This document shows positions 1 to 64,000 of a stretch of DNA of 64,000 bases, in pieces. Below the pieces are notes generated by a model, which was given only the letters and a program-made list of their open reading frames with translations, was not told the origin of the DNA and searched no databases. The number at the start of each line of letters is the position of its first letter. The first letter of the stretch is position 1. The position numbers were made by a program, and so were the translations under genes. The stretch comes from Piscinibacter lacus (GTDB taxonomy: Bacteria > Pseudomonadota > Gammaproteobacteria > Burkholderiales > Burkholderiaceae_C): the NCBI RefSeq assembly GCF_016735685.1, contig NZ_JAERRA010000001.1:868001-932000 (forward strand). The letters run 5' to 3'.

Positions 1-246
1 AGCCGCGGGCGGCTGGGCGTGATCGCGCCGCTGGCCGGCATCCATGCCGCGGTGGTCGGGGTGATTGCGAGCCTGGCGCTGTTTTTCGCGCGGCAGGTCA
101 TCTGGCCGGCCGGCTCGGGCTTCGATGCCGTGGCGGCGGCCCTGGCTCTGCTGTACTTCGGCTTGCTGGCCCGGGGATGGATCGGCGTGCTGCCGCTGAT
201 CGCGCTGGCCGGCACCCTGGGTGCCCTGCGCAGCCTGCTGGCCTGA
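1..246 (+). CDS. chrA: Chromate transporter ChrA, C-terminal fragment (cut by window edge)
   Basis: The reading frame is open from base 1 to the TGA at 244-246, so only the last 81 residues are visible. They form two hydrophobic stretches separated by a short acidic loop. The segment 'GIHAAVVGVIASLALFFA' resembles the last helices of the CHR chromate/sulfate transporter family, which exports chromate from the cytoplasm. The true start lies outside the window. A GTG at 19 is an internal codon, not a plausible start. The family call rests on a short, hydrophobic C-terminus, so another polytopic transporter is possible. Confidence 0.6.
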   Translation, partial: SRGRLGVIAPLAGIHAAVVGVIASLALFFARQVIWPAGSGFDAVAAALALLYFGLLARGWIGVLPLIALAGTLGALRSLLA

Positions 247-261
247 GACCGGGGCGAAGGG

Positions 262-337
262 TGGTGCCGACTGTCCGAATCGAACGGACGACCTGCTGTT
301 TACAAGACAGCTGCTCTACCAACTGAGCTAAGCCGGC
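262..337 (-). tRNA. tRNA-Thr (anticodon TGT), CCA encoded
   Basis: Read on the minus strand, this is a full cloverleaf of 76 nt. The seven-base acceptor arms GCCGGCT and AGTCGGC pair, with one G-U. The D arm holds AGCTCAGTTGGTAGAGC, the anticodon loop CTTGTAA carries TGT, and the T arm is GTCCGTTCGATTCGGAC. The discriminator A is followed by an encoded CCA at 262-264. It lies on the same strand as sspA-sspB and 62 bp beyond the sspB stop, so it may be processed from that transcript or have its own promoter. Confidence 0.96.
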
Positions 338-399
338 GGCTGCCCGGATTCTAGGAGCGGGTCCGGCCCGCGGGCCGGGCCGTCAAGCCGCACATGGCC

Positions 400-942
400 T
401 CACTTGATGCGCTTGAGCGCGGGGCGGCGGGGCGCCTTGCCGCCGGCCGGAGCGGGCGGCGGCTCGGGCGTGGGCTCATCCTCGGTCGAGCTGCTCTCCG
501 GGGCCGGGGCCAGGCGCAGACCACCCTCGCTGGCCGGGCCGAAACGGCCGGCTTCACGCGGCGGCGTGGCGGCTTGCAGGCCGGGCGGCAGCCGGCCGGT
601 GACATCGTTGGGCGCGGGAAAGGCCATGCCCTGGCCGTTCTCGCGAGCATAGATGGCCACCACATGATCGACCGGCACGATGATCTCGCGCGGCACGCCA
701 CCGAAGCGCGCCTTGAAGCGGATCTCCTCGTTGCCCAGCTCCAGGCCGCTGGTCGCGTCGAAGCTGGTGTTCAGCACGATTTCCTGGTTCTTCACGAACT
801 CGGCCGGCACCTGCACCGTCGCGTCGACATGGACGGCGAGGTAGGGCGTGTAGCCGTTGTCCGTGCACCAGTCGTGCAGGGCGCGGATCAGGTAAGGGCG
901 GGTGGATTGCCCCGGGCCCTCGGGTCGCAGCGGGATGTTCAT
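400..942 (-). CDS. sspB: ClpXP protease specificity-enhancing factor SspB
   Basis: SspB is the cytoplasmic adaptor that binds the ssrA tag and delivers tagged proteins to ClpXP. The 180-residue protein starts with the family pattern 'RPYLIRALHDWCTDNGYTPY', followed by the compact SspB fold to about residue 110. A disordered Pro/Ala-rich linker follows and ends in a short basic tail (about 165-180), where the family carries its ClpX-binding module. A GGAGAG purine run precedes the ATG at 942. It lies 70 bp downstream of sspA on the same strand, the usual sspA-sspB order in Proteobacteria. Confidence 0.95.
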   Translation of the reverse strand: MNIPLRPEGPGQSTRPYLIRALHDWCTDNGYTPYLAVHVDATVQVPAEFVKNQEIVLNTSFDATSGLELGNEEIRFKARFGGVPREIIVPVDHVVAIYARENGQGMAFPAPNDVTGRLPPGLQAATPPREAGRFGPASEGGLRLAPAPESSSTEDEPTPEPPPAPAGGKAPRRPALKRIK

Positions 943-1012
943 GGGCGGGCTCTCCGTGCGGGGGTGGCGCGGGCCGCGCCCTCGCCCCGAAGGCGTGGCG
1001 CGGCAGTCCGCA

Positions 1013-1624
1013 TCACTTGCGCATGACCTTCTCGGACGGCGTCAGCGCCTCGATGTAGGCCGGGCGCGAGAAGATGCGCTCGGCGTACTTCAGCAGCGGC
1101 AGCGCATTCTTCGACAGGTCGATGCCGTAGTAGTCCAGGCGCCACAGCAGCGGCGCGATCGCCACATCGAGCATGCTGAAGTCGTCGCCCAGCATGAACT
1201 TGTTCTTCAGGAAGATGGGCGCGAGCTGGGTCAGTCGGTCGCGGATCTGGCTGCGCGCCTTCTCCAGCATCTTGTCGGTCGCCTTCACGCCCCGGCCTTC
1301 GAGCGCATTCACATGGGTGAACAGCTCCTTCTCGAAGTTGAAGAGGAAGAGCCGCACGCGGGCGCGCGCCACCGGGTCGCCGGGCATGAGCTGCGGGTGC
1401 GGGAAGCGCTCGTCGATGTACTCGTTGATGATGTGCGACTCGTACAGGATGAGGTCGCGCTCCACCAGGATGGGCACCTCGTTGTACGGGTTCATCAAGG
1501 CGATGTCTTCCGGCTTCGCGAACAGGTCGACGTCGCGGACCTCGAAGTCCATGCCCTTCTCGAACAGCACGAAGCGGCAGCGGTGCGAGTAGGGGCAGGT
1601 GGTGCCGGAATAAAGGACCATCAT
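1013..1624 (-). CDS. sspA: Stringent starvation protein A (GST-fold RNA polymerase-associated protein)
   Basis: SspA has a glutathione-S-transferase fold and in E. coli binds RNA polymerase during starvation and acid stress. The 203-residue protein has an N-terminal thioredoxin-like domain beginning 'VLYSGTTCPYSHRCRFVL' and an all-helical GST C-terminal domain from about residue 85. The ATG at 1624 was chosen because AGGAG lies 9 bases upstream and homologues start 'M(M)VLYSG'; the next codon is also ATG. A longer frame reaching 1708 has no family support. It is preceded by the terminator of the petABC operon and followed by sspB. Confidence 0.95.
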   Translation of the reverse strand: MMVLYSGTTCPYSHRCRFVLFEKGMDFEVRDVDLFAKPEDIALMNPYNEVPILVERDLILYESHIINEYIDERFPHPQLMPGDPVARARVRLFLFNFEKELFTHVNALEGRGVKATDKMLEKARSQIRDRLTQLAPIFLKNKFMLGDDFSMLDVAIAPLLWRLDYYGIDLSKNALPLLKYAERIFSRPAYIEALTPSEKVMRK

Positions 1625-1649
1625 GACGTCGGGCTCCTGTCTTTGTTCG

Positions 1650-1702
1650 TTCTGTCTCTCGGAAAACACGAAGCGGAGCAGGCGTCCGAACGCCTGCTCC
1701 GC
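1650..1702 (-). terminator. Rho-independent terminator after petC
   Basis: A perfect 13-bp inverted repeat (1673-1685 with 1690-1702) surrounds a 4-base loop. On the minus strand it is followed by TTCGTGTTTT. It lies between the petC stop (1744) and the sspA start (1624), so it most likely ends the petABC transcript and separates it from sspA-sspB. The T tract is imperfect, so some read-through is possible. Confidence 0.75.
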
Positions 1703-1743
1703 CCTCACCCGGGCCGCCTCGGCGGCCCGTTCAGATCACACGC

Positions 1744-2511
1744 TTACTTCACTTCTTTCCAGTAGGCGGCATTCAGTCGCCAGGCGATGACCATGAAGAC
1801 CGCCAGGAACAGCAGCACCCACACGCCCAGTCGGACCCGCTGCTGGGCCACCGGCTCGCCCATCCAGGTCATGTAGGCGACCAGGTCGGCCACAGCGTCA
1901 TCGTAGGCCTGCGGGCCCAGCTTGCCGGGGCTCAATTGCTCGTAGCCGGCGAAGACCGTGTGCTTCACGGCCGGATCATGGTCGTCCGCGACTTCCTTGT
2001 ACACCGCGGCGCGCTGGCCTTGCAGCTCCCACAGCACATGCGGCATGCCCACGCCGGGGTAGGCGAGGTTGTTCCAGCCGGTCGCCTTGCTGTCGTCGCG
2101 GAAGTAGGTGCGCAGGTAGGTGTAGAGGTAGTCGGCGCCGGTGCCGTTCTTGCCGGAACGCGAGCGGGCGATCACCGTCAGGTCGGGCGGCAGGCCACCG
2201 AACCAGTCCTTGGCGTCCTTCGCATCCAGGGCCACCTTCATGGTCTCGCCGATCTTGTCGGTGTTGAACATGAGGTTGGCCTTGATCTGCGCATCGCTCA
2301 GGCCCAGGTCGCGCAGCCGGGTGTAGCGCATGAAGGCCGCGGCGTGGCAGTTCAGGCAGTAGTTGGTGAAGAGCTTGGCGCCGTGCTGCAGGGCGGCCAG
2401 GTCGGTCAGCTTCTTCTCGGGGAAGGTGTCCCAGGCGATGCCTTCCGAGGCGGCGCGCGCGCCGCCCACGGTGGCCATCAGCGCCAGGAAGAGGGCAAGG
2501 AGCTTCTTCAT
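1744..2511 (-). CDS. petC: Ubiquinol-cytochrome c reductase, cytochrome c1
   Basis: Cytochrome c1 of the bc1 complex takes electrons from the Rieske protein and passes them to soluble cytochrome c on the periplasmic side of the inner membrane. The 255-residue protein has an N-terminal signal peptide ending near 'GGARA', the covalent heme-binding site CLNCH at 52-56, and the likely axial methionine M156 in 'YPGVGMPHVLWELQG'. One C-terminal transmembrane helix (about 228-246) anchors it. The ATG at 2511 follows the petB stop by 29 bp with only a weak ribosome site. It is the last gene of petA-petB-petC. Confidence 0.97.
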   Translation of the reverse strand: MKKLLALFLALMATVGGARAASEGIAWDTFPEKKLTDLAALQHGAKLFTNYCLNCHAAAFMRYTRLRDLGLSDAQIKANLMFNTDKIGETMKVALDAKDAKDWFGGLPPDLTVIARSRSGKNGTGADYLYTYLRTYFRDDSKATGWNNLAYPGVGMPHVLWELQGQRAAVYKEVADDHDPAVKHTVFAGYEQLSPGKLGPQAYDDAVADLVAYMTWMGEPVAQQRVRLGVWVLLFLAVFMVIAWRLNAAYWKEVK

Positions 2512-2540
2512 GATGGAGGGTTTTCTCTCGGCGGAAGGCT

Positions 2541-3941
2541 TCAGTGCGCGGCGAAGACCACGCGGTCGGGCACCGGCTTGAAGTTGCCCAGGCGCGTCCA
2601 CCAGGGCATCAGCAGGAAGAAGCCGAAGTACACCAGGGTGCCGATCTGCGAGAGCAGCTCGCCCATGGGCGAGGGCGCCTGGATGCCAAGGTAGCCGAGG
2701 ATGACGAAGAAGACCACGAAGATGCCGTAGAGCGCCTTGTGCCAGTCCGGACGGTAGCGGATCGAGCGCACCGGGCTGCGGTCCAGCCAGGGCAGGAAGA
2801 ACAGGATGACGACCGCGCCACCCATCACAACCACGCCCCAGAACTTGGCTTCGAAGGTCTTCAGCAGGGCCACGCCGACCAGCGCGCCGATCACCAGCAT
2901 CAGCTTGCCCTTGGACGAGTAGCCGCCCTTGAGCAGGCTCAGCACCACGCTCAGGCCGATGATCACGCACAGCACGTCGATCATCGGATCGGTCGTCGCG
3001 CGCAGCATCGAGTAATAGGGCGTGAAGTACCAGACCGGGGCGATGTGCGCCGGGGTCTTGAGCGGGTCGGCCGGGATGAAGTTGTTGAACTCCAGGAAGT
3101 AGCCGCCGAACTCGGGCGCGAAGAACACGATGGCCGTGAAGATCATCAGGAAGCCCGAGACCCCCAGGATGTCGTGCACCGTGTAGTAGGGATGGAAGGG
3201 GATGCCGTCCAGGGGTTTGCCCGTCGCATCCTTGTGCGCCTTGATGTCGACGCCGTCCGGGTTGTTCGAGCCGACTTCGTGCAGCGCGATGATGTGCGCC
3301 ACCACCAGGCCCAGCAGCACCAGCGGCACGGCGATGACGTGGAAGCTGAAGAAGCGGTTCAGGGTGGCGTCGCTCACCACATAGTCGCCGCGGATCAGCA
3401 GGGCCAGGTCGGGGCCGACGAAGGGCACGGCCGCGAACAGGTTCACGATCACCTGCGCACCCCAGTAGGACATCTGGCCCCAGGGCAGCAGGTAGCCCAT
3501 GAAGGCCTCGGCCATCAGGCACAGGAAGATTGCGCAGCCGAAGATCCAGACCAGCTCGCGCGGTTGGCGGTAGCTGCCGTAGATCAGCCCGCGGAACATG
3601 TGCAGGTAGACCACCACGAAGAAGGCCGAGGCTCCGGTCGAGTGCATGTAGCGCACCAGCCAGCCCCAGGGCACGTCGCGCATGATGTATTCGACCGAGG
3701 CGAAGGCCAGGGCCGCATCCGGCTTGTAGTGCATCACCAAGAAGATGCCGGTGACGATCTGGATCACCAGCACCAGCAGCGCCAGCGAGCCGAAGAAGTA
3801 CCAGAAATTGAAGTTCTTCGGCGCGTAGTACTCGGAGAGGTGCTCCTTGTACATCTTGGTCGCCGGGAAGCGGTTGTCCACCCAGTTCATCAGCTTCTGG
3901 GCGGCCGGCGCGTTCGCCGGGACGGTCTTGAATTCAGCCAT
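2541..3941 (-). CDS. petB: Ubiquinol-cytochrome c reductase, cytochrome b
   Basis: Cytochrome b is the membrane core of the bc1 complex and holds both b hemes and the Qo and Qi sites. The protein is 466 residues long and highly hydrophobic. Candidate heme ligands are H100/H114 and H201/H216, 15 residues apart in the second pair. The Qo motif is PVWY ('APVWYFTPYY'), not the PEWY of alphaproteobacteria and mitochondria; PVWY is known from beta- and gammaproteobacteria. The protein is longer than minimal cytochromes b because of extra C-terminal helices. GAGG lies 5 bases before the ATG at 3941. It sits between petA and petC. Confidence 0.97.
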   Translation of the reverse strand: MAEFKTVPANAPAAQKLMNWVDNRFPATKMYKEHLSEYYAPKNFNFWYFFGSLALLVLVIQIVTGIFLVMHYKPDAALAFASVEYIMRDVPWGWLVRYMHSTGASAFFVVVYLHMFRGLIYGSYRQPRELVWIFGCAIFLCLMAEAFMGYLLPWGQMSYWGAQVIVNLFAAVPFVGPDLALLIRGDYVVSDATLNRFFSFHVIAVPLVLLGLVVAHIIALHEVGSNNPDGVDIKAHKDATGKPLDGIPFHPYYTVHDILGVSGFLMIFTAIVFFAPEFGGYFLEFNNFIPADPLKTPAHIAPVWYFTPYYSMLRATTDPMIDVLCVIIGLSVVLSLLKGGYSSKGKLMLVIGALVGVALLKTFEAKFWGVVVMGGAVVILFFLPWLDRSPVRSIRYRPDWHKALYGIFVVFFVILGYLGIQAPSPMGELLSQIGTLVYFGFFLLMPWWTRLGNFKPVPDRVVFAAH

Positions 3942-3963
3942 GGTTGCCTCGTGATACTCGCGT

Positions 3964-4566
3964 TCAGGCCTTCTTGGCTTCACCGATCCGCAGGACGGTG
4001 TCGCTGACGAAAGTGTAGGGAGGCACTTCGAGGTTGTCCGGCGCAGGCTTGTTCTTGTAGACCCGGCCGGCCAGGTCGAAGGTCGAGCCGTGGCAGGGGC
4101 AGAGGAAGCCGCCGGCCCAGTCGGCCGGCAGCGAGGGCTGGGCGCCGGGGGTGAAGCGGTCCACCGGCGAGCAACCCAGGTGCGAGCAGATGCCGACCGC
4201 GACGAAGACCTCGGGCTTGATCGAGCGCCAGGTGTTGCGGGTCTCCTCCATGGGCGTGACCTCGGCGGCCTTGCGCTCGGAGTTCGGGTCGGCGACCAGG
4301 GCCTCGGTGGCCTTGAGCGACTCAAGCTGCTCGGGCGTGCGGCGGATGATCCACACCGGCTTGCCGCGCCATTCCACGGTCAGCTTCTCGCCCGGTTTCA
4401 GGGCCGAGATGTCGACTTCGATGGGGGCGCCGGCGGCGCGGGCGCGCTCCGACGGTTGCAGGGTGCTGACGAAGGGCACCGCGACCGCAGCCCCGCCGGC
4501 CACGCCGGCACAGGTGGATGCGATCAACCAGGTGCGCTTGCCCTGATCGACGGTCTGATCACTCAT
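3964..4566 (-). CDS. petA: Ubiquinol-cytochrome c reductase, Rieske iron-sulfur subunit
   Basis: This is the Rieske [2Fe-2S] protein of the bc1 complex. The 200-residue sequence has one N-terminal transmembrane helix (about 13-33) preceded by a Lys-Arg pair. The cluster-binding boxes are CSHLGC (127-132) and CPCHGS (156-161): C127, H129, C156 and H159 bind the cluster, and C132-C158 would form the stabilising disulfide. The ATG at 4566 (MSDQ) is preferred over an upstream ATG because GAGGATCC lies just before it and homologues begin there. It is the first gene of petABC, whose stop is 22 bp before petB. Confidence 0.97.
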   Translation of the reverse strand: MSDQTVDQGKRTWLIASTCAGVAGGAAVAVPFVSTLQPSERARAAGAPIEVDISALKPGEKLTVEWRGKPVWIIRRTPEQLESLKATEALVADPNSERKAAEVTPMEETRNTWRSIKPEVFVAVGICSHLGCSPVDRFTPGAQPSLPADWAGGFLCPCHGSTFDLAGRVYKNKPAPDNLEVPPYTFVSDTVLRIGEAKKA

Positions 4567-4618
4567 GAGGATCCTCGGCAAAAACGTTGGCAAGGCGGGA
4601 CATTGGGGTCAACCCGAA

Positions 4619-4624
4619 ATTCTA
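4619..4624 (-). promoter_or_regulatory. Possible -10 element for petABC
   Basis: The minus strand reads TAGAAT about 50 bases upstream of the petA ATG, in the 205-bp divergent space between petA and mscL. No convincing -35 box is found at 16-18 bp, so this is only a candidate start region for the bc1 operon. Confidence 0.35.
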
Positions 4625-4701
4625 GACCAGCCACACCGCCGCGCCCCGGATGTCCGAGGTTGCCGCTTGCCCGCCCTGGGGCATCGGCCGCGGCGGCTTG
4701 C

Positions 4702-4729
4702 TTGACGCGTCCCGGCGCTGCGGAATACT
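4702..4729 (+). promoter_or_regulatory. Putative sigma-70 promoter of mscL
   Basis: A TTGACG box at 4702-4707 is followed after 16 bp by AATACT at 4724-4729 (five and four matches to the consensus). Initiation near 4736 would leave a leader of about 36 nt before the mscL ATG at 4772, with GGAGG inside it. Confidence 0.5.
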
Positions 4730-4771
4730 CGCGCCGCCGGGGCCGTCCCGGCGACGGGCCGGAGGATGGGC

Positions 4772-5197
4772 ATGGGCGTTGTCGACGAGTTCAAGCAGTT
4801 CGCGATCAAGGGCAATGTGATCGACCTTGCCGTGGGCGTGATCATCGGCGGCGCCTTCGGCAAGATCGTCGACTCGATGGTGGGCGACATCATCATGCCC
4901 CTGGTCAGCCAGCTCTTCGGCGGCCTCGACTTCAGCAGCTACTACCTTGCGCTGGCCGGCCAAGCGCCCGGCCTGCCGCTGGCCGAGGCGCGCAAGGCGG
5001 GGGCGGTCTTCGCCTATGGCAACTTCATCACCGTCTCGCTGAACTTCCTGATCCTGGCTTTCGTGATTTTCATGATGGTCAAGCAGATCAACCGCCTGAA
5101 GGCCAGCGAGCCGCCGCCCCCGCCGGCCGAGCCGGCGCCGCCGCCCGAGGACATCGCCCTGTTGCGCGAGATCCGCGACGCGCTGAGCCGGCGCTGA
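4772..5197 (+). CDS. mscL: Large-conductance mechanosensitive channel
   Basis: MscL is a homopentameric inner-membrane emergency valve that opens under hypo-osmotic tension. The protein is 141 residues long. It begins '[35 protein letters not shown]', the conserved N-terminal helix and TM1, and TM2 lies at about 85-105 ('[14 protein letters not shown]'). A proline-rich linker then leads to the short amphipathic C-terminal bundle helix. The ATG at 4772 is chosen over the one at 4766 because GGAGG (4761-4765) is then 6 bases upstream. It is divergent from petABC. Confidence 0.95.
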
Positions 5198-5221
5198 ATC
5201 CGCGCCGCCTTGGGCCGTGGC

Positions 5222-6271
5222 TCAGGCCCCGGCCAGGCGGCGGGCCATTCGCGCGGCGGCGATCAGGCTGGCCGGGTCGGCGCAGCCAAGGCCGGCCTTG
5301 TCGAAGGCGGTGCCATGGTCCGGGCTGGTCCGCACGAAGGGCAGGCCCAGGGTCACGTTCACGCCCTGCTCGACGCCGAGGTACTTCACCGGGATCAGGC
5401 CCTGGTCGTGGTACTGGGCGATCACCAGGTCGAATTCGCCGGCCCGGGCCCGCATGAAGACGGTGTCCGGCGCGAAGGGGCCCTGGGCATCGATGCCCTC
5501 GGCCCGCGCGGCGGCCACGGCCGGCGCGATGTGGCGGATCTCCTCGTCGCCGAACAGGCCGCCCTCGCCGGCATGCGGGTTCAGGCCGGCCACCGCGATG
5601 CGCGGCCGCGGCTGGCCCCAGCCGGCCGCCGCGGCATGGGCGATGCGGATCGTCGCCAGCACGTTCTCCGCCGTGACCTGTTCGATCGCCTGGCGCAGCG
5701 CGACATGGATGCTGACCAGCACGGTCTTCAGCTCCTCGTTGGCCAGCATCATCCGCACCGGCGGCAGCGCCTCGCCCGGCCGGCCGCCCTCGGCTTGCAG
5801 CAACTCGGTGTGGCCGGGGTAGGGCTCGCCGGCCGCGGCCAGGGCTTCCTTGTGGATGGGAGCGGTCACCAGGGCGGCGGCCTGCCCGGCGCGCACCTGG
5901 GCGATGCCGGCGCGGATGCAGGCCGCAGCCGCCCGGCCGGCGTCGGCCGCGATGCGGCCGGGCGGCTGCGCGGCCAGGCCCGCCGGCAGGCCCGGCACCG
6001 GCCAGACCGGCAGCACGCCGGGCGGCAGGTCCAGGGCATCGGCCGGCTCGCCGATCAGCGCGACGGGCAGCGGCAGCACGGCGGCATGGGTGGCCGGGTC
6101 GCGGGCGTTGTCGGCCGCGGCCACCCAGGCGGCGGCGCGGCGCATCACCGCCGCATCGCCCAGCACATAGCCGCCGGGCACATCGCCTTGCGCAAAGGCG
6201 CGCACCAGGATCTCGGGCCCGATGCCGTTCGGGTCGCCCATCGTCAGGGCCAGGGGGAGCGGGGCGGGCAT
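5222..6271 (-). CDS. pdxA: 4-hydroxythreonine-4-phosphate dehydrogenase
   Basis: PdxA oxidises 4-phosphohydroxy-L-threonine with NAD in the DXP-dependent pathway to pyridoxal phosphate. The 349-residue length is typical. The start 'PLALTMGDPNGIGPEI' is the family signature. Three conserved histidines expected to bind the divalent metal lie in 'APIHKEAL', 'SIHVALRQAI' and 'AQYHDQGLIPVK'. It is 7 bp downstream of the NIF3-family gene on the same strand, so the two are probably co-transcribed. Confidence 0.95.
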   Translation of the reverse strand: MPAPLPLALTMGDPNGIGPEILVRAFAQGDVPGGYVLGDAAVMRRAAAWVAAADNARDPATHAAVLPLPVALIGEPADALDLPPGVLPVWPVPGLPAGLAAQPPGRIAADAGRAAAACIRAGIAQVRAGQAAALVTAPIHKEALAAAGEPYPGHTELLQAEGGRPGEALPPVRMMLANEELKTVLVSIHVALRQAIEQVTAENVLATIRIAHAAAAGWGQPRPRIAVAGLNPHAGEGGLFGDEEIRHIAPAVAAARAEGIDAQGPFAPDTVFMRARAGEFDLVIAQYHDQGLIPVKYLGVEQGVNVTLGLPFVRTSPDHGTAFDKAGLGCADPASLIAAARMARRLAGA

Positions 6272-6278
6272 GCGGGGC

Positions 6279-7031
6279 TCAGGCCGGGTTGTCGATGTCG
6301 ATGAAGCGGTGGCTCAGGCCGAATTGCGCGGCCAGGTGCTCGCCCAGGGCCGGCGCGCCGTAGCGCTCTGTCGCATGGTGGCCGGCGGCCAGGAAGGCCA
6401 CGCCGGTCTCGCGCGCCAGATGGGCCTGGGGCTCGGAGATCTCGCCGGTCAGGAAGGCGTCCGCGCCGGCCGCGATCGCAGCCTCGAACCAGCCCTGCGC
6501 CCCGCCGGTGCACCAGGCGATGCGCGCCAGCGGCCGACCATCGCCGGTCACGACGGTGGCAGGGCGGCCCAGCGCGGCCTCAATCCGCTGCACCAGCTCG
6601 GCCAAGGGCAGGGGCTGGGCCGGCTCGGCCAGGGCGCCGAGCTGCTGCTCGCCAAAGCGACGGGCCACTGCCAGGCCCAGGCGCTGGCCGAGCTGGGCGT
6701 TGTTGCCTAGCTCGGGGTGGGCATCCAGCGGCAGGTGGTAGGCGAACAGGTTCAGGTCGGCCGCGATCAGCCGGGCCACCCGGGCCTTGAGCCAGCCGGT
6801 CAGCCGGCCGTCCTGGCCGCGCCAGAACAGGCCGTGATGGACCAGCAGCGCATCGGCGCCGTCGGCGATCGCGGCTTCGATGAAGGCCAGGCTGGCGGTC
6901 ACGCCGCTCACGAGGTGGCGGATCTCCGCCCGGCCCTCGACCTGCAAACCGTTCGGCCCATAATCCTTGAACCGATCCATCTCCAGCAGGCGGCCTGCAT
7001 AAGCCTCCAGCGCCCCACGCGTCGTCGTCAT
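6279..7031 (-). CDS. NIF3-like dinuclear metal-centre protein (GTP cyclohydrolase I type 2 family)
   Basis: This is a 250-residue member of the NIF3/YbgI family, hexameric proteins with a dinuclear metal site whose exact role is unsettled. The conserved blocks are 'YGPNGLQVEG' near the N-terminus, 'LVHHGLFW' (two metal-binding histidines) and 'AAGHHATERYG' near the C-terminus, as in YbgI. The ATG at 7031 (MTTTRG) was chosen from family length; an ATG at 7052 in frame would add 7 residues and overlap the htrA start. It is divergent from htrA with only 19 bp between start codons. Confidence 0.9.
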   Translation of the reverse strand: MTTTRGALEAYAGRLLEMDRFKDYGPNGLQVEGRAEIRHLVSGVTASLAFIEAAIADGADALLVHHGLFWRGQDGRLTGWLKARVARLIAADLNLFAYHLPLDAHPELGNNAQLGQRLGLAVARRFGEQQLGALAEPAQPLPLAELVQRIEAALGRPATVVTGDGRPLARIAWCTGGAQGWFEAAIAAGADAFLTGEISEPQAHLARETGVAFLAAGHHATERYGAPALGEHLAAQFGLSHRFIDIDNPA

Positions 7032-7050
7032 CGGCTGCCCTGCTTCCTTC

Positions 7051-8217
7051 ATGCGCAAAACCTGGCTGATATTTTCGCAGGCGGTCACGGTCGCCCTGGC
7101 CCTGCTCTTCGTCGTCGCCACCCTCAAGCCGGAATGGCTGGACCGCCGGCCCCTGGCCACCGTGGTGCCGGTGATGCCTGCGCCCTCGGGCAGCCCGGCG
7201 CCGGTGATGATCAGCCAGGTGCCCGGCACCGCCGGCCTGGGCTTTGCGCCGGCTGCCAAGAAGGCCGCGCCTGCGGTGGTCAGCGTCGTCACCAGCAAGG
7301 CCGTGCAGCGCGGCCCGCAGTCGGTCGACCCCTGGTTCCGCTTCTTCTTCGGCGACCGTGGCGAGCCGCAGCCGCAGGGCGGCGTCGGCTCGGGCGTGAT
7401 CGTCAGTGCCGACGGCTATGTGCTGACCAACAACCACGTGATCGACGGCGTCGACGAGATCGAGGTCATCGTCTCCGACGGCCGGCGCACCGCCGCGCGA
7501 GTGATCGGCAACGATCCCGAGACCGATCTGGCCGTGCTGAAGATCGAGATCGACAAGCTGCCCACCATCACCTTCGGCGCCTCCGACGCGCTGCAAGTGG
7601 GCGATGCGGTGCTGGCCATCGGCAACCCCTTCGGCGTGGGGCAGACGGTGACCTCGGGCATCGTCAGCGCGCTGGGCCGCAGCCAGCTCGGCATCAACAC
7701 CTTCGAGAACTTCATCCAGACCGATGCGGCCATCAACCCCGGCAATTCCGGTGGCGCGCTGGTCGATGCCAACGGTCATCTGATGGGCATCAACACCGCC
7801 ATCTACTCGCGCTCGGGCGGCAGCCTGGGCATCGGCTTTGCCATTCCCTCGGCCACCGCCCGGCAGGTGATGGACGGCTTGATCCGCGACGGCACCGTGG
7901 TGCGTGGCTGGATCGGCGTCGAGCCACGCGACCTCAGCCCCGAGATCGTCGAGACCTTCAAGCTGCCGATCCGCGACGGCGTGCTGATCACCGGCGTGCT
8001 GCAGGGCGGCCCGGCAAGCAGCGCCGGCCTGCGCCCCGGCGACGTCGTCACCCGCGTGGCCGAACAGCCGGTGGCCAACACCGCGCAACTGCTCAATGCG
8101 GTGGCTGCGCTCAAGCCCGGCAGCCGCGCGCCGCTGCAAGTGCAGCGCGGCGACGAGGCCATCGTGCTGAGCGTGGTGGTGGCCCAGCGGCCCAAGCCGC
8201 CGTCCCGCCCGCGCTGA
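7051..8217 (+). CDS. Trypsin-like S1C serine protease, HtrA/DegS type with one PDZ domain
   Basis: This is a 388-residue periplasmic protease anchored by an N-terminal membrane helix (about 7-24). It likely acts in envelope protein quality control or stress sensing. The catalytic triad is visible: H129 in 'NNHVIDG', D159 in 'NDPETDLAVLKI' and S233 in 'GNSGGAL'. A single PDZ domain follows (about 290-375, 'GVLITGVLQGGPASSAGLRPGD'). One membrane anchor and one PDZ domain match DegS-like rather than DegP-like architecture. A proline-rich tail ends the protein. Confidence 0.93.
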   Translation: MRKTWLIFSQAVTVALALLFVVATLKPEWLDRRPLATVVPVMPAPSGSPAPVMISQVPGTAGLGFAPAAKKAAPAVVSVVTSKAVQRGPQSVDPWFRFFFGDRGEPQPQGGVGSGVIVSADGYVLTNNHVIDGVDEIEVIVSDGRRTAARVIGNDPETDLAVLKIEIDKLPTITFGASDALQVGDAVLAIGNPFGVGQTVTSGIVSALGRSQLGINTFENFIQTDAAINPGNSGGALVDANGHLMGINTAIYSRSGGSLGIGFAIPSATARQVMDGLIRDGTVVRGWIGVEPRDLSPEIVETFKLPIRDGVLITGVLQGGPASSAGLRPGDVVTRVAEQPVANTAQLLNAVAALKPGSRAPLQVQRGDEAIVLSVVVAQRPKPPSRPR

Positions 8218-8241
8218 GCGCGCTGCGCGCCGACCGGGCGC

Positions 8242-9465
8242 TCAGTCCGGCCGGGCGGGTTGCGGCAGATGCCGCCTGACCCCCAGCCAGGCCAGCAGGC
8301 CGATGCTCATCAGCCCCAGCGAGCCCAGCGCCAGCGCGACGGTGGAATGCATCACCAGCGGCGTCAGCAGGCCCGCCACGAGGCCGTTGGCCAGGCTGCC
8401 CACCCCCATTTGCAGGGATGAGGCCATGCCGCGCCGCGTCGGCGCCAGGTCCAGCACCATCAGCGTGACCACCGGCACCATCAGCGCCCAGCCGAAGGAG
8501 AAGATGGCCACCGGCAGCATCGCCCAGGCCGCATGGGCCGGGAAGGCCAGGTTGGCCGCCACATTGAGCAGCGAGATGCCGACCATGATGCGGAAGCCGC
8601 GCCGGATCTGCCGCGCCGGCGGCAGCTTGCCCGCCAGCCGCCCGCTCCACCAGGCGCCGGCCATGATGCCGGCGATGTTCAGCACGAAGAACCAGAAGTA
8701 CTCGGTCGGCGCCAGGCCCAGGTGCTCGCCCAGCCAGGCGGGTGCCGCCATCACATAGAGGAACATGCCGTTGAAGGGCACGCCGCTGGCCAGGGCCAGA
8801 GCCAGGAAGCGCGGGTCGGCCAGCAGTTCGGCATAGCCGGCCAGCAGCGGCTTCAGGCGCAGCGGCTGGCGCTGGCTGGCATGCAGCGACTCCGGCAGCA
8901 GCCGGCCGTGGAAGGCGAGCAGCAGGGCGCCGACGCCGGCCAGGAACCAGAACACCGCATGCCAGTCGAGCCGGTCGAAGAGCAGGCCGCCGACCATGGG
9001 CGCGATCGCCGGCGCGATGCCGAAGAACAGCGTGACCTGCGACATCACCTTCTGCGCCTCGGCCGGCGGGAACATGTCGCGGATGATGGCCCGCGACACC
9101 ACCACCCCCGCCCCGGCCGACAGGCCCTGCAGCGTGCGGAAGGCGATCAACTGGCCGATGGTCTGCGACAGGGCGCAGCCGGCCGAGGCGATCGTGAACA
9201 CCGCCAGGCCCACCAGCACCACCGGCCGCCGGCCCAGCGCGTCCGACAGCGCGCCGTGGAACAGGCTCATGAAGGCGAAGCCGAACAGGTAGGCCGACAG
9301 CGTCTGCTGCATCTGCGCCGGTGTCGCGCCCACCGAGGCCGCGATGCCGGCGAAGGCCGGCAGGTAGGTGTCGATCGCGAAGGGCCCCAGCGCACCCAGG
9401 CCGGCAAGCAGCGCGGCCAGCATCCAGCGGGGGGCCCGCCAGAGGGCGGCGGCTTCGGGGTTCAT
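8242..9465 (-). CDS. Bcr/CflA family multidrug efflux MFS transporter
   Basis: This is a 407-residue, 12-helix major facilitator predicted to export drugs by proton antiport. The helix-1 motif 'LGALGPFAIDTYLPAF' and the loop 'GALSDALGRRPVVLVGLAVF' are characteristic of the Bcr/CflA/chloramphenicol-resistance subgroup. It stands alone on the minus strand, convergent with htrA, with 24 bp between their stops. The substrate cannot be told from the sequence. Confidence 0.9.
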   Translation of the reverse strand: MNPEAAALWRAPRWMLAALLAGLGALGPFAIDTYLPAFAGIAASVGATPAQMQQTLSAYLFGFAFMSLFHGALSDALGRRPVVLVGLAVFTIASAGCALSQTIGQLIAFRTLQGLSAGAGVVVSRAIIRDMFPPAEAQKVMSQVTLFFGIAPAIAPMVGGLLFDRLDWHAVFWFLAGVGALLLAFHGRLLPESLHASQRQPLRLKPLLAGYAELLADPRFLALALASGVPFNGMFLYVMAAPAWLGEHLGLAPTEYFWFFVLNIAGIMAGAWWSGRLAGKLPPARQIRRGFRIMVGISLLNVAANLAFPAHAAWAMLPVAIFSFGWALMVPVVTLMVLDLAPTRRGMASSLQMGVGSLANGLVAGLLTPLVMHSTVALALGSLGLMSIGLLAWLGVRRHLPQPARPD

Positions 9466-9589
9466 CCGGACAAGGGTTGGAATCGCCGCCGGACGCAGGG
9501 CCGGGCGGCTGCCGCACGGTGGCGGAAGGTGCCCGCAGCCAGCCCCGCAGGCAAGCTGAAGGGCCGGGCCATGGGCCGATGCTTAGTGT

Positions 9590-9947
9590 GAAGCGGGCCG
9601 ATAGGCCGGATTCTGTGCAGGGTCGAAGGCTTGCGCCCGCGACCCCGTGACCGCCATTCCTCTGGGCCAGGGATCGCTCGCCTGGCTCGGTGCTACCCAC
9701 CCGCCGGCACGTGCGGGACCACACTCCACGCGACCCCGAGGGATCGCGCACGCCGGCCTATTCGGTATTGCTGCGCGCAGAGATTGCCCGTTTCACCCCA
9801 CCCGGTCGCCCGGGCGGACTCGTCTCTGTTGCTCTGATCCTCACCTCGCGGTGGAGAGCCGTTAGCTCCTGCGCTGCCCTGTGCAGTCCGGACCTTCCTC
9901 CCGTGCCACCTTTCGGATCCGGCACCGGCGGCGGTCTGGCCCGCTTC
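9590..9947 (-). ncRNA. rnpB: RNase P RNA (type A, catalytic RNA)
   Basis: On the minus strand the 5' end GAAGCGGGCC pairs with the 3' GGCCCGCTTC to form helix P1. Conserved landmarks appear in order: GAGGAAGGTCCGGACT and CAGGGCAGC near the 5' end, GGGTGAAACGGG, CAATACCGAATAGG, and near the 3' end CAGAATCCGGCCTATCGG. This core catalyses 5' maturation of tRNA precursors together with the RnpA protein. The length of about 358 nt fits bacterial type A. A GACAAT -10-like box lies just upstream at 9957-9962. The ends are estimated from P1. Confidence 0.96.
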
Positions 9948-9977
9948 ACGGGTGCGATTGTCGCAGGCCGGGCGCGC

Positions 9978-10934
9978 TCAGGCCCGCGGCCGGCTGCGGC
10001 GCTTGTCACGCAGCAGGAACTGGCTGCCGCGGCGTTCCAGGTCGAAGAGCTGGGTGGCTTCGATCAGGTCGATCAGCTTGCGGTAGCCGTAGTTGCGCGG
10101 GTCGAAGCTGGCCTGGTTGCCGATCTGCTGACCGACGGCGCCCAGCGGCGACCAGCCGTCCTCGCCCTCGGCGCTCTCCACCGCATTGCGCAGCAAGCTG
10201 ACAAGGCGGGCATCCTGCTTGAGCGCGGCGCGGTCCAGGCGCAGGGGGCCGGCGGCCCGCGCCGGTGTGGCGGCCGGTGCGGCGCTGAGGCTGTCGACCA
10301 TCGCAGCCACTTGCGGGGGCAGTTCGGCCTCGCTCTCGTCCGAGGCAAGGGTCGGCGCGGGGCTGGCCGCTGGGAGCGCGGTCTTGCGGGCGGGGGCTTT
10401 CTTGGCCGCCGCCTTCTTGCCCGCCGGTCGTGCGGCGGGGGCGGGGCTCGGTTCGGGCTCGTCCAGCACGGCGGGTGCACCGAGGTTCTCGAGGAAGAGG
10501 AAGCGCGAGCAGGCGTTCACGAAGGGCGCGGGTGTCTTCTTCGCGCCGAAGCCGAAGACCAGGGCGCCCTTGGCCCGCAGGTGCATGACGAGGGGGGTGA
10601 AGTCGGCATCGCTGCTGACGATGCCGAAGGCCTCGGGCCGGTCGGTGTAGAGCAGCTCCAGCGCCTCGATGGTCATCACCATGTCGGTCGCGTTCTTGCC
10701 CTTGCTCACGTCGAACTGCTGCACCGGGCGGATGGCGTATTCGTGCAGCACGGCTTCCCAGCCCTTGAGCTCCTGCTTCTTCCAGTTGCCGTAGGCGCGG
10801 CGGATGTTGCTGACGCCGTGCTTGGCGAGCTCGGCCAGGATCACGTCGATCTTGGCGGCCGGCGAGTTGTCGGCGTCGATCAGCAGGGCGATGCGCGCCT
10901 CGCGCGGCAGGCCGGAGGGGGGATGCAGATTCAT
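9978..10934 (-). CDS. NYN-domain (LabA/DUF88) protein with C-terminal OST-HTH/LOTUS-like domain
   Basis: This is a 318-residue predicted cytoplasmic RNase of the PIN-like NYN superfamily. The N-terminal domain shows the acidic catalytic pattern: 'ALLIDADNS' near residue 18, 'GKNATDMVMTIEALELLY' near 80 and 'GIVSSDADFTPLV' near 105. A low-complexity Lys/Ala/Pro linker (about 160-215) leads to a C-terminal region (about 240-315, 'WSPLGAVGQQIGNQASFDPRNYG') typical of the OST-HTH RNA-binding fold. Its stop is 30 bp upstream of the rnpB 5' end on the same strand. The substrate is unknown. Confidence 0.85.
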   Translation of the reverse strand: MNLHPPSGLPREARIALLIDADNSPAAKIDVILAELAKHGVSNIRRAYGNWKKQELKGWEAVLHEYAIRPVQQFDVSKGKNATDMVMTIEALELLYTDRPEAFGIVSSDADFTPLVMHLRAKGALVFGFGAKKTPAPFVNACSRFLFLENLGAPAVLDEPEPSPAPAARPAGKKAAAKKAPARKTALPAASPAPTLASDESEAELPPQVAAMVDSLSAAPAATPARAAGPLRLDRAALKQDARLVSLLRNAVESAEGEDGWSPLGAVGQQIGNQASFDPRNYGYRKLIDLIEATQLFDLERRGSQFLLRDKRRSRPRA

Positions 10935-10991
10935 GCCCCCATCATGCCCGCAGCGCCGCCGCGCGGGCCGCGGCGCCCGGGAGGCGGGGGC

Positions 10992-12038
10992 TCAGGCTTG
11001 AAGCCGCCAGGCCAGGGTCTCGCCGCCGCGCAGGGGCTTGAGCACGGTTTCGCCGAAGGGCAGGGATTCGGGCAGGGCCCAGGGCGCGCGCCGCAGCGTC
11101 ACGGTGCCGGCATTGACGGGCAGGCCGTAGAAGGCCGGGCCGTGCAGGCTGGCGAAGCCTTCGAGCTTGTCCAGCGCCCCGGCGGCCTCGAAGGCCTCGA
11201 CATACAGCTCCAGCGCGCTCAGCGCGGTGTAGCAGCCGGCGCAGGCGGCGGCATGTTCCTTGAGCGGCGCGGCATGCGGCGCGCTGTCGGTGCCGAGGAA
11301 GAAGCGCGGGCTGCCGGAGGTGGCCGCCTCGACCAGGGCCAGGCGATGCGTCTCGCGCTTGAGCACCGGCAGGCAGTAGTAGTGCGGCCGCAGGCCGCCC
11401 TGGAAGATGGCGTTGCGGTTGTAGAGCAAATGGTGTGCGGTCACGGTCGCGGCGATCGGGCCCTCCGCGTCGCGCACATAGTGCGCCGCCTCGCGGGTGG
11501 TGATGTGCTCGAAGACGATCTTCAGCGCCGGGAAGTCGCGGCGCAGCGGCCGCAGCACGCGGTCGATGAAGACGGCCTCGCGGTCGAAGAGGTCGATGTC
11601 GCCATCGGTCACCTCGCCGTGGATCAGCAGCAGGATGCCCTCGCGCTGCATGGCCTCCAGCGTCGCGTGGCACTTGCGCAGGTCGGTCACGCCGGCATCG
11701 CTGTTGGTGGTCGCGCCGGCGGGGTAGAGCTTGAAGGCGACGACGCCGGCCGCCTTGGCGCGCTGCACTTCCTCGGGCGGCGTGTTGTCGGTCAGGTAGA
11801 GGACCATCAGCGGCTCGAAGTCCGTGCCCGGCCCGGTGGTCGGGCGGGCCGCCAGGATGCGTTCGCGGTAGGCCAGGGCCTGGGCCGCGGTGGTGACCGG
11901 CGGCTTCAGGTTGGGCATGACGATGGCGCGGGCGAACTGCCGCGCGGTGTCCGGCAACACGGCGGCCAGGGCCGCGCCATCGCGCAGATGCAGGTGCCAG
12001 TCGTCGGGGCGGGTGAGGGTGAGGAGGTCGGCGCTCAT
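10992..12038 (-). CDS. pyrC: Dihydroorotase (PyrC, class II)
   Basis: Dihydroorotase cyclises carbamoyl-aspartate to dihydroorotate in pyrimidine synthesis. The 348-residue protein shows the first metal motif '[10 protein letters not shown]' near residue 12, the carbamylated lysine in '[14 protein letters not shown]', further zinc-ligand histidines in 'LIHGEVT' and 'FEHITTREA', and the catalytic aspartate in '[10 protein letters not shown]'. The ATG at 12038 fits homologue length; the longer frame to 12200 has no support. It is divergent from epsI. Confidence 0.96.
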
Positions 12039-12198
12039 GGGCGAATTGTCGGCCCTGGGCGCATCCGCCCTCCGGCGGGCGGCGTAGACCGTTCGGTCAC
12101 AATCCCAGCCCGTGCGGATGCGCTGGCAGGATGGCTGCTCACGGCATCGCCGCCCGGCCGATCCCCTGCCGCCTGTTTTTCCAGAAGGATGGATGTTC

Positions 12199-12897
12199 AT
12201 GCAGCCTCTCGCCGTCCGACGTGCGTTCCTGGCCAGCGGCCTGATGCTGGGCGCGTCTGCCCTTGCCTATGCCGTGCGGCCGCGCCGTCATGCCAGCGAG
12301 TCGGGAAGCCAGTTGGACCTGGAGACCTTGGTGCCCGCCCGTTTCGGCGCCTGGGAAGTCGACACCACCCTGGCCCAGCCCCTGGTCAATCCGCAGACTC
12401 AGGAACTGCTCGACAAGCTCTACAACCAGATCCTGTCGCGCACCTACCTCGGGCCGCAGGGCGAGCGCGTCATGCTGTCGCTGGCCTACGGCGGAGACCA
12501 GCGCAGCTCGCTTCAGGCCCACATGCCCGAGGTCTGCTACCCGGCCCAGGGCTTCAAGCTGCTGGACCTGAACGACGGCGCGATCGAGCTGCCCGGCGGC
12601 AGCATACCGGTGCGTCGGCTGATGACCGAGCTCGGCCCGCGCAAGGAGCCGGTGACCTACTGGTTCACGATGGGCGGCGCCACCGTCAAGGACACCTGGG
12701 ACAAGCGCATGGTGCAGTTGCGCCTGCTGCTGACCGGGCAGATTCCGGACGGCCTGCTCTTCCGCGTCTCCACCCTCGATGCCGACCCGCAGGCCGGCTG
12801 GGCAGCGCAGCAGCGCTTCGTGGCCGACCTGCTGGCGGCGGTCGATGCGCCGACGCGCACCCGCCTGGCCGGGCTGGCGCCAGCAACCGCGCCCTGA
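12199..12897 (+). CDS. epsI: Exosortase-associated protein EpsI
   Basis: EpsI-family proteins accompany exosortases in Gram-negative exopolysaccharide/PEP-CTERM loci; their biochemical role is unresolved. The 232-residue protein has an N-terminal hydrophobic export signal ('[16 protein letters not shown]') and the family block '[18 protein letters not shown]' with its conserved cysteine, followed by '[11 protein letters not shown]'. AAGGA lies 9 bases before the ATG at 12199; an ATG at 12193 is also possible. No exosortase gene is in the window. The last 30 bases are part of an imperfect tandem duplication that extends past the stop. Confidence 0.85.
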
Positions 12898-12930
12898 ACC
12901 GGGCTGGCGCTCGCAATCGCGCCCCGAGGC
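12871..12930 (+). repeat. Two-copy 30-bp imperfect tandem repeat at the 3' end of epsI
   Basis: Copies at 12871-12900 and 12901-12930 agree at 24 of 30 positions and share the first ten bases gggctggcgc. The first copy holds the epsI TGA; in the second the same triplet reads CGA. It looks like a local slippage duplication at the gene end. Confidence 0.7.
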
Positions 12931-12969
12931 CGCGCCGCTCGTCCGCGCGGTGGCGGCCGGCCGGCGCCC

Positions 12970-13995
12970 TCAGCCCAGGCCCTGGGGCTCGCGGGTCTGC
13001 CAGGCCCAACTGTCGGTGCACATGGCGTCCAGCCCGCGCTTGGCCTGCCAGCCCAGCAGCTCGCGGGCAAGCGCCGGGTCGGCCCAGTAGGCCGGCAGGT
13101 CGCCGGCCCGGCGCGGGCCGAAGTGATGCGCGATCGGGTGGCCGCAGGCGCGCTCGTAGGCGCGCAGCACCTCCAGCACGCTGTGGCCCCGGCCGGTGCC
13201 CAGGTTGACCGTCAGGCTGCCGGGCTGGCCCAGCAGGCGGTCGAGCGCGGCGACATGGCCCTCGGCCAAATCTTCCACATGCAGGTAGTCGCGCATGCAG
13301 GTGCCGTCCGGCGTCGGATAGTCCTTGCCGAAGATCTGCAGCGACTCGCGCCGGCCGATCGCCACCTGGGCGATGAAGGGCATCAGGTTGTTCGGGATGC
13401 CGCGCGGGTCCTCGCCCAGGCGACCGCTGGGGTGCGCGCCGACCGGGTTGAAGTAGCGCAGGCAGGCGAGCTGCCAGGCCGGCTCGCGCTGGCCCAGGGC
13501 GCTCAGCCACTGCTCGCCATGCAGCTTGGTCAGGCCGTAGGGGTGGGTGGCGCCCAGCCGCATCGTCTCGCGCCAGGGCGGGGGCTCCTCGCCGGCATAG
13601 ACCGTGGCCGAGGAGCTGAAGACGAAGCGGTGCACGCCATGCGCGAGCAGGGCCTCGCAGACCGTCCACAGCCCGCCCAGATTGACCCGGGCGTAGTCGA
13701 AGGGCTTCTGCACCGATTCGCCGACCGCCTTGAGCGCGGCGAAGTGCACGACGGCATCGACGGGATGGCGGGCGAGCACCGCTTCGACCTCGGCCCGCAC
13801 GGTGACGTCGGCCCGCTCGAAGACGGGCGTCCTGCCCGAGAGCTCGGCAATGCGCTCCAGCACCCGGGGCGAGCTGTTGGCGAAGTTGTCGAGGCCGACC
13901 ACTTCATGACCGGCCGCCAGCAGGGCCAGCCAGGTGTGGGAGCCGATGTAGCCGGTGGCTCCCGTCAGCAGCACCCGTGCGCCGCGACCGCTCAT
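12970..13995 (-). CDS. galE: UDP-glucose 4-epimerase
   Basis: GalE interconverts UDP-glucose and UDP-galactose and supplies sugars for exopolysaccharide or LPS. This is a 341-residue extended short-chain dehydrogenase with the NAD-binding 'LLTGATGYIGSH' at the N-terminus, the serine of the catalytic region in 'VFSSSATVYAG' (about 122-132) and the YxxxK active site in 'HPYGLTKLHGE'. The 'RYFNPVGAHPSG' block is also typical. Its ATG at 13995 overlaps the TGA of the upstream EpsL-like gene (ATGA), which indicates translational coupling and a shared exopolysaccharide operon. Confidence 0.94.
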   Translation of the reverse strand: MSGRGARVLLTGATGYIGSHTWLALLAAGHEVVGLDNFANSSPRVLERIAELSGRTPVFERADVTVRAEVEAVLARHPVDAVVHFAALKAVGESVQKPFDYARVNLGGLWTVCEALLAHGVHRFVFSSSATVYAGEEPPPWRETMRLGATHPYGLTKLHGEQWLSALGQREPAWQLACLRYFNPVGAHPSGRLGEDPRGIPNNLMPFIAQVAIGRRESLQIFGKDYPTPDGTCMRDYLHVEDLAEGHVAALDRLLGQPGSLTVNLGTGRGHSVLEVLRAYERACGHPIAHHFGPRRAGDLPAYWADPALARELLGWQAKRGLDAMCTDSWAWQTREPQGLG

Positions 13996-15347
13996 TCGAG
14001 CGCGACCGAGGCCGTGCAACCGAAGGTGTTGGCCGAATAGCTGCGGGTGTTGGCCACGGCGTCGCGCTGGGCGTGGCTGAGCTCGCAGCTCAGGCCGACG
14101 ATGCGGTGCACGGCCCAGGAGGCATTGAGCGAGGCGCGGCGGATGGTCGTCGTCTCGTCGGTGCCGGCCAGGGTCCGGTCCAGGTCCTCGCGGGAATAGG
14201 AGACCTTGCCCCGCACGGCGATCTTCGACGTGGCCGCCCAGGTCGCGCCGAAATCCAGGGTGTTGGTCACGCGAGCGTCCGAGAGGAAGCTCAGGTTGGG
14301 ATCCAAGACCGGCGTGCCGCCCGGGGGCGTGCCCGCGCCGATGCGCTCGCTGGCCGTGGCGCCCGAGTTGGTCTGGCGCGAGAAACCACCTTCCAAGTTG
14401 ATCTTGGAGGTCAGCGCATAGGTCGCGTTGAAGCTGCCGGTCAGGCCCGAGAAGTCGCGGGCGGTGATGTTGTCGTGCTGCTCGTCGGTGTACGAGATGT
14501 TGCCGCGCAGGCTGAGGCGGTCACCGGGCAGGTAGTTGACGGTGAAGCTGAGGTCCTTGCGGTCGTAGTCGTCGTCCGGGTACTCGCCGTCGGTGTAGCT
14601 GGTGCGCACGCCCAGGGTCAGGGCCGGGCTGGGCTTGTAGCGCACGCCCACGCCGATCTGGCGAGTATCGCGTTCGCGCAGGCCGGCCGAGTCGATGCTG
14701 TAGTCCACGCTGGTCAGGTCGCCGAAGGCATCCAGGCTCCAGGCCGCGAACAGGCCGTAGCGGGCGTCGAAGTTCAGGTAGCGGGTGCTTTCCTGGTTGC
14801 GCTGCTCGCGAACCACCGTGCCGCCGCCGATCGCGTCGACTAGCTGGTCCAGCGGCACCTGATCCCGCGTCACGCCCGCCTGGACCTTGCCGGCCCAGTT
14901 GCTGCCGATCTCCCACTGCAGCCGGGTGTTGAGTCGGTAGCCATTGCCATCGAGCTGGTCGTTGTCGCGGTACATGTGGCGCAGGACGGTGGCCTCCGCA
15001 TTCAGCACCTGGCGGCTGAGGAAGAGCCGGGTACCGACCGTGGCCGACGTGGTCGAGACCATGTCGGAATCCTCCTGGTCGTTGCCGCGGCGGAAGAGGT
15101 TGTCCTCAAAGCGCAGGGACTGCGACAAGCGGTAGTACACGCCGCGGGTCGGCTCCGACAGGCCGCTGGGCGAGACCGCCACATTGCCGGACGCACCGCC
15201 TGCGGCGGCCTCGCTGGCCGAGCCGGCCGGCGCAGCGCCTCCGGCATCGGCCTGGGCCAGGGCGATGCCGCTCCAGGCGGCCATCACCGATAGGGCAAGC
15301 ACCGAGGGCAGCAGGTTCTTGCGGAGCGAGGTGTTCTTGGCGTTCAT
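13992..15347 (-). CDS. epsL: EpsL-like outer-membrane beta-barrel protein of exopolysaccharide operon
   Basis: This 451-residue protein has a signal peptide (about 1-31, ending 'GIALAQA'). A low-complexity Ala/Gly segment follows, then a long run of alternating hydrophobic/polar strands from about residue 65 to the C-terminus ('YYRLSQSLRFEDNLFRRG' at the start of the barrel). This matches the EpsL family found with exosortase-type exopolysaccharide genes, which is presumed to help polymer export across the outer membrane. It follows the sugar transferase gene by 49 bp and is coupled to galE. The function is inferred from family and context. Confidence 0.8.
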   Translation of the reverse strand: MNAKNTSLRKNLLPSVLALSVMAAWSGIALAQADAGGAAPAGSASEAAAGGASGNVAVSPSGLSEPTRGVYYRLSQSLRFEDNLFRRGNDQEDSDMVSTTSATVGTRLFLSRQVLNAEATVLRHMYRDNDQLDGNGYRLNTRLQWEIGSNWAGKVQAGVTRDQVPLDQLVDAIGGGTVVREQRNQESTRYLNFDARYGLFAAWSLDAFGDLTSVDYSIDSAGLRERDTRQIGVGVRYKPSPALTLGVRTSYTDGEYPDDDYDRKDLSFTVNYLPGDRLSLRGNISYTDEQHDNITARDFSGLTGSFNATYALTSKINLEGGFSRQTNSGATASERIGAGTPPGGTPVLDPNLSFLSDARVTNTLDFGATWAATSKIAVRGKVSYSREDLDRTLAGTDETTTIRRASLNASWAVHRIVGLSCELSHAQRDAVANTRSYSANTFGCTASVALE

Positions 15348-15396
15348 CCGGTTCTCCTGGGGCAGTGGAATGGCATGGGGATCGGGTGGCGGGCCG

Positions 15397-16791
15397 TCAA
15401 TAGGCCTGACGGTCGAACGCGAGCAACTTGATCGTACGCGCGATGATCTGGAGATCCAGGCTCAGCGACCAGTTGCGCAGGTACTCCAGGTCGTATTCGA
15501 CCCGGGCCTGCATCTTCTCCAGCGTCTCGGTTTCGCCGCGCAGGCCGTTGACCTGGGCCCAGCCGGTGATGCCCGGCTTGACCTTGTGGCGAACCATGTA
15601 CGCGCGGATCAGGCGTCGGTACTGCTCGTTGTGGGCCACGGCATGGGGGCGGGGCCCGACGATGCTCATGCGGCCCTGCAACACGTTGATGAATTGTGGC
15701 AACTCATCCAACGAGGTGCGCCGCAGGAAGGCGCCAAAAGGGGTGATGCGCGCATCGCCACGGGTGGCCTGCCGGACGACGGCGCCGTCGTCCATGGTCC
15801 GCATCGAGCGGAATTTGTAGACGACGATCTCCTCGCCGTCCAGCCCGTTGCGGCGCTGGCGGAAGATGACCGGGCCGGGCGAACTCAGCTTCACGCCCAC
15901 GGCCAGCATCATGAGGAGCGGCGCGATGAGGACCAGGATCAGGCTGGAGATCAGCACGTCCGACACCCGCTTGATCAGCTTGTTGGTGCCGGTGAAGGGC
16001 GTCTCCAGGATGCCGACCACGGGCACGCCGTTGAGGTCTTGCAGCCGGCCCTGGATGATGCTGATGCCGAAGATGTCGGGCACATAGAACAGCGAGGCCG
16101 TGGTGCCCTGTAGCGAGGCCAGCAGTTGCTGGATGCGCGGCTGCGAACCCATGGGCAGGGTGATGTAGACCTCATGCACGCCGTAGGCGCGGATGTAGTC
16201 GGCCACCTCGTCGAAACGGCCCAGGCGCTGGGGGGCGGCTTCGGGGTCGAGTCGGTCGCCCTCGCGGTCGTCGAAATAGCCCGACAGATGCAACTGCCCC
16301 TCGACCTGGGCCATCAGCGCCCGCGCCACCTTCACGCCCAGGGGGCCGGCGCCGACGATCACCGCACTGCGCCGGTTCCATGGGCGCGAGGCCCGCTTGC
16401 GAATGATGCGGCGGCCGATCAGCACCGCGATCCACAGCAGCAGCGGCGTCAGCGCCGCCCACCAGGCCAGCACCCGGAAGTCAAAGAAACCGAAGCTGCT
16501 GGTTGCGTAACCGCACAACGCGAAGATCGCGAGCAAGGTGATCCACGAACTCAGGATATCCACCGCCGAGCTCAGCGGCCGATCGAGAAACCGATCGCGT
16601 CCGGGAAAGGTCAGCGCGAAGACCAGCAAGCAAAGCGTGAGCGTGGCCCTCTGCACGGACTCCCCGTGGCCGTGGGTGACGCCCAGAAAGGTGCCGACGA
16701 TGATGGCCGGCTCGAGGAACGCCGCAACCAGCGAGCGCACCGACTGCGGTGCGCTGTAGAAGGTTCGCTTGTGGTCGCGTTGTTCGTACAT
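15397..16791 (-). CDS. Undecaprenyl-phosphate sugar phosphotransferase (EpsB/WcaJ family)
   Basis: This enzyme transfers a sugar-1-phosphate (often glucose) from a UDP-sugar to undecaprenyl phosphate, the first membrane step of exopolysaccharide assembly. The 464-residue protein has four N-terminal transmembrane helices, a Rossmann-like CoA-binding domain ('SAVIVGAGPLGVKVARALM', about 130-230), a fifth membrane segment near 275-300, and the C-terminal bacterial sugar transferase domain. Signatures there are 'VYKFRSMRT', 'RRTSLDELPQFINVLQG', 'SIVGPRPHA' and 'KPGITGWAQVNGLRGET'. The ATG at 16791 (MYEQRDHKRTF) is chosen by homologue length. It heads epsB-epsL-galE. Confidence 0.92.
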   Translation of the reverse strand: MYEQRDHKRTFYSAPQSVRSLVAAFLEPAIIVGTFLGVTHGHGESVQRATLTLCLLVFALTFPGRDRFLDRPLSSAVDILSSWITLLAIFALCGYATSSFGFFDFRVLAWWAALTPLLLWIAVLIGRRIIRKRASRPWNRRSAVIVGAGPLGVKVARALMAQVEGQLHLSGYFDDREGDRLDPEAAPQRLGRFDEVADYIRAYGVHEVYITLPMGSQPRIQQLLASLQGTTASLFYVPDIFGISIIQGRLQDLNGVPVVGILETPFTGTNKLIKRVSDVLISSLILVLIAPLLMMLAVGVKLSSPGPVIFRQRRNGLDGEEIVVYKFRSMRTMDDGAVVRQATRGDARITPFGAFLRRTSLDELPQFINVLQGRMSIVGPRPHAVAHNEQYRRLIRAYMVRHKVKPGITGWAQVNGLRGETETLEKMQARVEYDLEYLRNWSLSLDLQIIARTIKLLAFDRQAY

Positions 16792-16958
16792 CGTGGGGTC
16801 GAGCCAGGGGGGCGAGGCCGGCAATCGCACCAGCCAGAGGGGCGGAACGTCCGCAAGCGCACTCACCAACAGCCAGCGTCGCGGCCCGCATTGTGTCAAA
16901 GCCCGGTGATCCGCCCCTGCGGACCGGTCCGGCGTGGTGCGCCTCCTACAATCGATGC

Positions 16959-17495
16959 ATGTTTCAGGCCTTTCAAGACGCGCTTGCGCCGGACCGCTGG
17001 TGGACCCCGGTCCATGAACGGCTCACCCTGCTGATCAACCACCTTCTGTTCAGCGAGCCGGCGGCGCTGGAGCGCCTGCGCCCGCACGCCGGGCGCTGCG
17101 TGGAATGCCGGGTCGAGGGCGAGGCCCTGCCCGGCCTGCGCCTGCCGGCCAGCCGCTGGCGCATCACCCCGGCCGGGGCGCTGGAGGCTGAAGCCCTGGA
17201 CGAGCAGCCCGCCGACCTGCGCCTGACCGTGCATCTGCTGCCGCTGCCGCAGGCCCTGCCGCAGATGCTGGCCGGGCGTCGCCCGCCCGTCGACATCGAC
17301 GGGGATGCCCAGCTTGCCGCCGACGCCGCCTGGCTGATGGACCACCTGCGCTGGGATGCCGAGGCCGATGTCGAGCGCCTGCTCGGCCCCCTGCTGGGGC
17401 CGCGCCTGGTCGAGGCCGGACGTGCCCTGGCCGCCGGGCTGCGCGCCTTTGCCAGCCGCCTGCAGGCGGCCTGGCCCGGCGCGGCGCGGGGATGA
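16959..17495 (+). CDS. ubiJ: Ubiquinone biosynthesis accessory factor UbiJ (SCP2 domain)
   Basis: UbiJ is a lipid-binding SCP2-fold protein that organises the aerobic ubiquinone-synthesis complex. The 178-residue protein has an N-terminal SCP2-like half (about 10-125) and a helical, Ala-rich C-terminal tail. Sequence similarity is modest, and the call is strengthened by its position directly before ubiB, whose ATG at 17492 overlaps the ubiJ stop (ATGA). TACAAT at 16947-16952 is a possible -10 element, 7 bases before the start. Confidence 0.85.
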
Positions 17496-19069
17496 GGCAT
17501 GCGCTGCGGCTCGCGTTCATCGCGCTGACCGCCCTCCGTTTCGGGCTCGACCAGCTCGTCCTCGGCAGCCTGCCGCACCCGGGCCTGCGCCTGCTGGGCC
17601 GCGTGGTGCGACTGGGCCGGCGCTTTGACGCGCCGCGCGGCGAACGCCTGCGCCAGGCCCTGGAGCGGCTCGGGCCGATCTTCGTCAAGTTCGGCCAGGT
17701 GCTCTCGACGCGCCGCGACCTGCTGCCGCCCGACGTGGCCGACGAGCTGGCGCGCCTGCAGGACCGCGTGCCGCCCATCCCCAGCGACCAGGCCCGTGCC
17801 CTGGTCGAGGCGGCCTACGGCCGGCCGGTCGACCAGGTCTTCGCGCACTTCGAGCGCGAGCCGGTCGCCAGCGCCTCGATCGCCCAGGTGCACTTCGCCC
17901 GGCTCAAGGACGGGCGCGAGGTCGCCGTCAAGGTGCTGCGGCCGGGCATCCTCGAGATCATCGATTCCGACCTGGCCCTGCTGCGCAGCGCGGCCCGCTG
18001 GATCGAGCGGCTCAGCGCCGACGGCCGGCGCCTGAAGCCGCGCGAGGTCGTCGCCGAGTTCGACAAATACCTGCACGACGAGCTGGACCTGGTCCGCGAG
18101 GCTTCTTGCGCCGCGCAACTGCGCCGCAACATGGACGGCCTGAACCTGGTGCTGATCCCCGAGATGCACTGGGACTGGTGCACGCCCACCGTGCTGGTGA
18201 TGCAGCGCATGCACGGCGTGCCGATCAACCAGATCGAGCGCCTGCGCGCGGCCGGGGTGGACTTCAAGAAGCTCGCCCGCGACGGCGTGACCATCTTCTT
18301 CACCCAGGTCTTCCGCGACGGCTTCTTCCATGCTGACATGCACCCCGGCAACATCCAGGTCAGCCTGGACCGGGCCAGCTTCGGTCGCTACATCGCGCTG
18401 GACTTCGGGATCATCGGCACCCTGACCGAGACCGACAAGGACTACCTCGCGCAGAACTTCATCGCCTTCTTCCGCCGCGACTACAAGCGCGTGGCCGAGC
18501 TGCATGTGGAGAGCGGCTGGGTGCCGGCGGCCACCCGTATCGACGAGCTGGAGGGCGCGATCCGCGCCGTCTGCGAGCCCTACTTCGACCGGCCGCTCAA
18601 GGAAATCTCGCTCGGCCTGGTGCTGATGCGGCTGTTCCAGACCTCGCGCCGCTTCAATGTCGAGATCCAGCCCCAGCTCGTGCTGCTGCAGAAGACCCTG
18701 CTGAACATCGAGGGCCTGGGCCGGCAGCTCGACCCCGAGCTCGACCTCTGGAGCACGGCCAAGCCCTTCCTCGAACGCTGGATGAACGAGCAGGTCGGCT
18801 GGCGTGGCTTGGTCGAGCGCCTCAAGAACGAGGCGCCGCGCTATGCCCGCATGCTGCCCGAGCTGCCGCGCCTTGTGCACGAGGCCCTTGGCGCCCAGAC
18901 CCTTCAGGCCCGCGAGCTGGCCGAGCAGCGCCAGCAGCTTGCCGTGCTGCTGCGCGAGCAGCGCCGCACCCATCGCCTGCTGCTGGCCACCGTCTTCCTG
19001 GGCCTGGGCTTTGCTCTCGGCGGCATGCTGGTCCTGCTGCTCCAGCACCTGAGCTTCTCGGTCTCCTGA
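17492..19069 (+). CDS. ubiB: Ubiquinone biosynthesis kinase-like protein UbiB (ABC1/ADCK family)
   Basis: UbiB is an atypical kinase/ATPase required for ubiquinone synthesis. The 525-residue protein shows the family-specific '[18 protein letters not shown]' (KxGQ motif, about residues 61-78), the alanine-rich loop 'ASASIAQVH', the lysine of '[10 protein letters not shown]', the catalytic loop '[14 protein letters not shown]' and the metal-binding 'ALDFGIIG'. One C-terminal hydrophobic helix (about 495-515) anchors it to the inner membrane. It is translationally coupled to ubiJ. Confidence 0.95.
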
Positions 19070-19201
19070 GGCCGCGCGGGGAAGGGGCCTGGGCCGGGCC
19101 GGCACGGTGGCCGCAAGCCCTCTTCGGCACGGAGCTTGCGCACATAATCCGCCGCGCCCGCCGGGGGCCAGCCCCCTTCCGTCGACCCGCCCGCGACCTC
19201 C

Positions 19202-20650
19202 ATGAACACGACGCTGATCAGCGCGATCGCGCTCTACCTCGTCCTGACCCTCGTGGTCGGCCTGCTTGCCGCCCGGCGCGTGCACAGCGCGAAGGACTTC
19301 GCGCTGGCCGGTCGCAGCCTGCCGCTGTATGTGGTCGTCGCGACCACCTTCGCCACCTGGTTCGGCTCCGAACTGGTGCTGGGCGTCAGCGCCAAGTTTG
19401 TCGAGGGCGGCTTCAATGCGGTGATCGAGGACCCGATCGGCTCCTCCTTCTGCCTGATCCTGGTCGGCCTCTTCTTCGCCCGCAAGCTCTACAAGAAGAC
19501 GCTGCTGACCATTGGCGACTACTACCGCCAGCGCTTCGGCCCGGCGGTTGAGGGCCTGTGCTCGCTGATGATCCTGCTGAGCTACCTGGGCTGGGTGGCG
19601 GCGCAGATCACCGCCCTCGGCCTGGTCTTCAACCTGCTCAGCGACGGCGCCATCCCGGTGCTGGCCGGCATGGCGCTGGGCACCACGGTCGTGCTGGTCT
19701 ACACCCTGTTCGGCGGCATGTGGTCGGTGGCGGTGACCGACCTGGTGCAGATGGTCGTCATCGTGCTCGGCCTGATCGCCATCGCCTTCATGGCGGCCGA
19801 CCTGGCTGGTGGCGCCGACAAGGTGATCGCCGTCGCGGCCGAGCGCGATCTCTTCCGCTTCCTGCCCGAGCCCAGCGCGCACGAGTGGCTGTTCTTCATC
19901 GGCGCGGCCGTCACGCTCATGTTTGGCTCCATCCCGCAGCAGGACGTCTTCCAGCGCGTCATGGCCGCCAAGGATGCCGACACCGCCGCGCGCGGCCCGG
20001 TGCTCGGCGGCCTGCTCTACCTGCTGGTCGGCCTGGTGCCGATGTTCACCGTCACCAGCGCGCTGCTGGTCATGCCCGAGGAAGCCACCGCGCTGCTGGC
20101 CGACGACCCGCAGAAGGTGCTGCCGGCGCTCATCCTCAACCACATGCCGCTGGTGGCGCAGGTCTTCTTCTTCGGCGCGCTGCTCTCGGCCATCATGTCG
20201 ACCGCCTCGGCCACGCTGCTGGCGCCCTCGACGATCTTCGTCGAGAACGTGCTGCGCCACCTGCGGCCGGCCATGGACGATGCGACCCTGCTGCGCACCC
20301 TGCGCCTCACCGTGGTCGGCTTCACCGTGCTGGTCTTCGCCTATGCGGTCTTCGTCGAGGGCACGCCGATCTATGACATGGTGGCCAGCGCCTACCAGAT
20401 CACCCTGGCCGGCGCCTTCGTGCCCTTGGTCGCGGGCTTGTTCTGGAAGCGCGCCAGCACCCAGGGCGCGCTGCTGTCCATCGTGCTGGGCATCGGCCTG
20501 TGGGCGGTGTTCACTTTCGTCGGCGACCTCGGCGAGCGCTTCCCGGCCCAGCTTGCCGGCCTGGGGGCGGGCGTGCTCGGCATGGTGATCGGCTCGCTGG
20601 CGCCGCAGGTCCTTGCCAACCGGCAGGACCAGCCGCACGACATAGTCTGA
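19202..20650 (+). CDS. Sodium:solute symporter family transporter
   Basis: This is a 482-residue membrane protein of the SSS family with about 13 hydrophobic helices. The N-terminal pattern 'SAKDFALAGRSLPLYVVVATTFATWFGSELVLG' is diagnostic of the family; these carriers import sugars, amino acids, urea or organic acids with sodium. The extended C-terminal helix region ends in a short polar tail. The substrate cannot be assigned. A CATAAT -10-like box lies at 19143-19148. Confidence 0.9.
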   Translation: MNTTLISAIALYLVLTLVVGLLAARRVHSAKDFALAGRSLPLYVVVATTFATWFGSELVLGVSAKFVEGGFNAVIEDPIGSSFCLILVGLFFARKLYKKTLLTIGDYYRQRFGPAVEGLCSLMILLSYLGWVAAQITALGLVFNLLSDGAIPVLAGMALGTTVVLVYTLFGGMWSVAVTDLVQMVVIVLGLIAIAFMAADLAGGADKVIAVAAERDLFRFLPEPSAHEWLFFIGAAVTLMFGSIPQQDVFQRVMAAKDADTAARGPVLGGLLYLLVGLVPMFTVTSALLVMPEEATALLADDPQKVLPALILNHMPLVAQVFFFGALLSAIMSTASATLLAPSTIFVENVLRHLRPAMDDATLLRTLRLTVVGFTVLVFAYAVFVEGTPIYDMVASAYQITLAGAFVPLVAGLFWKRASTQGALLSIVLGIGLWAVFTFVGDLGERFPAQLAGLGAGVLGMVIGSLAPQVLANRQDQPHDIV

Positions 20651-20703
20651 GCGGGTCCGTCGCCGGCGGGCCGGCCGACCTCGGGGGGATCGGGGGCCCC
20701 TCC

Positions 20704-20709
20704 TATACT
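20704..20709 (+). promoter_or_regulatory. Candidate -10 element for the FmdB-DUF502-aspS operon
   Basis: TATACT (five of six consensus matches) lies 90 bp before the FmdB-family ATG in the intergenic space. No good -35 box is seen, so an activator or an extended promoter would be needed. Confidence 0.35.
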
Positions 20710-20799
20710 TGAGGGTTGCATTTCCCTGTGCGGGCTGCCTTTGCAGCCTGCGAGCCCGGTTCTGCCCTGACCTTCAAGATTCAAGCCCGAGGACACCCC

Positions 20800-21150
20800 A
20801 TGCCGATCTACGCCTACCGCTGCGAAGCCTGCGGCCACGCGCAGGACGTGCTGCAGAAGATCTCCGACCCGCTGCTGAGCACCTGCCCCGCCTGCGGGGC
20901 CGAGGCCTATCGCAAGCAGGTCACCGCCGCCGGCTTCCAGCTCAAGGGCTCGGGCTGGTACGTGACCGATTTCCGCAATGGCAGCAGCGCTGCCGCCCCG
21001 GCGGCGGCGCCGGCTGCGGGCGGTGCCGCCGCTACAGCGACTGCTTCCGCCAGTCCGGCTGCCGCGGCCCCGGCGGCAGCCCCGGCCAGCGACAGCGCCG
21101 CGGCTTCGGGTCCGTCCACCGCTTGCGGCGGCCCTTGCGCCTGCCATTGA
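20800..21150 (+). CDS. FmdB-family zinc-ribbon protein
   Basis: This is a 116-residue small regulatory-protein-like zinc ribbon. The N-terminal 'MPIYAYRCEACGH' and 'LLSTCPACGAEAYRKQ' place four metal-binding cysteines at C8, C11, C29 and C32. The rest is an Ala/Pro/Ser-rich linker ending in a Cys-rich tail 'CGGPCACH', as in betaproteobacterial homologues. GAGGA lies 6 bases before the ATG. The function is unknown, but the gene is often found next to DUF502 and aspS, as here. Confidence 0.9.
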   Translation: MPIYAYRCEACGHAQDVLQKISDPLLSTCPACGAEAYRKQVTAAGFQLKGSGWYVTDFRNGSSAAAPAAAPAAGGAAATATASASPAAAAPAAAPASDSAAASGPSTACGGPCACH

Positions 21151-21214
21151 GCCGCGTCCGGCCGGTCCGGCGGATTCCCTGTGCCGCTGACATGAACCGG
21201 CTTCGACCGCACGC

Positions 21215-21865
21215 ATGAAAAAGTACCTCATCGCCGGCCTGCTGGTCTGGCTGCCGCTGGCCATCACCATCGCCGTTCTCGTCTGGGCCTTTGGCCTGGT
21301 CGACGGCGTCTTCGGCGGCTTCGTCCAGGCCCTCTCGGCCGTGCTGCCGGCCCCCGCGGTCGAGGTGCTGCAACGCTTGGACGAGGTGCCCGGCGTCGGC
21401 CTGCTCGTCGTGCTGGCCGTGCTGCTGCTCACCGGCGTGGCCGTCACCAACTACATCGGCCAGTGGTCGCTGCGGCAGTGGGACCGGCTGCTGGGTCAGA
21501 TCCCGATCGTCAAGTCGGTCTACAGCTCGGTCAAGCAGGTTTCGGACACGCTGTTTTCCAGCAGCGGCAATGCCTTCCGCGAAGCCGTGCTGGTCGAGTA
21601 CCCGCGCCGCGGCGCCTGGACCATCGCCTTCGTCACCGGCCAGCCCGCAGGCGAGCTGATCTCGCACCTGCCGGCCGAAGCGCATGTCAGCCTCTACGTG
21701 CCGACCACGCCCAACCCGACCTCCGGCTTCTACTTGATCGTGCCGCGGGCCGAGGTCAAGCCCCTGGGCATGAATGTCGACGCGGCGCTCAAGCACATCA
21801 TCTCGATGGGCGTGGTCGCACCGCCCGAAGCCGCGGCCCCGGCCGCCCTGCCGCCGGCGGCCTGA
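21215..21865 (+). CDS. DUF502 family inner-membrane protein
   Basis: This is a 216-residue protein with two N-terminal transmembrane helices (about 5-30 and 60-85) followed by a soluble domain containing '[21 protein letters not shown]', the hallmark of DUF502. It resembles archaeal and plant LCV-like membrane proteins of unknown role. It lies between the FmdB-family gene and aspS on the same strand and is probably in one operon. Confidence 0.88.
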
Positions 21866-21930
21866 GCGCCCCGGCCCGCCCTTTTTCGAAGCGCCGCCCG
21901 AGCGGCCTGCCTATCCCGGAGACATCCCGC

Positions 21931-23721
<1,791 letters not shown>

Positions 23722-23745
23722 GGCAAGGCCCTCGCTGGCATCCAG

Positions 23746-23771
23746 GGGCGCGGGCGACCGCGCCCTTTTTT
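23746..23771 (+). terminator. Rho-independent terminator after aspS
   Basis: A perfect 8-bp GC stem (23746-23753 with 23758-23765) with a GCGA loop is followed by six T residues at 23766-23771, 25 bp beyond the aspS stop. This is a textbook intrinsic terminator closing the FmdB-DUF502-aspS operon. Confidence 0.92.
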
Positions 23772-23841
23772 CATGTGCGGCCCCGCTAGAAGAAGCCCCT
23801 TGCCTGACGCCTAAACTCGCCAGGACAGCCTGGAGCCGACG

Positions 23842-24105
23842 ATGGACGTGACCGCCACCGACGCCAAGAACCGCCTCGGCCAGAGGCTGGAAGCCTGCCA
23901 GCGCGAGCCGGTGATCATCGAGCCATCGAGCCGGCGCCACAGCTTTCCGGACCGGGTGAGCGCCATGGCGCCATGGGACCTGCACCCCAAGCCGCAGGAG
24001 GCCGGCACCTTGCCGACCCGCGCATGGGGCCTGCCCCTCGCCTGCCTCCGCGACCCATCCCGCCGCATCGCCGACGCGCTCGCCGCCGTCGCCAGCGGCA
24101 TTTGA
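23842..24105 (+). pseudogene. Remnant of a Phd/YefM-family antitoxin
   Basis: The first 30 or so residues ('VTATDAKNRLGQRLEACQ' and 'EPVIIE') match the DNA-binding N-terminus of Phd/YefM antitoxins. After 'EPSSRRHS' the expected beta-strand and C-terminal toxin-binding helix are replaced by unrelated Pro/Arg-rich sequence, as from a frameshift or deletion. The 87-residue frame overlaps nothing else, and no RelE, Doc or PIN toxin follows; the next gene is nudB 10 bp on. It is probably a decayed toxin-antitoxin remnant, although a short expressed protein cannot be excluded. Confidence 0.5.
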
Positions 24106-24115
24106 CAAGGCCCCC

Positions 24116-24592
24116 GTGCGCCCGCCCAAGATCCCCGAATCCGTCCTCGTCGTCATCCACACCCCGGCGCTGGAGGTGCTGCTGATCGAGCGGGCCGACG
24201 CGCCCGGCTTCTGGCAGAGCGTCACCGGCTCCAAGGACACGCTGGCCGAATCGCTGGTCGAGACCTGCCTGCGCGAGGTGGCCGAGGAGACCGGCATCCT
24301 CGTCGGCACGCCCAGCATCCCCCTGACGGCCCTGCGCGACTGGGGCCTTGCCAATGTCTACGAGATCTACCCGCGCTGGCGCCACCGCTACGCCCCGGGC
24401 GTGACGCACAACACCGAGCATGTCTTCGGCCTGTGCGTGCCGGCCGGCACCCCGGTGAGGCTGAGCCCGCGCGAGCACACCGCCCACGCTTGGCTGCCCT
24501 GGCGCGAGGCGGCCGACCGCTGCTTCTCGCCCAGCAATGCCGAGGCGGTGTTGCAGTTGCCGCGCCTGGCCGGCGCCGAACCGCTGGCATGA
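24116..24592 (+). CDS. nudB: Dihydroneopterin triphosphate diphosphatase (Nudix)
   Basis: NudB removes pyrophosphate from dihydroneopterin triphosphate, the product of GTP cyclohydrolase I, early in folate synthesis. The 158-residue protein has the Nudix-box region at about 38-61 ('ESLVETCLREVAEETGI') with the metal-binding REVAEE core, and 'HNTEHVFGL', a betaproteobacterial NudB pattern. The start is a GTG at 24116. Its stop overlaps the next gene (ATGA). The upstream folate enzyme gene folE lies 7 kb away in the same window. Confidence 0.9.
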   Translation: MRPPKIPESVLVVIHTPALEVLLIERADAPGFWQSVTGSKDTLAESLVETCLREVAEETGILVGTPSIPLTALRDWGLANVYEIYPRWRHRYAPGVTHNTEHVFGLCVPAGTPVRLSPREHTAHAWLPWREAADRCFSPSNAEAVLQLPRLAGAEPLA

Positions 24593-25425
24593 GCTTGCAG
24601 CCGCTGGCCTCCAGCCTGCTGCCGCCCGCCATGCGCCGGCCCGCGGGCGGGCGGCTGCTGCGGGTGGCGACCTACAACATCCACAAGGGCGTGCGCGGCC
24701 TGGGGCCGGCCAAGCGGCTGGAGATCCACAACCTCGGCGCCGCGGTGGCGGCCTTCGATGCCGACCTGATCGCGTTGCAGGAAGTCCGCCGCCACAACCA
24801 CCGCGAGGCGCGCCGCTTCGACCACAGCCGCTTCGGCTGGCCGGCCCAGGGCCAGGCCGATTTCCTCGCCCCGCCGGGCTATGTGGCCGCCTACGTCAGC
24901 CATGCCCGCACCCGCCATGGCGAGCATGGCAACGCCCTGCTGAGCCGCCTGCCGCTGGGCGAGCCCCTGCACCGCGACCTGTCGGACCACCGCTTCGAGC
25001 AGCGCGGCCTGCTGCAAGTGCCGGTGCAACTGCCCGTGGAGTCGGGCGACACCGGGCCGCTGACGGCCGTGGTCGTGCACTTCGGCCTGCACCATGCCGG
25101 CCGGCGCCGCCAGGCCGAGCGCCTGATCGCCCACCTGGCCGAGACCGCGCCGCAGGGCCCGCTGATCGTGGCGGGCGACTTCAACGACTGGGGCGAGAAG
25201 CTCGACCCGCTCTTCGCCATCGCCGGCCTGCGCCGCGCCCGGGCGCCGGACGCGCGCCGCCGGCCGACCTTCCCCTCGCTCGCACCCCTCTTCGCGCTCG
25301 ATCGCTTCTACGTGCGCGGCCTGCGCTGCTGCGCGCTGCACGTGCCCCAGGGCCTGGCCTGGGCGCGGATGTCCGATCACCTGCCGCTGGTGGCCGATTT
25401 CGAGCCCCTGCCGGCCGGGACCTGA
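24589..25425 (+). CDS. Endonuclease/exonuclease/phosphatase (EEP) family protein
   Basis: This is a 278-residue metal-dependent hydrolase of the DNase I-like EEP fold. Visible motifs are 'VATYNIHKGV' (metal/phosphate site), 'ALQEVRRH' (metal-binding Glu), 'VHFGLHHAGRRRQAE', 'VAGDFNDW' (catalytic D-N pair) and the C-terminal 'SDHLPLVADF' (general-base His). Homologues next to cardiolipin-synthase-like genes are common in betaproteobacteria, which suggests a phospholipid or envelope role. It overlaps the nudB stop by 4 bases and precedes the PLD protein by 14 bp. Confidence 0.9.
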   Translation: MSLQPLASSLLPPAMRRPAGGRLLRVATYNIHKGVRGLGPAKRLEIHNLGAAVAAFDADLIALQEVRRHNHREARRFDHSRFGWPAQGQADFLAPPGYVAAYVSHARTRHGEHGNALLSRLPLGEPLHRDLSDHRFEQRGLLQVPVQLPVESGDTGPLTAVVVHFGLHHAGRRRQAERLIAHLAETAPQGPLIVAGDFNDWGEKLDPLFAIAGLRRARAPDARRRPTFPSLAPLFALDRFYVRGLRCCALHVPQGLAWARMSDHLPLVADFEPLPAGT

Positions 25426-25439
25426 GCCACCCGCCGCCC

Positions 25440-26780
25440 ATGGACGCGCCCGCCCGCCTGCCCCGCCGGGCCGTCTCGGCCGCCGCCAACTGGCTGCGCG
25501 ACCGGCGCTGGTACCTCAAGCACCGGCCGCTGGAGGCGGGCGGGCATGAGCTTGCGCTCCTGCGCGGGGGCGAGGCCTATTTCGCCGACCTCGTCGCGGC
25601 CATCGACCACGCCATGGCCGAGGTCTGGGTCGCCAGCTACATCTTCGAGGACCCGGCCGTCGACCCCTCGGCCGCCCGGGTGGCCGAGGCGCTGGCGGCG
25701 GCGGCGCGGCGCGGCCTGCGGGTGCGGGTGGTCGTCGACGGCTTCGGCTCGCGCCTGGCCCTGCCCGGCCTGCGCGCGGTGCTGGAGCCAGCCGGCGTCG
25801 ACCTGGCCGTCTTCCGGCCGCTGACCGGCTGGTGGCACTGGCTGCAGCCCCGCCAGTTGCGCCGCCTGCATCACAAGCTGGCGGTGGTCGATGGTGCGCT
25901 GGCCTGGTGCGGCGGCATCAACCTGATCGACGACCGCCTGGACCAGCACCACGGCTGGAGCGACAGCCCCCGGCTGGACTACGCCCTGCGCCTGCGCGGC
26001 CCGGTGGTCGGCCCCATCGCGCAGACGCTGAGCGCCGTCTGGCACCGCGCCTGGCTGGGCCATGACTGGCGCGACGAGCTGCGCGCCCTGGTGCGCCATC
26101 CCCGGCCCATGGCGCGGGTGCGCGCTCTCTGGCGCGGGCTGCGCAGCCCCCGCCTGGCGCGACGCGGCTCCCGCCGTCCCGCCACCGAGGGCGCTGCCCC
26201 CGGCCGCGCCGCCTTCGTGCTGCGCGACAACCTGCGCCAGCGCCGCGCCATCGAGCGCGCCTACCTGGATGCCTTTCGCCGCGCCCGCGAAGGCATCGAC
26301 CTCGTCTGCCCCTACTTCTACCCCGGCCGGGCCTTTCGACAGGCCTTGCTCGACGCGGCGGCACGCGGTGTCCAGGTGCGCCTGCTGCTCCAGGGCAAGG
26401 TCGACCTGCCCCTGGCCGCCTTGGCCGCCCGCGGGCTGTACGAGGAGCTGCTCGGCGGCGGCCTGCGCCTCTACGAATACACCCCGGCCTTCCTGCATGC
26501 CAAGGTGGCGCGGGTCGACGGCGACTGGGCCACGGTCGGCAGTTCCAACATCGACCCGCTCTCGCTGCTGCTCAATCTGGAGGCGAATGTCATCGTCCGC
26601 GACCCCGCCTGCGTCGCCGAGCTGCGCCTGGCCCTGGACCAGGACTTCGCCGCCGCCCGCGAGGTGCGGGCCGAGGAACTGGTCGCCCAGCCGCGCTGGC
26701 GCCGCGCCCTGCACCGCGGCCTGGTGGCGCTGCTGACCCGCGCCTACCTGTGGATGGCCAGCGGCCCCGATCGATCCTGA
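25440..26780 (+). CDS. clsB: Cardiolipin synthase B-like phospholipase D family protein
   Basis: This is a 446-residue protein with two HKD active-site motifs: H144-x-K146-x4-D151 ('HHKLAVVDG') followed by 'CGGINLIDD', and H353-x-K355-x4-D360 ('HAKVARVDG') followed by 'GSSNIDPLS'. It lacks strong N-terminal transmembrane helices, as in ClsB. It would condense phosphatidylglycerol or related lipids to cardiolipin at the inner membrane. It follows the EEP protein, a pairing also seen in other Burkholderiales. Confidence 0.88.
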   Translation: MDAPARLPRRAVSAAANWLRDRRWYLKHRPLEAGGHELALLRGGEAYFADLVAAIDHAMAEVWVASYIFEDPAVDPSAARVAEALAAAARRGLRVRVVVDGFGSRLALPGLRAVLEPAGVDLAVFRPLTGWWHWLQPRQLRRLHHKLAVVDGALAWCGGINLIDDRLDQHHGWSDSPRLDYALRLRGPVVGPIAQTLSAVWHRAWLGHDWRDELRALVRHPRPMARVRALWRGLRSPRLARRGSRRPATEGAAPGRAAFVLRDNLRQRRAIERAYLDAFRRAREGIDLVCPYFYPGRAFRQALLDAAARGVQVRLLLQGKVDLPLAALAARGLYEELLGGGLRLYEYTPAFLHAKVARVDGDWATVGSSNIDPLSLLLNLEANVIVRDPACVAELRLALDQDFAAAREVRAEELVAQPRWRRALHRGLVALLTRAYLWMASGPDRS

Positions 26781-26900
26781 GCGGTCCCGGGCGCGCTTCA
26801 AGCCCGTGGCTGCCGGGCGGCGCCGGGCCCTGCGGCTAGCATCCGGGCTCGCCGACCGCTTGCCCGCGGCCGTCCGGAACATGCGCGACGAGAGGATCAC

Positions 26901-27932
26901 TTGAGGGAACGACAAAGCTGGCCCGACCTCGCCAAGGGCGTGGGCATCGTCCTGGTCGTCTACGGCCATGTGGCGCGCGGCTTGATGAAGGCCGGCATCC
27001 TGCCCGCCGAAGGCTGGCCGCTGCTTGTCGACAGCTGGATCTACAGCTTCCACATGCCCCTGTTCTTTTTCCTGGCCGGACTGTTCTTCCTCGACAGCCT
27101 GGGGCGCCAGAAGCTGCTGGGCTTCCTGGGCGGGCGCATCGACAGCCTCGTCTATCCCTATGTGATCTGGTCCCTGCTGCAGGGCTCGGTCGAGGTGCTG
27201 ATGTCCGGCCAGACCAATGGCGTGGTCCGCTGGGACGAGGTGCTGAACCTGGCCGCGCCACGTGCGCACTTCTGGTTCCTCTACGCCTTGTTCACGCTCT
27301 CGCTGGCCGGCCTGCTGGTCTACAGCCTTTCGCGCCGTCCGGCCTGGCTGGCTGCCGTGGTGCTCGGTGCCCTGGCGCTGCGCCTCGGGGTCGATCCCAC
27401 CCGCGTGATCGCGCTGGACTACCTGATCTCGCTGGGTGTGTTCTTCACGGCCGGCGTGTTCTACGGCAGTCGCAGCGCGCCCCGGCCGAGCGCGACCGGG
27501 GTCCTGCTGGCCTTGGGCCTGCTGTTGCTGGCGCTGGCCGCGCAGTACCTGGCCCATGAGCAGCTCGGCTGGCGCTACCACCATCGCGGGCCCATCGGCC
27601 TGGGCCTGGCGGCCGTGTCGATCGCCGCCGTGGTCGCCTGCTGCCAGCAGGCCCAGGGCCTGGGTCGCCGCCTGGGCCTGGTGCAGCTCGGCCAGGCCTC
27701 GATGGTGATCTACCTGATGCATGTGCTGACCGGCAGCGGCCTGCGCGTGCTGCTGTCGCGCGGCCTGGGCCTGAACGATCCCGGGCTGCACCTGCTGGCC
27801 GGCTGCCTGGCCGGCCTGCTGCTTCCGCTGCTGGCCGACCGCCTGCTCAGGCGCTGGGGCATCGACTGGCATGTGCTGCCCCCCCGCGCGCTGCGCTTGC
27901 AGCCCCGGCTGGCCGGCGCGGCCGCGCGCTGA
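26901..27932 (+). CDS. Acyltransferase 3 family integral membrane protein
   Basis: This is a 343-residue protein with about ten transmembrane helices. The N-terminal 'SWPDLAKGVGIVLVVYGHVARG' has the histidine and preceding aspartate expected of the acyltransferase-3 (OafA/NodX-like) active site, and 'YSFHMPLFFFLAGLFF' is the second family motif. Such enzymes O-acetylate or acylate surface sugars. The start is TTG at 26901 with AGAGGA just upstream. An 8-codon reading frame from the ATG at 26881 stops at 26904, overlapping this TTG. Confidence 0.85.
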   Translation: MRERQSWPDLAKGVGIVLVVYGHVARGLMKAGILPAEGWPLLVDSWIYSFHMPLFFFLAGLFFLDSLGRQKLLGFLGGRIDSLVYPYVIWSLLQGSVEVLMSGQTNGVVRWDEVLNLAAPRAHFWFLYALFTLSLAGLLVYSLSRRPAWLAAVVLGALALRLGVDPTRVIALDYLISLGVFFTAGVFYGSRSAPRPSATGVLLALGLLLLALAAQYLAHEQLGWRYHHRGPIGLGLAAVSIAAVVACCQQAQGLGRRLGLVQLGQASMVIYLMHVLTGSGLRVLLSRGLGLNDPGLHLLAGCLAGLLLPLLADRLLRRWGIDWHVLPPRALRLQPRLAGAAAR

Positions 27933-27934
27933 GC

Positions 27935-29152
27935 ATGTCGGCGGACTTGGTCGTCGCCCGGCCCGAGGGTCTGTACTGCCCGCCGGGTGATTTCTACATC
28001 GACCCCTGGCGGCCGGTCGACCGCGCCGTCATCACCCACGGCCACGCCGACCATGCCCGGCCCGGCCATGCGCACTACCTGGCCGCGGCCGAGGGCGAGG
28101 GCGTGCTGCGCGCGCGCCTGGGCGACATCACCCTCCAGACCCTGGACTGGGGCGAGGCGGTGGAGCACCGCGGTGTGCGCCTCAGCCTGCATCCGGCCGG
28201 CCATGTGCTGGGCTCGGCCCAGTTGCGGCTGGAACATGCCGGCCGGGTCTGGGTGGCTTCGGGCGACTACAAGTTCGCGCCCGAGGATACGCCCGACCCG
28301 ACCTGCGCGCCCTTCGAGCCGCTGCGCTGCGACTGCTTCATCACCGAATCGACCTTCGGCCTGCCCATCTACCGCTGGCGGCCGCAGCGCGAGGTGTTTG
28401 CCGAGATCAACACCTGGTGGGCCGCCAATGCCGCGGCCGACCGGCCCAGCCTGCTGCTGGCCTACAGCTTCGGCAAGGCGCAGCGCCTGCTGGCCGGGGT
28501 GGATGCGAGCCTGGGGCCCATCCTGGTTCACCCGGCGGTGGAGGCGCTCAACCGCGTCTACCGCGCCGCCGGCGTCGCCCTGCCGACGACCCGGCTGGTC
28601 AGCGAGTTCAAGGATGCCGCCGCCACGCGCCGCGCCCTGGTGCTGGCGCCGCCGGCCGTGCTGGGCAGCGTCTGGGCGCGGCGTTTCGCGGGGGGCAGCG
28701 AGGCCTTCGCCAGCGGCTGGATGCTGCTGCGCGGCGCCCGTCGCCGCCGCGGCCTGGACCGCGGCTTCGTGCTGAGCGACCACGCCGACTGGCCCGGCCT
28801 GCTGCGCGCCATCGGCGCGACCGGGGCCGAGCGCGTCATCGTCACCCACGGCGATGCCGCGGTCATGGTGCGCTGGCTGCAGGACCAGGGCCTGGACGCC
28901 GGGGCCTTCCAGACCGAGTACGGCGACGAGGCCGCGGCCGATGCCCCGCTGGCCGATGCGCCCTTGGCCGATGCGCCCTTGGCAGAGCCACCCTCGACCG
29001 ATGCCCCGCCCGCCGAGGCGCCGGCCGGGGAATCCGCCGACGCCCAGGCCGGGCAGCCCGCTGCCGATCAGGCTGGCGGCTCGACGGGCAGCGGCTCCGG
29101 TACGGGCGGCCGCTCCGGCGGCCGCGTGCCGCGCCGCGATTCATCGACCTGA
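27935..29152 (+). CDS. Ligase-associated DNA exonuclease (metallo-beta-lactamase/beta-CASP fold)
   Basis: This is a 405-residue hydrolase. The metal motif H35-G-H37-A-D39-H40, 'HPAGHVLGSAQ' and 'SGDYK' identify the metallo-beta-lactamase core; 'ESTFGLPIYRW', 'SDHADW' and 'VTHGD' match the ligase-associated exonuclease subgroup, known from a four-gene DNA-repair cluster with ATP-dependent ligase, Lhr-type helicase and a phosphoesterase. After about residue 330 the tail is a low-complexity region of ADAPL-like pentads followed by a Gly/Ser-rich end. The last 85 bp overlap the convergent PCuAC-like gene. Confidence 0.88.
   Translation: MSADLVVARPEGLYCPPGDFYIDPWRPVDRAVITHGHADHARPGHAHYLAAAEGEGVLRARLGDITLQTLDWGEAVEHRGVRLSLHPAGHVLGSAQLRLEHAGRVWVASGDYKFAPEDTPDPTCAPFEPLRCDCFITESTFGLPIYRWRPQREVFAEINTWWAANAAADRPSLLLAYSFGKAQRLLAGVDASLGPILVHPAVEALNRVYRAAGVALPTTRLVSEFKDAAATRRALVLAPPAVLGSVWARRFAGGSEAFASGWMLLRGARRRRGLDRGFVLSDHADWPGLLRAIGATGAERVIVTHGDAAVMVRWLQDQGLDAGAFQTEYGDEAAADAPLADAPLADAPLAEPPSTDAPPAEAPAGESADAQAGQPAADQAGGSTGSGSGTGGRSGGRVPRRDSST
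28937..29026 (+). repeat. 15-bp tandem repeats inside the exonuclease gene
   Basis: Six in-frame 15-bp units encode ADAPL, ADAPL, ADAPL, AEPPS, TDAPP and AEAPA. Units two and three (28952-28966 and 28967-28981) are identical, which indicates recent expansion. They form a flexible acidic, proline-rich tail. Confidence 0.85.
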
Positions 29153-29616
29153 AAGACGACGCTGTGCGTGCCCGCCCGTTCGAAGACCAGGCGCATCGGC
29201 CGCCGCTCGCGGCGCCGGAGCGGGCGGTCCAGCTCGAAGAGCGCGATGTGCACGCCATCGGGCCGCATCGTCAGCACCTCGCCGGCCGGCAGCGGCAGGC
29301 CGGTGTCGAGCGGCCAGAGGCCGGCCACGCCTTCGAGCAGGCCGGGACCGCGCAGCTCGACCCGGCGGGCCCAGTCGCATTGCAGCTCCAGCAGGCGGTC
29401 GTCGCGCGGGCCCAGGCCGATCAGTTGCAGGCAGGCGACCGCGCCCCCCGGCACGCTGCGCATCCAGGCGTCGGCCATCTGCACCGCGCTGCGTTCGCGG
29501 GGCAGCACGGCGGCCGGCTGCGCACGCAGCGCGCCGCCGCCCAGCAGCAGGCCCAGGCCCAGCAGATGACGCAGCAGGGGGCGGCGGGCAGGGCAGGGGG
29601 GCAGGGCGCGGGGCAT
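29068..29616 (-). CDS. PCu(A)C-like periplasmic protein with degenerate copper site
   Basis: This is a 182-residue exported protein with a signal peptide (about 12-32, 'LLGLGLLLGGGALRAQ') and a copper-chaperone PCuAC-type beta-barrel: 'MADAWMRSVPGG', 'RRVELRG', 'LPLPAGEVLTMRPDGVHIAL', 'LVFERAGTHSVVFQV'. The family normally binds copper through a histidine after 'EL', a methionine about 10 residues on, and H-x-M near 'GxHxML'. Here these positions read R89, A98, H123 and A125, so only one ligand remains. A Pro/Arg tail overlaps the exonuclease gene. It is divergent from the ligase gene and lacks a clear ribosome site. Confidence 0.75.
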   Translation of the reverse strand: MPRALPPCPARRPLLRHLLGLGLLLGGGALRAQPAAVLPRERSAVQMADAWMRSVPGGAVACLQLIGLGPRDDRLLELQCDWARRVELRGPGLLEGVAGLWPLDTGLPLPAGEVLTMRPDGVHIALFELDRPLRRRERRPMRLVFERAGTHSVVFQVDESRRGTRPPERPPVPEPLPVEPPA

Positions 29617-29682
29617 GGTGAAGGGCAGGTTCGGGACAGCGGGCCGCCGCAGTCTAGGCAAGCCTGAAGACGGCCGCGTGCC

Positions 29683-31485
29683 ATGCAAGCCTTCAGCAGG
29701 CTCTATGCCCAGCTTGACGGACAGACGGCCAGCCGCGCCAAGCTGGCCGCGCTGCAAGCCTATTTCTCGACCGCCGAGCCGCGCGATGCGGCCTGGGCCG
29801 CCTACTTCCTGGCCGGCGGCAAGCCGCGCCAGACGGTGCCGACCGCCCGCCTGCGCGCCCTGGCCTGCCGGCTCGCGGGCCTGCCGGACTGGTTGTTCGA
29901 GGCCTGCTACCAGGCGGTGGGCGACCTGGCCGAAACCCTGGCCCACATCCTGCCGCCGCCGCTGCGGCAGGACGACACGCCCCTGGCCGACTGGGTCGAG
30001 CAGCGCCTGCTGCCCCTGCGCGGCGCCGCGCCCGAGTTGCAGGACGCCGCGCTGCAAGCGGCCTTCGAATCCCTGCCGGCCGAGGGCCGCTTCCTGCTCG
30101 TCAAGCTGATCGGCGGCGGCTTCCGCGTCGGTGTCGGCCGGCAGACGGTGATCCGCGCGCTGGCTGCCCTGGCCGGCCTGCCCGACACCCTGGTCGCCCA
30201 GCGCATGATGGGCTACACCGAGGCCGGCGCGCGCATCGACGCGGCCCGCTACCTGGCCCTGATCGCCCCGCCCGAGGCCGGTGCGCCGGCCGGCGGCCAG
30301 CCCTATCCCTTCTTCCTCGCCCATCCGCTGGAGGCCGGCGGGCCGGTCGAGCCCGAGGCCCTGGCCGAGCGGCTCGGCCCCTGCACGGACTGGCTGGCCG
30401 AGTGGAAGGCCGACGGCATCCGCGCCCAGCTCGTCTGCCGGCCGGCGACCGAGCCGGGCGGGCCGGCGGTCTGGCTGTGGTCGCGCGGCGAGGAACTGGT
30501 CAGCGAGCGCTTCCCCGAGGTGCTGGCCGCCGCCCGCGCGCTGCCGCCGGGCACCGTGCTGGATGGCGAGCTGCTCGTCTGGCCCGGCGCGCCCGAGGCG
30601 GCGCCGGCCAGCTTCGCCGTCCTGCAGACGCGGCTCAACCGCAAGACCCTGCCGCGCAAGCTGCTGGCCGAGGCGCCGGTGCGCTTCTGGGCCTATGACC
30701 TGCTGGAGTCCGAGGGCGTGGACCGCCGCGCCGAGCCGCAGCACCAGCGCCGCGCGCGGCTGCAAGCCCTGCTCGGCCCGGGCGGGCCGGCGGCGGGGGC
30801 CTTTCCGGTCTCGCCGCAGCTTGTCGCGGCCGACTGGCCGGCGCTGGCCCGGCAGCGTGCCGAGGCCCGCGCGCTGGGCTTCGAGGGCCTGATGCTCAAG
30901 CATGCCGCCACGCCCTACGGCGTCGGCCGCCGCAAGCCGGGCGAGGGCCAGGGCGGCTGGTGGAAGTGGAAGCTCGAACCCTACCGGGTCGATGCCGTGC
31001 TGATCCATGCGCAGCGCGGCCATGGCCGTCGCGCCAGCCTCTACACCGACTACGGCTTCGCGGTGTGGAACCGGCCGCCGCGCGATGCGCAGGAGGTCGC
31101 CGAGGTCTGCGCGGCCATTGCCGAGCGCCGCCCGCCGCCGCCGCGCACGCCGCCGGCCCCGGGCGAGCCCGAGCCGCTGCAGCTGCTCTCCTTCGCCAAG
31201 GCCTACTCGGGCCTGAGCGATGCCGAGATCCTGCGGGTGGACCGCGAGATCCGCCGCCACACCGTCGAGAAGTTCGGCCCGGTGCGCAGCGTGGTGCCGA
31301 CCCTGGTCGTCGAGCTGGGCTTCGAGGGCCTGGCGCCCAGCGCCCGCCACCGCAGCGGCATCGCCCTGCGCTTTCCGCGCATGCTGCGGCTGCGCGAGGA
31401 CAAGCCCCTGGCCGAGGCCGACACCCTGGCCCAGCTCCAGGCCCTGCTGCCCGGCGGGGCCAAGCCCGGACCGGCCGGGCGCTGA
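29683..31485 (+). CDS. ATP-dependent DNA ligase
   Basis: This is a 600-residue ligase of the kind found with Lhr-type helicases. It has an N-terminal DNA-binding helical domain (about 1-190), the adenylation motif K242-A-D244-G245 ('EWKADGIRAQL'), 'SRGEELVSERFPE' (motif Ia/III region), 'VLDGELLVW' (motif III), 'EGLMLKH' (motif IV) and 'WWKWKLEPYRVDAVLIHAQ' (motif V). A C-terminal OB domain follows. It is an extra ligase beside the NAD-dependent LigA expected elsewhere. The usual partner exonuclease is upstream but separated by the oppositely oriented PCuAC-like gene. Confidence 0.93.
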   Translation: MQAFSRLYAQLDGQTASRAKLAALQAYFSTAEPRDAAWAAYFLAGGKPRQTVPTARLRALACRLAGLPDWLFEACYQAVGDLAETLAHILPPPLRQDDTPLADWVEQRLLPLRGAAPELQDAALQAAFESLPAEGRFLLVKLIGGGFRVGVGRQTVIRALAALAGLPDTLVAQRMMGYTEAGARIDAARYLALIAPPEAGAPAGGQPYPFFLAHPLEAGGPVEPEALAERLGPCTDWLAEWKADGIRAQLVCRPATEPGGPAVWLWSRGEELVSERFPEVLAAARALPPGTVLDGELLVWPGAPEAAPASFAVLQTRLNRKTLPRKLLAEAPVRFWAYDLLESEGVDRRAEPQHQRRARLQALLGPGGPAAGAFPVSPQLVAADWPALARQRAEARALGFEGLMLKHAATPYGVGRRKPGEGQGGWWKWKLEPYRVDAVLIHAQRGHGRRASLYTDYGFAVWNRPPRDAQEVAEVCAAIAERRPPPPRTPPAPGEPEPLQLLSFAKAYSGLSDAEILRVDREIRRHTVEKFGPVRSVVPTLVVELGFEGLAPSARHRSGIALRFPRMLRLREDKPLAEADTLAQLQALLPGGAKPGPAGR

Positions 31486-31590
31486 GTTGCTGCGTGGTAC
31501 AACCGCGCCGACTTCAAGGGGGCCGCCGCGCGCCGGCCCCCGCGCCAGGCCCCGCTGCGGCCCCATGCCGCACTCGACGAGGCCCCTTCG

Positions 31591-32328
31591 ATGAACGCAC
31601 CCCATCCCTTGATGTCCGACCTGCCCCCCGCGACCGATGACGAGGACGGCGTGCCCGTCTCGCAGCGCATCCGCGAGCGCATCAAGGCCTCGCGCCAGCG
31701 CTTCCATGCCAACGACAACATCGCCGGCTTCATCGAGCCCGGCGAGCTGGAGCGCCTGCTCGACGAGGTGGCCGGCAAGATGAAGGGCGTGCTGGAAAGC
31801 CTGGTGATCGACACCGAGAACGACCACAACACCCAGGACACCGCGCGCCGCGTGGCCAAGATGTACCTGGGCGAGGTCTTCCGTGGTCGCTACGTGGCGC
31901 AGCCGCCGGTGACCGAGTTCCCGAACGTCGAGCACCTCAACGAGCTGATGATCGTCGGCCCGATCACCGTGCGCAGCGCATGCAGCCACCACTTCTGTCC
32001 CATCATGGGCCGGGTCTGGATCGGCGTGATGCCCAACGAGCACTCGGACCTGATCGGCCTGTCCAAGTACGCCCGCCTGGCGGAATGGATCATGAGCCGG
32101 CCGCAGATCCAGGAAGAGGCTGTCACCCAGGTGGCCGACCTGCTGCAAGACAAGATCAATCCCGACGGCCTCGCCATCGTGATGGAGGCCGACCACTTCT
32201 GCATGCAGTGGCGCGGCGTGAAGGACATGGATTCCAAGATGATCAACAGCGTGATGCGCGGCAGCTTCCTGAAGGACGCCAACCTGCGGCGCGAATTCCT
32301 CTCGCTCGTCAACCACAAGAAGGCCTGA
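31591..32328 (+). CDS. folE: GTP cyclohydrolase I
   Basis: FolE converts GTP to 7,8-dihydroneopterin triphosphate, the first step of folate synthesis. The 245-residue protein carries the zinc ligands C131 and H134 in 'SACSHHFCPI' and C204 in 'DHFCMQWRGV', with 'DNTQDT'-like and 'GLSKYARLAEW' segments typical of the family. About 40 residues of variable N-terminus precede the core. A single base separates its stop from the BLUF gene, so the two are almost certainly one transcript. Confidence 0.95.
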   Translation: MNAPHPLMSDLPPATDDEDGVPVSQRIRERIKASRQRFHANDNIAGFIEPGELERLLDEVAGKMKGVLESLVIDTENDHNTQDTARRVAKMYLGEVFRGRYVAQPPVTEFPNVEHLNELMIVGPITVRSACSHHFCPIMGRVWIGVMPNEHSDLIGLSKYARLAEWIMSRPQIQEEAVTQVADLLQDKINPDGLAIVMEADHFCMQWRGVKDMDSKMINSVMRGSFLKDANLRREFLSLVNHKKA

Positions 32329-32329
32329 G

Positions 32330-32758
32330 ATGCTGGTACGTCTGCTCTACGCCAGCCGGGCGAGCGAGCCGGTCACGCAAGCCACGGTCGACGCCATCCT
32401 GGCCCAGTCGCGCGTGCACAACCCCTCGCTGGGCATCACCGGCATCCTGTGCTGGGGCGGCGACATCTTCATGCAGGTGCTCGAAGGCGGCCGCGGCACG
32501 GTCAACACCCTCTACAACACGATTGCCAGCGACCCGCGCCATGTCCGCGTCGAGGTGCTGCACTACGAGGAAGTGTCGGAGCGCCGCTTCGCCGGCTGGA
32601 CCATGGGCCAGGTCAACCTGGCCAAGATCAACCCGTCCATCCTGCTGAAGTACAGCGAGAAGCCGCAGCTCGATCCCTACAGCGTCTCGGGCAAGGTCTC
32701 GATGGCCTTGCTGGAAGAGCTGATCGCTACCGCGTCCATCATCGGGCGAGCGGGCTGA
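32330..32758 (+). CDS. BLUF-domain blue-light photoreceptor
   Basis: This is a 142-residue protein made of a single BLUF domain plus a short C-terminal helix. The flavin-photocycle residues are in place: Y7 ('LLYASR'), N31 ('HNPSLGITGIL'), Q49 ('MQVLEG'), and W90/M92 ('GWTMG'). Such short BLUF proteins bind FAD non-covalently and signal through protein partners. No output domain is present. It starts 1 bp after folE, which suggests co-expression with pterin synthesis. A perfect 24-bp palindrome follows 47 bp after its stop. Confidence 0.93.
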   Translation: MLVRLLYASRASEPVTQATVDAILAQSRVHNPSLGITGILCWGGDIFMQVLEGGRGTVNTLYNTIASDPRHVRVEVLHYEEVSERRFAGWTMGQVNLAKINPSILLKYSEKPQLDPYSVSGKVSMALLEELIATASIIGRAG

Positions 32759-33000
32759 GTCGGGACACGGGTGGCGGCCTGCGCCGCCGTCCGTGCCTGA
32801 CGAAGCGCCCGGCCTTGCAAGGCCGGGCGTGGGGCAAGGCTGGCAAGCACAGTCGCCCGGCGTCTCTTCCGCGCATCGCCCCCCGTGCGATTGCAGATTT
32901 TCTGGAGGCGGCTCACGCCCCGAGCCCCTAGAGTCCCGGCGCCCGCCGGCCTGCTTCCTCCGGAAGCCTCAGGCCCTGCGACCGACCCGGAGACCTTTCG
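32759..33000. other. 242-bp intergenic region between the BLUF and TonB-receptor genes
   Basis: No gene is seen here. It contains a GC-rich hairpin just after the BLUF stop (GGCGGC with GCCGCC near 32773-32788) and the palindrome at 32806-32829. A GGAG ribosome site lies about 10 bases before the receptor ATG. No Fur box, cobalamin riboswitch or convincing promoter pair could be recognised by eye. Confidence 0.5.
32806..32829. repeat. Perfect 24-bp palindrome
   Basis: The sequence is self-complementary over all 24 bases, with two CGCCCGGCCTTG arms meeting without a spacer. It may act as a terminator-like hairpin for folE-BLUF, but no T tract follows on either strand, so an operator or repeat function is equally possible. 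Confidence 0.75.
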
Positions 33001-35166
33001 ATGCGTGCCCACCTTGCTTTCGTCCGCCAGCCCGTCGCGCTGGCCGTCACCCTGTTCGCAGCGAGCCTCCAGGCCCAGACCGCCGAACCCGCGGCCGATC
33101 TGGCCACGGTGGTCATCAGCGGCAAGGGCTTCGAGCAGCGTGCCTTCGACACGCCCTACTCGGTCGACATCGTCGATGCCGAGACGCTGAAGAAGGGCGG
33201 CCTGCTGCTCAATCTGTCCGAGACCCTGGCCCGCGTGCCCGGCCTGACGGTGGCCAACCGCAGCAACTATGCGCAGGACTTGCAGATCAACTCGCGCGGC
33301 TTCGGCGCGCGCTCCAGCTTCGGCGTGCGCGGCATCCGCCTGTACACCGATGGCATCCCGGCCTCGATGCCCGACGGCTCGGGCCAGGTCTCGCACTTCG
33401 ATCTCGCCGGCGCGCAGCGTATCGAGGTGCTGCGCGGCCCCTTCAGCGCCCTCTACGGCAACAGCTCGGGCGGCGTGATCTCGCTGTTCAGCGCGCCGGT
33501 GCGCGAGCGCTACCTCCAGCTTGACGGCGATGTCGGCGACGACGGCGTGCGCCAGGTCCGCGCGACCCTTCAGACCCCGCTGTCGGACACGCCGGGCCGC
33601 GGCTTCGACCTGCGCGCCAGCGTGTCGAAGTTCGAGACCGACGGCTTCCGCCCGCAGAGCGAGGCCGAGCGCACCCTGGGCAACATCCGCCTGGGCTGGA
33701 CCGGCGCGCAGGACACCGTGGTCGTGCAGCTCAACCATGTCGACCAGCCGGCCGACGACCCGCTGGGCCTCACCCGCGCGGCCTTCGATGCCAACCCCTA
33801 CCAGACGGCCACCATCGCCCTGCCGCAGGACGCGCCCGGCCAGCCCAGCCGCTTCAACACCCGCAAGACGGTCGAGCAGACCCAGATCGGCGCGAGCTGG
33901 CGCCACCGTTTCGAGGCCGCCGGCCCCCTGAAGGAAAGCGCCGTCACCGCCTACACCGGCACGCGCGAGGTGCGGCAGTTCCAGTCCATCCCCACGGGGG
34001 CCCAGGCCGCGGCCACCAGCCCCGGCGGCGTGATCGATTTCGAGCGCGACTACTTTGGCCTCGATGCCCGCCTGGCCTTCCGCTGGACGCTGGCCGGCGA
34101 GCGCCGCGCCAGCCTGGTCGTCGGTGCCGCGCACGAGGAGGCCGAGGACGACCGTCGCGGCTTCCGCAACTTCATCGGCACCGGCGGCACCCAGCAGCTC
34201 GGCGTGCTGGGCGAATTGCGCCGCGACGAGACCAACCGCGTCACCACCACCGATGTCTATGCCCAGGGCGAGCTGGACCTGAGCGAGCGCTGGACGGCCA
34301 CCCTCGGCCTGCGCAGCGGCGAGGTCGATTTCCGCTCGCGCGACCGCTTCATCGTGATGGGCAACGGCGACGACTCGGGCTCGACGAGCGATCGTTACAC
34401 CAACCCGGTGGCGGCCCTGCAGTTCCGAGCCACGCCCACGCTCAACCTCTACCTCAGCGCCGGCCAGGGCTTCGAGTCGCCGACGCTCAATGAGCTGGCC
34501 TACCGCAGCACCGGCAGCGGCCTCAACAGCGAGTTGAAGGCGCAGGAGAGCACCCAGGTCGAGCTGGGCGCCAAGTGGCGGCCGGCCGGCACCGGCCTGA
34601 GCGTGGATGCCGCGATCTTCTCGGCCAAGACCGAGAACGAGATCGGCGTGCTCAGCAACACCGGCGGCCGCTCGGTCTTCCAGAACGTTGGCGACACCAC
34701 CCGCCGCGGCGCCGAGATCGCCGCCGGCTGGCAGATCAACCGCGAGCTGCGCAGCACCCTGGCCCTGACCTGGCTGCATGCCACCTACGACGACAGCGTC
34801 GGCAGCGTGGTGGCCGGCAACCGCATCGCCGGCACCTCGCCGCGCAGCGCCTTTGCCGAGCTGGCCTGGCGGCCCCTGGCCAGCGAGCGCACGGAGCTCG
34901 CCACCGAAGTCCAGTTCCGCGATAAGGTGGCGGTGAACGATGCGAACAGCGACTTCGCCGGCGCCTGGTCGACCGTGGCCGTGCGGGCGCAGCACACCAT
35001 CCCGCTGGCCGGCCGCAGCCGCATCGAACTGCTGGCCCGGGTGGACAACCTGTTCGGCCGCGAGTACGCCGGCAGCGTGATCGTCAACGAGGGCAACAGC
35101 CGCTTCTTCGAGCCGGGCGCCCCGCGCAGCTGGCTGCTGTCGGCCAAGTGGCGGCACGCCTTCTGA
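33001..35166 (+). CDS. TonB-dependent outer-membrane receptor
   Basis: This is a 721-residue receptor with a signal peptide (about 1-26), an N-terminal plug domain ('ETLARVPGLTVANRS', 'INSRGFGARSSFGVRGIRLYTDGIPASMPDG', 'IEVLRGPFSALYGNSSGG') and a 22-strand barrel ending in an aromatic residue ('KWRHAF'). It would import a siderophore, heme, vitamin or metal complex using TonB energy. The plug resembles FecA/FhuE-type siderophore receptors, but the ligand cannot be assigned. No regulator or transporter genes are adjacent. Confidence 0.93.
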   Translation: MRAHLAFVRQPVALAVTLFAASLQAQTAEPAADLATVVISGKGFEQRAFDTPYSVDIVDAETLKKGGLLLNLSETLARVPGLTVANRSNYAQDLQINSRGFGARSSFGVRGIRLYTDGIPASMPDGSGQVSHFDLAGAQRIEVLRGPFSALYGNSSGGVISLFSAPVRERYLQLDGDVGDDGVRQVRATLQTPLSDTPGRGFDLRASVSKFETDGFRPQSEAERTLGNIRLGWTGAQDTVVVQLNHVDQPADDPLGLTRAAFDANPYQTATIALPQDAPGQPSRFNTRKTVEQTQIGASWRHRFEAAGPLKESAVTAYTGTREVRQFQSIPTGAQAAATSPGGVIDFERDYFGLDARLAFRWTLAGERRASLVVGAAHEEAEDDRRGFRNFIGTGGTQQLGVLGELRRDETNRVTTTDVYAQGELDLSERWTATLGLRSGEVDFRSRDRFIVMGNGDDSGSTSDRYTNPVAALQFRATPTLNLYLSAGQGFESPTLNELAYRSTGSGLNSELKAQESTQVELGAKWRPAGTGLSVDAAIFSAKTENEIGVLSNTGGRSVFQNVGDTTRRGAEIAAGWQINRELRSTLALTWLHATYDDSVGSVVAGNRIAGTSPRSAFAELAWRPLASERTELATEVQFRDKVAVNDANSDFAGAWSTVAVRAQHTIPLAGRSRIELLARVDNLFGREYAGSVIVNEGNSRFFEPGAPRSWLLSAKWRHAF

Positions 35167-35176
35167 GCCCCGGGCC

Positions 35177-36007
35177 ATGAGCGCGGGCTTCGACGGCCCG
35201 CTGCTCGGGGTCGACTTCAGCAGCGCGCCCAGCCGCCGCAAGCCCATCACCGTCGCCCACGGCCGCCGGGCCGGCGCGGTGCTGCGGCTCGATCGCCTGG
35301 AAGCCCTGCCGACGCTGGACGATTTCGAGGCCCTGCTGGCCCGGCCCGGCCCCTGGCTGGGCGGCTTCGACCTGCCCTTCGGCCTGCCGCGCGAACTGGT
35401 CGACAGCCTGGGCTGGCCGCAGGACTGGCCTGCGCTGATCACCCACTACGCGGGGATGGAGCGCGCGGCGCTCCGCGAGGTCTTCAAGGCCTGGTGCGAT
35501 GCGCGCCCGGCGGGCGGCAAGTTCGCCCACCGCGCCTGCGACCGGCCGGCCGGCTCCAGCCCCTCGATGAAATGGGTCAACCCGCCGGTGGCCTGGATGC
35601 TGCACGCCGGCGCGCCGCGCCTGCTGGCCGCCGGCCTGAGTCTGCCGGGCCTGTGCGAAGGGCCGGGCCGCGACCCGCAGCGTCTGGCCCTGGAGGCTTA
35701 TCCCGGCCTGCTGGCCCGCGAGCTGATCGGCACGCGCAGCTACAAGAGCGACGACGCAGCCCGCCAGACGCCCGAGCGCCTGATCGCCCGCAAGGACCTG
35801 GTCGATGCCCTGGAGCAGGGCCGCAGCCGCCTCGGCCTGCGGCTCAAGCTGAGCCCGGCCCAGGCCGAGGCCCTGGTGGCCGATGCCAGCGGCGACCGGC
35901 TCGATGCCGTGCTCTGCCTGGTGCAGGCGGCCTGGGCGACCGGGCAGCCCCGCCATGGCTGGCCGGAAGCGGTGGACCCGCTGGAGGGCTGGATCCTGAC
36001 GGCCTGA
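35177..36007 (+). CDS. DUF429 family protein (predicted RNase H-like nuclease)
   Basis: This is a 276-residue cytoplasmic protein. An N-terminal 'LGVDFSSAPS' begins the RNase H-like fold, 'GGFDLPFGLP' supplies a second acidic strand, and 'SGDRLDAVLCLVQAAW' near the C-terminus holds the DxxDA motif characteristic of DUF429. The family is predicted to be nucleases on fold grounds; no activity has been assigned here. It is 10 bp after the TonB receptor, so probably co-transcribed. Confidence 0.85.
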   Translation: MSAGFDGPLLGVDFSSAPSRRKPITVAHGRRAGAVLRLDRLEALPTLDDFEALLARPGPWLGGFDLPFGLPRELVDSLGWPQDWPALITHYAGMERAALREVFKAWCDARPAGGKFAHRACDRPAGSSPSMKWVNPPVAWMLHAGAPRLLAAGLSLPGLCEGPGRDPQRLALEAYPGLLARELIGTRSYKSDDAARQTPERLIARKDLVDALEQGRSRLGLRLKLSPAQAEALVADASGDRLDAVLCLVQAAWATGQPRHGWPEAVDPLEGWILTA

Positions 36008-36017
36008 GCCGGCGGCT

Positions 36018-36596
36018 TCAGGTCTCCGGGTCCGCGGGATCGGCCGGACCGGTGCTTGCGCTGGCCGGATCGGCACCCGCAGCTTGCGGCCGGTCCTTGC
36101 GCGGCCGCACCACGGCCGGCACGCCGACCGCGATCGACCAGGGCGGCACGTCCTTCACCACCACGGCATTCGCGCCGATCAGGCTGTGGTCGCCCACGGT
36201 GATGCGGCCCAGCAGCACCGCGCCGGTGCCGATGTCGACATGGTCGCCGATGACCGGCGCACAGGGCTCGTCCACCCGGGCCAGACCGACCACCACGCCG
36301 TTGCGGATGCGGCAGTGCGCGCCGAACTTGGCGTAGCCGCTGATGACGATGCCGCCGCTGTGGTCGATGACGAAGCCGGGGCCGATCTCGGCCTCGCAGG
36401 GCAGCTCGATGCCGGTCAGCACCTGCACCAGCTTGAACAGCAGCTTGTAGACCAGGGACAGCGGCTTGCGCAGCCAGGGCGAGCGCACGGTGTAGCGCCA
36501 GCGTCCGAAGCGGTAGACCGCCAGGGCCCAGAAGCCCTGGGCGCCCCAGTCGCCCCGGTGGGCGCGCAGGTCGGCGCGGAGATGGTCGAAGGTCAT
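36018..36596 (-). CDS. Serine acetyltransferase-like hexapeptide-repeat acetyltransferase
   Basis: This is a 192-residue left-handed beta-helix acetyltransferase. The N-terminal 'FWALAVYRFGRWRY' and hexapeptide run 'GFVIDHSGGIVISGYAKFGAHCRIRNGVVVG ... VIGDHVDIGTGAVLLG' resemble CysE/WcaB proteins encoded in polysaccharide loci. It may acetylate a sugar rather than serine, because the CysE N-terminal domain is reduced. A disordered Ala/Pro tail ends the protein. It lies 16 bp downstream of the glycosyltransferase gene on the same strand. Confidence 0.83.
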   Translation of the reverse strand: MTFDHLRADLRAHRGDWGAQGFWALAVYRFGRWRYTVRSPWLRKPLSLVYKLLFKLVQVLTGIELPCEAEIGPGFVIDHSGGIVISGYAKFGAHCRIRNGVVVGLARVDEPCAPVIGDHVDIGTGAVLLGRITVGDHSLIGANAVVVKDVPPWSIAVGVPAVVRPRKDRPQAAGADPASASTGPADPADPET

Positions 36597-36612
36597 GGCG
36601 CGGCTTCCGGTC

Positions 36613-37629
36613 TCAGCGCGTCGGCCGGGTGCCGAAGCCGGTCGCCCGGGCCAGCGTCCACCACTGGCGGGCGTTGCGGGCATGCACGGCGGCATCGCCG
36701 GCCGCGCCCCGGCCGAGCCGGGCCTTGGCCCAGGCCTTGAGCGCCAGCACCGCATCGGCCAGCAGGCCCAGGCCCAGGGCCGTCATCAGGCCAAGCAGGC
36801 CGCCATGCTTGCGCCAGTAGAGCAGGGCGCTTTCCACTTGCAGCACCGAGACCTGCCGCGCCCCGGCGGCAAAGCCCGGCATCTGCGCCGCACTGCCGCC
36901 GCCTACGTGGACGACCGTGGTGGTGGCCAGGCAGGCGATCTGCCAGCCGGCCTGGCGGGTGCGCAGGCAGTGGTCGACTTCCTCGAAATAGAGGAAGTAG
37001 CGCGGGTCGAACAGGCCGACCTGCCGCAGCACCGCGCCGCGCACCAAGTAGAAACAGCCCACCACCCAGTCGCAGGGGCGCAGGGCCGGCGCGCCGGGCG
37101 TGGTGGCCGGGTCGGCAACCAGTTCGTCGGCATGCGGGTCGCCGCGCTTGAGCCCGACCTTCTGGGCGAAGCCCGAGACCAGGCCGGGAAAGTGGCGGGC
37201 CGCTGGCGCCGGCAGCCCGTTCTCGTCGACCAGGCGCACGCCGAGCAGGCCCAGGGCCGGATCGGCCGCCAGCGCAGCCAGCGCGGCGTGCAGGCTGTCG
37301 GGGGCGACGAAGGCATCGGTGTTGAGCAGCAGCAGCGGCTCCTCGCCCAGCAGCGGCAGCACCTGGTTGTTGGCCCGGCCGAAGCCGACGTTGTCGGCAT
37401 TGGCGATCACCACGGCATCGGGCGCATGCGTGGCCAGCCATTCGAGGCCGCCGTCGCCGCTGGCGTTGTCGACCACCACCACCCGCACCCGCAGGCCGGC
37501 GCTGGCGACGCGCAGGGTCTCGAAGCAGCGCGGCAAAAAGCTCAGCGAGCGGTAGCTCACCAGGGCCACCGTCAGGTCGGCCGGCGCGCCAGCGGGCACG
37601 AAAGAGGGCAGGGCGGAATCGAGGGGCAT
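36613..37629 (-). CDS. Family 2 glycosyltransferase
   Basis: This is a 338-residue GT-A glycosyltransferase, rhamnosyltransferase-like. 'TVALVSYRSLSFLPRCFETL' opens the nucleotide-binding fold, 'VVVDNASGDGG' and 'LLLLNTDAFVAPD' (DxD-like metal site) follow, and 'YFLYFEEVDHCLRTRQAGW' is the catalytic-acid region. A hydrophobic segment near 290-310 may attach it to the membrane. The ATG at 37629 fits homologues. Paired with the acetyltransferase, it probably decorates an extracellular polysaccharide. Confidence 0.88.
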   Translation of the reverse strand: MPLDSALPSFVPAGAPADLTVALVSYRSLSFLPRCFETLRVASAGLRVRVVVVDNASGDGGLEWLATHAPDAVVIANADNVGFGRANNQVLPLLGEEPLLLLNTDAFVAPDSLHAALAALAADPALGLLGVRLVDENGLPAPAARHFPGLVSGFAQKVGLKRGDPHADELVADPATTPGAPALRPCDWVVGCFYLVRGAVLRQVGLFDPRYFLYFEEVDHCLRTRQAGWQIACLATTTVVHVGGGSAAQMPGFAAGARQVSVLQVESALLYWRKHGGLLGLMTALGLGLLADAVLALKAWAKARLGRGAAGDAAVHARNARQWWTLARATGFGTRPTR

Positions 37630-37841
37630 GGTGGACGGGAGTCGGAAGCGCGCGGATGGTAAGCGCCCCATGGGGCCGATCCGCCCCGCACGCAGGGGGC
37701 GTGCCCGGTGCTTGCGCCGCGCGACCACCGGCACGGATCGGCCTGTGGCTTGCTGCGGTGCCTGCGCGCCCGGCCCCGCCCGCCCCGCCCAAAGCCCCGG
37801 CTCGGCGGGCCAGGCGCGGCGGCTGCTAGCCTGCCGGCCCC

Positions 37842-40661
37842 ATGCCGCGCTCACCCGCACCGTCAACCCCAGCCGCAGCCGCAGTCACGGCGGCGCCACA
37901 GCCAGCGCCACCCGCGCAAGAGGCCTTGCCCGGCGAAGCCTGGTTCGCGGCCCGCGGTTGGCAGCCCTTCGCCTTCCAGCGCCAGGTCTGGGCGGCGATG
38001 GCCGACGGCCGCAGCGGCCTGCTACATGCCAGCACCGGCTCGGGCAAGACCTATGCAGTGGCCCTGGGCGCCCTGGCCCGCGCGGCGCGCCAGGGCCTGC
38101 TGGCGGCCCGCGCTGCGCCGCCGCTGAAGCTGATCTGGGTCACGCCCATGCGGGCGCTGGCGGCCGACACCCTGCGCGCGCTGCAGGCGCCGCTGGCCGA
38201 TCTGGCCCCGGCCTGGACGGCCGGCCTGCGCAGCGGCGACACGCCGGCCGCCGAGCGCGCGCGCCAGGACCGCCGCTGGCCCAGCGTGCTCGTCACCACG
38301 CCCGAATCGCTCAGCCTGATGCTGGCCCGCGAGCATGCGGCCGAGGAGCTGGCCGGCGTCGATGTGCTGATCGCCGACGAATGGCATGAGCTGATCGCCA
38401 GCAAGCGCGGCGTGCAGCTTCAGCTCGCCCTGGCCCGGCTGCGCGGCTGGAACCCGGGCCTGCTGGTCTGGGGCCTGTCGGCCACCCTGGGCAATCTGGC
38501 CGGCGCGGGCGAGACCCTGCTCGGCGCGCCGCCGCAGCCCCTGGGTGAGGGCGCCGAGGCACCGTCCGGCGCCCCGCAGCCCGTGCTGGTGCAGGGCCGC
38601 ATCGACAAGACCCTGCGCATCGACACCCTGCTGCCCGCCCGGCCCGGCCGCTTCAGTTGGGCCGGCCACCTGGGCCGGCAGATGTTGGCGCCGCTGGTCG
38701 CTGAACTGGAGGGCGCCGGCACCGCCCTGGTCTTCACCAACACCCGCTCGCAGGCCGAGATCTGGTATCAGCTCCTGCTGGAGGCCCGGCCGGACTGGGC
38801 CGGCCTGGTCGCGCTGCACCATGGATCGCTCGATCCCGCCGTGCGGGCCTGGGTCGAGGCGGGGCTCAAGGAGGGCAGCCTGAAGGCCGTGGTCGCCACC
38901 GCCTCACTGGACCTGGGGGTGGACTTCCTGCCGGTCGAGCGCGTGCTGCAGATCGGCTCAGCCAAGGGCATTGCCCGCCTCTTGCAGCGCGCCGGTCGCA
39001 GCGGCCATGCGCCGGGCCGGCCCAGCCGCCTGACCCTGGTGCCCACCAACACCCTGGAGCTGCTGGAAGCCGTGGCCGCGCGGCGTGCCGTGCAGGCCGG
39101 CCGCATCGAGCCGCGCCATGGCCCCGAGGCGCCGCTGGACGTGCTGGTGCAGCACCTGGTCACCGTCGCGCTCGGCGGCGGCTTCCCGGTCGAGCCGCGG
39201 CCCGGCCTGCCCGGCGCCCACGATGCGCCGGCCCTGTTCGAGGAAGTGCGCCGCGCGCCGGCCTACCGCTCGCTCGGCCTGGAGGCCTTTCGCTGGGCGC
39301 TGGATTTCGTCGAGCACGGCGGCGCCAGCCTGGGCGCCTACCCGGAGTACCACCGCCTGCGCGTCGGCCCTGCGGCCGACGGCAGCCTGCGCGCCAGCGT
39401 GCCGGACCGCGGCATCGCGCGCCGCCACCGCATGGCCATCGGCACCATCGTCAGCGACGCGTCCATGCAGGTCGTCTGGGCCAGCCGCGCGGCGGGCGGG
39501 GGCGGCTCGCTCGGCAGCATCGAGGAGGGCTTCATCGCCCGGCTGCAGCCCGGCGATGCCTTTGTCTTCGCCGGTCGCCTGCTGGAGCTGGTGCGGGTGC
39601 ACGAGATGCGGGCGCTGGTCCGCCCGGCCACCGCCCGCAGCGGCACCGTGCCGACCTGGCAGGGCGGCAAGATGCCGCTGTCGACCGAACTGGCCGATGC
39701 GGTGCTGGAGGTGCTGGAATCGGTGCGCCCCGCGCTGGAAGCGGCCCCCGGCCGCGAGCAGCCGCCGCCGGACCTGGACGAGCCCGAGCTGCGCGCCGCC
39801 TGGCCGATGCTGGCCACCCAGGTCCAGCGCTCCCGCCTGCCGACGCCCAGCACCCTGCTGGTCGAGCACGAGCGCACGGCCGAGGGCTTCCATGTTTGCA
39901 TCTACCCCTTTGCCGGGCGGCATGTGCACCTGGGCCTGGCCTCGCTGCTGGCCTGGCGCTGGGCGCGCGAGCAGCCCAACACCTTCAGCCTCGCCGTCAA
40001 CGACCTGGGCTTCGAGCTGCTTGCGGCCGAGCCGCCGGACCTGGACGCGCTCGGCCTGCCCGATGGGCCGATCGGCACCGCCTGCGGCCCGGGGGCGCCG
40101 GGGCGGCTGTGGTCCACCGCCGACCTGCTCGACGATGTGCTGGCCAGCCTGGCCACCGGCGAACTGGCGCAACGCCGCTTCCGCGAGATCGCCCGCGTGG
40201 CCGGCCTGATCTTCACCGGCTACCCGGGCGCACCGAAGTCGACCCGGCAGCTCCAGGCCTCCAGCAAGCTCTTCTACGAGGTCTTCCGCAAGCACGATGC
40301 CGGCAACCGCCTGCTCGGCCAAGCCGAGGCGGAGGTGCTGGCGCAGGAGCTGGACCTGGGGCGTCTGCGGGCCACGCTGCAACGCATGCAGGGCCTCCGG
40401 CTTGAGCGGGTGGCCCTGGACGGGCCCAGCCCCTTCAGCCTGCCGCTGCGCGTCGAACGACTGCGCGAGCGGTTGAGCACCGAGCAACTGGCCCAGCGGC
40501 TGGACCGGATGCTGCGGGCGCTCGGCGAACCGGACACAACGCGCGCCGAGGGCCTGGCGGCCCTGGGCCTCGCGTCCGAGAACGCAATCAGCGGCGGAAA
40601 GTCCGGCGCGGGCCGCCGCCGCCCCCGCCGCCGCTCCGCGGCTCCAGGTGACGGAAAGTGA
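37842..40661 (+). CDS. Ligase-associated DEXH-box helicase (Lhr family)
   Basis: This is a 939-residue superfamily 2 helicase. The N-terminal tail is Pro/Ala-rich. Walker A lies at 63-70 (ASTGSGKT), '[12 protein letters not shown]' is motif Ia, '[10 protein letters not shown]' is the DEXH box, 'GLSATLGN' is motif III, and '[35 protein letters not shown]' covers motifs V and VI. The Lhr winged-helix and C-terminal domains fill the rest. It belongs to the exonuclease-ligase-helicase-phosphoesterase repair module, but here sits 6.4 kb from the ligase. The last 74 bp overlap infA on the other strand. Confidence 0.92.
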
Positions 40662-40860
40662 TCCGGCCCTTGGTCAGGTCGTAGGGCGAGAGTTCGAGCG
40701 AGACGCTGTCGCCGGCCAGGATGCGGATGCTGTGCTTGCGCATCTTGCCCGCCGCATAGGCGATCAACTGGGCGCCGCCTTCCAGCGTGACGCGGTAGCG
40801 CGCGTCCGGCAGCACCTCGTCCACCTTGCCGTTCATTTCGATCAGGTCTTCTTTACTCAT
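40588..40860 (-). CDS. infA: Translation initiation factor IF-1 (extended form)
   Basis: IF-1 binds the 30S A site during initiation. The 90-residue protein begins '[24 protein letters not shown]' and has the S1/OB-fold core ('[27 protein letters not shown]') of the 72-residue canonical factor. About 18 extra residues, a glycine run followed by an Arg-rich end, lie beyond it. Burkholderiales often carry such an extended second copy besides the short infA of the ribosomal operon. Two hairpins precede it, one with a T tract. Its 3' end overlaps the convergent helicase gene. Confidence 0.95.
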
Positions 40861-40895
40861 CCACCGAGCTCCTCGGGGGGCACGGAGCCCACCCC

Positions 40896-40927
40896 AAAAC
40901 AAAAGACCGCGACAAGCTTTCGCGGTC
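40896..40927 (-). terminator. Intrinsic terminator inside the infA leader
   Basis: On the minus strand GACCGCG pairs with CGCGGTC across a 9-base loop and is followed by TTTTGTTTT (40904 down to 40896), ending 35 bases before the infA ATG. A second hairpin (40963-40979) lies further upstream. No minus-strand gene precedes it, so it may be an attenuator of infA or the end of an unrecognised small RNA. Confidence 0.7.
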
Positions 40928-41102
40928 AGGCTGAAACGGAGCAGGTCGGGGGCAGCAAGAAGGCCGACCCTCGGTCGGCAAAGGCCAGCGGCCTGTCCAC
41001 CCCTCAAATGTAGCCGGATCGGGCCTCCGGCAGGCAGCTTTCCGCCCGGAGCCGGCGGGGGCGCAGGGGGCTTCGGCCCGCTTCGGCGGCCATACTTTGG
41101 GC

Positions 41103-41507
<405 letters not shown>

Positions 41508-41530
41508 GTGGCGCGCTGCCGCGGGGGCTG

Positions 41531-42028
41531 ATGGCCGGGCTGCTCCTCGCGGCCGCGTCGCTCGCGGCACGGGCCGAGGTGCTCGACGGCTGGGTCACCC
41601 GCGTCAGTGACGGCGACACGCTCTGGCTGGCGCCGCAGCGCGAGGACGGCCGCCGCGGCCGGCCGATCAAGCTGCGCTTGGTCGGCCTGGATGCGCCCGA
41701 GCGCTGCCAGCCGCATGGCGAGGCCGCCCGCGCAGCCCTCGCCGGCTGGGTGCTGAAGCGGCGCGTGCGGGTGGACCGCGGCGCGCAGGATGCCTACGGT
41801 CGCCCGCTGGTCAGCTTGCAGTTGGCGGGCGAGGACCTGGGCGCGCGCCTGGTGCGCGAGGGCCATGCCTGGTCGGCCCGCTACCGCGACGATCCCGGCC
41901 CCTATGCCCGCGAGGAAGCCGCCGCCCGTGTCGCGCGGCGCGGGCTCTTCGCCGATCCGGCCGCCGAGCGCCCGCGCGATTTCCGCCAGCGCCACGGCCC
42001 TTGCCCGAGCGAGGCGTCCTTGCCATGA
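41531..42028 (+). CDS. Secreted staphylococcal-nuclease-like (thermonuclease) protein
   Basis: This is a 165-residue protein with a short signal peptide ('GLLLAAASLAARA') followed by an SNase OB-fold. Its core motifs are 'VTRVSDGDTLWL', 'IKLRLVGLDAPERCQPHG' (calcium-site Asp and catalytic Arg/Glu region) and 'RGAQDAYGRPLVSL' (second catalytic Arg). It would cleave DNA or RNA in the periplasm or outside the cell. GTG codons at 41483-41489 in frame would lengthen the signal n-region and are alternative starts. Its stop overlaps the next gene (ATGA). Confidence 0.85.
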   Translation: MAGLLLAAASLAARAEVLDGWVTRVSDGDTLWLAPQREDGRRGRPIKLRLVGLDAPERCQPHGEAARAALAGWVLKRRVRVDRGAQDAYGRPLVSLQLAGEDLGARLVREGHAWSARYRDDPGPYAREEAAARVARRGLFADPAAERPRDFRQRHGPCPSEASLP

Positions 42029-42513
42029 AGCGGTTCTTCGCCTCACCGATCGGCGCCGCGCGCCGGCCCCGCGGCCCGGCGCGGTTCGGCCGGGTCGCGC
42101 GGGTCGTCCCGCTGCTTGCGCTGCTGTCCGCCTGCGCCCTCACGCCCCCCATGCCCGAAGGGCCGGCCTTGCAGGCCGCGCTGCAGGGCCTGTGGTGCAA
42201 CAGCGAGGACGGCGGCCGCAGTTGCTGGGCGCACGACCGCTTCACGCCGGACGGCCGCTTGCGCATGTGCGGCCGCACGCCCGACAGCCGCCAGGCCTTC
42301 GACGGCCTGGGCCAGGTGGAGATGGCGGGCCGGCGCATGTGCTACCGGGTGCTGCGCGCCGAGGGCGCGTTCTGGTTGCCGCCCGGCGCGCGCTACTGCA
42401 CTGAGATCGTCGAGCTCGGCCCGCGCCACCACCGCTACCGCGACCTGGACGGCGGCGGCGTCTTCACCCTGCACCGCCTGCCCGACACCGCGCCGGACTG
42501 CCCGGCGCCCTGA
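42025..42513 (+). CDS. Small Cys-rich lipoprotein, unknown function
   Basis: This is a 162-residue protein with an Arg-rich n-region, a hydrophobic helix and the lipobox 'LLSAC' (about 40-44), which indicates a lipidated periplasmic protein. The mature part contains six further cysteines ('LWCN', 'RSCW', 'RMCGR', 'RMCYR', 'RYCTE', 'PDCPAP'), an even number suited to three disulfides. I do not recognise the family. Its ATG overlaps the nuclease stop, so the two are translationally coupled and may work together. Confidence 0.75.
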   Translation: MKRFFASPIGAARRPRGPARFGRVARVVPLLALLSACALTPPMPEGPALQAALQGLWCNSEDGGRSCWAHDRFTPDGRLRMCGRTPDSRQAFDGLGQVEMAGRRMCYRVLRAEGAFWLPPGARYCTEIVELGPRHHRYRDLDGGGVFTLHRLPDTAPDCPAP

Positions 42514-42594
42514 GCCGCAGCCGCCGCGCCCGCAGGAGCCGCAGGGGGCGGGAGCGAGGGTGAGTGCGAGACCGGGGCCAGCCCGCCCCGGCGC

Positions 42595-44694
42595 TCAAGC
42601 CGCCGGTTTCGGCGCCGCCGCGGCCCGCGCCGCGAATTCCGCGCGCAGGGCCTTGAGCTTCTCGCGTGGGTCTTCCTTGGTGGTCGCCTCGTCGAGCTTC
42701 ATCTCGCCGATGAAGCGACTCGGGCTGCCCTTGACCATGTCCCGCCCGCGCTTGCGCCGGGTGAGCCAGCTCACCAGCAGGGTGCGGCGCGCGCGGGTGA
42801 TGCCCACATACATCAGACGCCGTTCCTCCTCGATGCGCTGCGCCATGTCGGCGGCGTCCACGCCCTCGGTCTCCTCGCTGCGGAAGGGCAGCAGACCCTC
42901 GTTCACGCCGGCCAGAATCACATGCGGCCACTCCAGGCCCTTGGCCGCATGCAGGGTGGACAGGGTGACCACGTCCTGGTCGTCGCCGCGCTCGGCCAGG
43001 CTCAGGATCACGCTGATGGTCTGCGCGACTTCGAGCACCGTCTTGCGCTCGGTCTCGAAGGTGGCGCCGCCGGTGGCGTCGATCTCGCCGCCGCAGCGCT
43101 TGGCGATCCAATCGACGAAGTCCAGCACATTCCCCCAGCGGGCGGTGGCCAGCTTCTCGCTCTCCTCGTGGTCGCGCAGGTGCTGCTCGTAGCCGATGTC
43201 GCTCAGCCAGCCCATGAGCAGCACCTTGGCATCCTCGGCGCCGGCGGTGTGGCCGGCGCGGTGCGCCAGGTCGTTCACATAGCGGCCGAACTCGTGCAGC
43301 GAGCCGACGGCCTTCTTGCTGAGCGTGGCTTCCAGGCTGTCGGCGAACAGGGCTTCGAACATCGAGACCTTCCAGCGCCCCGCGAACTCGCCCAGGGCGC
43401 CCAGGGTCTGGTGGCCGATGCCGCGCTTGGGCGTGGTCACGGCGCGCAGGAAGGCGGGGTCGTCGTCCGGGTTGACCAGCAGGCGCAGCCAGGCGCAGAG
43501 GTCCTTGATCTCGGCGCGGTCGAAATAGCTCTGGCCGCCCGAGACCTTGTAGGGAATCTGCGCGGCGCGCAGCTTTTGCTCGATCGCCCGGGCCTGGTGG
43601 TTGGCGCGGTAGAGGATGGCGAAGTCCTTCCAGGCCTGGCCGCCGCCGGCCGTGCTGGCGCCGGCGCGCAGGCTCTGGATGCGGGCCACGGCGCGCTCGG
43701 CCTCATGCTCCTCGCCGTCGCAGGGCTGCACGCGCACCGGCTCGCCTTCGCCCAGGTCGCTCCACAGCTTCTTCTCGAAGATCTTCGGGTTGGCCGCGAT
43801 CACCGCATTGGCCGCGCGCAGGATGGCGCTGGTCGAGCGGTAGTTCTGCTCCAGCGGGATGACGGTCAGCTCGGGGTAGTCCAGCGGCAGGCGCTTGAGG
43901 TTGTCGATGGTCGCGCCGCGCCAGCCGTAGATGCTCTGGTCGTCGTCGCCCACCGCGGTGAACAGGGCCGGCCGCGCCGAGGGCTTGCCATCGCCGCCGC
44001 CGACCAGCATCTTCAGCAACTGGTACTGCTGGGCATTGGTGTCCTGGTACTCGTCGACCAGCACATGGCGCAGGCTGCGCTGCCATTTCTCGCGCACGCT
44101 GGGGTTCTTCTCCAGCAGCGCCACCGGCAGGCCGATCAGGTCGTCGAAGTCCACCGCCTGGTAGGCCTGCAGCCGTTCCTGGTACTTGCCCCAGACGATG
44201 GCGGCCACGCGCTCGTCCTCGTCGGCTGCGGCGGCCAGGCCCTGTTCGGGCGTCAGGCCCTGGTTCTTCCACAGGCTGATCGTCCACTGCCAGTGGCGGG
44301 CGGTCTTGGCATCGGTGGTGCCGCCGGCCTCGCGCATCTGGCCCAGCACATCGTCGCTGTCGAGGATGGAGAAGGCCGGTTTCAGGCCCAGGGCCTGGCC
44401 GTCCTCGCGCAGCATGCGCACGCCCAGCGAATGGAAGGTGGCGATCACCAGCTCCTTGGCCGCCCGGCCGCCGACCAGGGCCTTGGCGCGCTCGCGCATC
44501 TCCTGCGCGGCCTTGTTGGTGAAGGTGATGGCCGCGATCTGCGAGGGCGCCAGCCCCGCCTGCAGCAGGCGCTGGATCTTGTGCGTGATCACCCGCGTCT
44601 TGCCCGAGCCGGCACCCGCCAGCACCAGGCAGGGGCCGCCGAGGTGATGCACGGCCTGCATCTGGGCCAGGTTGAGGGCAGGGGCTTCGGACAT
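42595..44694 (-). CDS. rep: UvrD/Rep-type ATP-dependent DNA helicase
   Basis: This is a 699-residue superfamily 1A helicase that unwinds DNA 3' to 5' during replication restart or repair. Walker A is at 26-33 (AGAGSGKT), followed by 'AAITFTNKAAQEMRERA' (motif Ia), 'HVLVDEYQDTNAQQYQLL' (motif II), 'VGDDDQSIYGWRGA' (motif III), 'QNYRST' (motif IV), 'VTLSTLHAAKGLEW' (motif V) and 'RRLMYVGITRA' (motif VI). The length and 'VGDDDQSIYGWRG' favour Rep over UvrD. A short Ala/Arg-rich tail ends it. Confidence 0.93.
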   Translation of the reverse strand: MSEAPALNLAQMQAVHHLGGPCLVLAGAGSGKTRVITHKIQRLLQAGLAPSQIAAITFTNKAAQEMRERAKALVGGRAAKELVIATFHSLGVRMLREDGQALGLKPAFSILDSDDVLGQMREAGGTTDAKTARHWQWTISLWKNQGLTPEQGLAAAADEDERVAAIVWGKYQERLQAYQAVDFDDLIGLPVALLEKNPSVREKWQRSLRHVLVDEYQDTNAQQYQLLKMLVGGGDGKPSARPALFTAVGDDDQSIYGWRGATIDNLKRLPLDYPELTVIPLEQNYRSTSAILRAANAVIAANPKIFEKKLWSDLGEGEPVRVQPCDGEEHEAERAVARIQSLRAGASTAGGGQAWKDFAILYRANHQARAIEQKLRAAQIPYKVSGGQSYFDRAEIKDLCAWLRLLVNPDDDPAFLRAVTTPKRGIGHQTLGALGEFAGRWKVSMFEALFADSLEATLSKKAVGSLHEFGRYVNDLAHRAGHTAGAEDAKVLLMGWLSDIGYEQHLRDHEESEKLATARWGNVLDFVDWIAKRCGGEIDATGGATFETERKTVLEVAQTISVILSLAERGDDQDVVTLSTLHAAKGLEWPHVILAGVNEGLLPFRSEETEGVDAADMAQRIEEERRLMYVGITRARRTLLVSWLTRRKRGRDMVKGSPSRFIGEMKLDEATTKEDPREKLKALRAEFAARAAAAPKPAA

Positions 44695-44802
44695 CGGGGC
44701 GGGGCCTCGGCGCCCGTTGCGGGCGCGCAAAGCTGGGCATCCTAGCCGGGTGCCGTTCGGGCTCGCACGTACAGTGGGCCGTGCGAAACCGCAGAGGCAG
44801 AC

Positions 44803-46578
44803 ATGAGAAACACGAGTCAGAAGGGCTGGACACGACGCGACTGGATCGGCGGCAGCCTGGCCCTGGGTGGGGCCGCCAGCCTGCCGGCCGCTGCCGGGCC
44901 GGCGACGCCCGCGTCCCTGGCCCCCTCCGCCGCCGGCGGCGCGGGCCGGCCGGTCTTCCGCATCGGCGTGAACCTGGGCTTGATCAACGACTGGTCGTCC
45001 GAGCTGCCCTTCGTCGACCTGATGCGCATCGCCCGGCCCTGGTCGACCCGCGACGGCTCCGGCACCTGGGACACCGGCCATGCCGCCCGCCTGCGCTGCG
45101 ATGCCGATGGCTACCCCATCGGCCTGCCGCAGACGGTCGATGGCAAGCCGGTCTGGGTGCAGACGATCTGGACCAATGCCTCGCTCTGGCCGACCGGTCG
45201 CTACACCGTGCTGCATGCCGGCCAGGGCGAGATCCGCTTCCTGCAAGGGGCCAAGTCGCTGAAACGCGAAGGCCCGGGCCGCTGGACTTTCGAGCTGGGC
45301 CTGGACGCCCCCAATGCGCCGCTGGTGCTGCACCTCATCCGATCCAAGCCCGAGGACCCGCTGCGCGATCTGCGCGTGCTGATGCCCGGCCACGAAGCCA
45401 GCCACCGCGAGCAGCCCTTCAATCCGGCCTTCCTGCGCGCGCTCAAGCCCTTCGATTCGGTGCGCTTCATGGACTGGGGCGCCACCAACAACTGGGGCCA
45501 GAAGGGCCGCGGGGATTGGGACCAGCCCGAACTCTTCGACGCCGACCGCCGCCAGACGCCGGGCCATTACACCTGGGCCGATGGCCGCGGCGTGCCCTAC
45601 GAAGTCATGATCCGGCTGATGAATGCGGCCGGGCTCGACGGCTGGGTCAATGTGCCGCACCGTGCCAGCCCCGGCTACATCCGCCACATGGCGGCGCTGT
45701 TCCGCGACGGCCTGAACCGCGAGCGCAAGCTGGTCGTCGAGTACAGCAACGAGACCTGGAACTGGGCCTTTGGCCAGACCAAGTGGCTGGGCAAGCATGG
45801 CGAGGCCAGCGCCCATGCGCTGCGCGCCAACCCGCTGGCCGGCAGCCAGTGGCCCGAGCGCATGACCGGGCATGTGCAGCGCTGCCTCGACCTGTGGACC
45901 GAGGTCTACGGCGCCCAGCGCCCCGGCCGCCTGATCCGCGTCGCGGGCGGCCAGACGGCTTCCTTCAACCAGAGCAAGCGCGTGCTCGAAGGCCTGCGGC
46001 CCGGCAGCTTCGATGCGATGACCGCCTCCTGGTACTTCTCCCTCAAGTCCGATTTCGTCGGCTCGGTCGAGGCCGGCGTGCGTCGCGACGGCTCGCTCGA
46101 CCGCCTGGGCGAGAAAGCCACCGTCGCCGACATCGCCGCCGCCGTGCGCGGCAGTTGGGAGCGCGACAAGGACTGGCTGCGCAAGCTGCACGAGCGCGTT
46201 GCCAAGCCCCTGGGCCTGCCCGTCCTTTACTACGAGGGCGGCCAGCACCTGACCCCCCAGCCCCACGGCTACGACGCCTATGCTGGCGACGGCAGCGGCC
46301 GCGCCGGGCCGCGCTACCGCGAGGCCTTGGTCGATGCCATGCGCTCGCCCGAGATGGGCCAGCTCTACCGCGAGTGGTTCGACTTCATGCAGCAGGAGAT
46401 GGCCCGCGGCCCCGAGCCGCTCTGGCTGATGCACTTCGGCTTCATCGCACCGCTCAAGGCCAACACCACCCGCTTCGGCCTCTTCAGCCTGCTCGAACGG
46501 GTCGACCAGGATCCGGCCGGCCCCGTCCCCGCGCCGCGCTACCAGGCCGTGATCGAGGCCATGCAGCGCCGCCGCTGA
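44803..46578 (+). CDS. Tat-exported glycoside hydrolase-like protein
   Basis: This is a 591-residue protein with a twin-arginine signal ('GWTRRDWIGGSLALGGAASLPAAA', RR within the first 12 residues). The mature part looks like a large TIM-barrel enzyme. 'LVVEYSNETWNW' places a candidate acid/base glutamate at E317 after an Asn, and 'PVLYYEGGQHLT' places a candidate nucleophile at E478 at the end of a strand, the spacing expected of clan GH-A. An N-terminal beta-rich module (about 45-200) may be a carbohydrate-binding domain. TACAGT at 44789-44794 region and AGAGG precede the ATG. The substrate is unknown, and the enzyme class is inferred. Confidence 0.6.
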   Translation: MRNTSQKGWTRRDWIGGSLALGGAASLPAAAGPATPASLAPSAAGGAGRPVFRIGVNLGLINDWSSELPFVDLMRIARPWSTRDGSGTWDTGHAARLRCDADGYPIGLPQTVDGKPVWVQTIWTNASLWPTGRYTVLHAGQGEIRFLQGAKSLKREGPGRWTFELGLDAPNAPLVLHLIRSKPEDPLRDLRVLMPGHEASHREQPFNPAFLRALKPFDSVRFMDWGATNNWGQKGRGDWDQPELFDADRRQTPGHYTWADGRGVPYEVMIRLMNAAGLDGWVNVPHRASPGYIRHMAALFRDGLNRERKLVVEYSNETWNWAFGQTKWLGKHGEASAHALRANPLAGSQWPERMTGHVQRCLDLWTEVYGAQRPGRLIRVAGGQTASFNQSKRVLEGLRPGSFDAMTASWYFSLKSDFVGSVEAGVRRDGSLDRLGEKATVADIAAAVRGSWERDKDWLRKLHERVAKPLGLPVLYYEGGQHLTPQPHGYDAYAGDGSGRAGPRYREALVDAMRSPEMGQLYREWFDFMQQEMARGPEPLWLMHFGFIAPLKANTTRFGLFSLLERVDQDPAGPVPAPRYQAVIEAMQRRR

Positions 46579-46579
46579 C

Positions 46580-47563
46580 ATGCCGCCGCTCCTCGCCGTC
46601 ACCCTGCCCTTCTTCGCCCTGGTGCTGTGCGGCTGGCTGGCCGGCCGCTTCCGCGTGCTGCCGGAAGCGGCCATCCCGGGGCTGAACGCCTTCGTGCTGT
46701 TCTTTGCGCTGCCCTGCATGCTGTTCCGCTTCGGCGCGGCCTCGCCGGTCGAGGCGGTCTTCAACCCGCGCGCCCTGCTGCTCTACACCGCCTGCGGCCT
46801 GCTCATCGTCGCGCTCACTGCGCTGATGAGCCGGCGCGGCTGGATCGGCCGCCGCCTGGGCTGGAAGGACGCGGCCTTCGGTGCCTTCGTCGCCGCCTTC
46901 CCCAACACCGGCTTCATGGGCATGCCGCTGATGGTGGCCCTGCTCGGGCCGGCCGCCGCCGCGCCCATGATGGTCACCTTGCTGGCCGACATGTTCATCA
47001 TCAGCGGCGTCTGCCTGGCCCTGGCGCAGATGCAGGGCAGCGGCCACCTGCCCTGGGCGCAGCGCCTGCGCACCCTGATGGCCGGGCCGCTGAAGAACCC
47101 GCAGCCCTGGGCGATCGCGCTGGGCGCGCTGTTCTCGGCCATGGGCTGGGCACTGCCCGCGCCCGCGGCCCGCATCGTCGAACTGCTCGGCGGCGCCGCC
47201 ACCCCCGTGGCGCTCTTCACCATCGGCGCCGTGCTGTGGCGCAGCGGCCTCCATGCCCACAAGCGCACCCCGCCGGCCGAGGTGCTGCCGATCGCCGCGA
47301 TCAAGCTCTTCGTCCATCCCGCGCTGATGTTCGGCGGCGGCCTGGCCCTGGCCGCCGCGGGCTGGCCGCTGGAGGCCTTCACCCTGATGGTGCTGACCCT
47401 GGCCGCGGCCCTGCCCTCGGCCAGTAATGCCTCGCTGCTGGCCGAACGCCACGGCGCCGACAACGGCCGCGTGGCCCGCATCATCCTGGCCAGCACCGTG
47501 CTGGCCTTCGCCAGCTTCACCGGGCTGGCGGCGGTGTTCGGGGTGGAGCCGGTGGCGCCCTGA
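46580..47563 (+). CDS. AEC (auxin efflux carrier) family transporter
   Basis: This is a 327-residue integral membrane protein with ten predicted helices in two halves, typical of bacterial AEC/PIN-like carriers ('LVLCGWLAGRFRVLPEAAIPGLNAFVLFFALPCMLF' and 'AAFPNTGFMGMPLMVALLG'). Homologues move small carboxylates such as malate or malonate. It starts 1 bp after the Tat-exported protein's stop, so the two share an operon. It converges with the AtaL-like gene. Confidence 0.9.
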   Translation: MPPLLAVTLPFFALVLCGWLAGRFRVLPEAAIPGLNAFVLFFALPCMLFRFGAASPVEAVFNPRALLLYTACGLLIVALTALMSRRGWIGRRLGWKDAAFGAFVAAFPNTGFMGMPLMVALLGPAAAAPMMVTLLADMFIISGVCLALAQMQGSGHLPWAQRLRTLMAGPLKNPQPWAIALGALFSAMGWALPAPAARIVELLGGAATPVALFTIGAVLWRSGLHAHKRTPPAEVLPIAAIKLFVHPALMFGGGLALAAAGWPLEAFTLMVLTLAAALPSASNASLLAERHGADNGRVARIILASTVLAFASFTGLAAVFGVEPVAP

Positions 47564-47580
47564 GCGGCGCCTTCGACGGG

Positions 47581-48057
47581 CTAGAGCCGCCCCTGCGCCT
47601 GCCAGGTGCGCAGGGTGCGCACCATGTCGCGGTCGGCGGCCAGCCAGGCCTGCTGGCGCAGGCCATCGGTCTCGGGATCGTCGGTTTCGGCTGGCGAGGC
47701 GTAGACGAAGCGCAGGCAGAGCAGGCCGGGCTGCGGTTCCTCGATGCGCAGGCTCAGCACGATGGCGGGCATGCCCTCGCGCCGCTCGGGCTGGAAGCGC
47801 AGGCTGGCGCCGGCCTGGATCGTCACCTCGTCGACCAGGCGCAGCTCGCCGTAGTGCAGCTCGCGGCGCAGCCGGGTCGCGTCCTCGGGGCGGGTGCTGC
47901 CGTCCAGGGCTTCGGTGCGGCAGTCGTCGGGGCCGAAGGGGAAGCGCTCGGGGGCGTAGACGCGGGCCAGCAGGCCGCGCCACAGCGCGTCGCGGTCCAT
48001 GGGCTCGATGCGCGGGTCGGCCGGGTCGGTGACCTGGATCAGGTGCTCGTAGTGCAT
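47581..48057 (-). CDS. AtaL-like / DUF1857 (SRPBCC superfamily) protein
   Basis: This is a 158-residue cytoplasmic protein. The opening 'YEHLIQVTDP' and 'LWRGLLARVYAPERF' match the DUF1857/AtaL family, which has a START/SRPBCC-type ligand-binding fold. The function is unknown. The ATG at 48057 was chosen by family start; the frame extending to 48198 runs through the palindromic element and is not credible. Convergent with the AEC gene. Confidence 0.8.
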   Translation of the reverse strand: MHYEHLIQVTDPADPRIEPMDRDALWRGLLARVYAPERFPFGPDDCRTEALDGSTRPEDATRLRRELHYGELRLVDEVTIQAGASLRFQPERREGMPAIVLSLRIEEPQPGLLCLRFVYASPAETDDPETDGLRQQAWLAADRDMVRTLRTWQAQGRL

Positions 48058-48069
48058 GGCCGCGGGCTC

Positions 48070-48230
48070 AGAAGGTGTGAATGGACCGGCCGTGTCCGAG
48101 CAGGTCGCCCGGAGCCGTCCCATCAAGGCGCAAAGCGCAGCCGTAGCCCGTGCTACGGCGAGCATTTGCAACGCCGAGGGGGCGGCTCCGGGCGGCATGA
48201 GCGGGCATGGTGGGTCCGTTCACACCTTCT
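48070..48230. repeat. 161-bp near-palindromic intergenic element
   Basis: The outer arms 48070-48087 and 48213-48230 are inverted repeats with 17 of 18 matches (AGAAGGTGTGAA core). Nested inner arms follow: CCCGGAGCCGTCCC against GGGCGGCTCCGGG, and CCGTAG (48141-48146) against CTACGG (48153-48158) at the centre, near 48150. The element fills the gap between the gspE stop and the AtaL-like gene. Only one copy is in the window; it looks like a dispersed REP/MITE-type repeat. Confidence 0.8.
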
Positions 48231-49654
48231 CAGTCGCGCGTGACGCGCAGCAGCTCTTCCAGCGCGGTCTGGCCTTCGGCGACGAGGCGTTCGCCGTCCT
48301 CGCGCATGCTGCGCAGGCCGCTGGCCCGGGCGGCTGCCGCGATCTCGGATTCGGCCGCCCGTTCGTGCACCAGGGCCTGCACGGCCGGGGTGACGGTCAT
48401 CAGCTCGTAGACGCCGGTGCGGCCGCGGTAGCCGGTGTGGCCGCAGGCCGGGCAGCCGACGGGATGCCAGCGGCCGTCCTCGCCCAGGCGGCGGCAGTCG
48501 GGGCAGAGCTTGCGGACCAGGCGCTGGGCCAGCACGCCGAGCAGGCTGGAGCTGAGCAGGAAGGGCTCGATGCCCATGTCGACCAGCCGGGTCACGGCCG
48601 AGGGCGCGTCGTTGGTGTGCAGGGTGGCCAGCACCAGGTGGCCGGTCAGGCTGGCCTGCACGGCGATCTGCGCGGTCTCGTGGTCGCGGATCTCGCCGAT
48701 CATGATCACGTCCGGATCCTGGCGCAGGATGGCGCGCAGGGCCTTGGCGAAGGTCAGGTCGATCTTGGGATGGACCTGGGTCTGGCCGATGCCGGGCAGC
48801 TCGTACTCGATCGGGTCCTCCACCGTCAGCACATTGGTGGTGGCGGTGTCGATCTGGCCCAGGGCCGCGTAGAGCGTGGTCGTCTTGCCCGAGCCGGTCG
48901 GGCCGGTGACCAGCACGATGCCGTGCGGCTGCGCGACCAGGCGCTTGAAGTCCTCCAGCGTCTCGCCGGCCATGCCCAGGGATTCGAGCGAGTAGCGGCT
49001 GCTGTCGCCCTTGTCGAGCAGGCGCAGCACCGCGCGTTCGCCGTGCGCGCTGGGCAGGGTGGAGACGCGCACGTCGATCGCCCGGCCGCCGATGCGCAGG
49101 CTGATGCGGCCGTCCTGCGGCAGGCGTTTCTCGGCGATATCGAGCTCGGCCATGATCTTCAGCCGGCTGATCAGCGCGCCGTGCAGGGCTTTGTTGGGCT
49201 GCACCACCTCGCGCAGCGTGCCGTCGACCCGGAAGCGCACCGCGCTGCTGCGCTCGTAGGGCTCGATGTGGATGTCGCTCGCGCCGTCCTTGGCGGCCTG
49301 CGTCAGCAGGGCATTGAGCATGCGGATGATGGGCGCGTCGTTGGCGGCTTCCAGCAAGTCCTCGACCGCCGGCAGGTCCTGCATCAGGCGCGACAGGTCG
49401 ACGGCGCTTTCCACCTCGCCGACGACGGCCGCCGCGCTCGATTCGCCGCCGGCGTAGGCGCGGGCGATGCGCAGGGCCAGGGCCTCGGCGGGCGTGGTCT
49501 CGATGCGGTCGATCTCGAACAGGCGGTTCAGCTCGCCCAGCGCCGCCGGCGCGGGCGCCGGGCCGCAGTGCAGCACGAGCTGCTGGCCGTCGTCCTCCAG
49601 CAGCAGGGTGTGGGCCTTGGCGAAGGCATAGGGCAGGGGGTGGCGCATGGCCAT
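48230..49654 (-). CDS. gspE: Type II secretion system ATPase GspE
   Basis: GspE is the cytoplasmic hexameric ATPase that powers pseudopilus assembly in type II secretion. The 474-residue protein has an N1E-like domain (about 1-95), the Asp box 'ASDIHIEPY' (125-133), Walker A GPTGSGKT at 251-258, the His box '[12 protein letters not shown]' and the zinc-binding tetracysteine C384, C387, C401, C404. The ATG at 49654 is 10 bp after the gspD stop. It is the last gsp gene; gspF does not follow. Confidence 0.95.
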
Positions 49655-49664
49655 GGCGGCGGCC

Positions 49665-51941
49665 TCAGCGGGCAGGCTCGACCGGCGCCGGGGCGCTGGC
49701 CGGGCCCGCGGCACCGGCCGGCACCGTGCCGGGCAGGGGCGGAAGCTGCGGCGCGTCGCCCACATCCAGGCCCGGCCGCTGCGGCGGCTGGGTGGCCTGC
49801 TGCTGGGCGCGGATGAGGTCGTAGCGGCCCAGGCTCAGGGCATTGGCGGCCTCGGCATCGCGCATCACCACCGGCCGCAGGAAGACCATCAGATTGCTCT
49901 TGGTGCGGGTGCGGTTGTCGCTGCGGAAGAGGGCGCCGATGCCCGGCAGATTGCCCAGGCCGGGCACCTTGCTGGAGTTATCCTGGAACTGCTCCTGCAT
50001 CAGGCCGCCCATGACCAGGATGTCGCCATCGTTGACGACCACGGTCGATTCGATCGAGCGCTTGTTCGTCACCAGGCCGGCGGTGGCATCGGCCACGCCC
50101 TGCGAGACGTTCTGGTTCACCACGCTCGACGACTCCTGGTAGATGACCATGCGCACCGTGCCGTTCTCGCCGATCTGCGGCCGCACCCGCAGGGTGATGC
50201 CGACATCGCGCCGCTCGATGGTCTGGAAGGGATTGGTCGCGCCGTTGTTGCCGTTGGTGAAGGAGCCGGTCACGAAGGGCACGTTCTGGCCGACGACGAT
50301 CTTGGCCTCCTCGTTGTCCAGCGTGACCAGGTTGGGCGTCGAGAGGATGTTGCCGTCGGCCTCGGTCTGCAGGAAGCGCGCGAGCGCGCCCAGCGTGATC
50401 ACGTCGCCATAGCGCTTGAGCAGGCCGGCATTCAGGCCGGCCGAGGGCAGGGTGGTGCCGCTGACGGCGCCGGTCGCCCCGGCGATCGATAGGTTCAGCA
50501 GGTTGTTGCCGCCGCTGCCGAAATTGGTGCCGGCAAAGACGCGCACGTTGTCGCCGCCGCCCAGCAGGCCCTGGAACTGGAAGCCCAGGTCGGCCGCCTT
50601 GTTGGCATTGACCTCGACCAGCATGGTCTCGACGAAGACCTGCGCACGGCGCGCATCGAGCTGCTCGATCACCGCCCGCAGCTCGCGGTAGAGCGGCTCG
50701 GGCGCGGTGATGATCAGCGCATTCGTTGCCGGGTCGGCCTGGATGAAGCCGCCGGTCGAGGGCGCGGCCGCGGCATTCACCGGCTGGGTGGTCTGCGGCG
50801 CGGCCACGCTGCTGCCCGAACTGCCGCTGCTGCTGCCCGAGCTGCCCAGGCCACCGCTGCTGCTGCTGGACGTGCCGCCGCCGCCGCTCAGGGCGGCCAG
50901 CACGCCGCCGGCACCCCCGCTGCTGCCGCTGCCGCTGCCGGCGGCACTGAAGGCCGCGCGCAGCACCTGGGCCAGGCGGGTCGCGTCGGCATTCTTCAGG
51001 TAGACCACATGGATGCCGCTGCCGGCCATGCCGCTGCGGCCCGGCCGGTCAAGCTGGGCCACCAGCGCCCGCACTGCGCTCATGCGGCCGCGCTGGCCGG
51101 CGCGCACCAGCAGGGCATTGCCGCGCGGGTCGGCGATCACCGACACCCCGCTGCTGCCGCTGCCGCCGGGCACCGGCACGCCGGGCGGCGTCGACTGGCC
51201 GCCGCTGCTGCCGCCGTCGGACAGGCGCTGCACGATGGGCGCCAGGTCGGCCGCCACGGCATGTTGCAGGGGAATGATCTCGATCTCGGCCGATTGCGGC
51301 AGGTCCAGCGCGGCAATGATCTGGCCGAGGCGCTTCAGGTTGTCGGCATAGTCCGTCACCACCAGGGTGTTGTTGCCGGCATTGGCATTGATGGTGTTGT
51401 TGGGGCTGATCAGCGGACGCAGCACCGGCACCAGGCTGGCCGCGCTTTCGTGCTGAAGGCGGAAGATCTGGGTGAGCACCTGGTCGCCGCGGCGTTCGGT
51501 GTCTTCCACCGCCACGGTGCCGGTCTGCAACTTGGCATCGGCTTCGGGCACCACCTTGAGCAGGCCGGCCACCTCGACCACCGTGAAGCCCAGGCCGCGC
51601 AGCGCGGCCAGGAAGTTGCGATAGGCCTCCTGCGGCGGCACCGGCGTCTCGTTGAACAGCGTGATCGTGCCGCGCACCCGCGGGTCGACGACGATGGGCT
51701 TGTTCAGGATCGCGCCCACGGCCCGGGCCACGCCCTCGATCTCGGCATTGACGAAGTTCAGCGTCACCGGCGCGGCCGTGCGCCGGGCCGCCGGGGTCCG
51801 GTCGGCCGGGGCCTGGGCCGAGGCCGGCAGCACGGGCAGGCCCAGGGCCAGCGCCAGCAGCAGCGCCAGCGGCCGGGCCGGCCGGTCCATCGGGGGGGAA
51901 GTGCGCCTGGCGCACCGCAGCTCACGCAGCGTCATGGTCAT
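49665..51941 (-). CDS. gspD: Type II secretion system secretin GspD
   Basis: GspD forms the outer-membrane secretin ring. The 758-residue protein has a signal peptide (hydrophobic '[19 protein letters not shown]', whose internal Met at 51890 is an alternative start), N0-N3 domains, a Gly/Ser-rich low-complexity loop in N3 (about 335-385), and the C-terminal secretin domain ('[38 protein letters not shown]' and '[17 protein letters not shown]'). The ATG at 51941 overlaps the gspN stop (ATGA). Confidence 0.95.
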
Positions 51942-52816
51942 CCGATCGCAAGGACGGACCGCGCACCCTGGCGCCGTCCGATGATGTTCAGCAGGTTGGC
52001 GAGCGCGGCTTCCTCGCCCGGCGCGGCCTCGGCCTCGCCACGAAAGCGCAGGCCGCGCGCGCTGAGTTGGCCGTCGCCGCGCAGTTGCAGCGCGCCGTCG
52101 CGCGTCGACAGGCTGAGTCGCGCGCGGCCCGGGCCTTCGCCGGCCAGTTGCAGCTCGTAGCTGCCTAGGCGCGGCAGCGGGCTGAGCCGGGCCGAGAGAT
52201 CCTGCAAGCCGAGCACGGCCACGCCGTCGAGCTGCCAGCCGGCCCGCGTCCAGCCCAGGCCCAGGCCCTGGCTGCGCAAGCTGAGCCGGCCGCCGGCCTG
52301 CAGGGTGTTCCAGGGCGTGCCCAGGCCGCTCAGCCAGGCGGCCGGCCAGCGGGCCAGCTCGGGCGCGGTTTCAGCCGCCAGGGCCTGTGGCGGTTCCAGG
52401 CCCAGGTGCAGCCGGCCCCAACCGGCCTGCACGCGCAGCCGGGTGCCGGCTTCAATGCAGCAGGCCTGGGCCAGGTCCAGCACCGGCCCGCCCGACCAGC
52501 CCAGGCGCCAGTGCAGGCGGTCGGGCAGGGCCAGGGCATCGCGGCTGCCGGGGCCGCCGCTCAGCACCGGCACGGCGCTGCCCTGCCAGACGGTGCCTGC
52601 GGGCGCGTCCAGGCGCAGATGCTCGCCGCTGGCCGCTGCCACCGCATCGCCCAGCCAGGCCGCCGGGGCCAGGGCGAGGCCCGCCAGCAGGCCGCCAAGC
52701 AGCGCACCCGCCAGGCCCCAGCGCCGCGCCGGGCGGCTGCTGCCGTGCTCGGCCGGCGGCCCGGCCGGGCGCATGGCGCGGGCGGGCAGTGCGGGGGGGC
52801 GGCGCAGGCGGGCCAT
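51938..52816 (-). CDS. gspN: Type II secretion system protein GspN
   Basis: GspN is an accessory inner-membrane protein of type II secretion. The 292-residue protein has one N-terminal membrane helix (about 33-53, 'GLAGALLGGLLAGLALAPAAWL') and a periplasmic beta-rich domain ('LRLDAPAGTVWQGSA', 'ALPDRLHWRLGW') characteristic of the family. The ATG at 52816 lies 20 bp after the gspM stop; the frame to 53401 is a shadow of gspM. It is coupled to gspD by an ATGA overlap. Confidence 0.88.
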   Translation of the reverse strand: MARLRRPPALPARAMRPAGPPAEHGSSRPARRWGLAGALLGGLLAGLALAPAAWLGDAVAAASGEHLRLDAPAGTVWQGSAVPVLSGGPGSRDALALPDRLHWRLGWSGGPVLDLAQACCIEAGTRLRVQAGWGRLHLGLEPPQALAAETAPELARWPAAWLSGLGTPWNTLQAGGRLSLRSQGLGLGWTRAGWQLDGVAVLGLQDLSARLSPLPRLGSYELQLAGEGPGRARLSLSTRDGALQLRGDGQLSARGLRFRGEAEAAPGEEAALANLLNIIGRRQGARSVLAIG

Positions 52817-52836
52817 GGTCCGGGGGCGCGGCGCGT

Positions 52837-53325
52837 TCAGGGGGCGGGCGCCAGCGCGATCACGGCGCTGCCGCTGTAGAGCTCGCCCTGGCGGCGCAGC
52901 TTCAGCTCGACCGGCAGGGCGCGCGCACCGGCGCGCAGCTCGCGCAGCCAGCCCAGCAGGGCCTCGCCGGACACGCCTTGCAGCGTGACGACGGCCCGCT
53001 CGCCCTGCAATTGCACGCGGTTGCCGGCGCCGAGCGCGGCGGTGGCGGCCTGCAGCGCGGCTTCCGCCTGGGCGGGGGCCAGCGGCGGGCGTTCGCGCAG
53101 GCTGCGCACCTCGGTGGCGAGCTGGCGCATCTGCTGCAACTGGCTGGCCAGCACGGCGCGCTGCGGTGGCGCCTCGCGCAGCGTGCGCAGCAGGGGCTGA
53201 AGCCACAAGCTCCACAGCAGCAGGGCCAGCAGCAGCGCCGCGGCCGCGGCCAGGCCCTGGCGCTCGCTGGGCTTGAGCCCGGCCCAGCGGGCACGCAGCG
53301 CGGCTTGCAGTTCGGTCTTGCTCAT
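52837..53325 (-). CDS. gspM: Type II secretion system protein GspM
   Basis: GspM is a bitopic inner-membrane assembly-platform protein that pairs with GspL. The 162-residue protein has a basic N-terminus, one transmembrane helix (about 24-42, 'GLAAAAALLLALLLWSLWL') and a periplasmic ferredoxin-like domain. Its start overlaps the gspL stop by 4 bases, so expression of the two is coupled. Confidence 0.9.
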   Translation of the reverse strand: MSKTELQAALRARWAGLKPSERQGLAAAAALLLALLLWSLWLQPLLRTLREAPPQRAVLASQLQQMRQLATEVRSLRERPPLAPAQAEAALQAATAALGAGNRVQLQGERAVVTLQGVSGEALLGWLRELRAGARALPVELKLRRQGELYSGSAVIALAPAP

Positions 53326-54593
53326 GGCCGGGCCTCCGCAAGCCGGGCCGGGGCCAGGGCCGCAGCGCGCCGCAGGGCCAGGCGGCCGGCCTCGCCGTCA
53401 AGCTGCCAGCCGGCCGGGGCCAGGCTGGCGCGCAGCAGCTCGATGGCGGGCGGGCGCAGGCCGGTCGCGTCGATGCGGAGCTGGCGGTTCTCGTAGCTCA
53501 AGGCCTCGGCTTTCAGGCCCTCGGGCCAGGCGCTGGCCAGGGCGGCCAGGGCGGTTTCCAGATCGGCTTCGCCGGCCTCGCCGGCGGCATGGCGCAGGCG
53601 CGCGGTCTCGGTCTGCATCTGGCGCGGCGCGTCCAGCACCACGCGCAGTTGCGGGAAGCTCTCGCGCAGCAGGCGCGTCATCTCGGCGCGGTCGGCAGCC
53701 AGGGCGCGCTGCAACTGCCAGGCGCCGAGTTGCAGGCCCAGGGCCTGCACCAGCAATAAGGCGACCAGGCCCCAGCGCAAGGGCCGCCACAGCGGTTCGC
53801 GCAGGAAGCGCAGGCCGGCCTCGCGCAGCCGCGCCAGGCCGCGGTGGCGCAGGGCCAGGTCGAACTGGCGCAGGTTCCACGGCGAGGCCAGGGCCTCGCG
53901 GGCCTGCTCGACCCGGCCCAGCACCTGCACCGGCTGGTCTAGCCAGGCCTCGGCGGCGGCGGCAGCCGCCGGGCTGGCCTGCACGCGCAGCGCGCTGCGC
54001 TCGGCGGGCAGCAGGGCGCGGGCGCCGCTGCCGGCCAGGGGCCAGTGCCGCAGGCCATCGGCATCGGCCAGGCTGGCTTGCAGGCGCGGGCTGGAAGCGC
54101 TGTCGGCGGCGGCGTCGATCCACAGCCGGGCCGGGGCCTCGGGCGTGTCGGACGGGGCGAGGGCCGGCACCAGGGTGTGGATCGGCCGGTCGGCGGCCTC
54201 GAAGCGGGCCAGGACTTCGGCCAGGCCGGTCTTCTCGGCCACGGCCACCCAGCCGGTCTGGCCGCCGCGCAGGCCGGGCGGCAGGGCGAAGTGAAGCTGG
54301 CCGACCTCGTCGAGCAGGGCTTCCTCCAGCACGCCGGCCAGGGCCGCGGCGCGCTGGCGCGGCGGGGCCTTGGGACAGGCCAGGCGATGCCAGCCCAGCG
54401 CGGCGGGCGGCAGCACGGCGACGATGCGGTCTGCCGGCGGCAGGGCGGCCGGCAGGCCGTGGCCGACCTGCGGGCTCAGGCCCTCGGCGGGCCAGTGCAC
54501 CCAGTCGCAGCTTTCAGCGGGCGGCGGGGCGGCGGGACGGCCGCCGGCCCGCAGGCGCGGACGGTCGGGCAGGAAGACGACCAGGGTGCTCAT
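53322..54593 (-). CDS. gspL: Type II secretion system protein GspL
   Basis: GspL links the ATPase GspE to the membrane platform. The 423-residue protein has an actin-like cytoplasmic domain (about 1-240), one transmembrane helix (about 270-290, 'WGLVALLLVQALGLQLGAW') and a periplasmic ferredoxin-like domain. A 133-bp gap to gspK contains a TACAAT -10-like element (54642-54647), so a secondary promoter for gspL-M-N-D-E is possible. Confidence 0.9.
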   Translation of the reverse strand: MSTLVVFLPDRPRLRAGGRPAAPPPAESCDWVHWPAEGLSPQVGHGLPAALPPADRIVAVLPPAALGWHRLACPKAPPRQRAAALAGVLEEALLDEVGQLHFALPPGLRGGQTGWVAVAEKTGLAEVLARFEAADRPIHTLVPALAPSDTPEAPARLWIDAAADSASSPRLQASLADADGLRHWPLAGSGARALLPAERSALRVQASPAAAAAAEAWLDQPVQVLGRVEQAREALASPWNLRQFDLALRHRGLARLREAGLRFLREPLWRPLRWGLVALLLVQALGLQLGAWQLQRALAADRAEMTRLLRESFPQLRVVLDAPRQMQTETARLRHAAGEAGEADLETALAALASAWPEGLKAEALSYENRQLRIDATGLRPPAIELLRASLAPAGWQLDGEAGRLALRRAAALAPARLAEARP

Positions 54594-54726
54594 CGAGGGG
54601 CCTCGGGGCGCCCGCCAGAGGGGGTCTGCGGGGCGCAGCGGATTGTAGGAGCCGGTCCGGACCCGACCATGACGGCAACCGGCGGGGCCGCCCTTGGCGC
54701 GGCGGGGGCATGCAGGGCGGCTTGCA

Positions 54727-55722
54727 TCAGCGTTCGAAGGCCGCGCGGCGCTCGCGGAAGATGGTCAGCACCTCGATGCCGCGGCGTTCCAGCACGGCAT
54801 GTTCCTCGACGATGCGCTCTTCCAGCCGCAGCCGGCCGCGCACCTCGAACCATGAACTGGACACGGCCACCCGCTCCGGGTTGAGCTCGACCGTGGCCGG
54901 CAGCAGGCCGCGCGCCTCTTCCAGATTGGCCAGGGGCTTGCGCTGGCGGGCCAGCACCAGGCGTTCGGCGGTCGAGCTGTCGATGTCGAGCACGGCGGCC
55001 AGCACCTCGCGCGAGGCGGTGTTCAGGTTGATCGGCGTGGTCACCGGCAGCAGGGTCAGCAGCGGCTCCAGGGCATCGAGCGCGGCAGCGTCCAGGCCCA
55101 TCCAGCGCAGGTCGCGCAGCCGGGCCGGGCGCAGCGGCCGGTCGGCCTGCGCGGTCTCGATGCCCGCCTCCGGCAGGGCGCCGGAGGCCGGGCTCATGCT
55201 GGGCACGGCCTGGCGCATGGTCTGGCTGAGGCCGCTGGCCAGGCCGGGCGCCAGGCCGGCGGCGGCCAGCACCCGGCCGAGGGCCAGGGTCTCGCGCTGC
55301 CGCACCTCGGCGGTGGCGGCCACCACATTGAGCAGGTTGTAGCGGGCCTGCAGGTCGCGGATCTCGCCGGACAGGAAGGCTTCGGGGCCCTGGCCGGCCC
55401 GGCGGTCGGGGTCGACGGCCAGGAAGCTCGACAGCCGGGCCTCGGCCAGCGGCGTGGCCCAGGGTTCGCTGAGCGCGTCGTAGCCGCCGTTGCGGGCATC
55501 CTCGCGCAGGATGAGCCGGGCGTAGTCGGTGGCGCCGGCCAGGATCCACTGGCTCTGCGCCCGGCCGCGTTCGGCCGATTCCACCTGCACCGCCTGCCAC
55601 TGCTGCCAGACCAGGCCCGAGGCCAGGCTGGCGATCAGCGCGACCAGCAGCATCGCGGTCAGCAGTGCCACTCCGCGCGCGGCGCGCGGCGGGGCAGGGC
55701 GGCGGGGCAGGGTCGGCTTCAA
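54727..55722 (-). CDS. gspK: Type II secretion system minor pseudopilin GspK
   Basis: GspK caps the pseudopilus tip with GspI and GspJ. The protein is about 331 residues with a short basic leader, 'GVALLTAMLLVALIASLASGLVW' as the prepilin helix, and the large alpha insertion domain ending 'LNTASREVLAAVLDIDSSTAERLV' (helix-hairpin-helix-like) typical of GspK. The +5 position lacks the usual Glu, as in other GspK proteins. The start is probably the TTG at 55722, which overlaps the gspJ stop as TTGA; GTG at 55671 is an alternative. Confidence 0.88.
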   Translation of the reverse strand: MKPTLPRRPAPPRAARGVALLTAMLLVALIASLASGLVWQQWQAVQVESAERGRAQSQWILAGATDYARLILREDARNGGYDALSEPWATPLAEARLSSFLAVDPDRRAGQGPEAFLSGEIRDLQARYNLLNVVAATAEVRQRETLALGRVLAAAGLAPGLASGLSQTMRQAVPSMSPASGALPEAGIETAQADRPLRPARLRDLRWMGLDAAALDALEPLLTLLPVTTPINLNTASREVLAAVLDIDSSTAERLVLARQRKPLANLEEARGLLPATVELNPERVAVSSSWFEVRGRLRLEERIVEEHAVLERRGIEVLTIFRERRAAFER

Positions 55723-56351
55723 TTGCGGCGGCCCAGGGCCAGTTGCAGATCGCGTTGCAGCGCCAGGGCCTCGGCGGCGGCGCCGGCCGGCGGGTCCAGG
55801 CTGAGCAGCAGGCGCACGCCGCCGGGCAGTTGCTCCTGGCCCTGCAGGTCGGCATCGCCGGTCGACTGGGCATTGGTCCAGGCGGTGTCGCGCCAGTAGT
55901 AGAGCTGCCAGGCGCGCAGGCCCTCGAGCATGACCAGCCGGGCCGGGCCCTCGCGGTCCAGGGCCTCGCCGACGCTCTCCCACTGCGCTTGCAGCGCGGC
56001 CAGGCGCTGTTGCGGCACGCCGGCCCAGCGCAGCCACTGCCCGCCGCGCAGCGACCAGGCGACGATCTGCACCCCGTCGGCCGTGCTGCGGCTCAGGCGC
56101 AGGGTGGCGCCGTCGAAGCTCAGCGCCGGCAGCGTGCGGGTTTCGTGCAGGGCGGCGAGGTCGGCCTCCCACTGCGCGATGGCGTTCTGCCGGCGCAGCA
56201 CGGTGTCCAGCGCCTGCTCGCTGCGCTCGCGGCTGCGCACCAGGCCGTCGATGCCCTGCCAGCCCAGGCCGGCCAGCACCGCGAAGATGAACAGCGACAC
56301 CAGCAGCTCGACCAGGGTGAAGCCGGCCTGGGCCGGACGCGGGGTCCCCAT
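55719..56351 (-). CDS. gspJ: Type II secretion system minor pseudopilin GspJ
   Basis: This is a 210-residue minor pseudopilin. The prepilin peptidase site is 'QAG/FTLVELLVSLFIFAVLAGLGW', with Glu at +5. The C-terminal domain contains 'WSLRGGQWLRWAGVPQQRL' and 'LRAWQLYYWRDTAWTN', which match GspJ. It lies 12 bp after gspI. Confidence 0.9.
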   Translation of the reverse strand: MGTPRPAQAGFTLVELLVSLFIFAVLAGLGWQGIDGLVRSRERSEQALDTVLRRQNAIAQWEADLAALHETRTLPALSFDGATLRLSRSTADGVQIVAWSLRGGQWLRWAGVPQQRLAALQAQWESVGEALDREGPARLVMLEGLRAWQLYYWRDTAWTNAQSTGDADLQGQEQLPGGVRLLLSLDPPAGAAAEALALQRDLQLALGRRN

Positions 56352-56363
56352 CGCGCCCTGCCT

Positions 56364-56756
56364 TCAGTAGCGGCCGAGCACGGTGCTCAGGCTCAGGATG
56401 GGCCGGCCCTCGGCATCGCGCACCTGGGCGTCGAGGCGGCGGAAATTGGGGTTGGGCGTGCCCTCGACCCGCAGCAGCAGCCGGTAGATGCGGCCGAGCT
56501 GCTGGCATTCGAAATCCAGCTCGCCGGTGCCCGGGAATTGCTGGCTGAGCCGCAGCTCGGCCAGGCGGTTGTCGGCACACCACTGCGCGGCCTGCACCTC
56601 GGCCAAGCGGTCGGCGTTGTCGAGCAGGGCGGTCGAGGCCCGCACCGCCGCCGCCAGCGCCACGGCCAGGATGGCCAGGGCCACCAGCACTTCGATCAGC
56701 GTCAGCCCGGCGTCGCGCGCAAGCCGGCGGCCGGCGGGCTCAGCGCGGCGCGGCAT
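56364..56756 (-). CDS. gspI: Type II secretion system minor pseudopilin GspI
   Basis: This is a 130-residue minor pseudopilin with the cleavage site 'DAG/LTLIEVLVALAILAVALAAAVRA' and the GspI block 'QWCADNRLAELRL' soon after the helix. Its ATG at 56756 lies 17 bases inside the end of gspH, so it is translated from an overlapping frame. Confidence 0.9.
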   Translation of the reverse strand: MPRRAEPAGRRLARDAGLTLIEVLVALAILAVALAAAVRASTALLDNADRLAEVQAAQWCADNRLAELRLSQQFPGTGELDFECQQLGRIYRLLLRVEGTPNPNFRRLDAQVRDAEGRPILSLSTVLGRY

Positions 56757-57219
56757 CGCGTTCGATCCGGAAAGGCCCCAGGCCGTCGCTGGCCACGGTG
56801 ATGCGCCGCTCCTCCAGGCCCAGCTCGATGCGCTGCGCGCCGATTACCGGCTCGGGCCCGAGCAGCACCTGGCCCGGCGAGCTGCTGCCGCCGGCATCGA
56901 AGCGGGTGATGCGCACGCGCGGGGCGGGCTGGTCCAGCCAGGCCTGGGGCGGCGGCTTCATGCCGGGCGGCAGGCCGAGGAAGCGGAAATCGATGCCCTC
57001 GACCCGGTCCGGCAGGGCCTGCCAGCGCAGGGCCAGGCCCAGGCTGCGCGATTCGGCCCGCATGCCTTCGAGCAGGGCAGCCAGGCGCTCGGCCTCGCGT
57101 TCCAGCCGGGTCTCGGCCGGGTCGCGCAGGGCCAGGCTGGCCAGGCTGGAGGCGATCGCGAGGATGGCGACGACGACGATCAGCTCGATCAGCGTGAAGC
57201 CGCGCGCCCGCTGGCGCAT
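56740..57219 (-). CDS. gspH: Type II secretion system minor pseudopilin GspH
   Basis: This is a 159-residue minor pseudopilin with the site 'RARG/FTLIELIVVVAILAIASSLASLAL' and a C-terminal GspH/FimT-like domain ('ITVASDGLGPFRIERD'). The ATG at 57219 is 10 bp after gspG. The longer frame to 57303 is not supported by family length. Confidence 0.9.
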   Translation of the reverse strand: MRQRARGFTLIELIVVVAILAIASSLASLALRDPAETRLEREAERLAALLEGMRAESRSLGLALRWQALPDRVEGIDFRFLGLPPGMKPPPQAWLDQPAPRVRITRFDAGGSSSPGQVLLGPEPVIGAQRIELGLEERRITVASDGLGPFRIERDAAPR

Positions 57220-57229
57220 GGCCGGCCCC

Positions 57230-57673
57230 TCACTGCCAGGAGCCGATGTCGGCATCCTTGCCCTCGCCGCCGGGCTGGCCGTCGGCCCCCAGGCTGAAGA
57301 CATCGATCTCCCCGTTCACGCCCGGGTTCAGGTACTGATAGGGCTGGCCCCAGGGGTCGGTGGGCAGCTTGTCGAGGTTGGGCTTCCAGTTCGGCGGAAT
57401 GGGCTCGACCGTGGGCCGCGCCACCAGGGCCTGCAGGCCTTGCTCGGCGCTGGGGTAGCGCAGGTTGTCGAGCTTGTAGCGCTTGAGCGCCGTGACGATG
57501 CCGCTGACATCGGTGCGGGCGGCGGTCACGCGGGCATCGTCGGCCCGTTCCAGCACATTCGGCACGATCAGCGCCCCGAGCACGCCGATGATCACCAGCA
57601 CGACCATCAGCTCGATCAGGGTGAAGCCGCGGGCGCGGCGGCGGCGGGCGGGGAGCGGGGTATTCGGCAACAT
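57230..57673 (-). CDS. gspG: Type II secretion system major pseudopilin GspG
   Basis: This is a 147-residue major pseudopilin. The leader 'MLPNTPLPARRRRARG' is followed by 'FTLIELMVVLVIIGVLGALIVPNVLERADDARVTAARTD'. The C-terminal 'TDPWGQPYQYLNPG' and 'DVFSLGADGQPGGEGKDADIGSW' hold the calcium-binding loop of GspG. It is the first gene of gspG-H-I-J-K-L-M-N-D-E. A longer start at 57697 would overlap the divergent gspC start. Confidence 0.95.
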   Translation of the reverse strand: MLPNTPLPARRRRARGFTLIELMVVLVIIGVLGALIVPNVLERADDARVTAARTDVSGIVTALKRYKLDNLRYPSAEQGLQALVARPTVEPIPPNWKPNLDKLPTDPWGQPYQYLNPGVNGEIDVFSLGADGQPGGEGKDADIGSWQ

Positions 57674-57695
57674 CGGCCCATCATAATCACCGCCC

Positions 57696-58340
57696 ATGTC
57701 ACTCCCGCTTGCCGCCCGACTCGGGGCCTTTGTCGTCTGGGCTGTGGTGGCCGCTTCCGTCGTCGCCTGGGGCCTGCGCATCGCCCGGCCCGGGGGCGGG
57801 GCCAGCACGGCGCCGGCGGTTTCGTCGGCCGCGGGCCTGGCCGGGGACCCGCTGCGCTTGCTGGGCGCCGGCCCGGGCCCGGCGGCCGAGCTTGAAGCCG
57901 TGGCCGAGACCGATGCCGACCGCGGCCTGCGCCTGATCGGCGTCGTCGCTGCCCAGCCGCCGGGCGCCGGCGTGGCCCTGTTCGAGCAGGCCGACCGGCC
58001 GCTGCGCCCGGTGCGGGTGGGGCAGGTGGTCGATGGCGATTGGGTGCTGCTGGCGGTCGAGCGGCGCGCCGTGCACCTCGGGCCGCGTGGGGGTCCGGCC
58101 GAGCGGCGGCTCAGCCTGCCCGATCCGGCCGGCGGCGTCTCGGCGATGGCCCCTGCCGCGGGCCTGCCGCCCCGCCCCGGATTGCCCGCACCCGGCTTCC
58201 CGCCGCCGCCCAGCCCGCCGCAGGCTGAGCCCGACCCGGCGGTCTCACCCGAGGCCGATGTGCCGTTTGCGCCGGAAGGCCAGGCCGACCCGGAAGACCC
58301 GGTGGGCATGGCCCGTCGCGCCGCAGCGGCGGCGCGCTAA
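57696..58340 (+). CDS. gspC: Type II secretion system protein GspC
   Basis: GspC connects the inner-membrane platform to the GspD secretin. The 214-residue protein has one N-terminal membrane helix (about 9-27) and a homology region ('GLRLIGVVA ... RVGQVVDGDWVLLAVERRAVHLG', about 77-135) that binds GspD. A long Pro-rich tail follows; there is no C-terminal PDZ domain, as in some Burkholderiales GspC proteins. It diverges from gspG with 22 bp between start codons. Confidence 0.85.
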   Translation: MSLPLAARLGAFVVWAVVAASVVAWGLRIARPGGGASTAPAVSSAAGLAGDPLRLLGAGPGPAAELEAVAETDADRGLRLIGVVAAQPPGAGVALFEQADRPLRPVRVGQVVDGDWVLLAVERRAVHLGPRGGPAERRLSLPDPAGGVSAMAPAAGLPPRPGLPAPGFPPPPSPPQAEPDPAVSPEADVPFAPEGQADPEDPVGMARRAAAAAR

Positions 58341-58388
58341 GCGGCGCCGGCCGCTGCACGCCGCTCAGGGCAATGGCCCGGACGGCTC

Positions 58389-59591
58389 CTAACGATCGGG
58401 CACCTCGTTCATCAGCGGCAGTTGCCGCATGTCGGCTGGCGGCAGCGTGCTGCGCAGGCGCGGCAGGCGCTCGGCCCCCGGCGGCGGGCTGACCTCGTCG
58501 GTGATCAAGGGCAGCTCGGGCAGCCAACTCGGCACGGTCTCGCTGATCTCGCCCAGCAGCGCCGCGGCGGCACTGAGCATGGGCCAGGCCAGCACGGCAC
58601 CGGTGCCGTCGGGGGCGTCCAGGTCCAGTTCGAGCAGGGCATTGGCGTGGAACACGCCGAAGGCTTGGTCCAGGCCCGGATGGCTGCTGCTGCGGGCGAA
58701 GAAGGCGTAGTCGACCACCGAGGGCGCGAGCCGCGCGGCCAGGGCCAGTGCGGCACAGGCCGGCAGGCCGTCGATCAGCAGGGTGCGGCGCTGGCCGGCG
58801 GCGGCGATCATGGCGCCGGCCAGCACGGCGATCTCGTGACCGCCGAAGGCGCACAGCACCTCGATCGGCCCGCGCGCCGAGAGGTGGCGCTTCTGCGCCC
58901 CTTGCAGCGCGACGAGCATGCGCGAGAGCCGGTCGGCCGTCATGTGCGGATCGACCAGCAGCTCGCGCAGCGGCAGCCGGCCCAGTTCGCAGAGGATGAG
59001 GGCCGCCGATTCCATGCTGCCCACGCCCACGCCGGCGCAGGCCAGCAGATTGCCCGGCAGGCCCTCGACGATGTCCAGGCCGGCACGCAGGCCGGCTTCG
59101 GCCTGCGCCGTGCTCATCGCCAGGCCGAGCCGGGTGTTGTGCGTGCCGTAGGCGATCTTGCGGCTGACCAGGGTGGGCGTGGGGGGCAGGTCCTCGGCCA
59201 GGCCGGCGTCGACCACGGTCAGGCCCACCCGCTGCTGGAAGGCGAAGGCCGCCATCGGCACCCGGCCGCCCAGGATGTGGCTGACCTGGGTGGCGCTGCT
59301 GGGCAGGTGGCCGCGGCCGAGGTCCACCGCCAGGCCGTGGTCACCCGCGACGACCAGCAACTGCGGCGAGCGCAGCCGCGGCTTGACCGTGTTCTGGATC
59401 AGGCCCAGCCGGATGGCCACGGCCTCAAGCTCGCCGTGGTAACCCGTCACGCCATGGCGGCGGCGCAGCTTGGCTTGCAGGGCATCGCGCAGCCAGGGCT
59501 GGCCGTGGATGGGCGCGATGGGGGCGAAGCCGGTGGCCCGGCGCCGTTGTTGCGCGGCAGCCGGACGGGGCGGAAGCTCAGGAACGGCCAT
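58389..59591 (-). CDS. cobT: Nicotinate-nucleotide--dimethylbenzimidazole phosphoribosyltransferase homologue
   Basis: CobT makes alpha-ribazole phosphate for the lower ligand of cobalamin. The 400-residue protein matches the family at 'VVAGDHGLAV', 'GTHNTRLG', 'AFGGHEIAVLAGAMIAA' and 'FGVFHANALLEL'. The catalytic Glu of the usual 'GEGSGA' loop is replaced by Asp ('PDGTGAVLAWPML'), and the 'GIGNTT' phosphate loop reads 'GVGSMES'. No other cobalamin genes are nearby. It lies 17 bp downstream of ilvA on the same strand. It may be a divergent paralogue with altered substrate. Confidence 0.75.
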   Translation of the reverse strand: MAVPELPPRPAAAQQRRRATGFAPIAPIHGQPWLRDALQAKLRRRHGVTGYHGELEAVAIRLGLIQNTVKPRLRSPQLLVVAGDHGLAVDLGRGHLPSSATQVSHILGGRVPMAAFAFQQRVGLTVVDAGLAEDLPPTPTLVSRKIAYGTHNTRLGLAMSTAQAEAGLRAGLDIVEGLPGNLLACAGVGVGSMESAALILCELGRLPLRELLVDPHMTADRLSRMLVALQGAQKRHLSARGPIEVLCAFGGHEIAVLAGAMIAAAGQRRTLLIDGLPACAALALAARLAPSVVDYAFFARSSSHPGLDQAFGVFHANALLELDLDAPDGTGAVLAWPMLSAAAALLGEISETVPSWLPELPLITDEVSPPPGAERLPRLRSTLPPADMRQLPLMNEVPDR

Positions 59592-59608
59592 GGTGTGCGG
59601 GCGCCAGG

Positions 59609-61222
59609 TCAGCGAAGAAAAAGCCGGTAGACAGGATTGTCCGTCTCCTCGACGCAGGGCAAGTCCAGTTGCCGGAGGAAACGCTTGAGCTCCCCACCCT
59701 GCCCGCGGGGGATCTGCAGGCCGACCAGGATGCGGCCGTAGTCCGCGCCCTGGTTGCGGTAGTGGAAGAGGCTGATGTTCCAGGCCGGGTGCATGCTCGA
59801 CAGGAAACCCATCAGCGCACCCGGCCGCTCGGGGAAGACGAAGCGGAACAGGCGCTCGTCCTGGGCCAGCTCCGAGCGCCCGCCGACCATGTGGCGGATG
59901 TGGGTCTGGGCCAGCTCGTCGTGGCTGAGGTCGACGGTGGCAAAGCCCTGCGCGCCGAATTCGGCCGCGATCCGCGCCGACTCGCCCGGCTGCGACAGGC
60001 TCAGGCCGACGAAGACCTGCGCGGTCGCGGCATCCGAGATGCGGTAGTTGAACTCGGTCACGCTGCGCGGGCCGATCAGCTCGCAGAAGCGGCGGAAGCT
60101 GCCGCGCTCCTCGGGGATGGTCACGGCGAACAGGGCCTCGCGCTGCTCGCCAAGCTCGGCCCGCTCGGCGACGAAGCGCAGGCGGTCGAAGTTCATGTTC
60201 GCGCCGCAGGCGATCGCGATCAGCGAGCCGCGCTCGCCCGCCGGCGCCTTGCCGCGCCGCGCCTCGGCGGCGCGCTGGCGCGCCACGTACTGCTTCAGCC
60301 CGGCCAGGCCCAGGGCCCCGGCCGGCTCGACGAGGGCCCGGGTCGTCTGGAAGACATCCTTGATCGCGGCGCAGACCGCGTCGGTGTCGACCACCTCGTA
60401 GCCGTCGACCAGGGCGCGGGCGATGCGGAAGGTTTCCTCGCCGACCTGCTTGACGGCGGTGCCGTCCGAGAACAGGCCCACGTCATGCAGCACCACGCGC
60501 TTGCCCGCCTCGACCGAGCGGACCATCGCATCCGAATCCTTGGTCTGCACGCCGATCACCTGGATCTCCGGCCGCACGGCCTTGATGCAGGCGGCGACAC
60601 CGGCAATCAGGCCGCCGCCGCCGATGGCGACGAAGACCGCCTCGATCGGCCCTTGGTGCTGGCGCAGGATCTCCATTGCCACCGTGCCCTGGCCGGCGAT
60701 CACGTCCGGATCGTCGAAGGGGTGGACGAAGGTGGCGCCGGTCGATTTCTCCAGCGTCAGCGCATGCGCGTAGGCGTCGGAATAGCTGGTGCCGTGCAGC
60801 ACGATGTTCACCGCCGCGCCGCCGTGGCGGCGCACTGCGTCGATCTTGAGCTGCGGCGTCGTCACCGGCATCACGATGGTGGCCGCGCAGCCCATGCGCC
60901 GCGCCGACAGCGCGACGCCCTGGGCATGGTTGCCGGCCGAGGCGCAGATCACGCCGCGCTCGCGCTGGGCCGGGCGCAGCCGCGCCATCTTGTTGTAGGC
61001 GCCGCGCAGCTTGAAGCTGAACACCGGCTGGGTGTCCTCGCGCTTGAGGAAGACCGGCGCGCCCAGGCGCTCGCTGAGCTGGGGGGCGGGGTCGAGGGCG
61101 GACTCGATCGCCACGTCGTAGACCCGCGCCGTCAGGATGCGCTGCAGGTAGTCGGCCAGCATCGACGGGTCGGCGGCGGCACGAACGCGGCGCGCAGGGG
61201 TTCGGGAAACGCGGGAGGGCAT
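59609..61222 (-). CDS. ilvA: Threonine ammonia-lyase, biosynthetic
   Basis: IlvA deaminates threonine to 2-oxobutanoate, the first step to isoleucine. The 537-residue frame has a PLP-dependent fold-type II catalytic domain ('FSFKLRGAYNKMA' with the PLP lysine, 'CASAGNHAQGVA', 'AIGGGGLIAGVAA') and two C-terminal ACT-like regulatory domains ('FVFPERPGALMGFL') that would bind isoleucine. An in-frame ATG at 61162 gives 517 residues, closer to the family norm; neither start has a clear ribosome site. A promoter and an intrinsic terminator lie upstream, which suggests attenuation or a leader small RNA. Confidence 0.94.
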   Translation of the reverse strand: MPSRVSRTPARRVRAAADPSMLADYLQRILTARVYDVAIESALDPAPQLSERLGAPVFLKREDTQPVFSFKLRGAYNKMARLRPAQRERGVICASAGNHAQGVALSARRMGCAATIVMPVTTPQLKIDAVRRHGGAAVNIVLHGTSYSDAYAHALTLEKSTGATFVHPFDDPDVIAGQGTVAMEILRQHQGPIEAVFVAIGGGGLIAGVAACIKAVRPEIQVIGVQTKDSDAMVRSVEAGKRVVLHDVGLFSDGTAVKQVGEETFRIARALVDGYEVVDTDAVCAAIKDVFQTTRALVEPAGALGLAGLKQYVARQRAAEARRGKAPAGERGSLIAIACGANMNFDRLRFVAERAELGEQREALFAVTIPEERGSFRRFCELIGPRSVTEFNYRISDAATAQVFVGLSLSQPGESARIAAEFGAQGFATVDLSHDELAQTHIRHMVGGRSELAQDERLFRFVFPERPGALMGFLSSMHPAWNISLFHYRNQGADYGRILVGLQIPRGQGGELKRFLRQLDLPCVEETDNPVYRLFLR

Positions 61223-61305
61223 GCCGGGAAGGGGCGGAAAATTCGCCGGATCATAGGCGAGGCCCTCGGGCGCCCCGCCGCGCGGCCGCGCCGCGATCCG
61301 GCCAG

Positions 61306-61337
61306 AAAAAAGGCCCCGGGTCCTGAGACCCGGGGCC
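61306..61337 (-). terminator. Strong intrinsic terminator upstream of ilvA
   Basis: A perfect 11-bp GC stem (61312-61322 with 61327-61337) closes on a 4-base loop and, on the minus strand, runs into TTTTTT (61311-61306). It ends 83 bases before the upper ilvA start. It ends the predicted small RNA, or attenuates ilvA. Confidence 0.9.
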
Positions 61338-61427
61338 CAATCCACCTATCGAGGAGGGGTGGAGGAGACAAGCGGCGGGAAGCGGGTGGCGTTTCGGGGG
61401 GAACGTGAGGCCTTGCGCTTCCGATGC
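61306..61427 (-). ncRNA. Predicted small RNA or ilvA leader RNA with anti-Shine-Dalgarno loop
   Basis: From a predicted start near 61427 to the terminator T run, about 120 nt contain no convincing open frame. A hairpin (UCCACC/GGUGGA stems at 61341-61346 and 61358-61363) shows an 11-base loop beginning CCUCCUC, and a second UCUCCUCC lies just upstream of it. Both can pair with ribosome-binding sites. This matches the loop style of proteobacterial CUCCUCCC-motif RNAs. It could instead be an attenuated ilvA leader. Confidence 0.5.
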
Positions 61428-61432
61428 CCCGT

Positions 61433-61460
61433 ATTCTAGGGGCTAACCCTAGATTTGCAA
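61433..61460 (-). promoter_or_regulatory. Sigma-70-type promoter upstream of ilvA
   Basis: On the minus strand TTGCAA (61460-61455) and TAGAAT (61438-61433) are separated by 16 bp. Each box has four or more matches to the consensus. Transcription would begin near 61427 and meet the intrinsic terminator at 61337-61306. Confidence 0.6.
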
Positions 61461-61620
61461 GCGTCTCGACCGCCGGGAAGCGCATTTCAAGCCGCGATGA
61501 GCCGGTCCGGAACGGCCCGGATCCGGGCTTCACCGGCGTCGCCTGCGAGGGTGACAATCCGCCACCCGGCCGGCGGCGGCCCGTCCGGGGCCCCCGCATG
61601 CCGCCTGGGAAAGTCGATCG

Positions 61621-62043
61621 ATGGAATGCACCGTGCGCTGGCAACCCGAGGCCGGCATGGCTTTCGTGGCCGAAACCGGCAGTGGCCACCTGCTGACGAT
61701 GGACGGTGCGCCCGAGGGCGGCGGCCGCAACCTGGCGCCGCGGCCGATGGAGACCGTGCTGGCTGGCACCGCGGCGTGCAGTGCCTACGACGTGGTCCTG
61801 ATCCTCAAGCGCGGCCGGCATGCGGTGAGCGGCTGCGAGGTCAAGGTGCAGGCCGAGCGTGCGCCCCAGGATCCCAAGGTGTTCACCCGCCTCAGCCTGC
61901 ACTACCGCGTCAGCGGCAAGGGCCTGAGCGCGACGGCGGTCGAGCGCGCGGTGCAGCTTTCGCACGACAAGTACTGCTCGGCCAGCGCCATGCTGGCCAA
62001 GACGGCCGAGATCGGCCACAGCGTCGAGGTCGTGGAGGCCTGA
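61621..62043 (+). CDS. OsmC family protein
   Basis: This is a 140-residue OsmC-fold protein of the YhfA type. 'MECTVRWQPEAGMAF' opens the family, and the two cysteines that define OsmC/Ohr-type peroxidases are present in 'GTAACSAYDVVLIL' and 'HDKYCSASAML'. It probably has organic-hydroperoxide or stress-related thiol activity. It diverges from ilvA with the leader-RNA region between. Confidence 0.88.
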   Translation: MECTVRWQPEAGMAFVAETGSGHLLTMDGAPEGGGRNLAPRPMETVLAGTAACSAYDVVLILKRGRHAVSGCEVKVQAERAPQDPKVFTRLSLHYRVSGKGLSATAVERAVQLSHDKYCSASAMLAKTAEIGHSVEVVEA

Positions 62044-62079
62044 AGCCTGCGGCTGAGGTCGGCCGCGCCGCAGCCGGCT

Positions 62080-62715
62080 TCAGATCCGGTGGGCCGTGAA
62101 GGTCATCACCTTGGCCGCGCCGCGCATCGCCCAGCGCAGCGGCGCCGGCAAGGCCGTACCGCCGGCCGCCTCGGCCTCGCGAGCGTGGCGCACCTCGTCG
62201 TCCCGCATCTGTTGCACCACCGCCCGGGAGGCGGTGTCGCCCGCCGGCAGGCGATCGAGGTGGCCGTCGAGATGCTGCTCGACCTGGCGCTCGGTCTCGG
62301 CCACGAAGCCCAGGCTGGCACGGTCGCCCGCCCGCCCGGCGAGCAGGCCCAAGCCGAAGGCGCCGGCATACCAGATCGGATTGAGCAGGCTGGGCCGGCC
62401 GCCCAGGGCGGCCAGGCGCTGCTCGCACCAGGCCAGGTGGTCGGTCTCGTCGCGGGCGGCCGCTTCGAAGTGGGCGCGCAGGGCCGCATCCTTCGTGGCC
62501 AGGGCCTGGGCCTGGTAGAGCGCCTGGGCGCAGACCTCGCCCACATGGTTGACCCGCATCAGCGCCGCTGCCTCGCGGCGTTCCGCTTCGCTCAGCGGTG
62601 TTTCGGCTTCGGTTGCGGTCGGGCAGGGGCGCTGGGCCGTGTGGCGCGCCCAGATCGTCCGCAGGGCATGGTCGACCGCGTGCAGGCCGCGGTCCAGGGG
62701 GGAGTCGAGGGGCAT
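62080..62715 (-). CDS. coq7: 2-polyprenyl-3-methyl-6-methoxy-1,4-benzoquinone monooxygenase
   Basis: Coq7 is the di-iron hydroxylase of a late ubiquinone step. The 211-residue protein has iron ligands in '[13 protein letters not shown]', '[14 protein letters not shown]', '[10 protein letters not shown]' and '[13 protein letters not shown]', in the ExnH pattern. A hydrophobic helix near 105-125 ('[18 protein letters not shown]') attaches it to the membrane. The ATG at 62715 ([20 protein letters not shown]) is the family start; the frame extends to 62931 without support. Confidence 0.93.
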
Positions 62716-62995
62716 GATCAGACTGAAGATGTTTGCGGCTAAGTGTGCCGCGAGGCGTGGCGCCAGCCTGGTACAGGGCTTCCGCCCGCCGTTCCAGGCG
62801 GGCACTGTGTCCCGGAGGCGGCGCAGGGTGACCGTCAGGGATAGTTGTGGCTTGACAACGCTCCATGCCGGCCTGCGGCCTGGCCCCGTGGAAGCGTCAC
62901 ACAAAGTCTGGTGGAATGCATCGGCTTCCAAGACCGGGAGTTGCTATCCGTGAACCTCGTCAGCCCGGACGGACGGGGTTTACCCGGGAATACAC

Positions 62996-63000
62996 AGGAG
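62996..63000 (+). promoter_or_regulatory. Ribosome binding site of the porin gene
   Basis: AGGAG lies 7 bases before the ATG at 63008 and fixes the start. The 292-bp space to coq7 also contains TTGACA at 62852-62857, but no matching -10 box was found. Confidence 0.7.
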
Positions 63001-63007
63001 ATCGTTC

Positions 63008-64000
63008 ATGAAGAAGTCTTTGATCGCGCTGGCCGTTCTCGGCGCATTCGCTGGCGCCGCTTCGGCCCAGTCGTCGGTGACGCTGTATGGCCGCGCCGAC
63101 CTGAACCTCACCCACGAGAAGGCGGGTGACAGCATCAACAACGCAGCCGCTGGCGAATCGACTACCAGGCTGAACGATGGCGGCGGCACCACCGGCATTG
63201 GTGGCTCGCGCTGGGGCATGCGTGGCGTCGAAGACCTCGGCAATGGCATCAAGGCGGTCTTCATTCTCGAGTCGGGCTTTGCCTCGGACACGGGTGCGTC
63301 GGGCCAGGGCGGTCGCCTCTTCGGTCGTCAGGCCTGGGTTGGCCTGTCGTCGTCCAGCCTGGGCGACATCCGCTTCGGTCGCCAGGAAACCTACTCGCGC
63401 CTGAACGCCCTGTACTGGGATCCTTCGTTCAACGGTCAGACCAAGCTCAACGAGAGCAATGCGGTCTCCCTGGACGCTGCAACGGCCAACGCCATCGTTG
63501 CCGAGGGCATTCCCGGCATCGCCACTGTCGCGCAGGCGCGTGCCGCCGTGACCCGCAACTACCTGCTGTTCCAGAACTTTGGCGACCGCCAGGACAACGT
63601 CATCTCCTACACCTCGCCGAACTTCTCGGGCTTCCGTTTCGGTGCCCAGATCGGTCTGTCGGAGCAGCCCAGCGACGCCACGGCTGACGTGGCCGGCCGC
63701 TACCAGGGCGTGACCGCGTCGTACACCAGCGGTCCCTTCGCCGCCGGCGTGTCCTATGAGTCGATCAAGGTCGGTGATGTCGCTCCGGGCGCCGAAGACG
63801 ACCTGAACAAGACCTTCTCGATCGGCGCGAACTACAACTTCGGTTTCGCCACCGTCTACGCCGGCTTCCAGAAGACCAGCGACGTGGCCGATGGCAGCCA
63901 GATCACCTCGGCTGCCACCAACACCGTGGCGCCGAGCAGCCTGATCATCGAAGACCAGACTTCGTACACCATCGGCGTGAAGGTTCCGCTGGGCAAGTTC
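63008..64000 (+). CDS. Gram-negative outer-membrane porin, Burkholderiales type (cut by window edge)
   Basis: This trimeric general-diffusion porin is visible over its first 331 residues; the frame is open at base 64000. The signal peptide 'MKKSLIALAVLGAFAGAASAQSS' is followed by 'VTLYGRADLNLTHEK', 'GSRWGMRGVEDLGNGIKAVFILESGF' and 'GRLFGRQAWVGLSSSSLGDIRFGRQETY', the opening strands of the Burkholderia Omp38/Neisseria porin family. The start is set by AGGAG seven bases upstream. The C-terminal strands lie outside the window. Confidence 0.95.
   Translation, partial: MKKSLIALAVLGAFAGAASAQSSVTLYGRADLNLTHEKAGDSINNAAAGESTTRLNDGGGTTGIGGSRWGMRGVEDLGNGIKAVFILESGFASDTGASGQGGRLFGRQAWVGLSSSSLGDIRFGRQETYSRLNALYWDPSFNGQTKLNESNAVSLDAATANAIVAEGIPGIATVAQARAAVTRNYLLFQNFGDRQDNVISYTSPNFSGFRFGAQIGLSEQPSDATADVAGRYQGVTASYTSGPFAAGVSYESIKVGDVAPGAEDDLNKTFSIGANYNFGFATVYAGFQKTSDVADGSQITSAATNTVAPSSLIIEDQTSYTIGVKVPLGKF

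Follow-up and report, generated by a model that had tools for sequence, protein, structure and literature searches.

Between ilvA and a divergently transcribed gene for an OsmC family protein, the window analysed here (the whole stretch of DNA, 64,000 nucleotides in length) contains a promoter-like site followed by two hairpins, which raises the question of whether these elements form a leader that controls ilvA or a separate small RNA (sRNA) that acts elsewhere. All of them lie on the reverse strand. The predicted sigma-70-type promoter, TTGCAA-16-TAGAAT (61433–61460; TTGCAA at 61460–61455 and TAGAAT at 61438–61433), is the sole promoter-like site in 60900–61900 when both strands are scanned, with 0.1 expected. 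The transcript would run from the predicted transcription start site (+7, at around 61426) through the T tract, a length of 121 nt. A 5′ leader, predicted at about 55 nt (61371–61426), which varies in both sequence and length among relatives, precedes a core of 65 nt (61306–61370) that consists of UGUCUCCUCC at its 5′ end, a 6-bp hairpin with a CU-rich loop, a terminator hairpin and a U tract. Site 1 (UCUCCUCC, 61361–61368) belongs to the 5′ segment of the core, UGUCUCCUCCA, is complementary to GGAGGAGA ribosome-binding sites (RBSs) and shares its last three letters with hairpin 1. This hairpin (UCCACC-CCUCCUCGAUA-GGUGGA, 61341–61363), recognized by reading, folding and comparison with relatives, carries a second CU-rich stretch in its loop. 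The intrinsic terminator (GGCCCCGGGUC-UCAG-GACCCGGGGCC, 61306–61338) has 11 perfect pairs, a UCAG loop and six T residues that end at 61306. The original prediction had named the promoter, a hairpin with an 11-base loop starting CCUCCUC, a second anti-Shine–Dalgarno-type stretch and a perfect 11-bp terminator with six T residues, and each is present.

As a word alone, UCUCCUCC is not above chance (2 occurrences in the window versus 2.4 expected). The fold of the 65-nt core has an energy of −37.5 kcal/mol (z = −4.47), which none of 200 shuffles equalled, and the unit as a whole is above chance, with an E value of 1.8e-10 for RF02278 in an Rfam scan of both strands of the 64 kb. The ilvA frame is open back to a GTG at 61345 within the sRNA, as an open frame only.

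By sequence, 61306–61370 is a member of the Rfam family RF02278, ‘Betaproteobacteria toxic sRNA’: its cmscan score is 63.6 bits against a gathering cut-off of 50, and the hallmarks of the family (the 5′ segment with Site 1, the hairpin with a CU-rich loop and the terminator hairpin) are all present. Otherwise, only an RNase P RNA and a tRNA score above the Rfam cut-offs in the window, the former being a full-length bacterial RNase P RNA class A (9586–9947, reverse strand). The genome from which the window derives (G000) has a single RF02278 match. Within its own family, 170 of 200 genomes have a match at E ≤ 0.001, above the cut-off in 141; in an order-wide draw, 244 of 399 genomes have a match, above the cut-off in 144. 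The segment UGUCUCCUCCA is invariant in 71 of 71 aligned own-family sequences, a sample of high-scoring or chosen loci from the 170 genomes with a match that leans to good members because the start of the alignment was fixed by finding TGTCTCC; some copies in other families deviate there (CGTCTCC, TCTCCTCTA).

In the own-family alignment, 96.2% of the cells preserve the base pairs of the structure. The covariation score is 0.349, a value reached by none of 500 shuffles (mean 0.143), and drops to 0.08–0.09 once each partner is shifted by a column. The count of pairs with any change on both sides does not exceed that in shuffles: it is 8, versus an average of 6.6, and 81 of 500 shuffles reach this value. 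In hairpin 1, a C–G pair is replaced by U–A in 8 of 69 distinct own-family relatives, and in the terminator both sides have changed at 7 of 9 scored pairs among relatives. The idea that the element is a separate sRNA offering CU-rich stretches to ribosome sites is supported by the curated family match, the invariant 5′ segment, the compensatory changes in the two hairpins, the promoter-like site and the terminator. The sRNA adds a member to an established family, and the locus can be annotated as RF02278. The label of a CUCCUCCC-motif sRNA, which it had also been given, holds as a resemblance and not as a family assignment, the family being RF02278. The ‘cuckoo’ CUCCUCCC-motif sRNAs of alphaproteobacteria have a CUCCUCCC loop and adjoin a CcaF1-type gene, whereas the loop here reads CCUCCUCGAUA and the neighbours are ilvA and osmC.

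The RF02278 set includes ncS03, ncS05, ncS27 and ncS62 of B. cenocepacia and Hsnc059, Hsnc063, Hsnc086 and Hsnc107 of H. seropedicae, with which the sRNA of the window has in common its sequence, two hairpins, two CU-rich stretches and a terminator. In the available text of PMC5688073, ncS27 and its three B. cenocepacia homologues are termed ‘double-hairpin RNAs’, and other Burkholderia are given three to five copies, compared with one in the genome of the window. The loop CCUCCUCGAUA is common to the window and, with one base different, to its congener (L062), whereas most own-family relatives have CUCCUCC-like loops. S17 of Bordetella pertussis resembles the window in its RF02278-like core, a nearby coq7, a sigma-70-type promoter and a leader to be cut off, although its long form, S17L, is 190 nt and the transcript predicted here about 121 nt. 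MmgR (RF00519) of alphaproteobacteria is a small Hfq-dependent RNA, the Rfam consensus of which combines a terminator with a CUCC stretch left unpaired; we treat it as an analogue and claim no homology to RF02278, the RF00519 scores of the window (16.2 bits) and of locus L032 (19.7 bits) being below the cut-off of 41. NmsRb of Neisseria (RF02877) is described as having CU-rich stretches complementary to RBSs, as in the sRNA of the window; the NmsRs occur as a tandem, unlike the sRNA here, and the RF02877 score is below the cut-off (30.2 versus 52 bits).

On the same strand as the sRNA, ilvA encodes a biosynthetic threonine ammonia-lyase (59609–61222, translated from 61219), with a probable ATG start at 61222–61220. 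On the other side lie the gene for the OsmC family protein (61621–62043, forward strand; Pfam OsmC), divergent from the sRNA, and coq7, which encodes 2-polyprenyl-3-methyl-6-methoxy-1,4-benzoquinone monooxygenase (62080–62715, reverse strand; translated from 62712). Further out are a gene for a CobT-like protein (nicotinate-nucleotide–dimethylbenzimidazole phosphoribosyltransferase; 58389–59591, reverse strand; 195 bits versus an NCBIfam cut-off of 319) and a porin-like gene that runs off the window (63008–64000, forward strand), with a weak PorB-type match (50 versus 480 bits). In the own family, osmC is found within 1.6 kb of the sRNA in 70 of 71 loci, upstream and divergent in 69, and ilvA is downstream on the same strand in 66; in the other five, ilvA may be elsewhere or beyond the stretch covered. 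Among 110 loci from other families (the synteny loci are about 3 kb in length, and the 110 include several copies from multi-copy genomes), osmC is found at 54, coq7 at 27 and ilvA at none, so the sRNA does not stand before ilvA wherever it occurs. Thus, conservation next to the sRNA extends more widely for osmC than for ilvA, and on these counts the sRNA belongs to an osmC/coq7 neighbourhood behind which ilvA is found in one family only. S17 of B. pertussis likewise adjoins coq7, according to the accessible text of PMC11722255.

A TATGAT sequence lies upstream of ilvA (61255–61250, reverse strand) and is kept in the congener G081. In the stretch from the terminator to where ilvA homology begins, which can take in some N-terminal codons of ilvA, TAT[GC]AT is present in 54 of 66 loci, compared with a mean of 1.2 in mononucleotide shuffles. 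As the promoter scan of 60900–61900 yielded no −35 partner for it, we regard TATGAT as a −10-like box and not as a proven promoter. A cis-acting leader, in which the hairpins attenuate ilvA transcription in response to isoleucine or another signal, is favoured by the order of promoter, hairpins and ilvA on one strand, by the presence of ilvA in most own-family loci (66 of 71) and by a promoter scan that gave ilvA itself no site with both hexamers. However, ilvA is found at 0 of the 110 other-family loci, whereas osmC is kept at 54; a −10-like box separates the terminator from ilvA in 54 of 66 loci; the sequence read contains no Ile-rich leader peptide, as the original prediction had already noted; and the invariant part of the element is the anti-Shine–Dalgarno segment. 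Attenuation of ilvA, the second reading offered in that prediction, was rejected on the synteny and the separate box; we consider a cis-acting leader extremely unlikely, and the RF02278 identity allows the attenuator idea to be dropped. A dual role, in which a trans-acting sRNA is combined with some polymerase read-through that feeds ilvA, agrees with the stable co-orientation of the two genes in the own family and with an ilvA −10-like box that has no recognized −35 partner, but it is unlikely given the compensatory changes that preserve the terminator and the separate −10-like box of ilvA. The sRNA is thus probably not an ilvA switch but a free-standing RNA.

A third alternative concerns how such an RNA would act. 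As a bulk inhibitor of translation or toxin, it would be an anti-Shine–Dalgarno mimic that titrates ribosomes and not a regulator of chosen mRNAs, in keeping with the name of the family and with toxicity when introduced or over-expressed in Escherichia coli, as reported in the available parts of PMC4603805 and PMC5688073 (original, Kimelman 2012). Over-expression of S17S, however, spared exponential growth of E. coli BL21 and modestly impaired later growth; moreover, ncS27 is said to slow growth on several substrates but not on others (PMC10987360, available text), and defined genes respond to S17 (PMC11722255, available text). This explanation appears improbable. We instead hold, with high confidence, that the locus is an independent transcription unit for a trans-acting, base-pairing RF02278 sRNA.

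For this transcription unit, family membership, structure, the promoter-like site, the terminator and ilvA-independent conservation come from the sequence itself; transcription, processing, Hfq binding and targets we infer from characterized relatives. Sigma-70 RNA polymerase would initiate at around 61426 and halt at the terminator to give an RNA of about 121 nt, the leader of which RNase E would trim, by analogy with S17, to leave a stable core of about 65 nt. Removal of the leader is expected from S17, which is described in the accessible text of PMC11722255 as being made as 190 nt, processed by RNase E to 67 nt and bound to Hfq, and as repressing through single-stranded Sites 1 and 2 that are complementary to the RBSs of regulated genes. 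In the window, UGUCUCCUCC (Site 1) and the CU-rich loop (Site 2) would, together with Hfq, pair with G-rich RBSs and block the translation of metabolic and transport genes; judging from the relatives, the sRNA probably blocks ribosome landing sites on mRNAs. The targets of ncS27-type sRNAs are predicted at the RBSs of carbon and amino-acid genes (PMC5688073, available text), and over-expression of ncS27 is reported to slow growth (PMC5688073; review PMC10987360; both in part).

Candidate targets were sought by pattern. The strong target site GGAGGAGACA-N0-8-ATG has no occurrence in the own genome. The pattern GGAGGAGA-N3-9-ATG occurs at 10 places in G000 and 18 in G081, of which one is the complement of the sRNA itself, and its reverse at 0; some of the 10 places in G000 do not precede a convincing gene, and the genes at these places are candidate targets as leads only. 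They include a G000 thiolase for which NCBIfam gives BktB as best match, below the cut-off because the query was truncated; in G000 also a CitE/RipC-like CoA-ester lyase, the RBS of which is almost unchanged in G081; and a third gene, retained by both species, that looks by eye like one for a fructose-bisphosphatase. The RBS of the BktB-like thiolase, GGAGGAGAC (G000:C2:354071-354085; L273), has 9 nt of complementarity to Site 1, and a BktB-like thiolase with this RBS was not found in the congener. Strong targeting of phasin mRNAs, as proposed for MmgR, was rejected, as GGAGGAGA is present at none of seven phasin RBSs; this rejection is weak, the sRNA–phasin duplex energies (−13.9 to −20.4 kcal/mol) having been calculated without a control.

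When the sRNA promoters of relatives were aligned by eye, TTGC-N3-GCA was seen over the −35. This resembles the site of PhaR, which senses the storage plastic PHB. Available portions of published work give the PhaR site deduced in Ralstonia eutropha as YTKNTGCRNYGCANMAR (PMC12849132) and the PhbF site of Herbaspirillum as TG-N-TGC-N3-GCAA (PMC3206438), and report that in Sinorhizobium a similar site in the mmgR promoter is bound by PhaR (PhaR/AniA in S. meliloti), which represses this sRNA (PMC12542648; review PMC8401924). A first count, with TTGCNNNGCANCA in 250 bp, gave 55 of 101 for perfect matches and 87 of 101 when up to one mismatch was allowed (3 and 31 of 377 in the control); the counts that follow are from a later scan with the published motif. 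PhaR (PF07879) is encoded in 195 of 200 own-family genomes and 266 of 399 genomes of the order. In PhaR-positive Burkholderiales, TGCRNYGCA is found upstream at 115 of 146 sRNA loci (110 of 132 genomes), usually over the −35, compared with 23 of 951 control windows; the perfect core is absent from the stretch scanned at the other 31 loci, the scan having covered −170 to −15 and thus missed boxes less than 15 nt from the sRNA core. One of 181 loci (L072) was left out, as it has no upstream sequence. In genomes without PF07879, the TGCRNYGCA core is present at 3 of 34 loci, all three in genomes that are 64 to 85% complete, and at 0 of 27 loci in the 24 PhaR-less genomes that are at least 90% complete; the Fisher p of 9e-16 ignores relatedness, and those 24 genomes fall in eight families. 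As many as 26 of the 34 loci in PhaR-less genomes are not linked to osmC. Among loci without osmC, the core is present at 12 of 30 in PhaR-positive genomes and at 0 of 26 in PhaR-less ones; among those with osmC, the corresponding counts are 103 of 116 and 3 of 8. One clean contrast was seen within a genus (G488, with neither PhaR nor box, versus G372, with both), and genus g150 has an absent or imperfect box whether or not PhaR is encoded (G208, G339 and G491).

A central R-N-Y, not required by the search, is present in 95 of 100 TTGCNNNGCA sequences found upstream. At 87 of 118 perfect-core loci, TANNNT is spaced 15–19 from the −35 hexamer that the box contains, with a spacing of exactly 17 at 63 of them, compared with 44 of 3,084 in the control. 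In 11 of these 87 promoters the predicted leader has a length of about zero (−2 to 0 nt), and in the others it measures 22 to 100 nt, a variation that agrees with the 65-nt core being the conserved, working part. A combined scan for the S17 promoter hexamers and the sRNA core returned 12 mutually related loci (Bordetella hinzii, B. genomosp. 1 and 5, two Achromobacter and seven metagenome assemblies; B. pertussis is not among them), and TGCATYGCACAA is present in 12 of 12, the query having fixed TTGCAT and left only the following letters free. In 8 genomes of the family, there are 53 exact occurrences of the 17-base motif, compared with 3 of the reversed pattern; phasin genes (PF09361) adjoin 7 of the 53, all 7 checked with Pfam and none in G000, from 8 tested of 113 candidate ORFs at motif places, many other places being inside ORFs. 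The exact motif also occurs at the same place, judged by ORF distances, in four genomes including that of the window (L200, L186, L197 and L220), and the ORF beside it at L200 reads, by eye, like ExbD/TolR.

Given this enrichment of the box with phaR, the RF02278 family is probably repressed by PhaR in Burkholderiales, with the box as putative operator, as MmgR is in Sinorhizobium. When no PHB is present, PhaR would sit on the −35 of the sRNA; in carbon excess it would leave for the PHB granules, which would sequester it and derepress the sRNA, and the freed sRNA would act at RBSs to switch off the uptake and catabolism of carbon sources and amino acids. We consider it likely that RF02278 is in this way the betaproteobacterial arm of PHB sensing, a scheme that takes in the PhaR cycle, the shutdown of uptake, the S17 repressor, a circuit common to alpha- and betaproteobacteria and a rewiring in the genus of the window. 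If so, PhaR would be the repressor that the authors of the S17 study postulated without naming it (PMC11722255, available text); alpha- and betaproteobacteria would share repression of an anti-Shine–Dalgarno sRNA by PhaR (MmgR and RF02278); and the sRNA in the genus of the window would have been rewired to another regulator. The available text of PMC5688073 calls the regulator of ncS27 accumulation ‘yet unknown’ and notes an unnamed common upstream motif in three homologues. In the portions available, PhaR and PHB are absent from the main texts of PMC5688073 and PMC11722255, as are PhaR and hydroxybutyrate from PMC10987360, and a link between RF02278 and PhaR is in no title or abstract opening among the matches listed. 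A PhaR box at RF02278 promoters was found in no paper searched. A widespread sRNA family would gain a named and easily deleted candidate repressor, and its physiological signal would be PHB and carbon excess. This promoter result matters more than the element itself, which is of a known kind, and the PhaR link in relatives is the part worth following.

The window itself is an exception. Between the osmC start and the sRNA it has no perfect TGCRNYGCA core, and neither G000 nor its congener G081 has a PhaR-type box at the sRNA promoter, unlike the 12 loci found through the S17 hexamers. Loss of the box through loss of PhaR was ruled out, as PF07879 is present in both genomes. Their phasin genes (that of G000 located by homology) each have three perfect cores within about 140 bp upstream. 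With PhaR and the phasin cores retained, the regulon seems to persist and the sRNA of the window to have left it; as the box is missing, control in this genus must differ, and we infer from the sequence a replacing regulator. In the part of the promoter that holds the PhaR-type box in most relatives, across the spacer and the −10, lies a palindrome, TCTAGGG-TTAGC-CCCTAGA (61435–61453, reverse strand), which was matched to no known operator of any family. It is part of a 36-nt promoter block that is identical in G000 and G081 while the flanks differ, and TAGGG-N5-CCCTA occurs once in G000 and twice in the congener; the palindrome is a possible single-site operator.

Elsewhere, in the multi-copy family f8, in which one genome has nine sRNA matches, the PhaR-type box is, by eye, nearer to the transcription start site in extra copies, perfect in L178 and imperfect in L154, L155, L179 and L180, and the position of the PhaR operator may therefore differ among sRNA paralogues.
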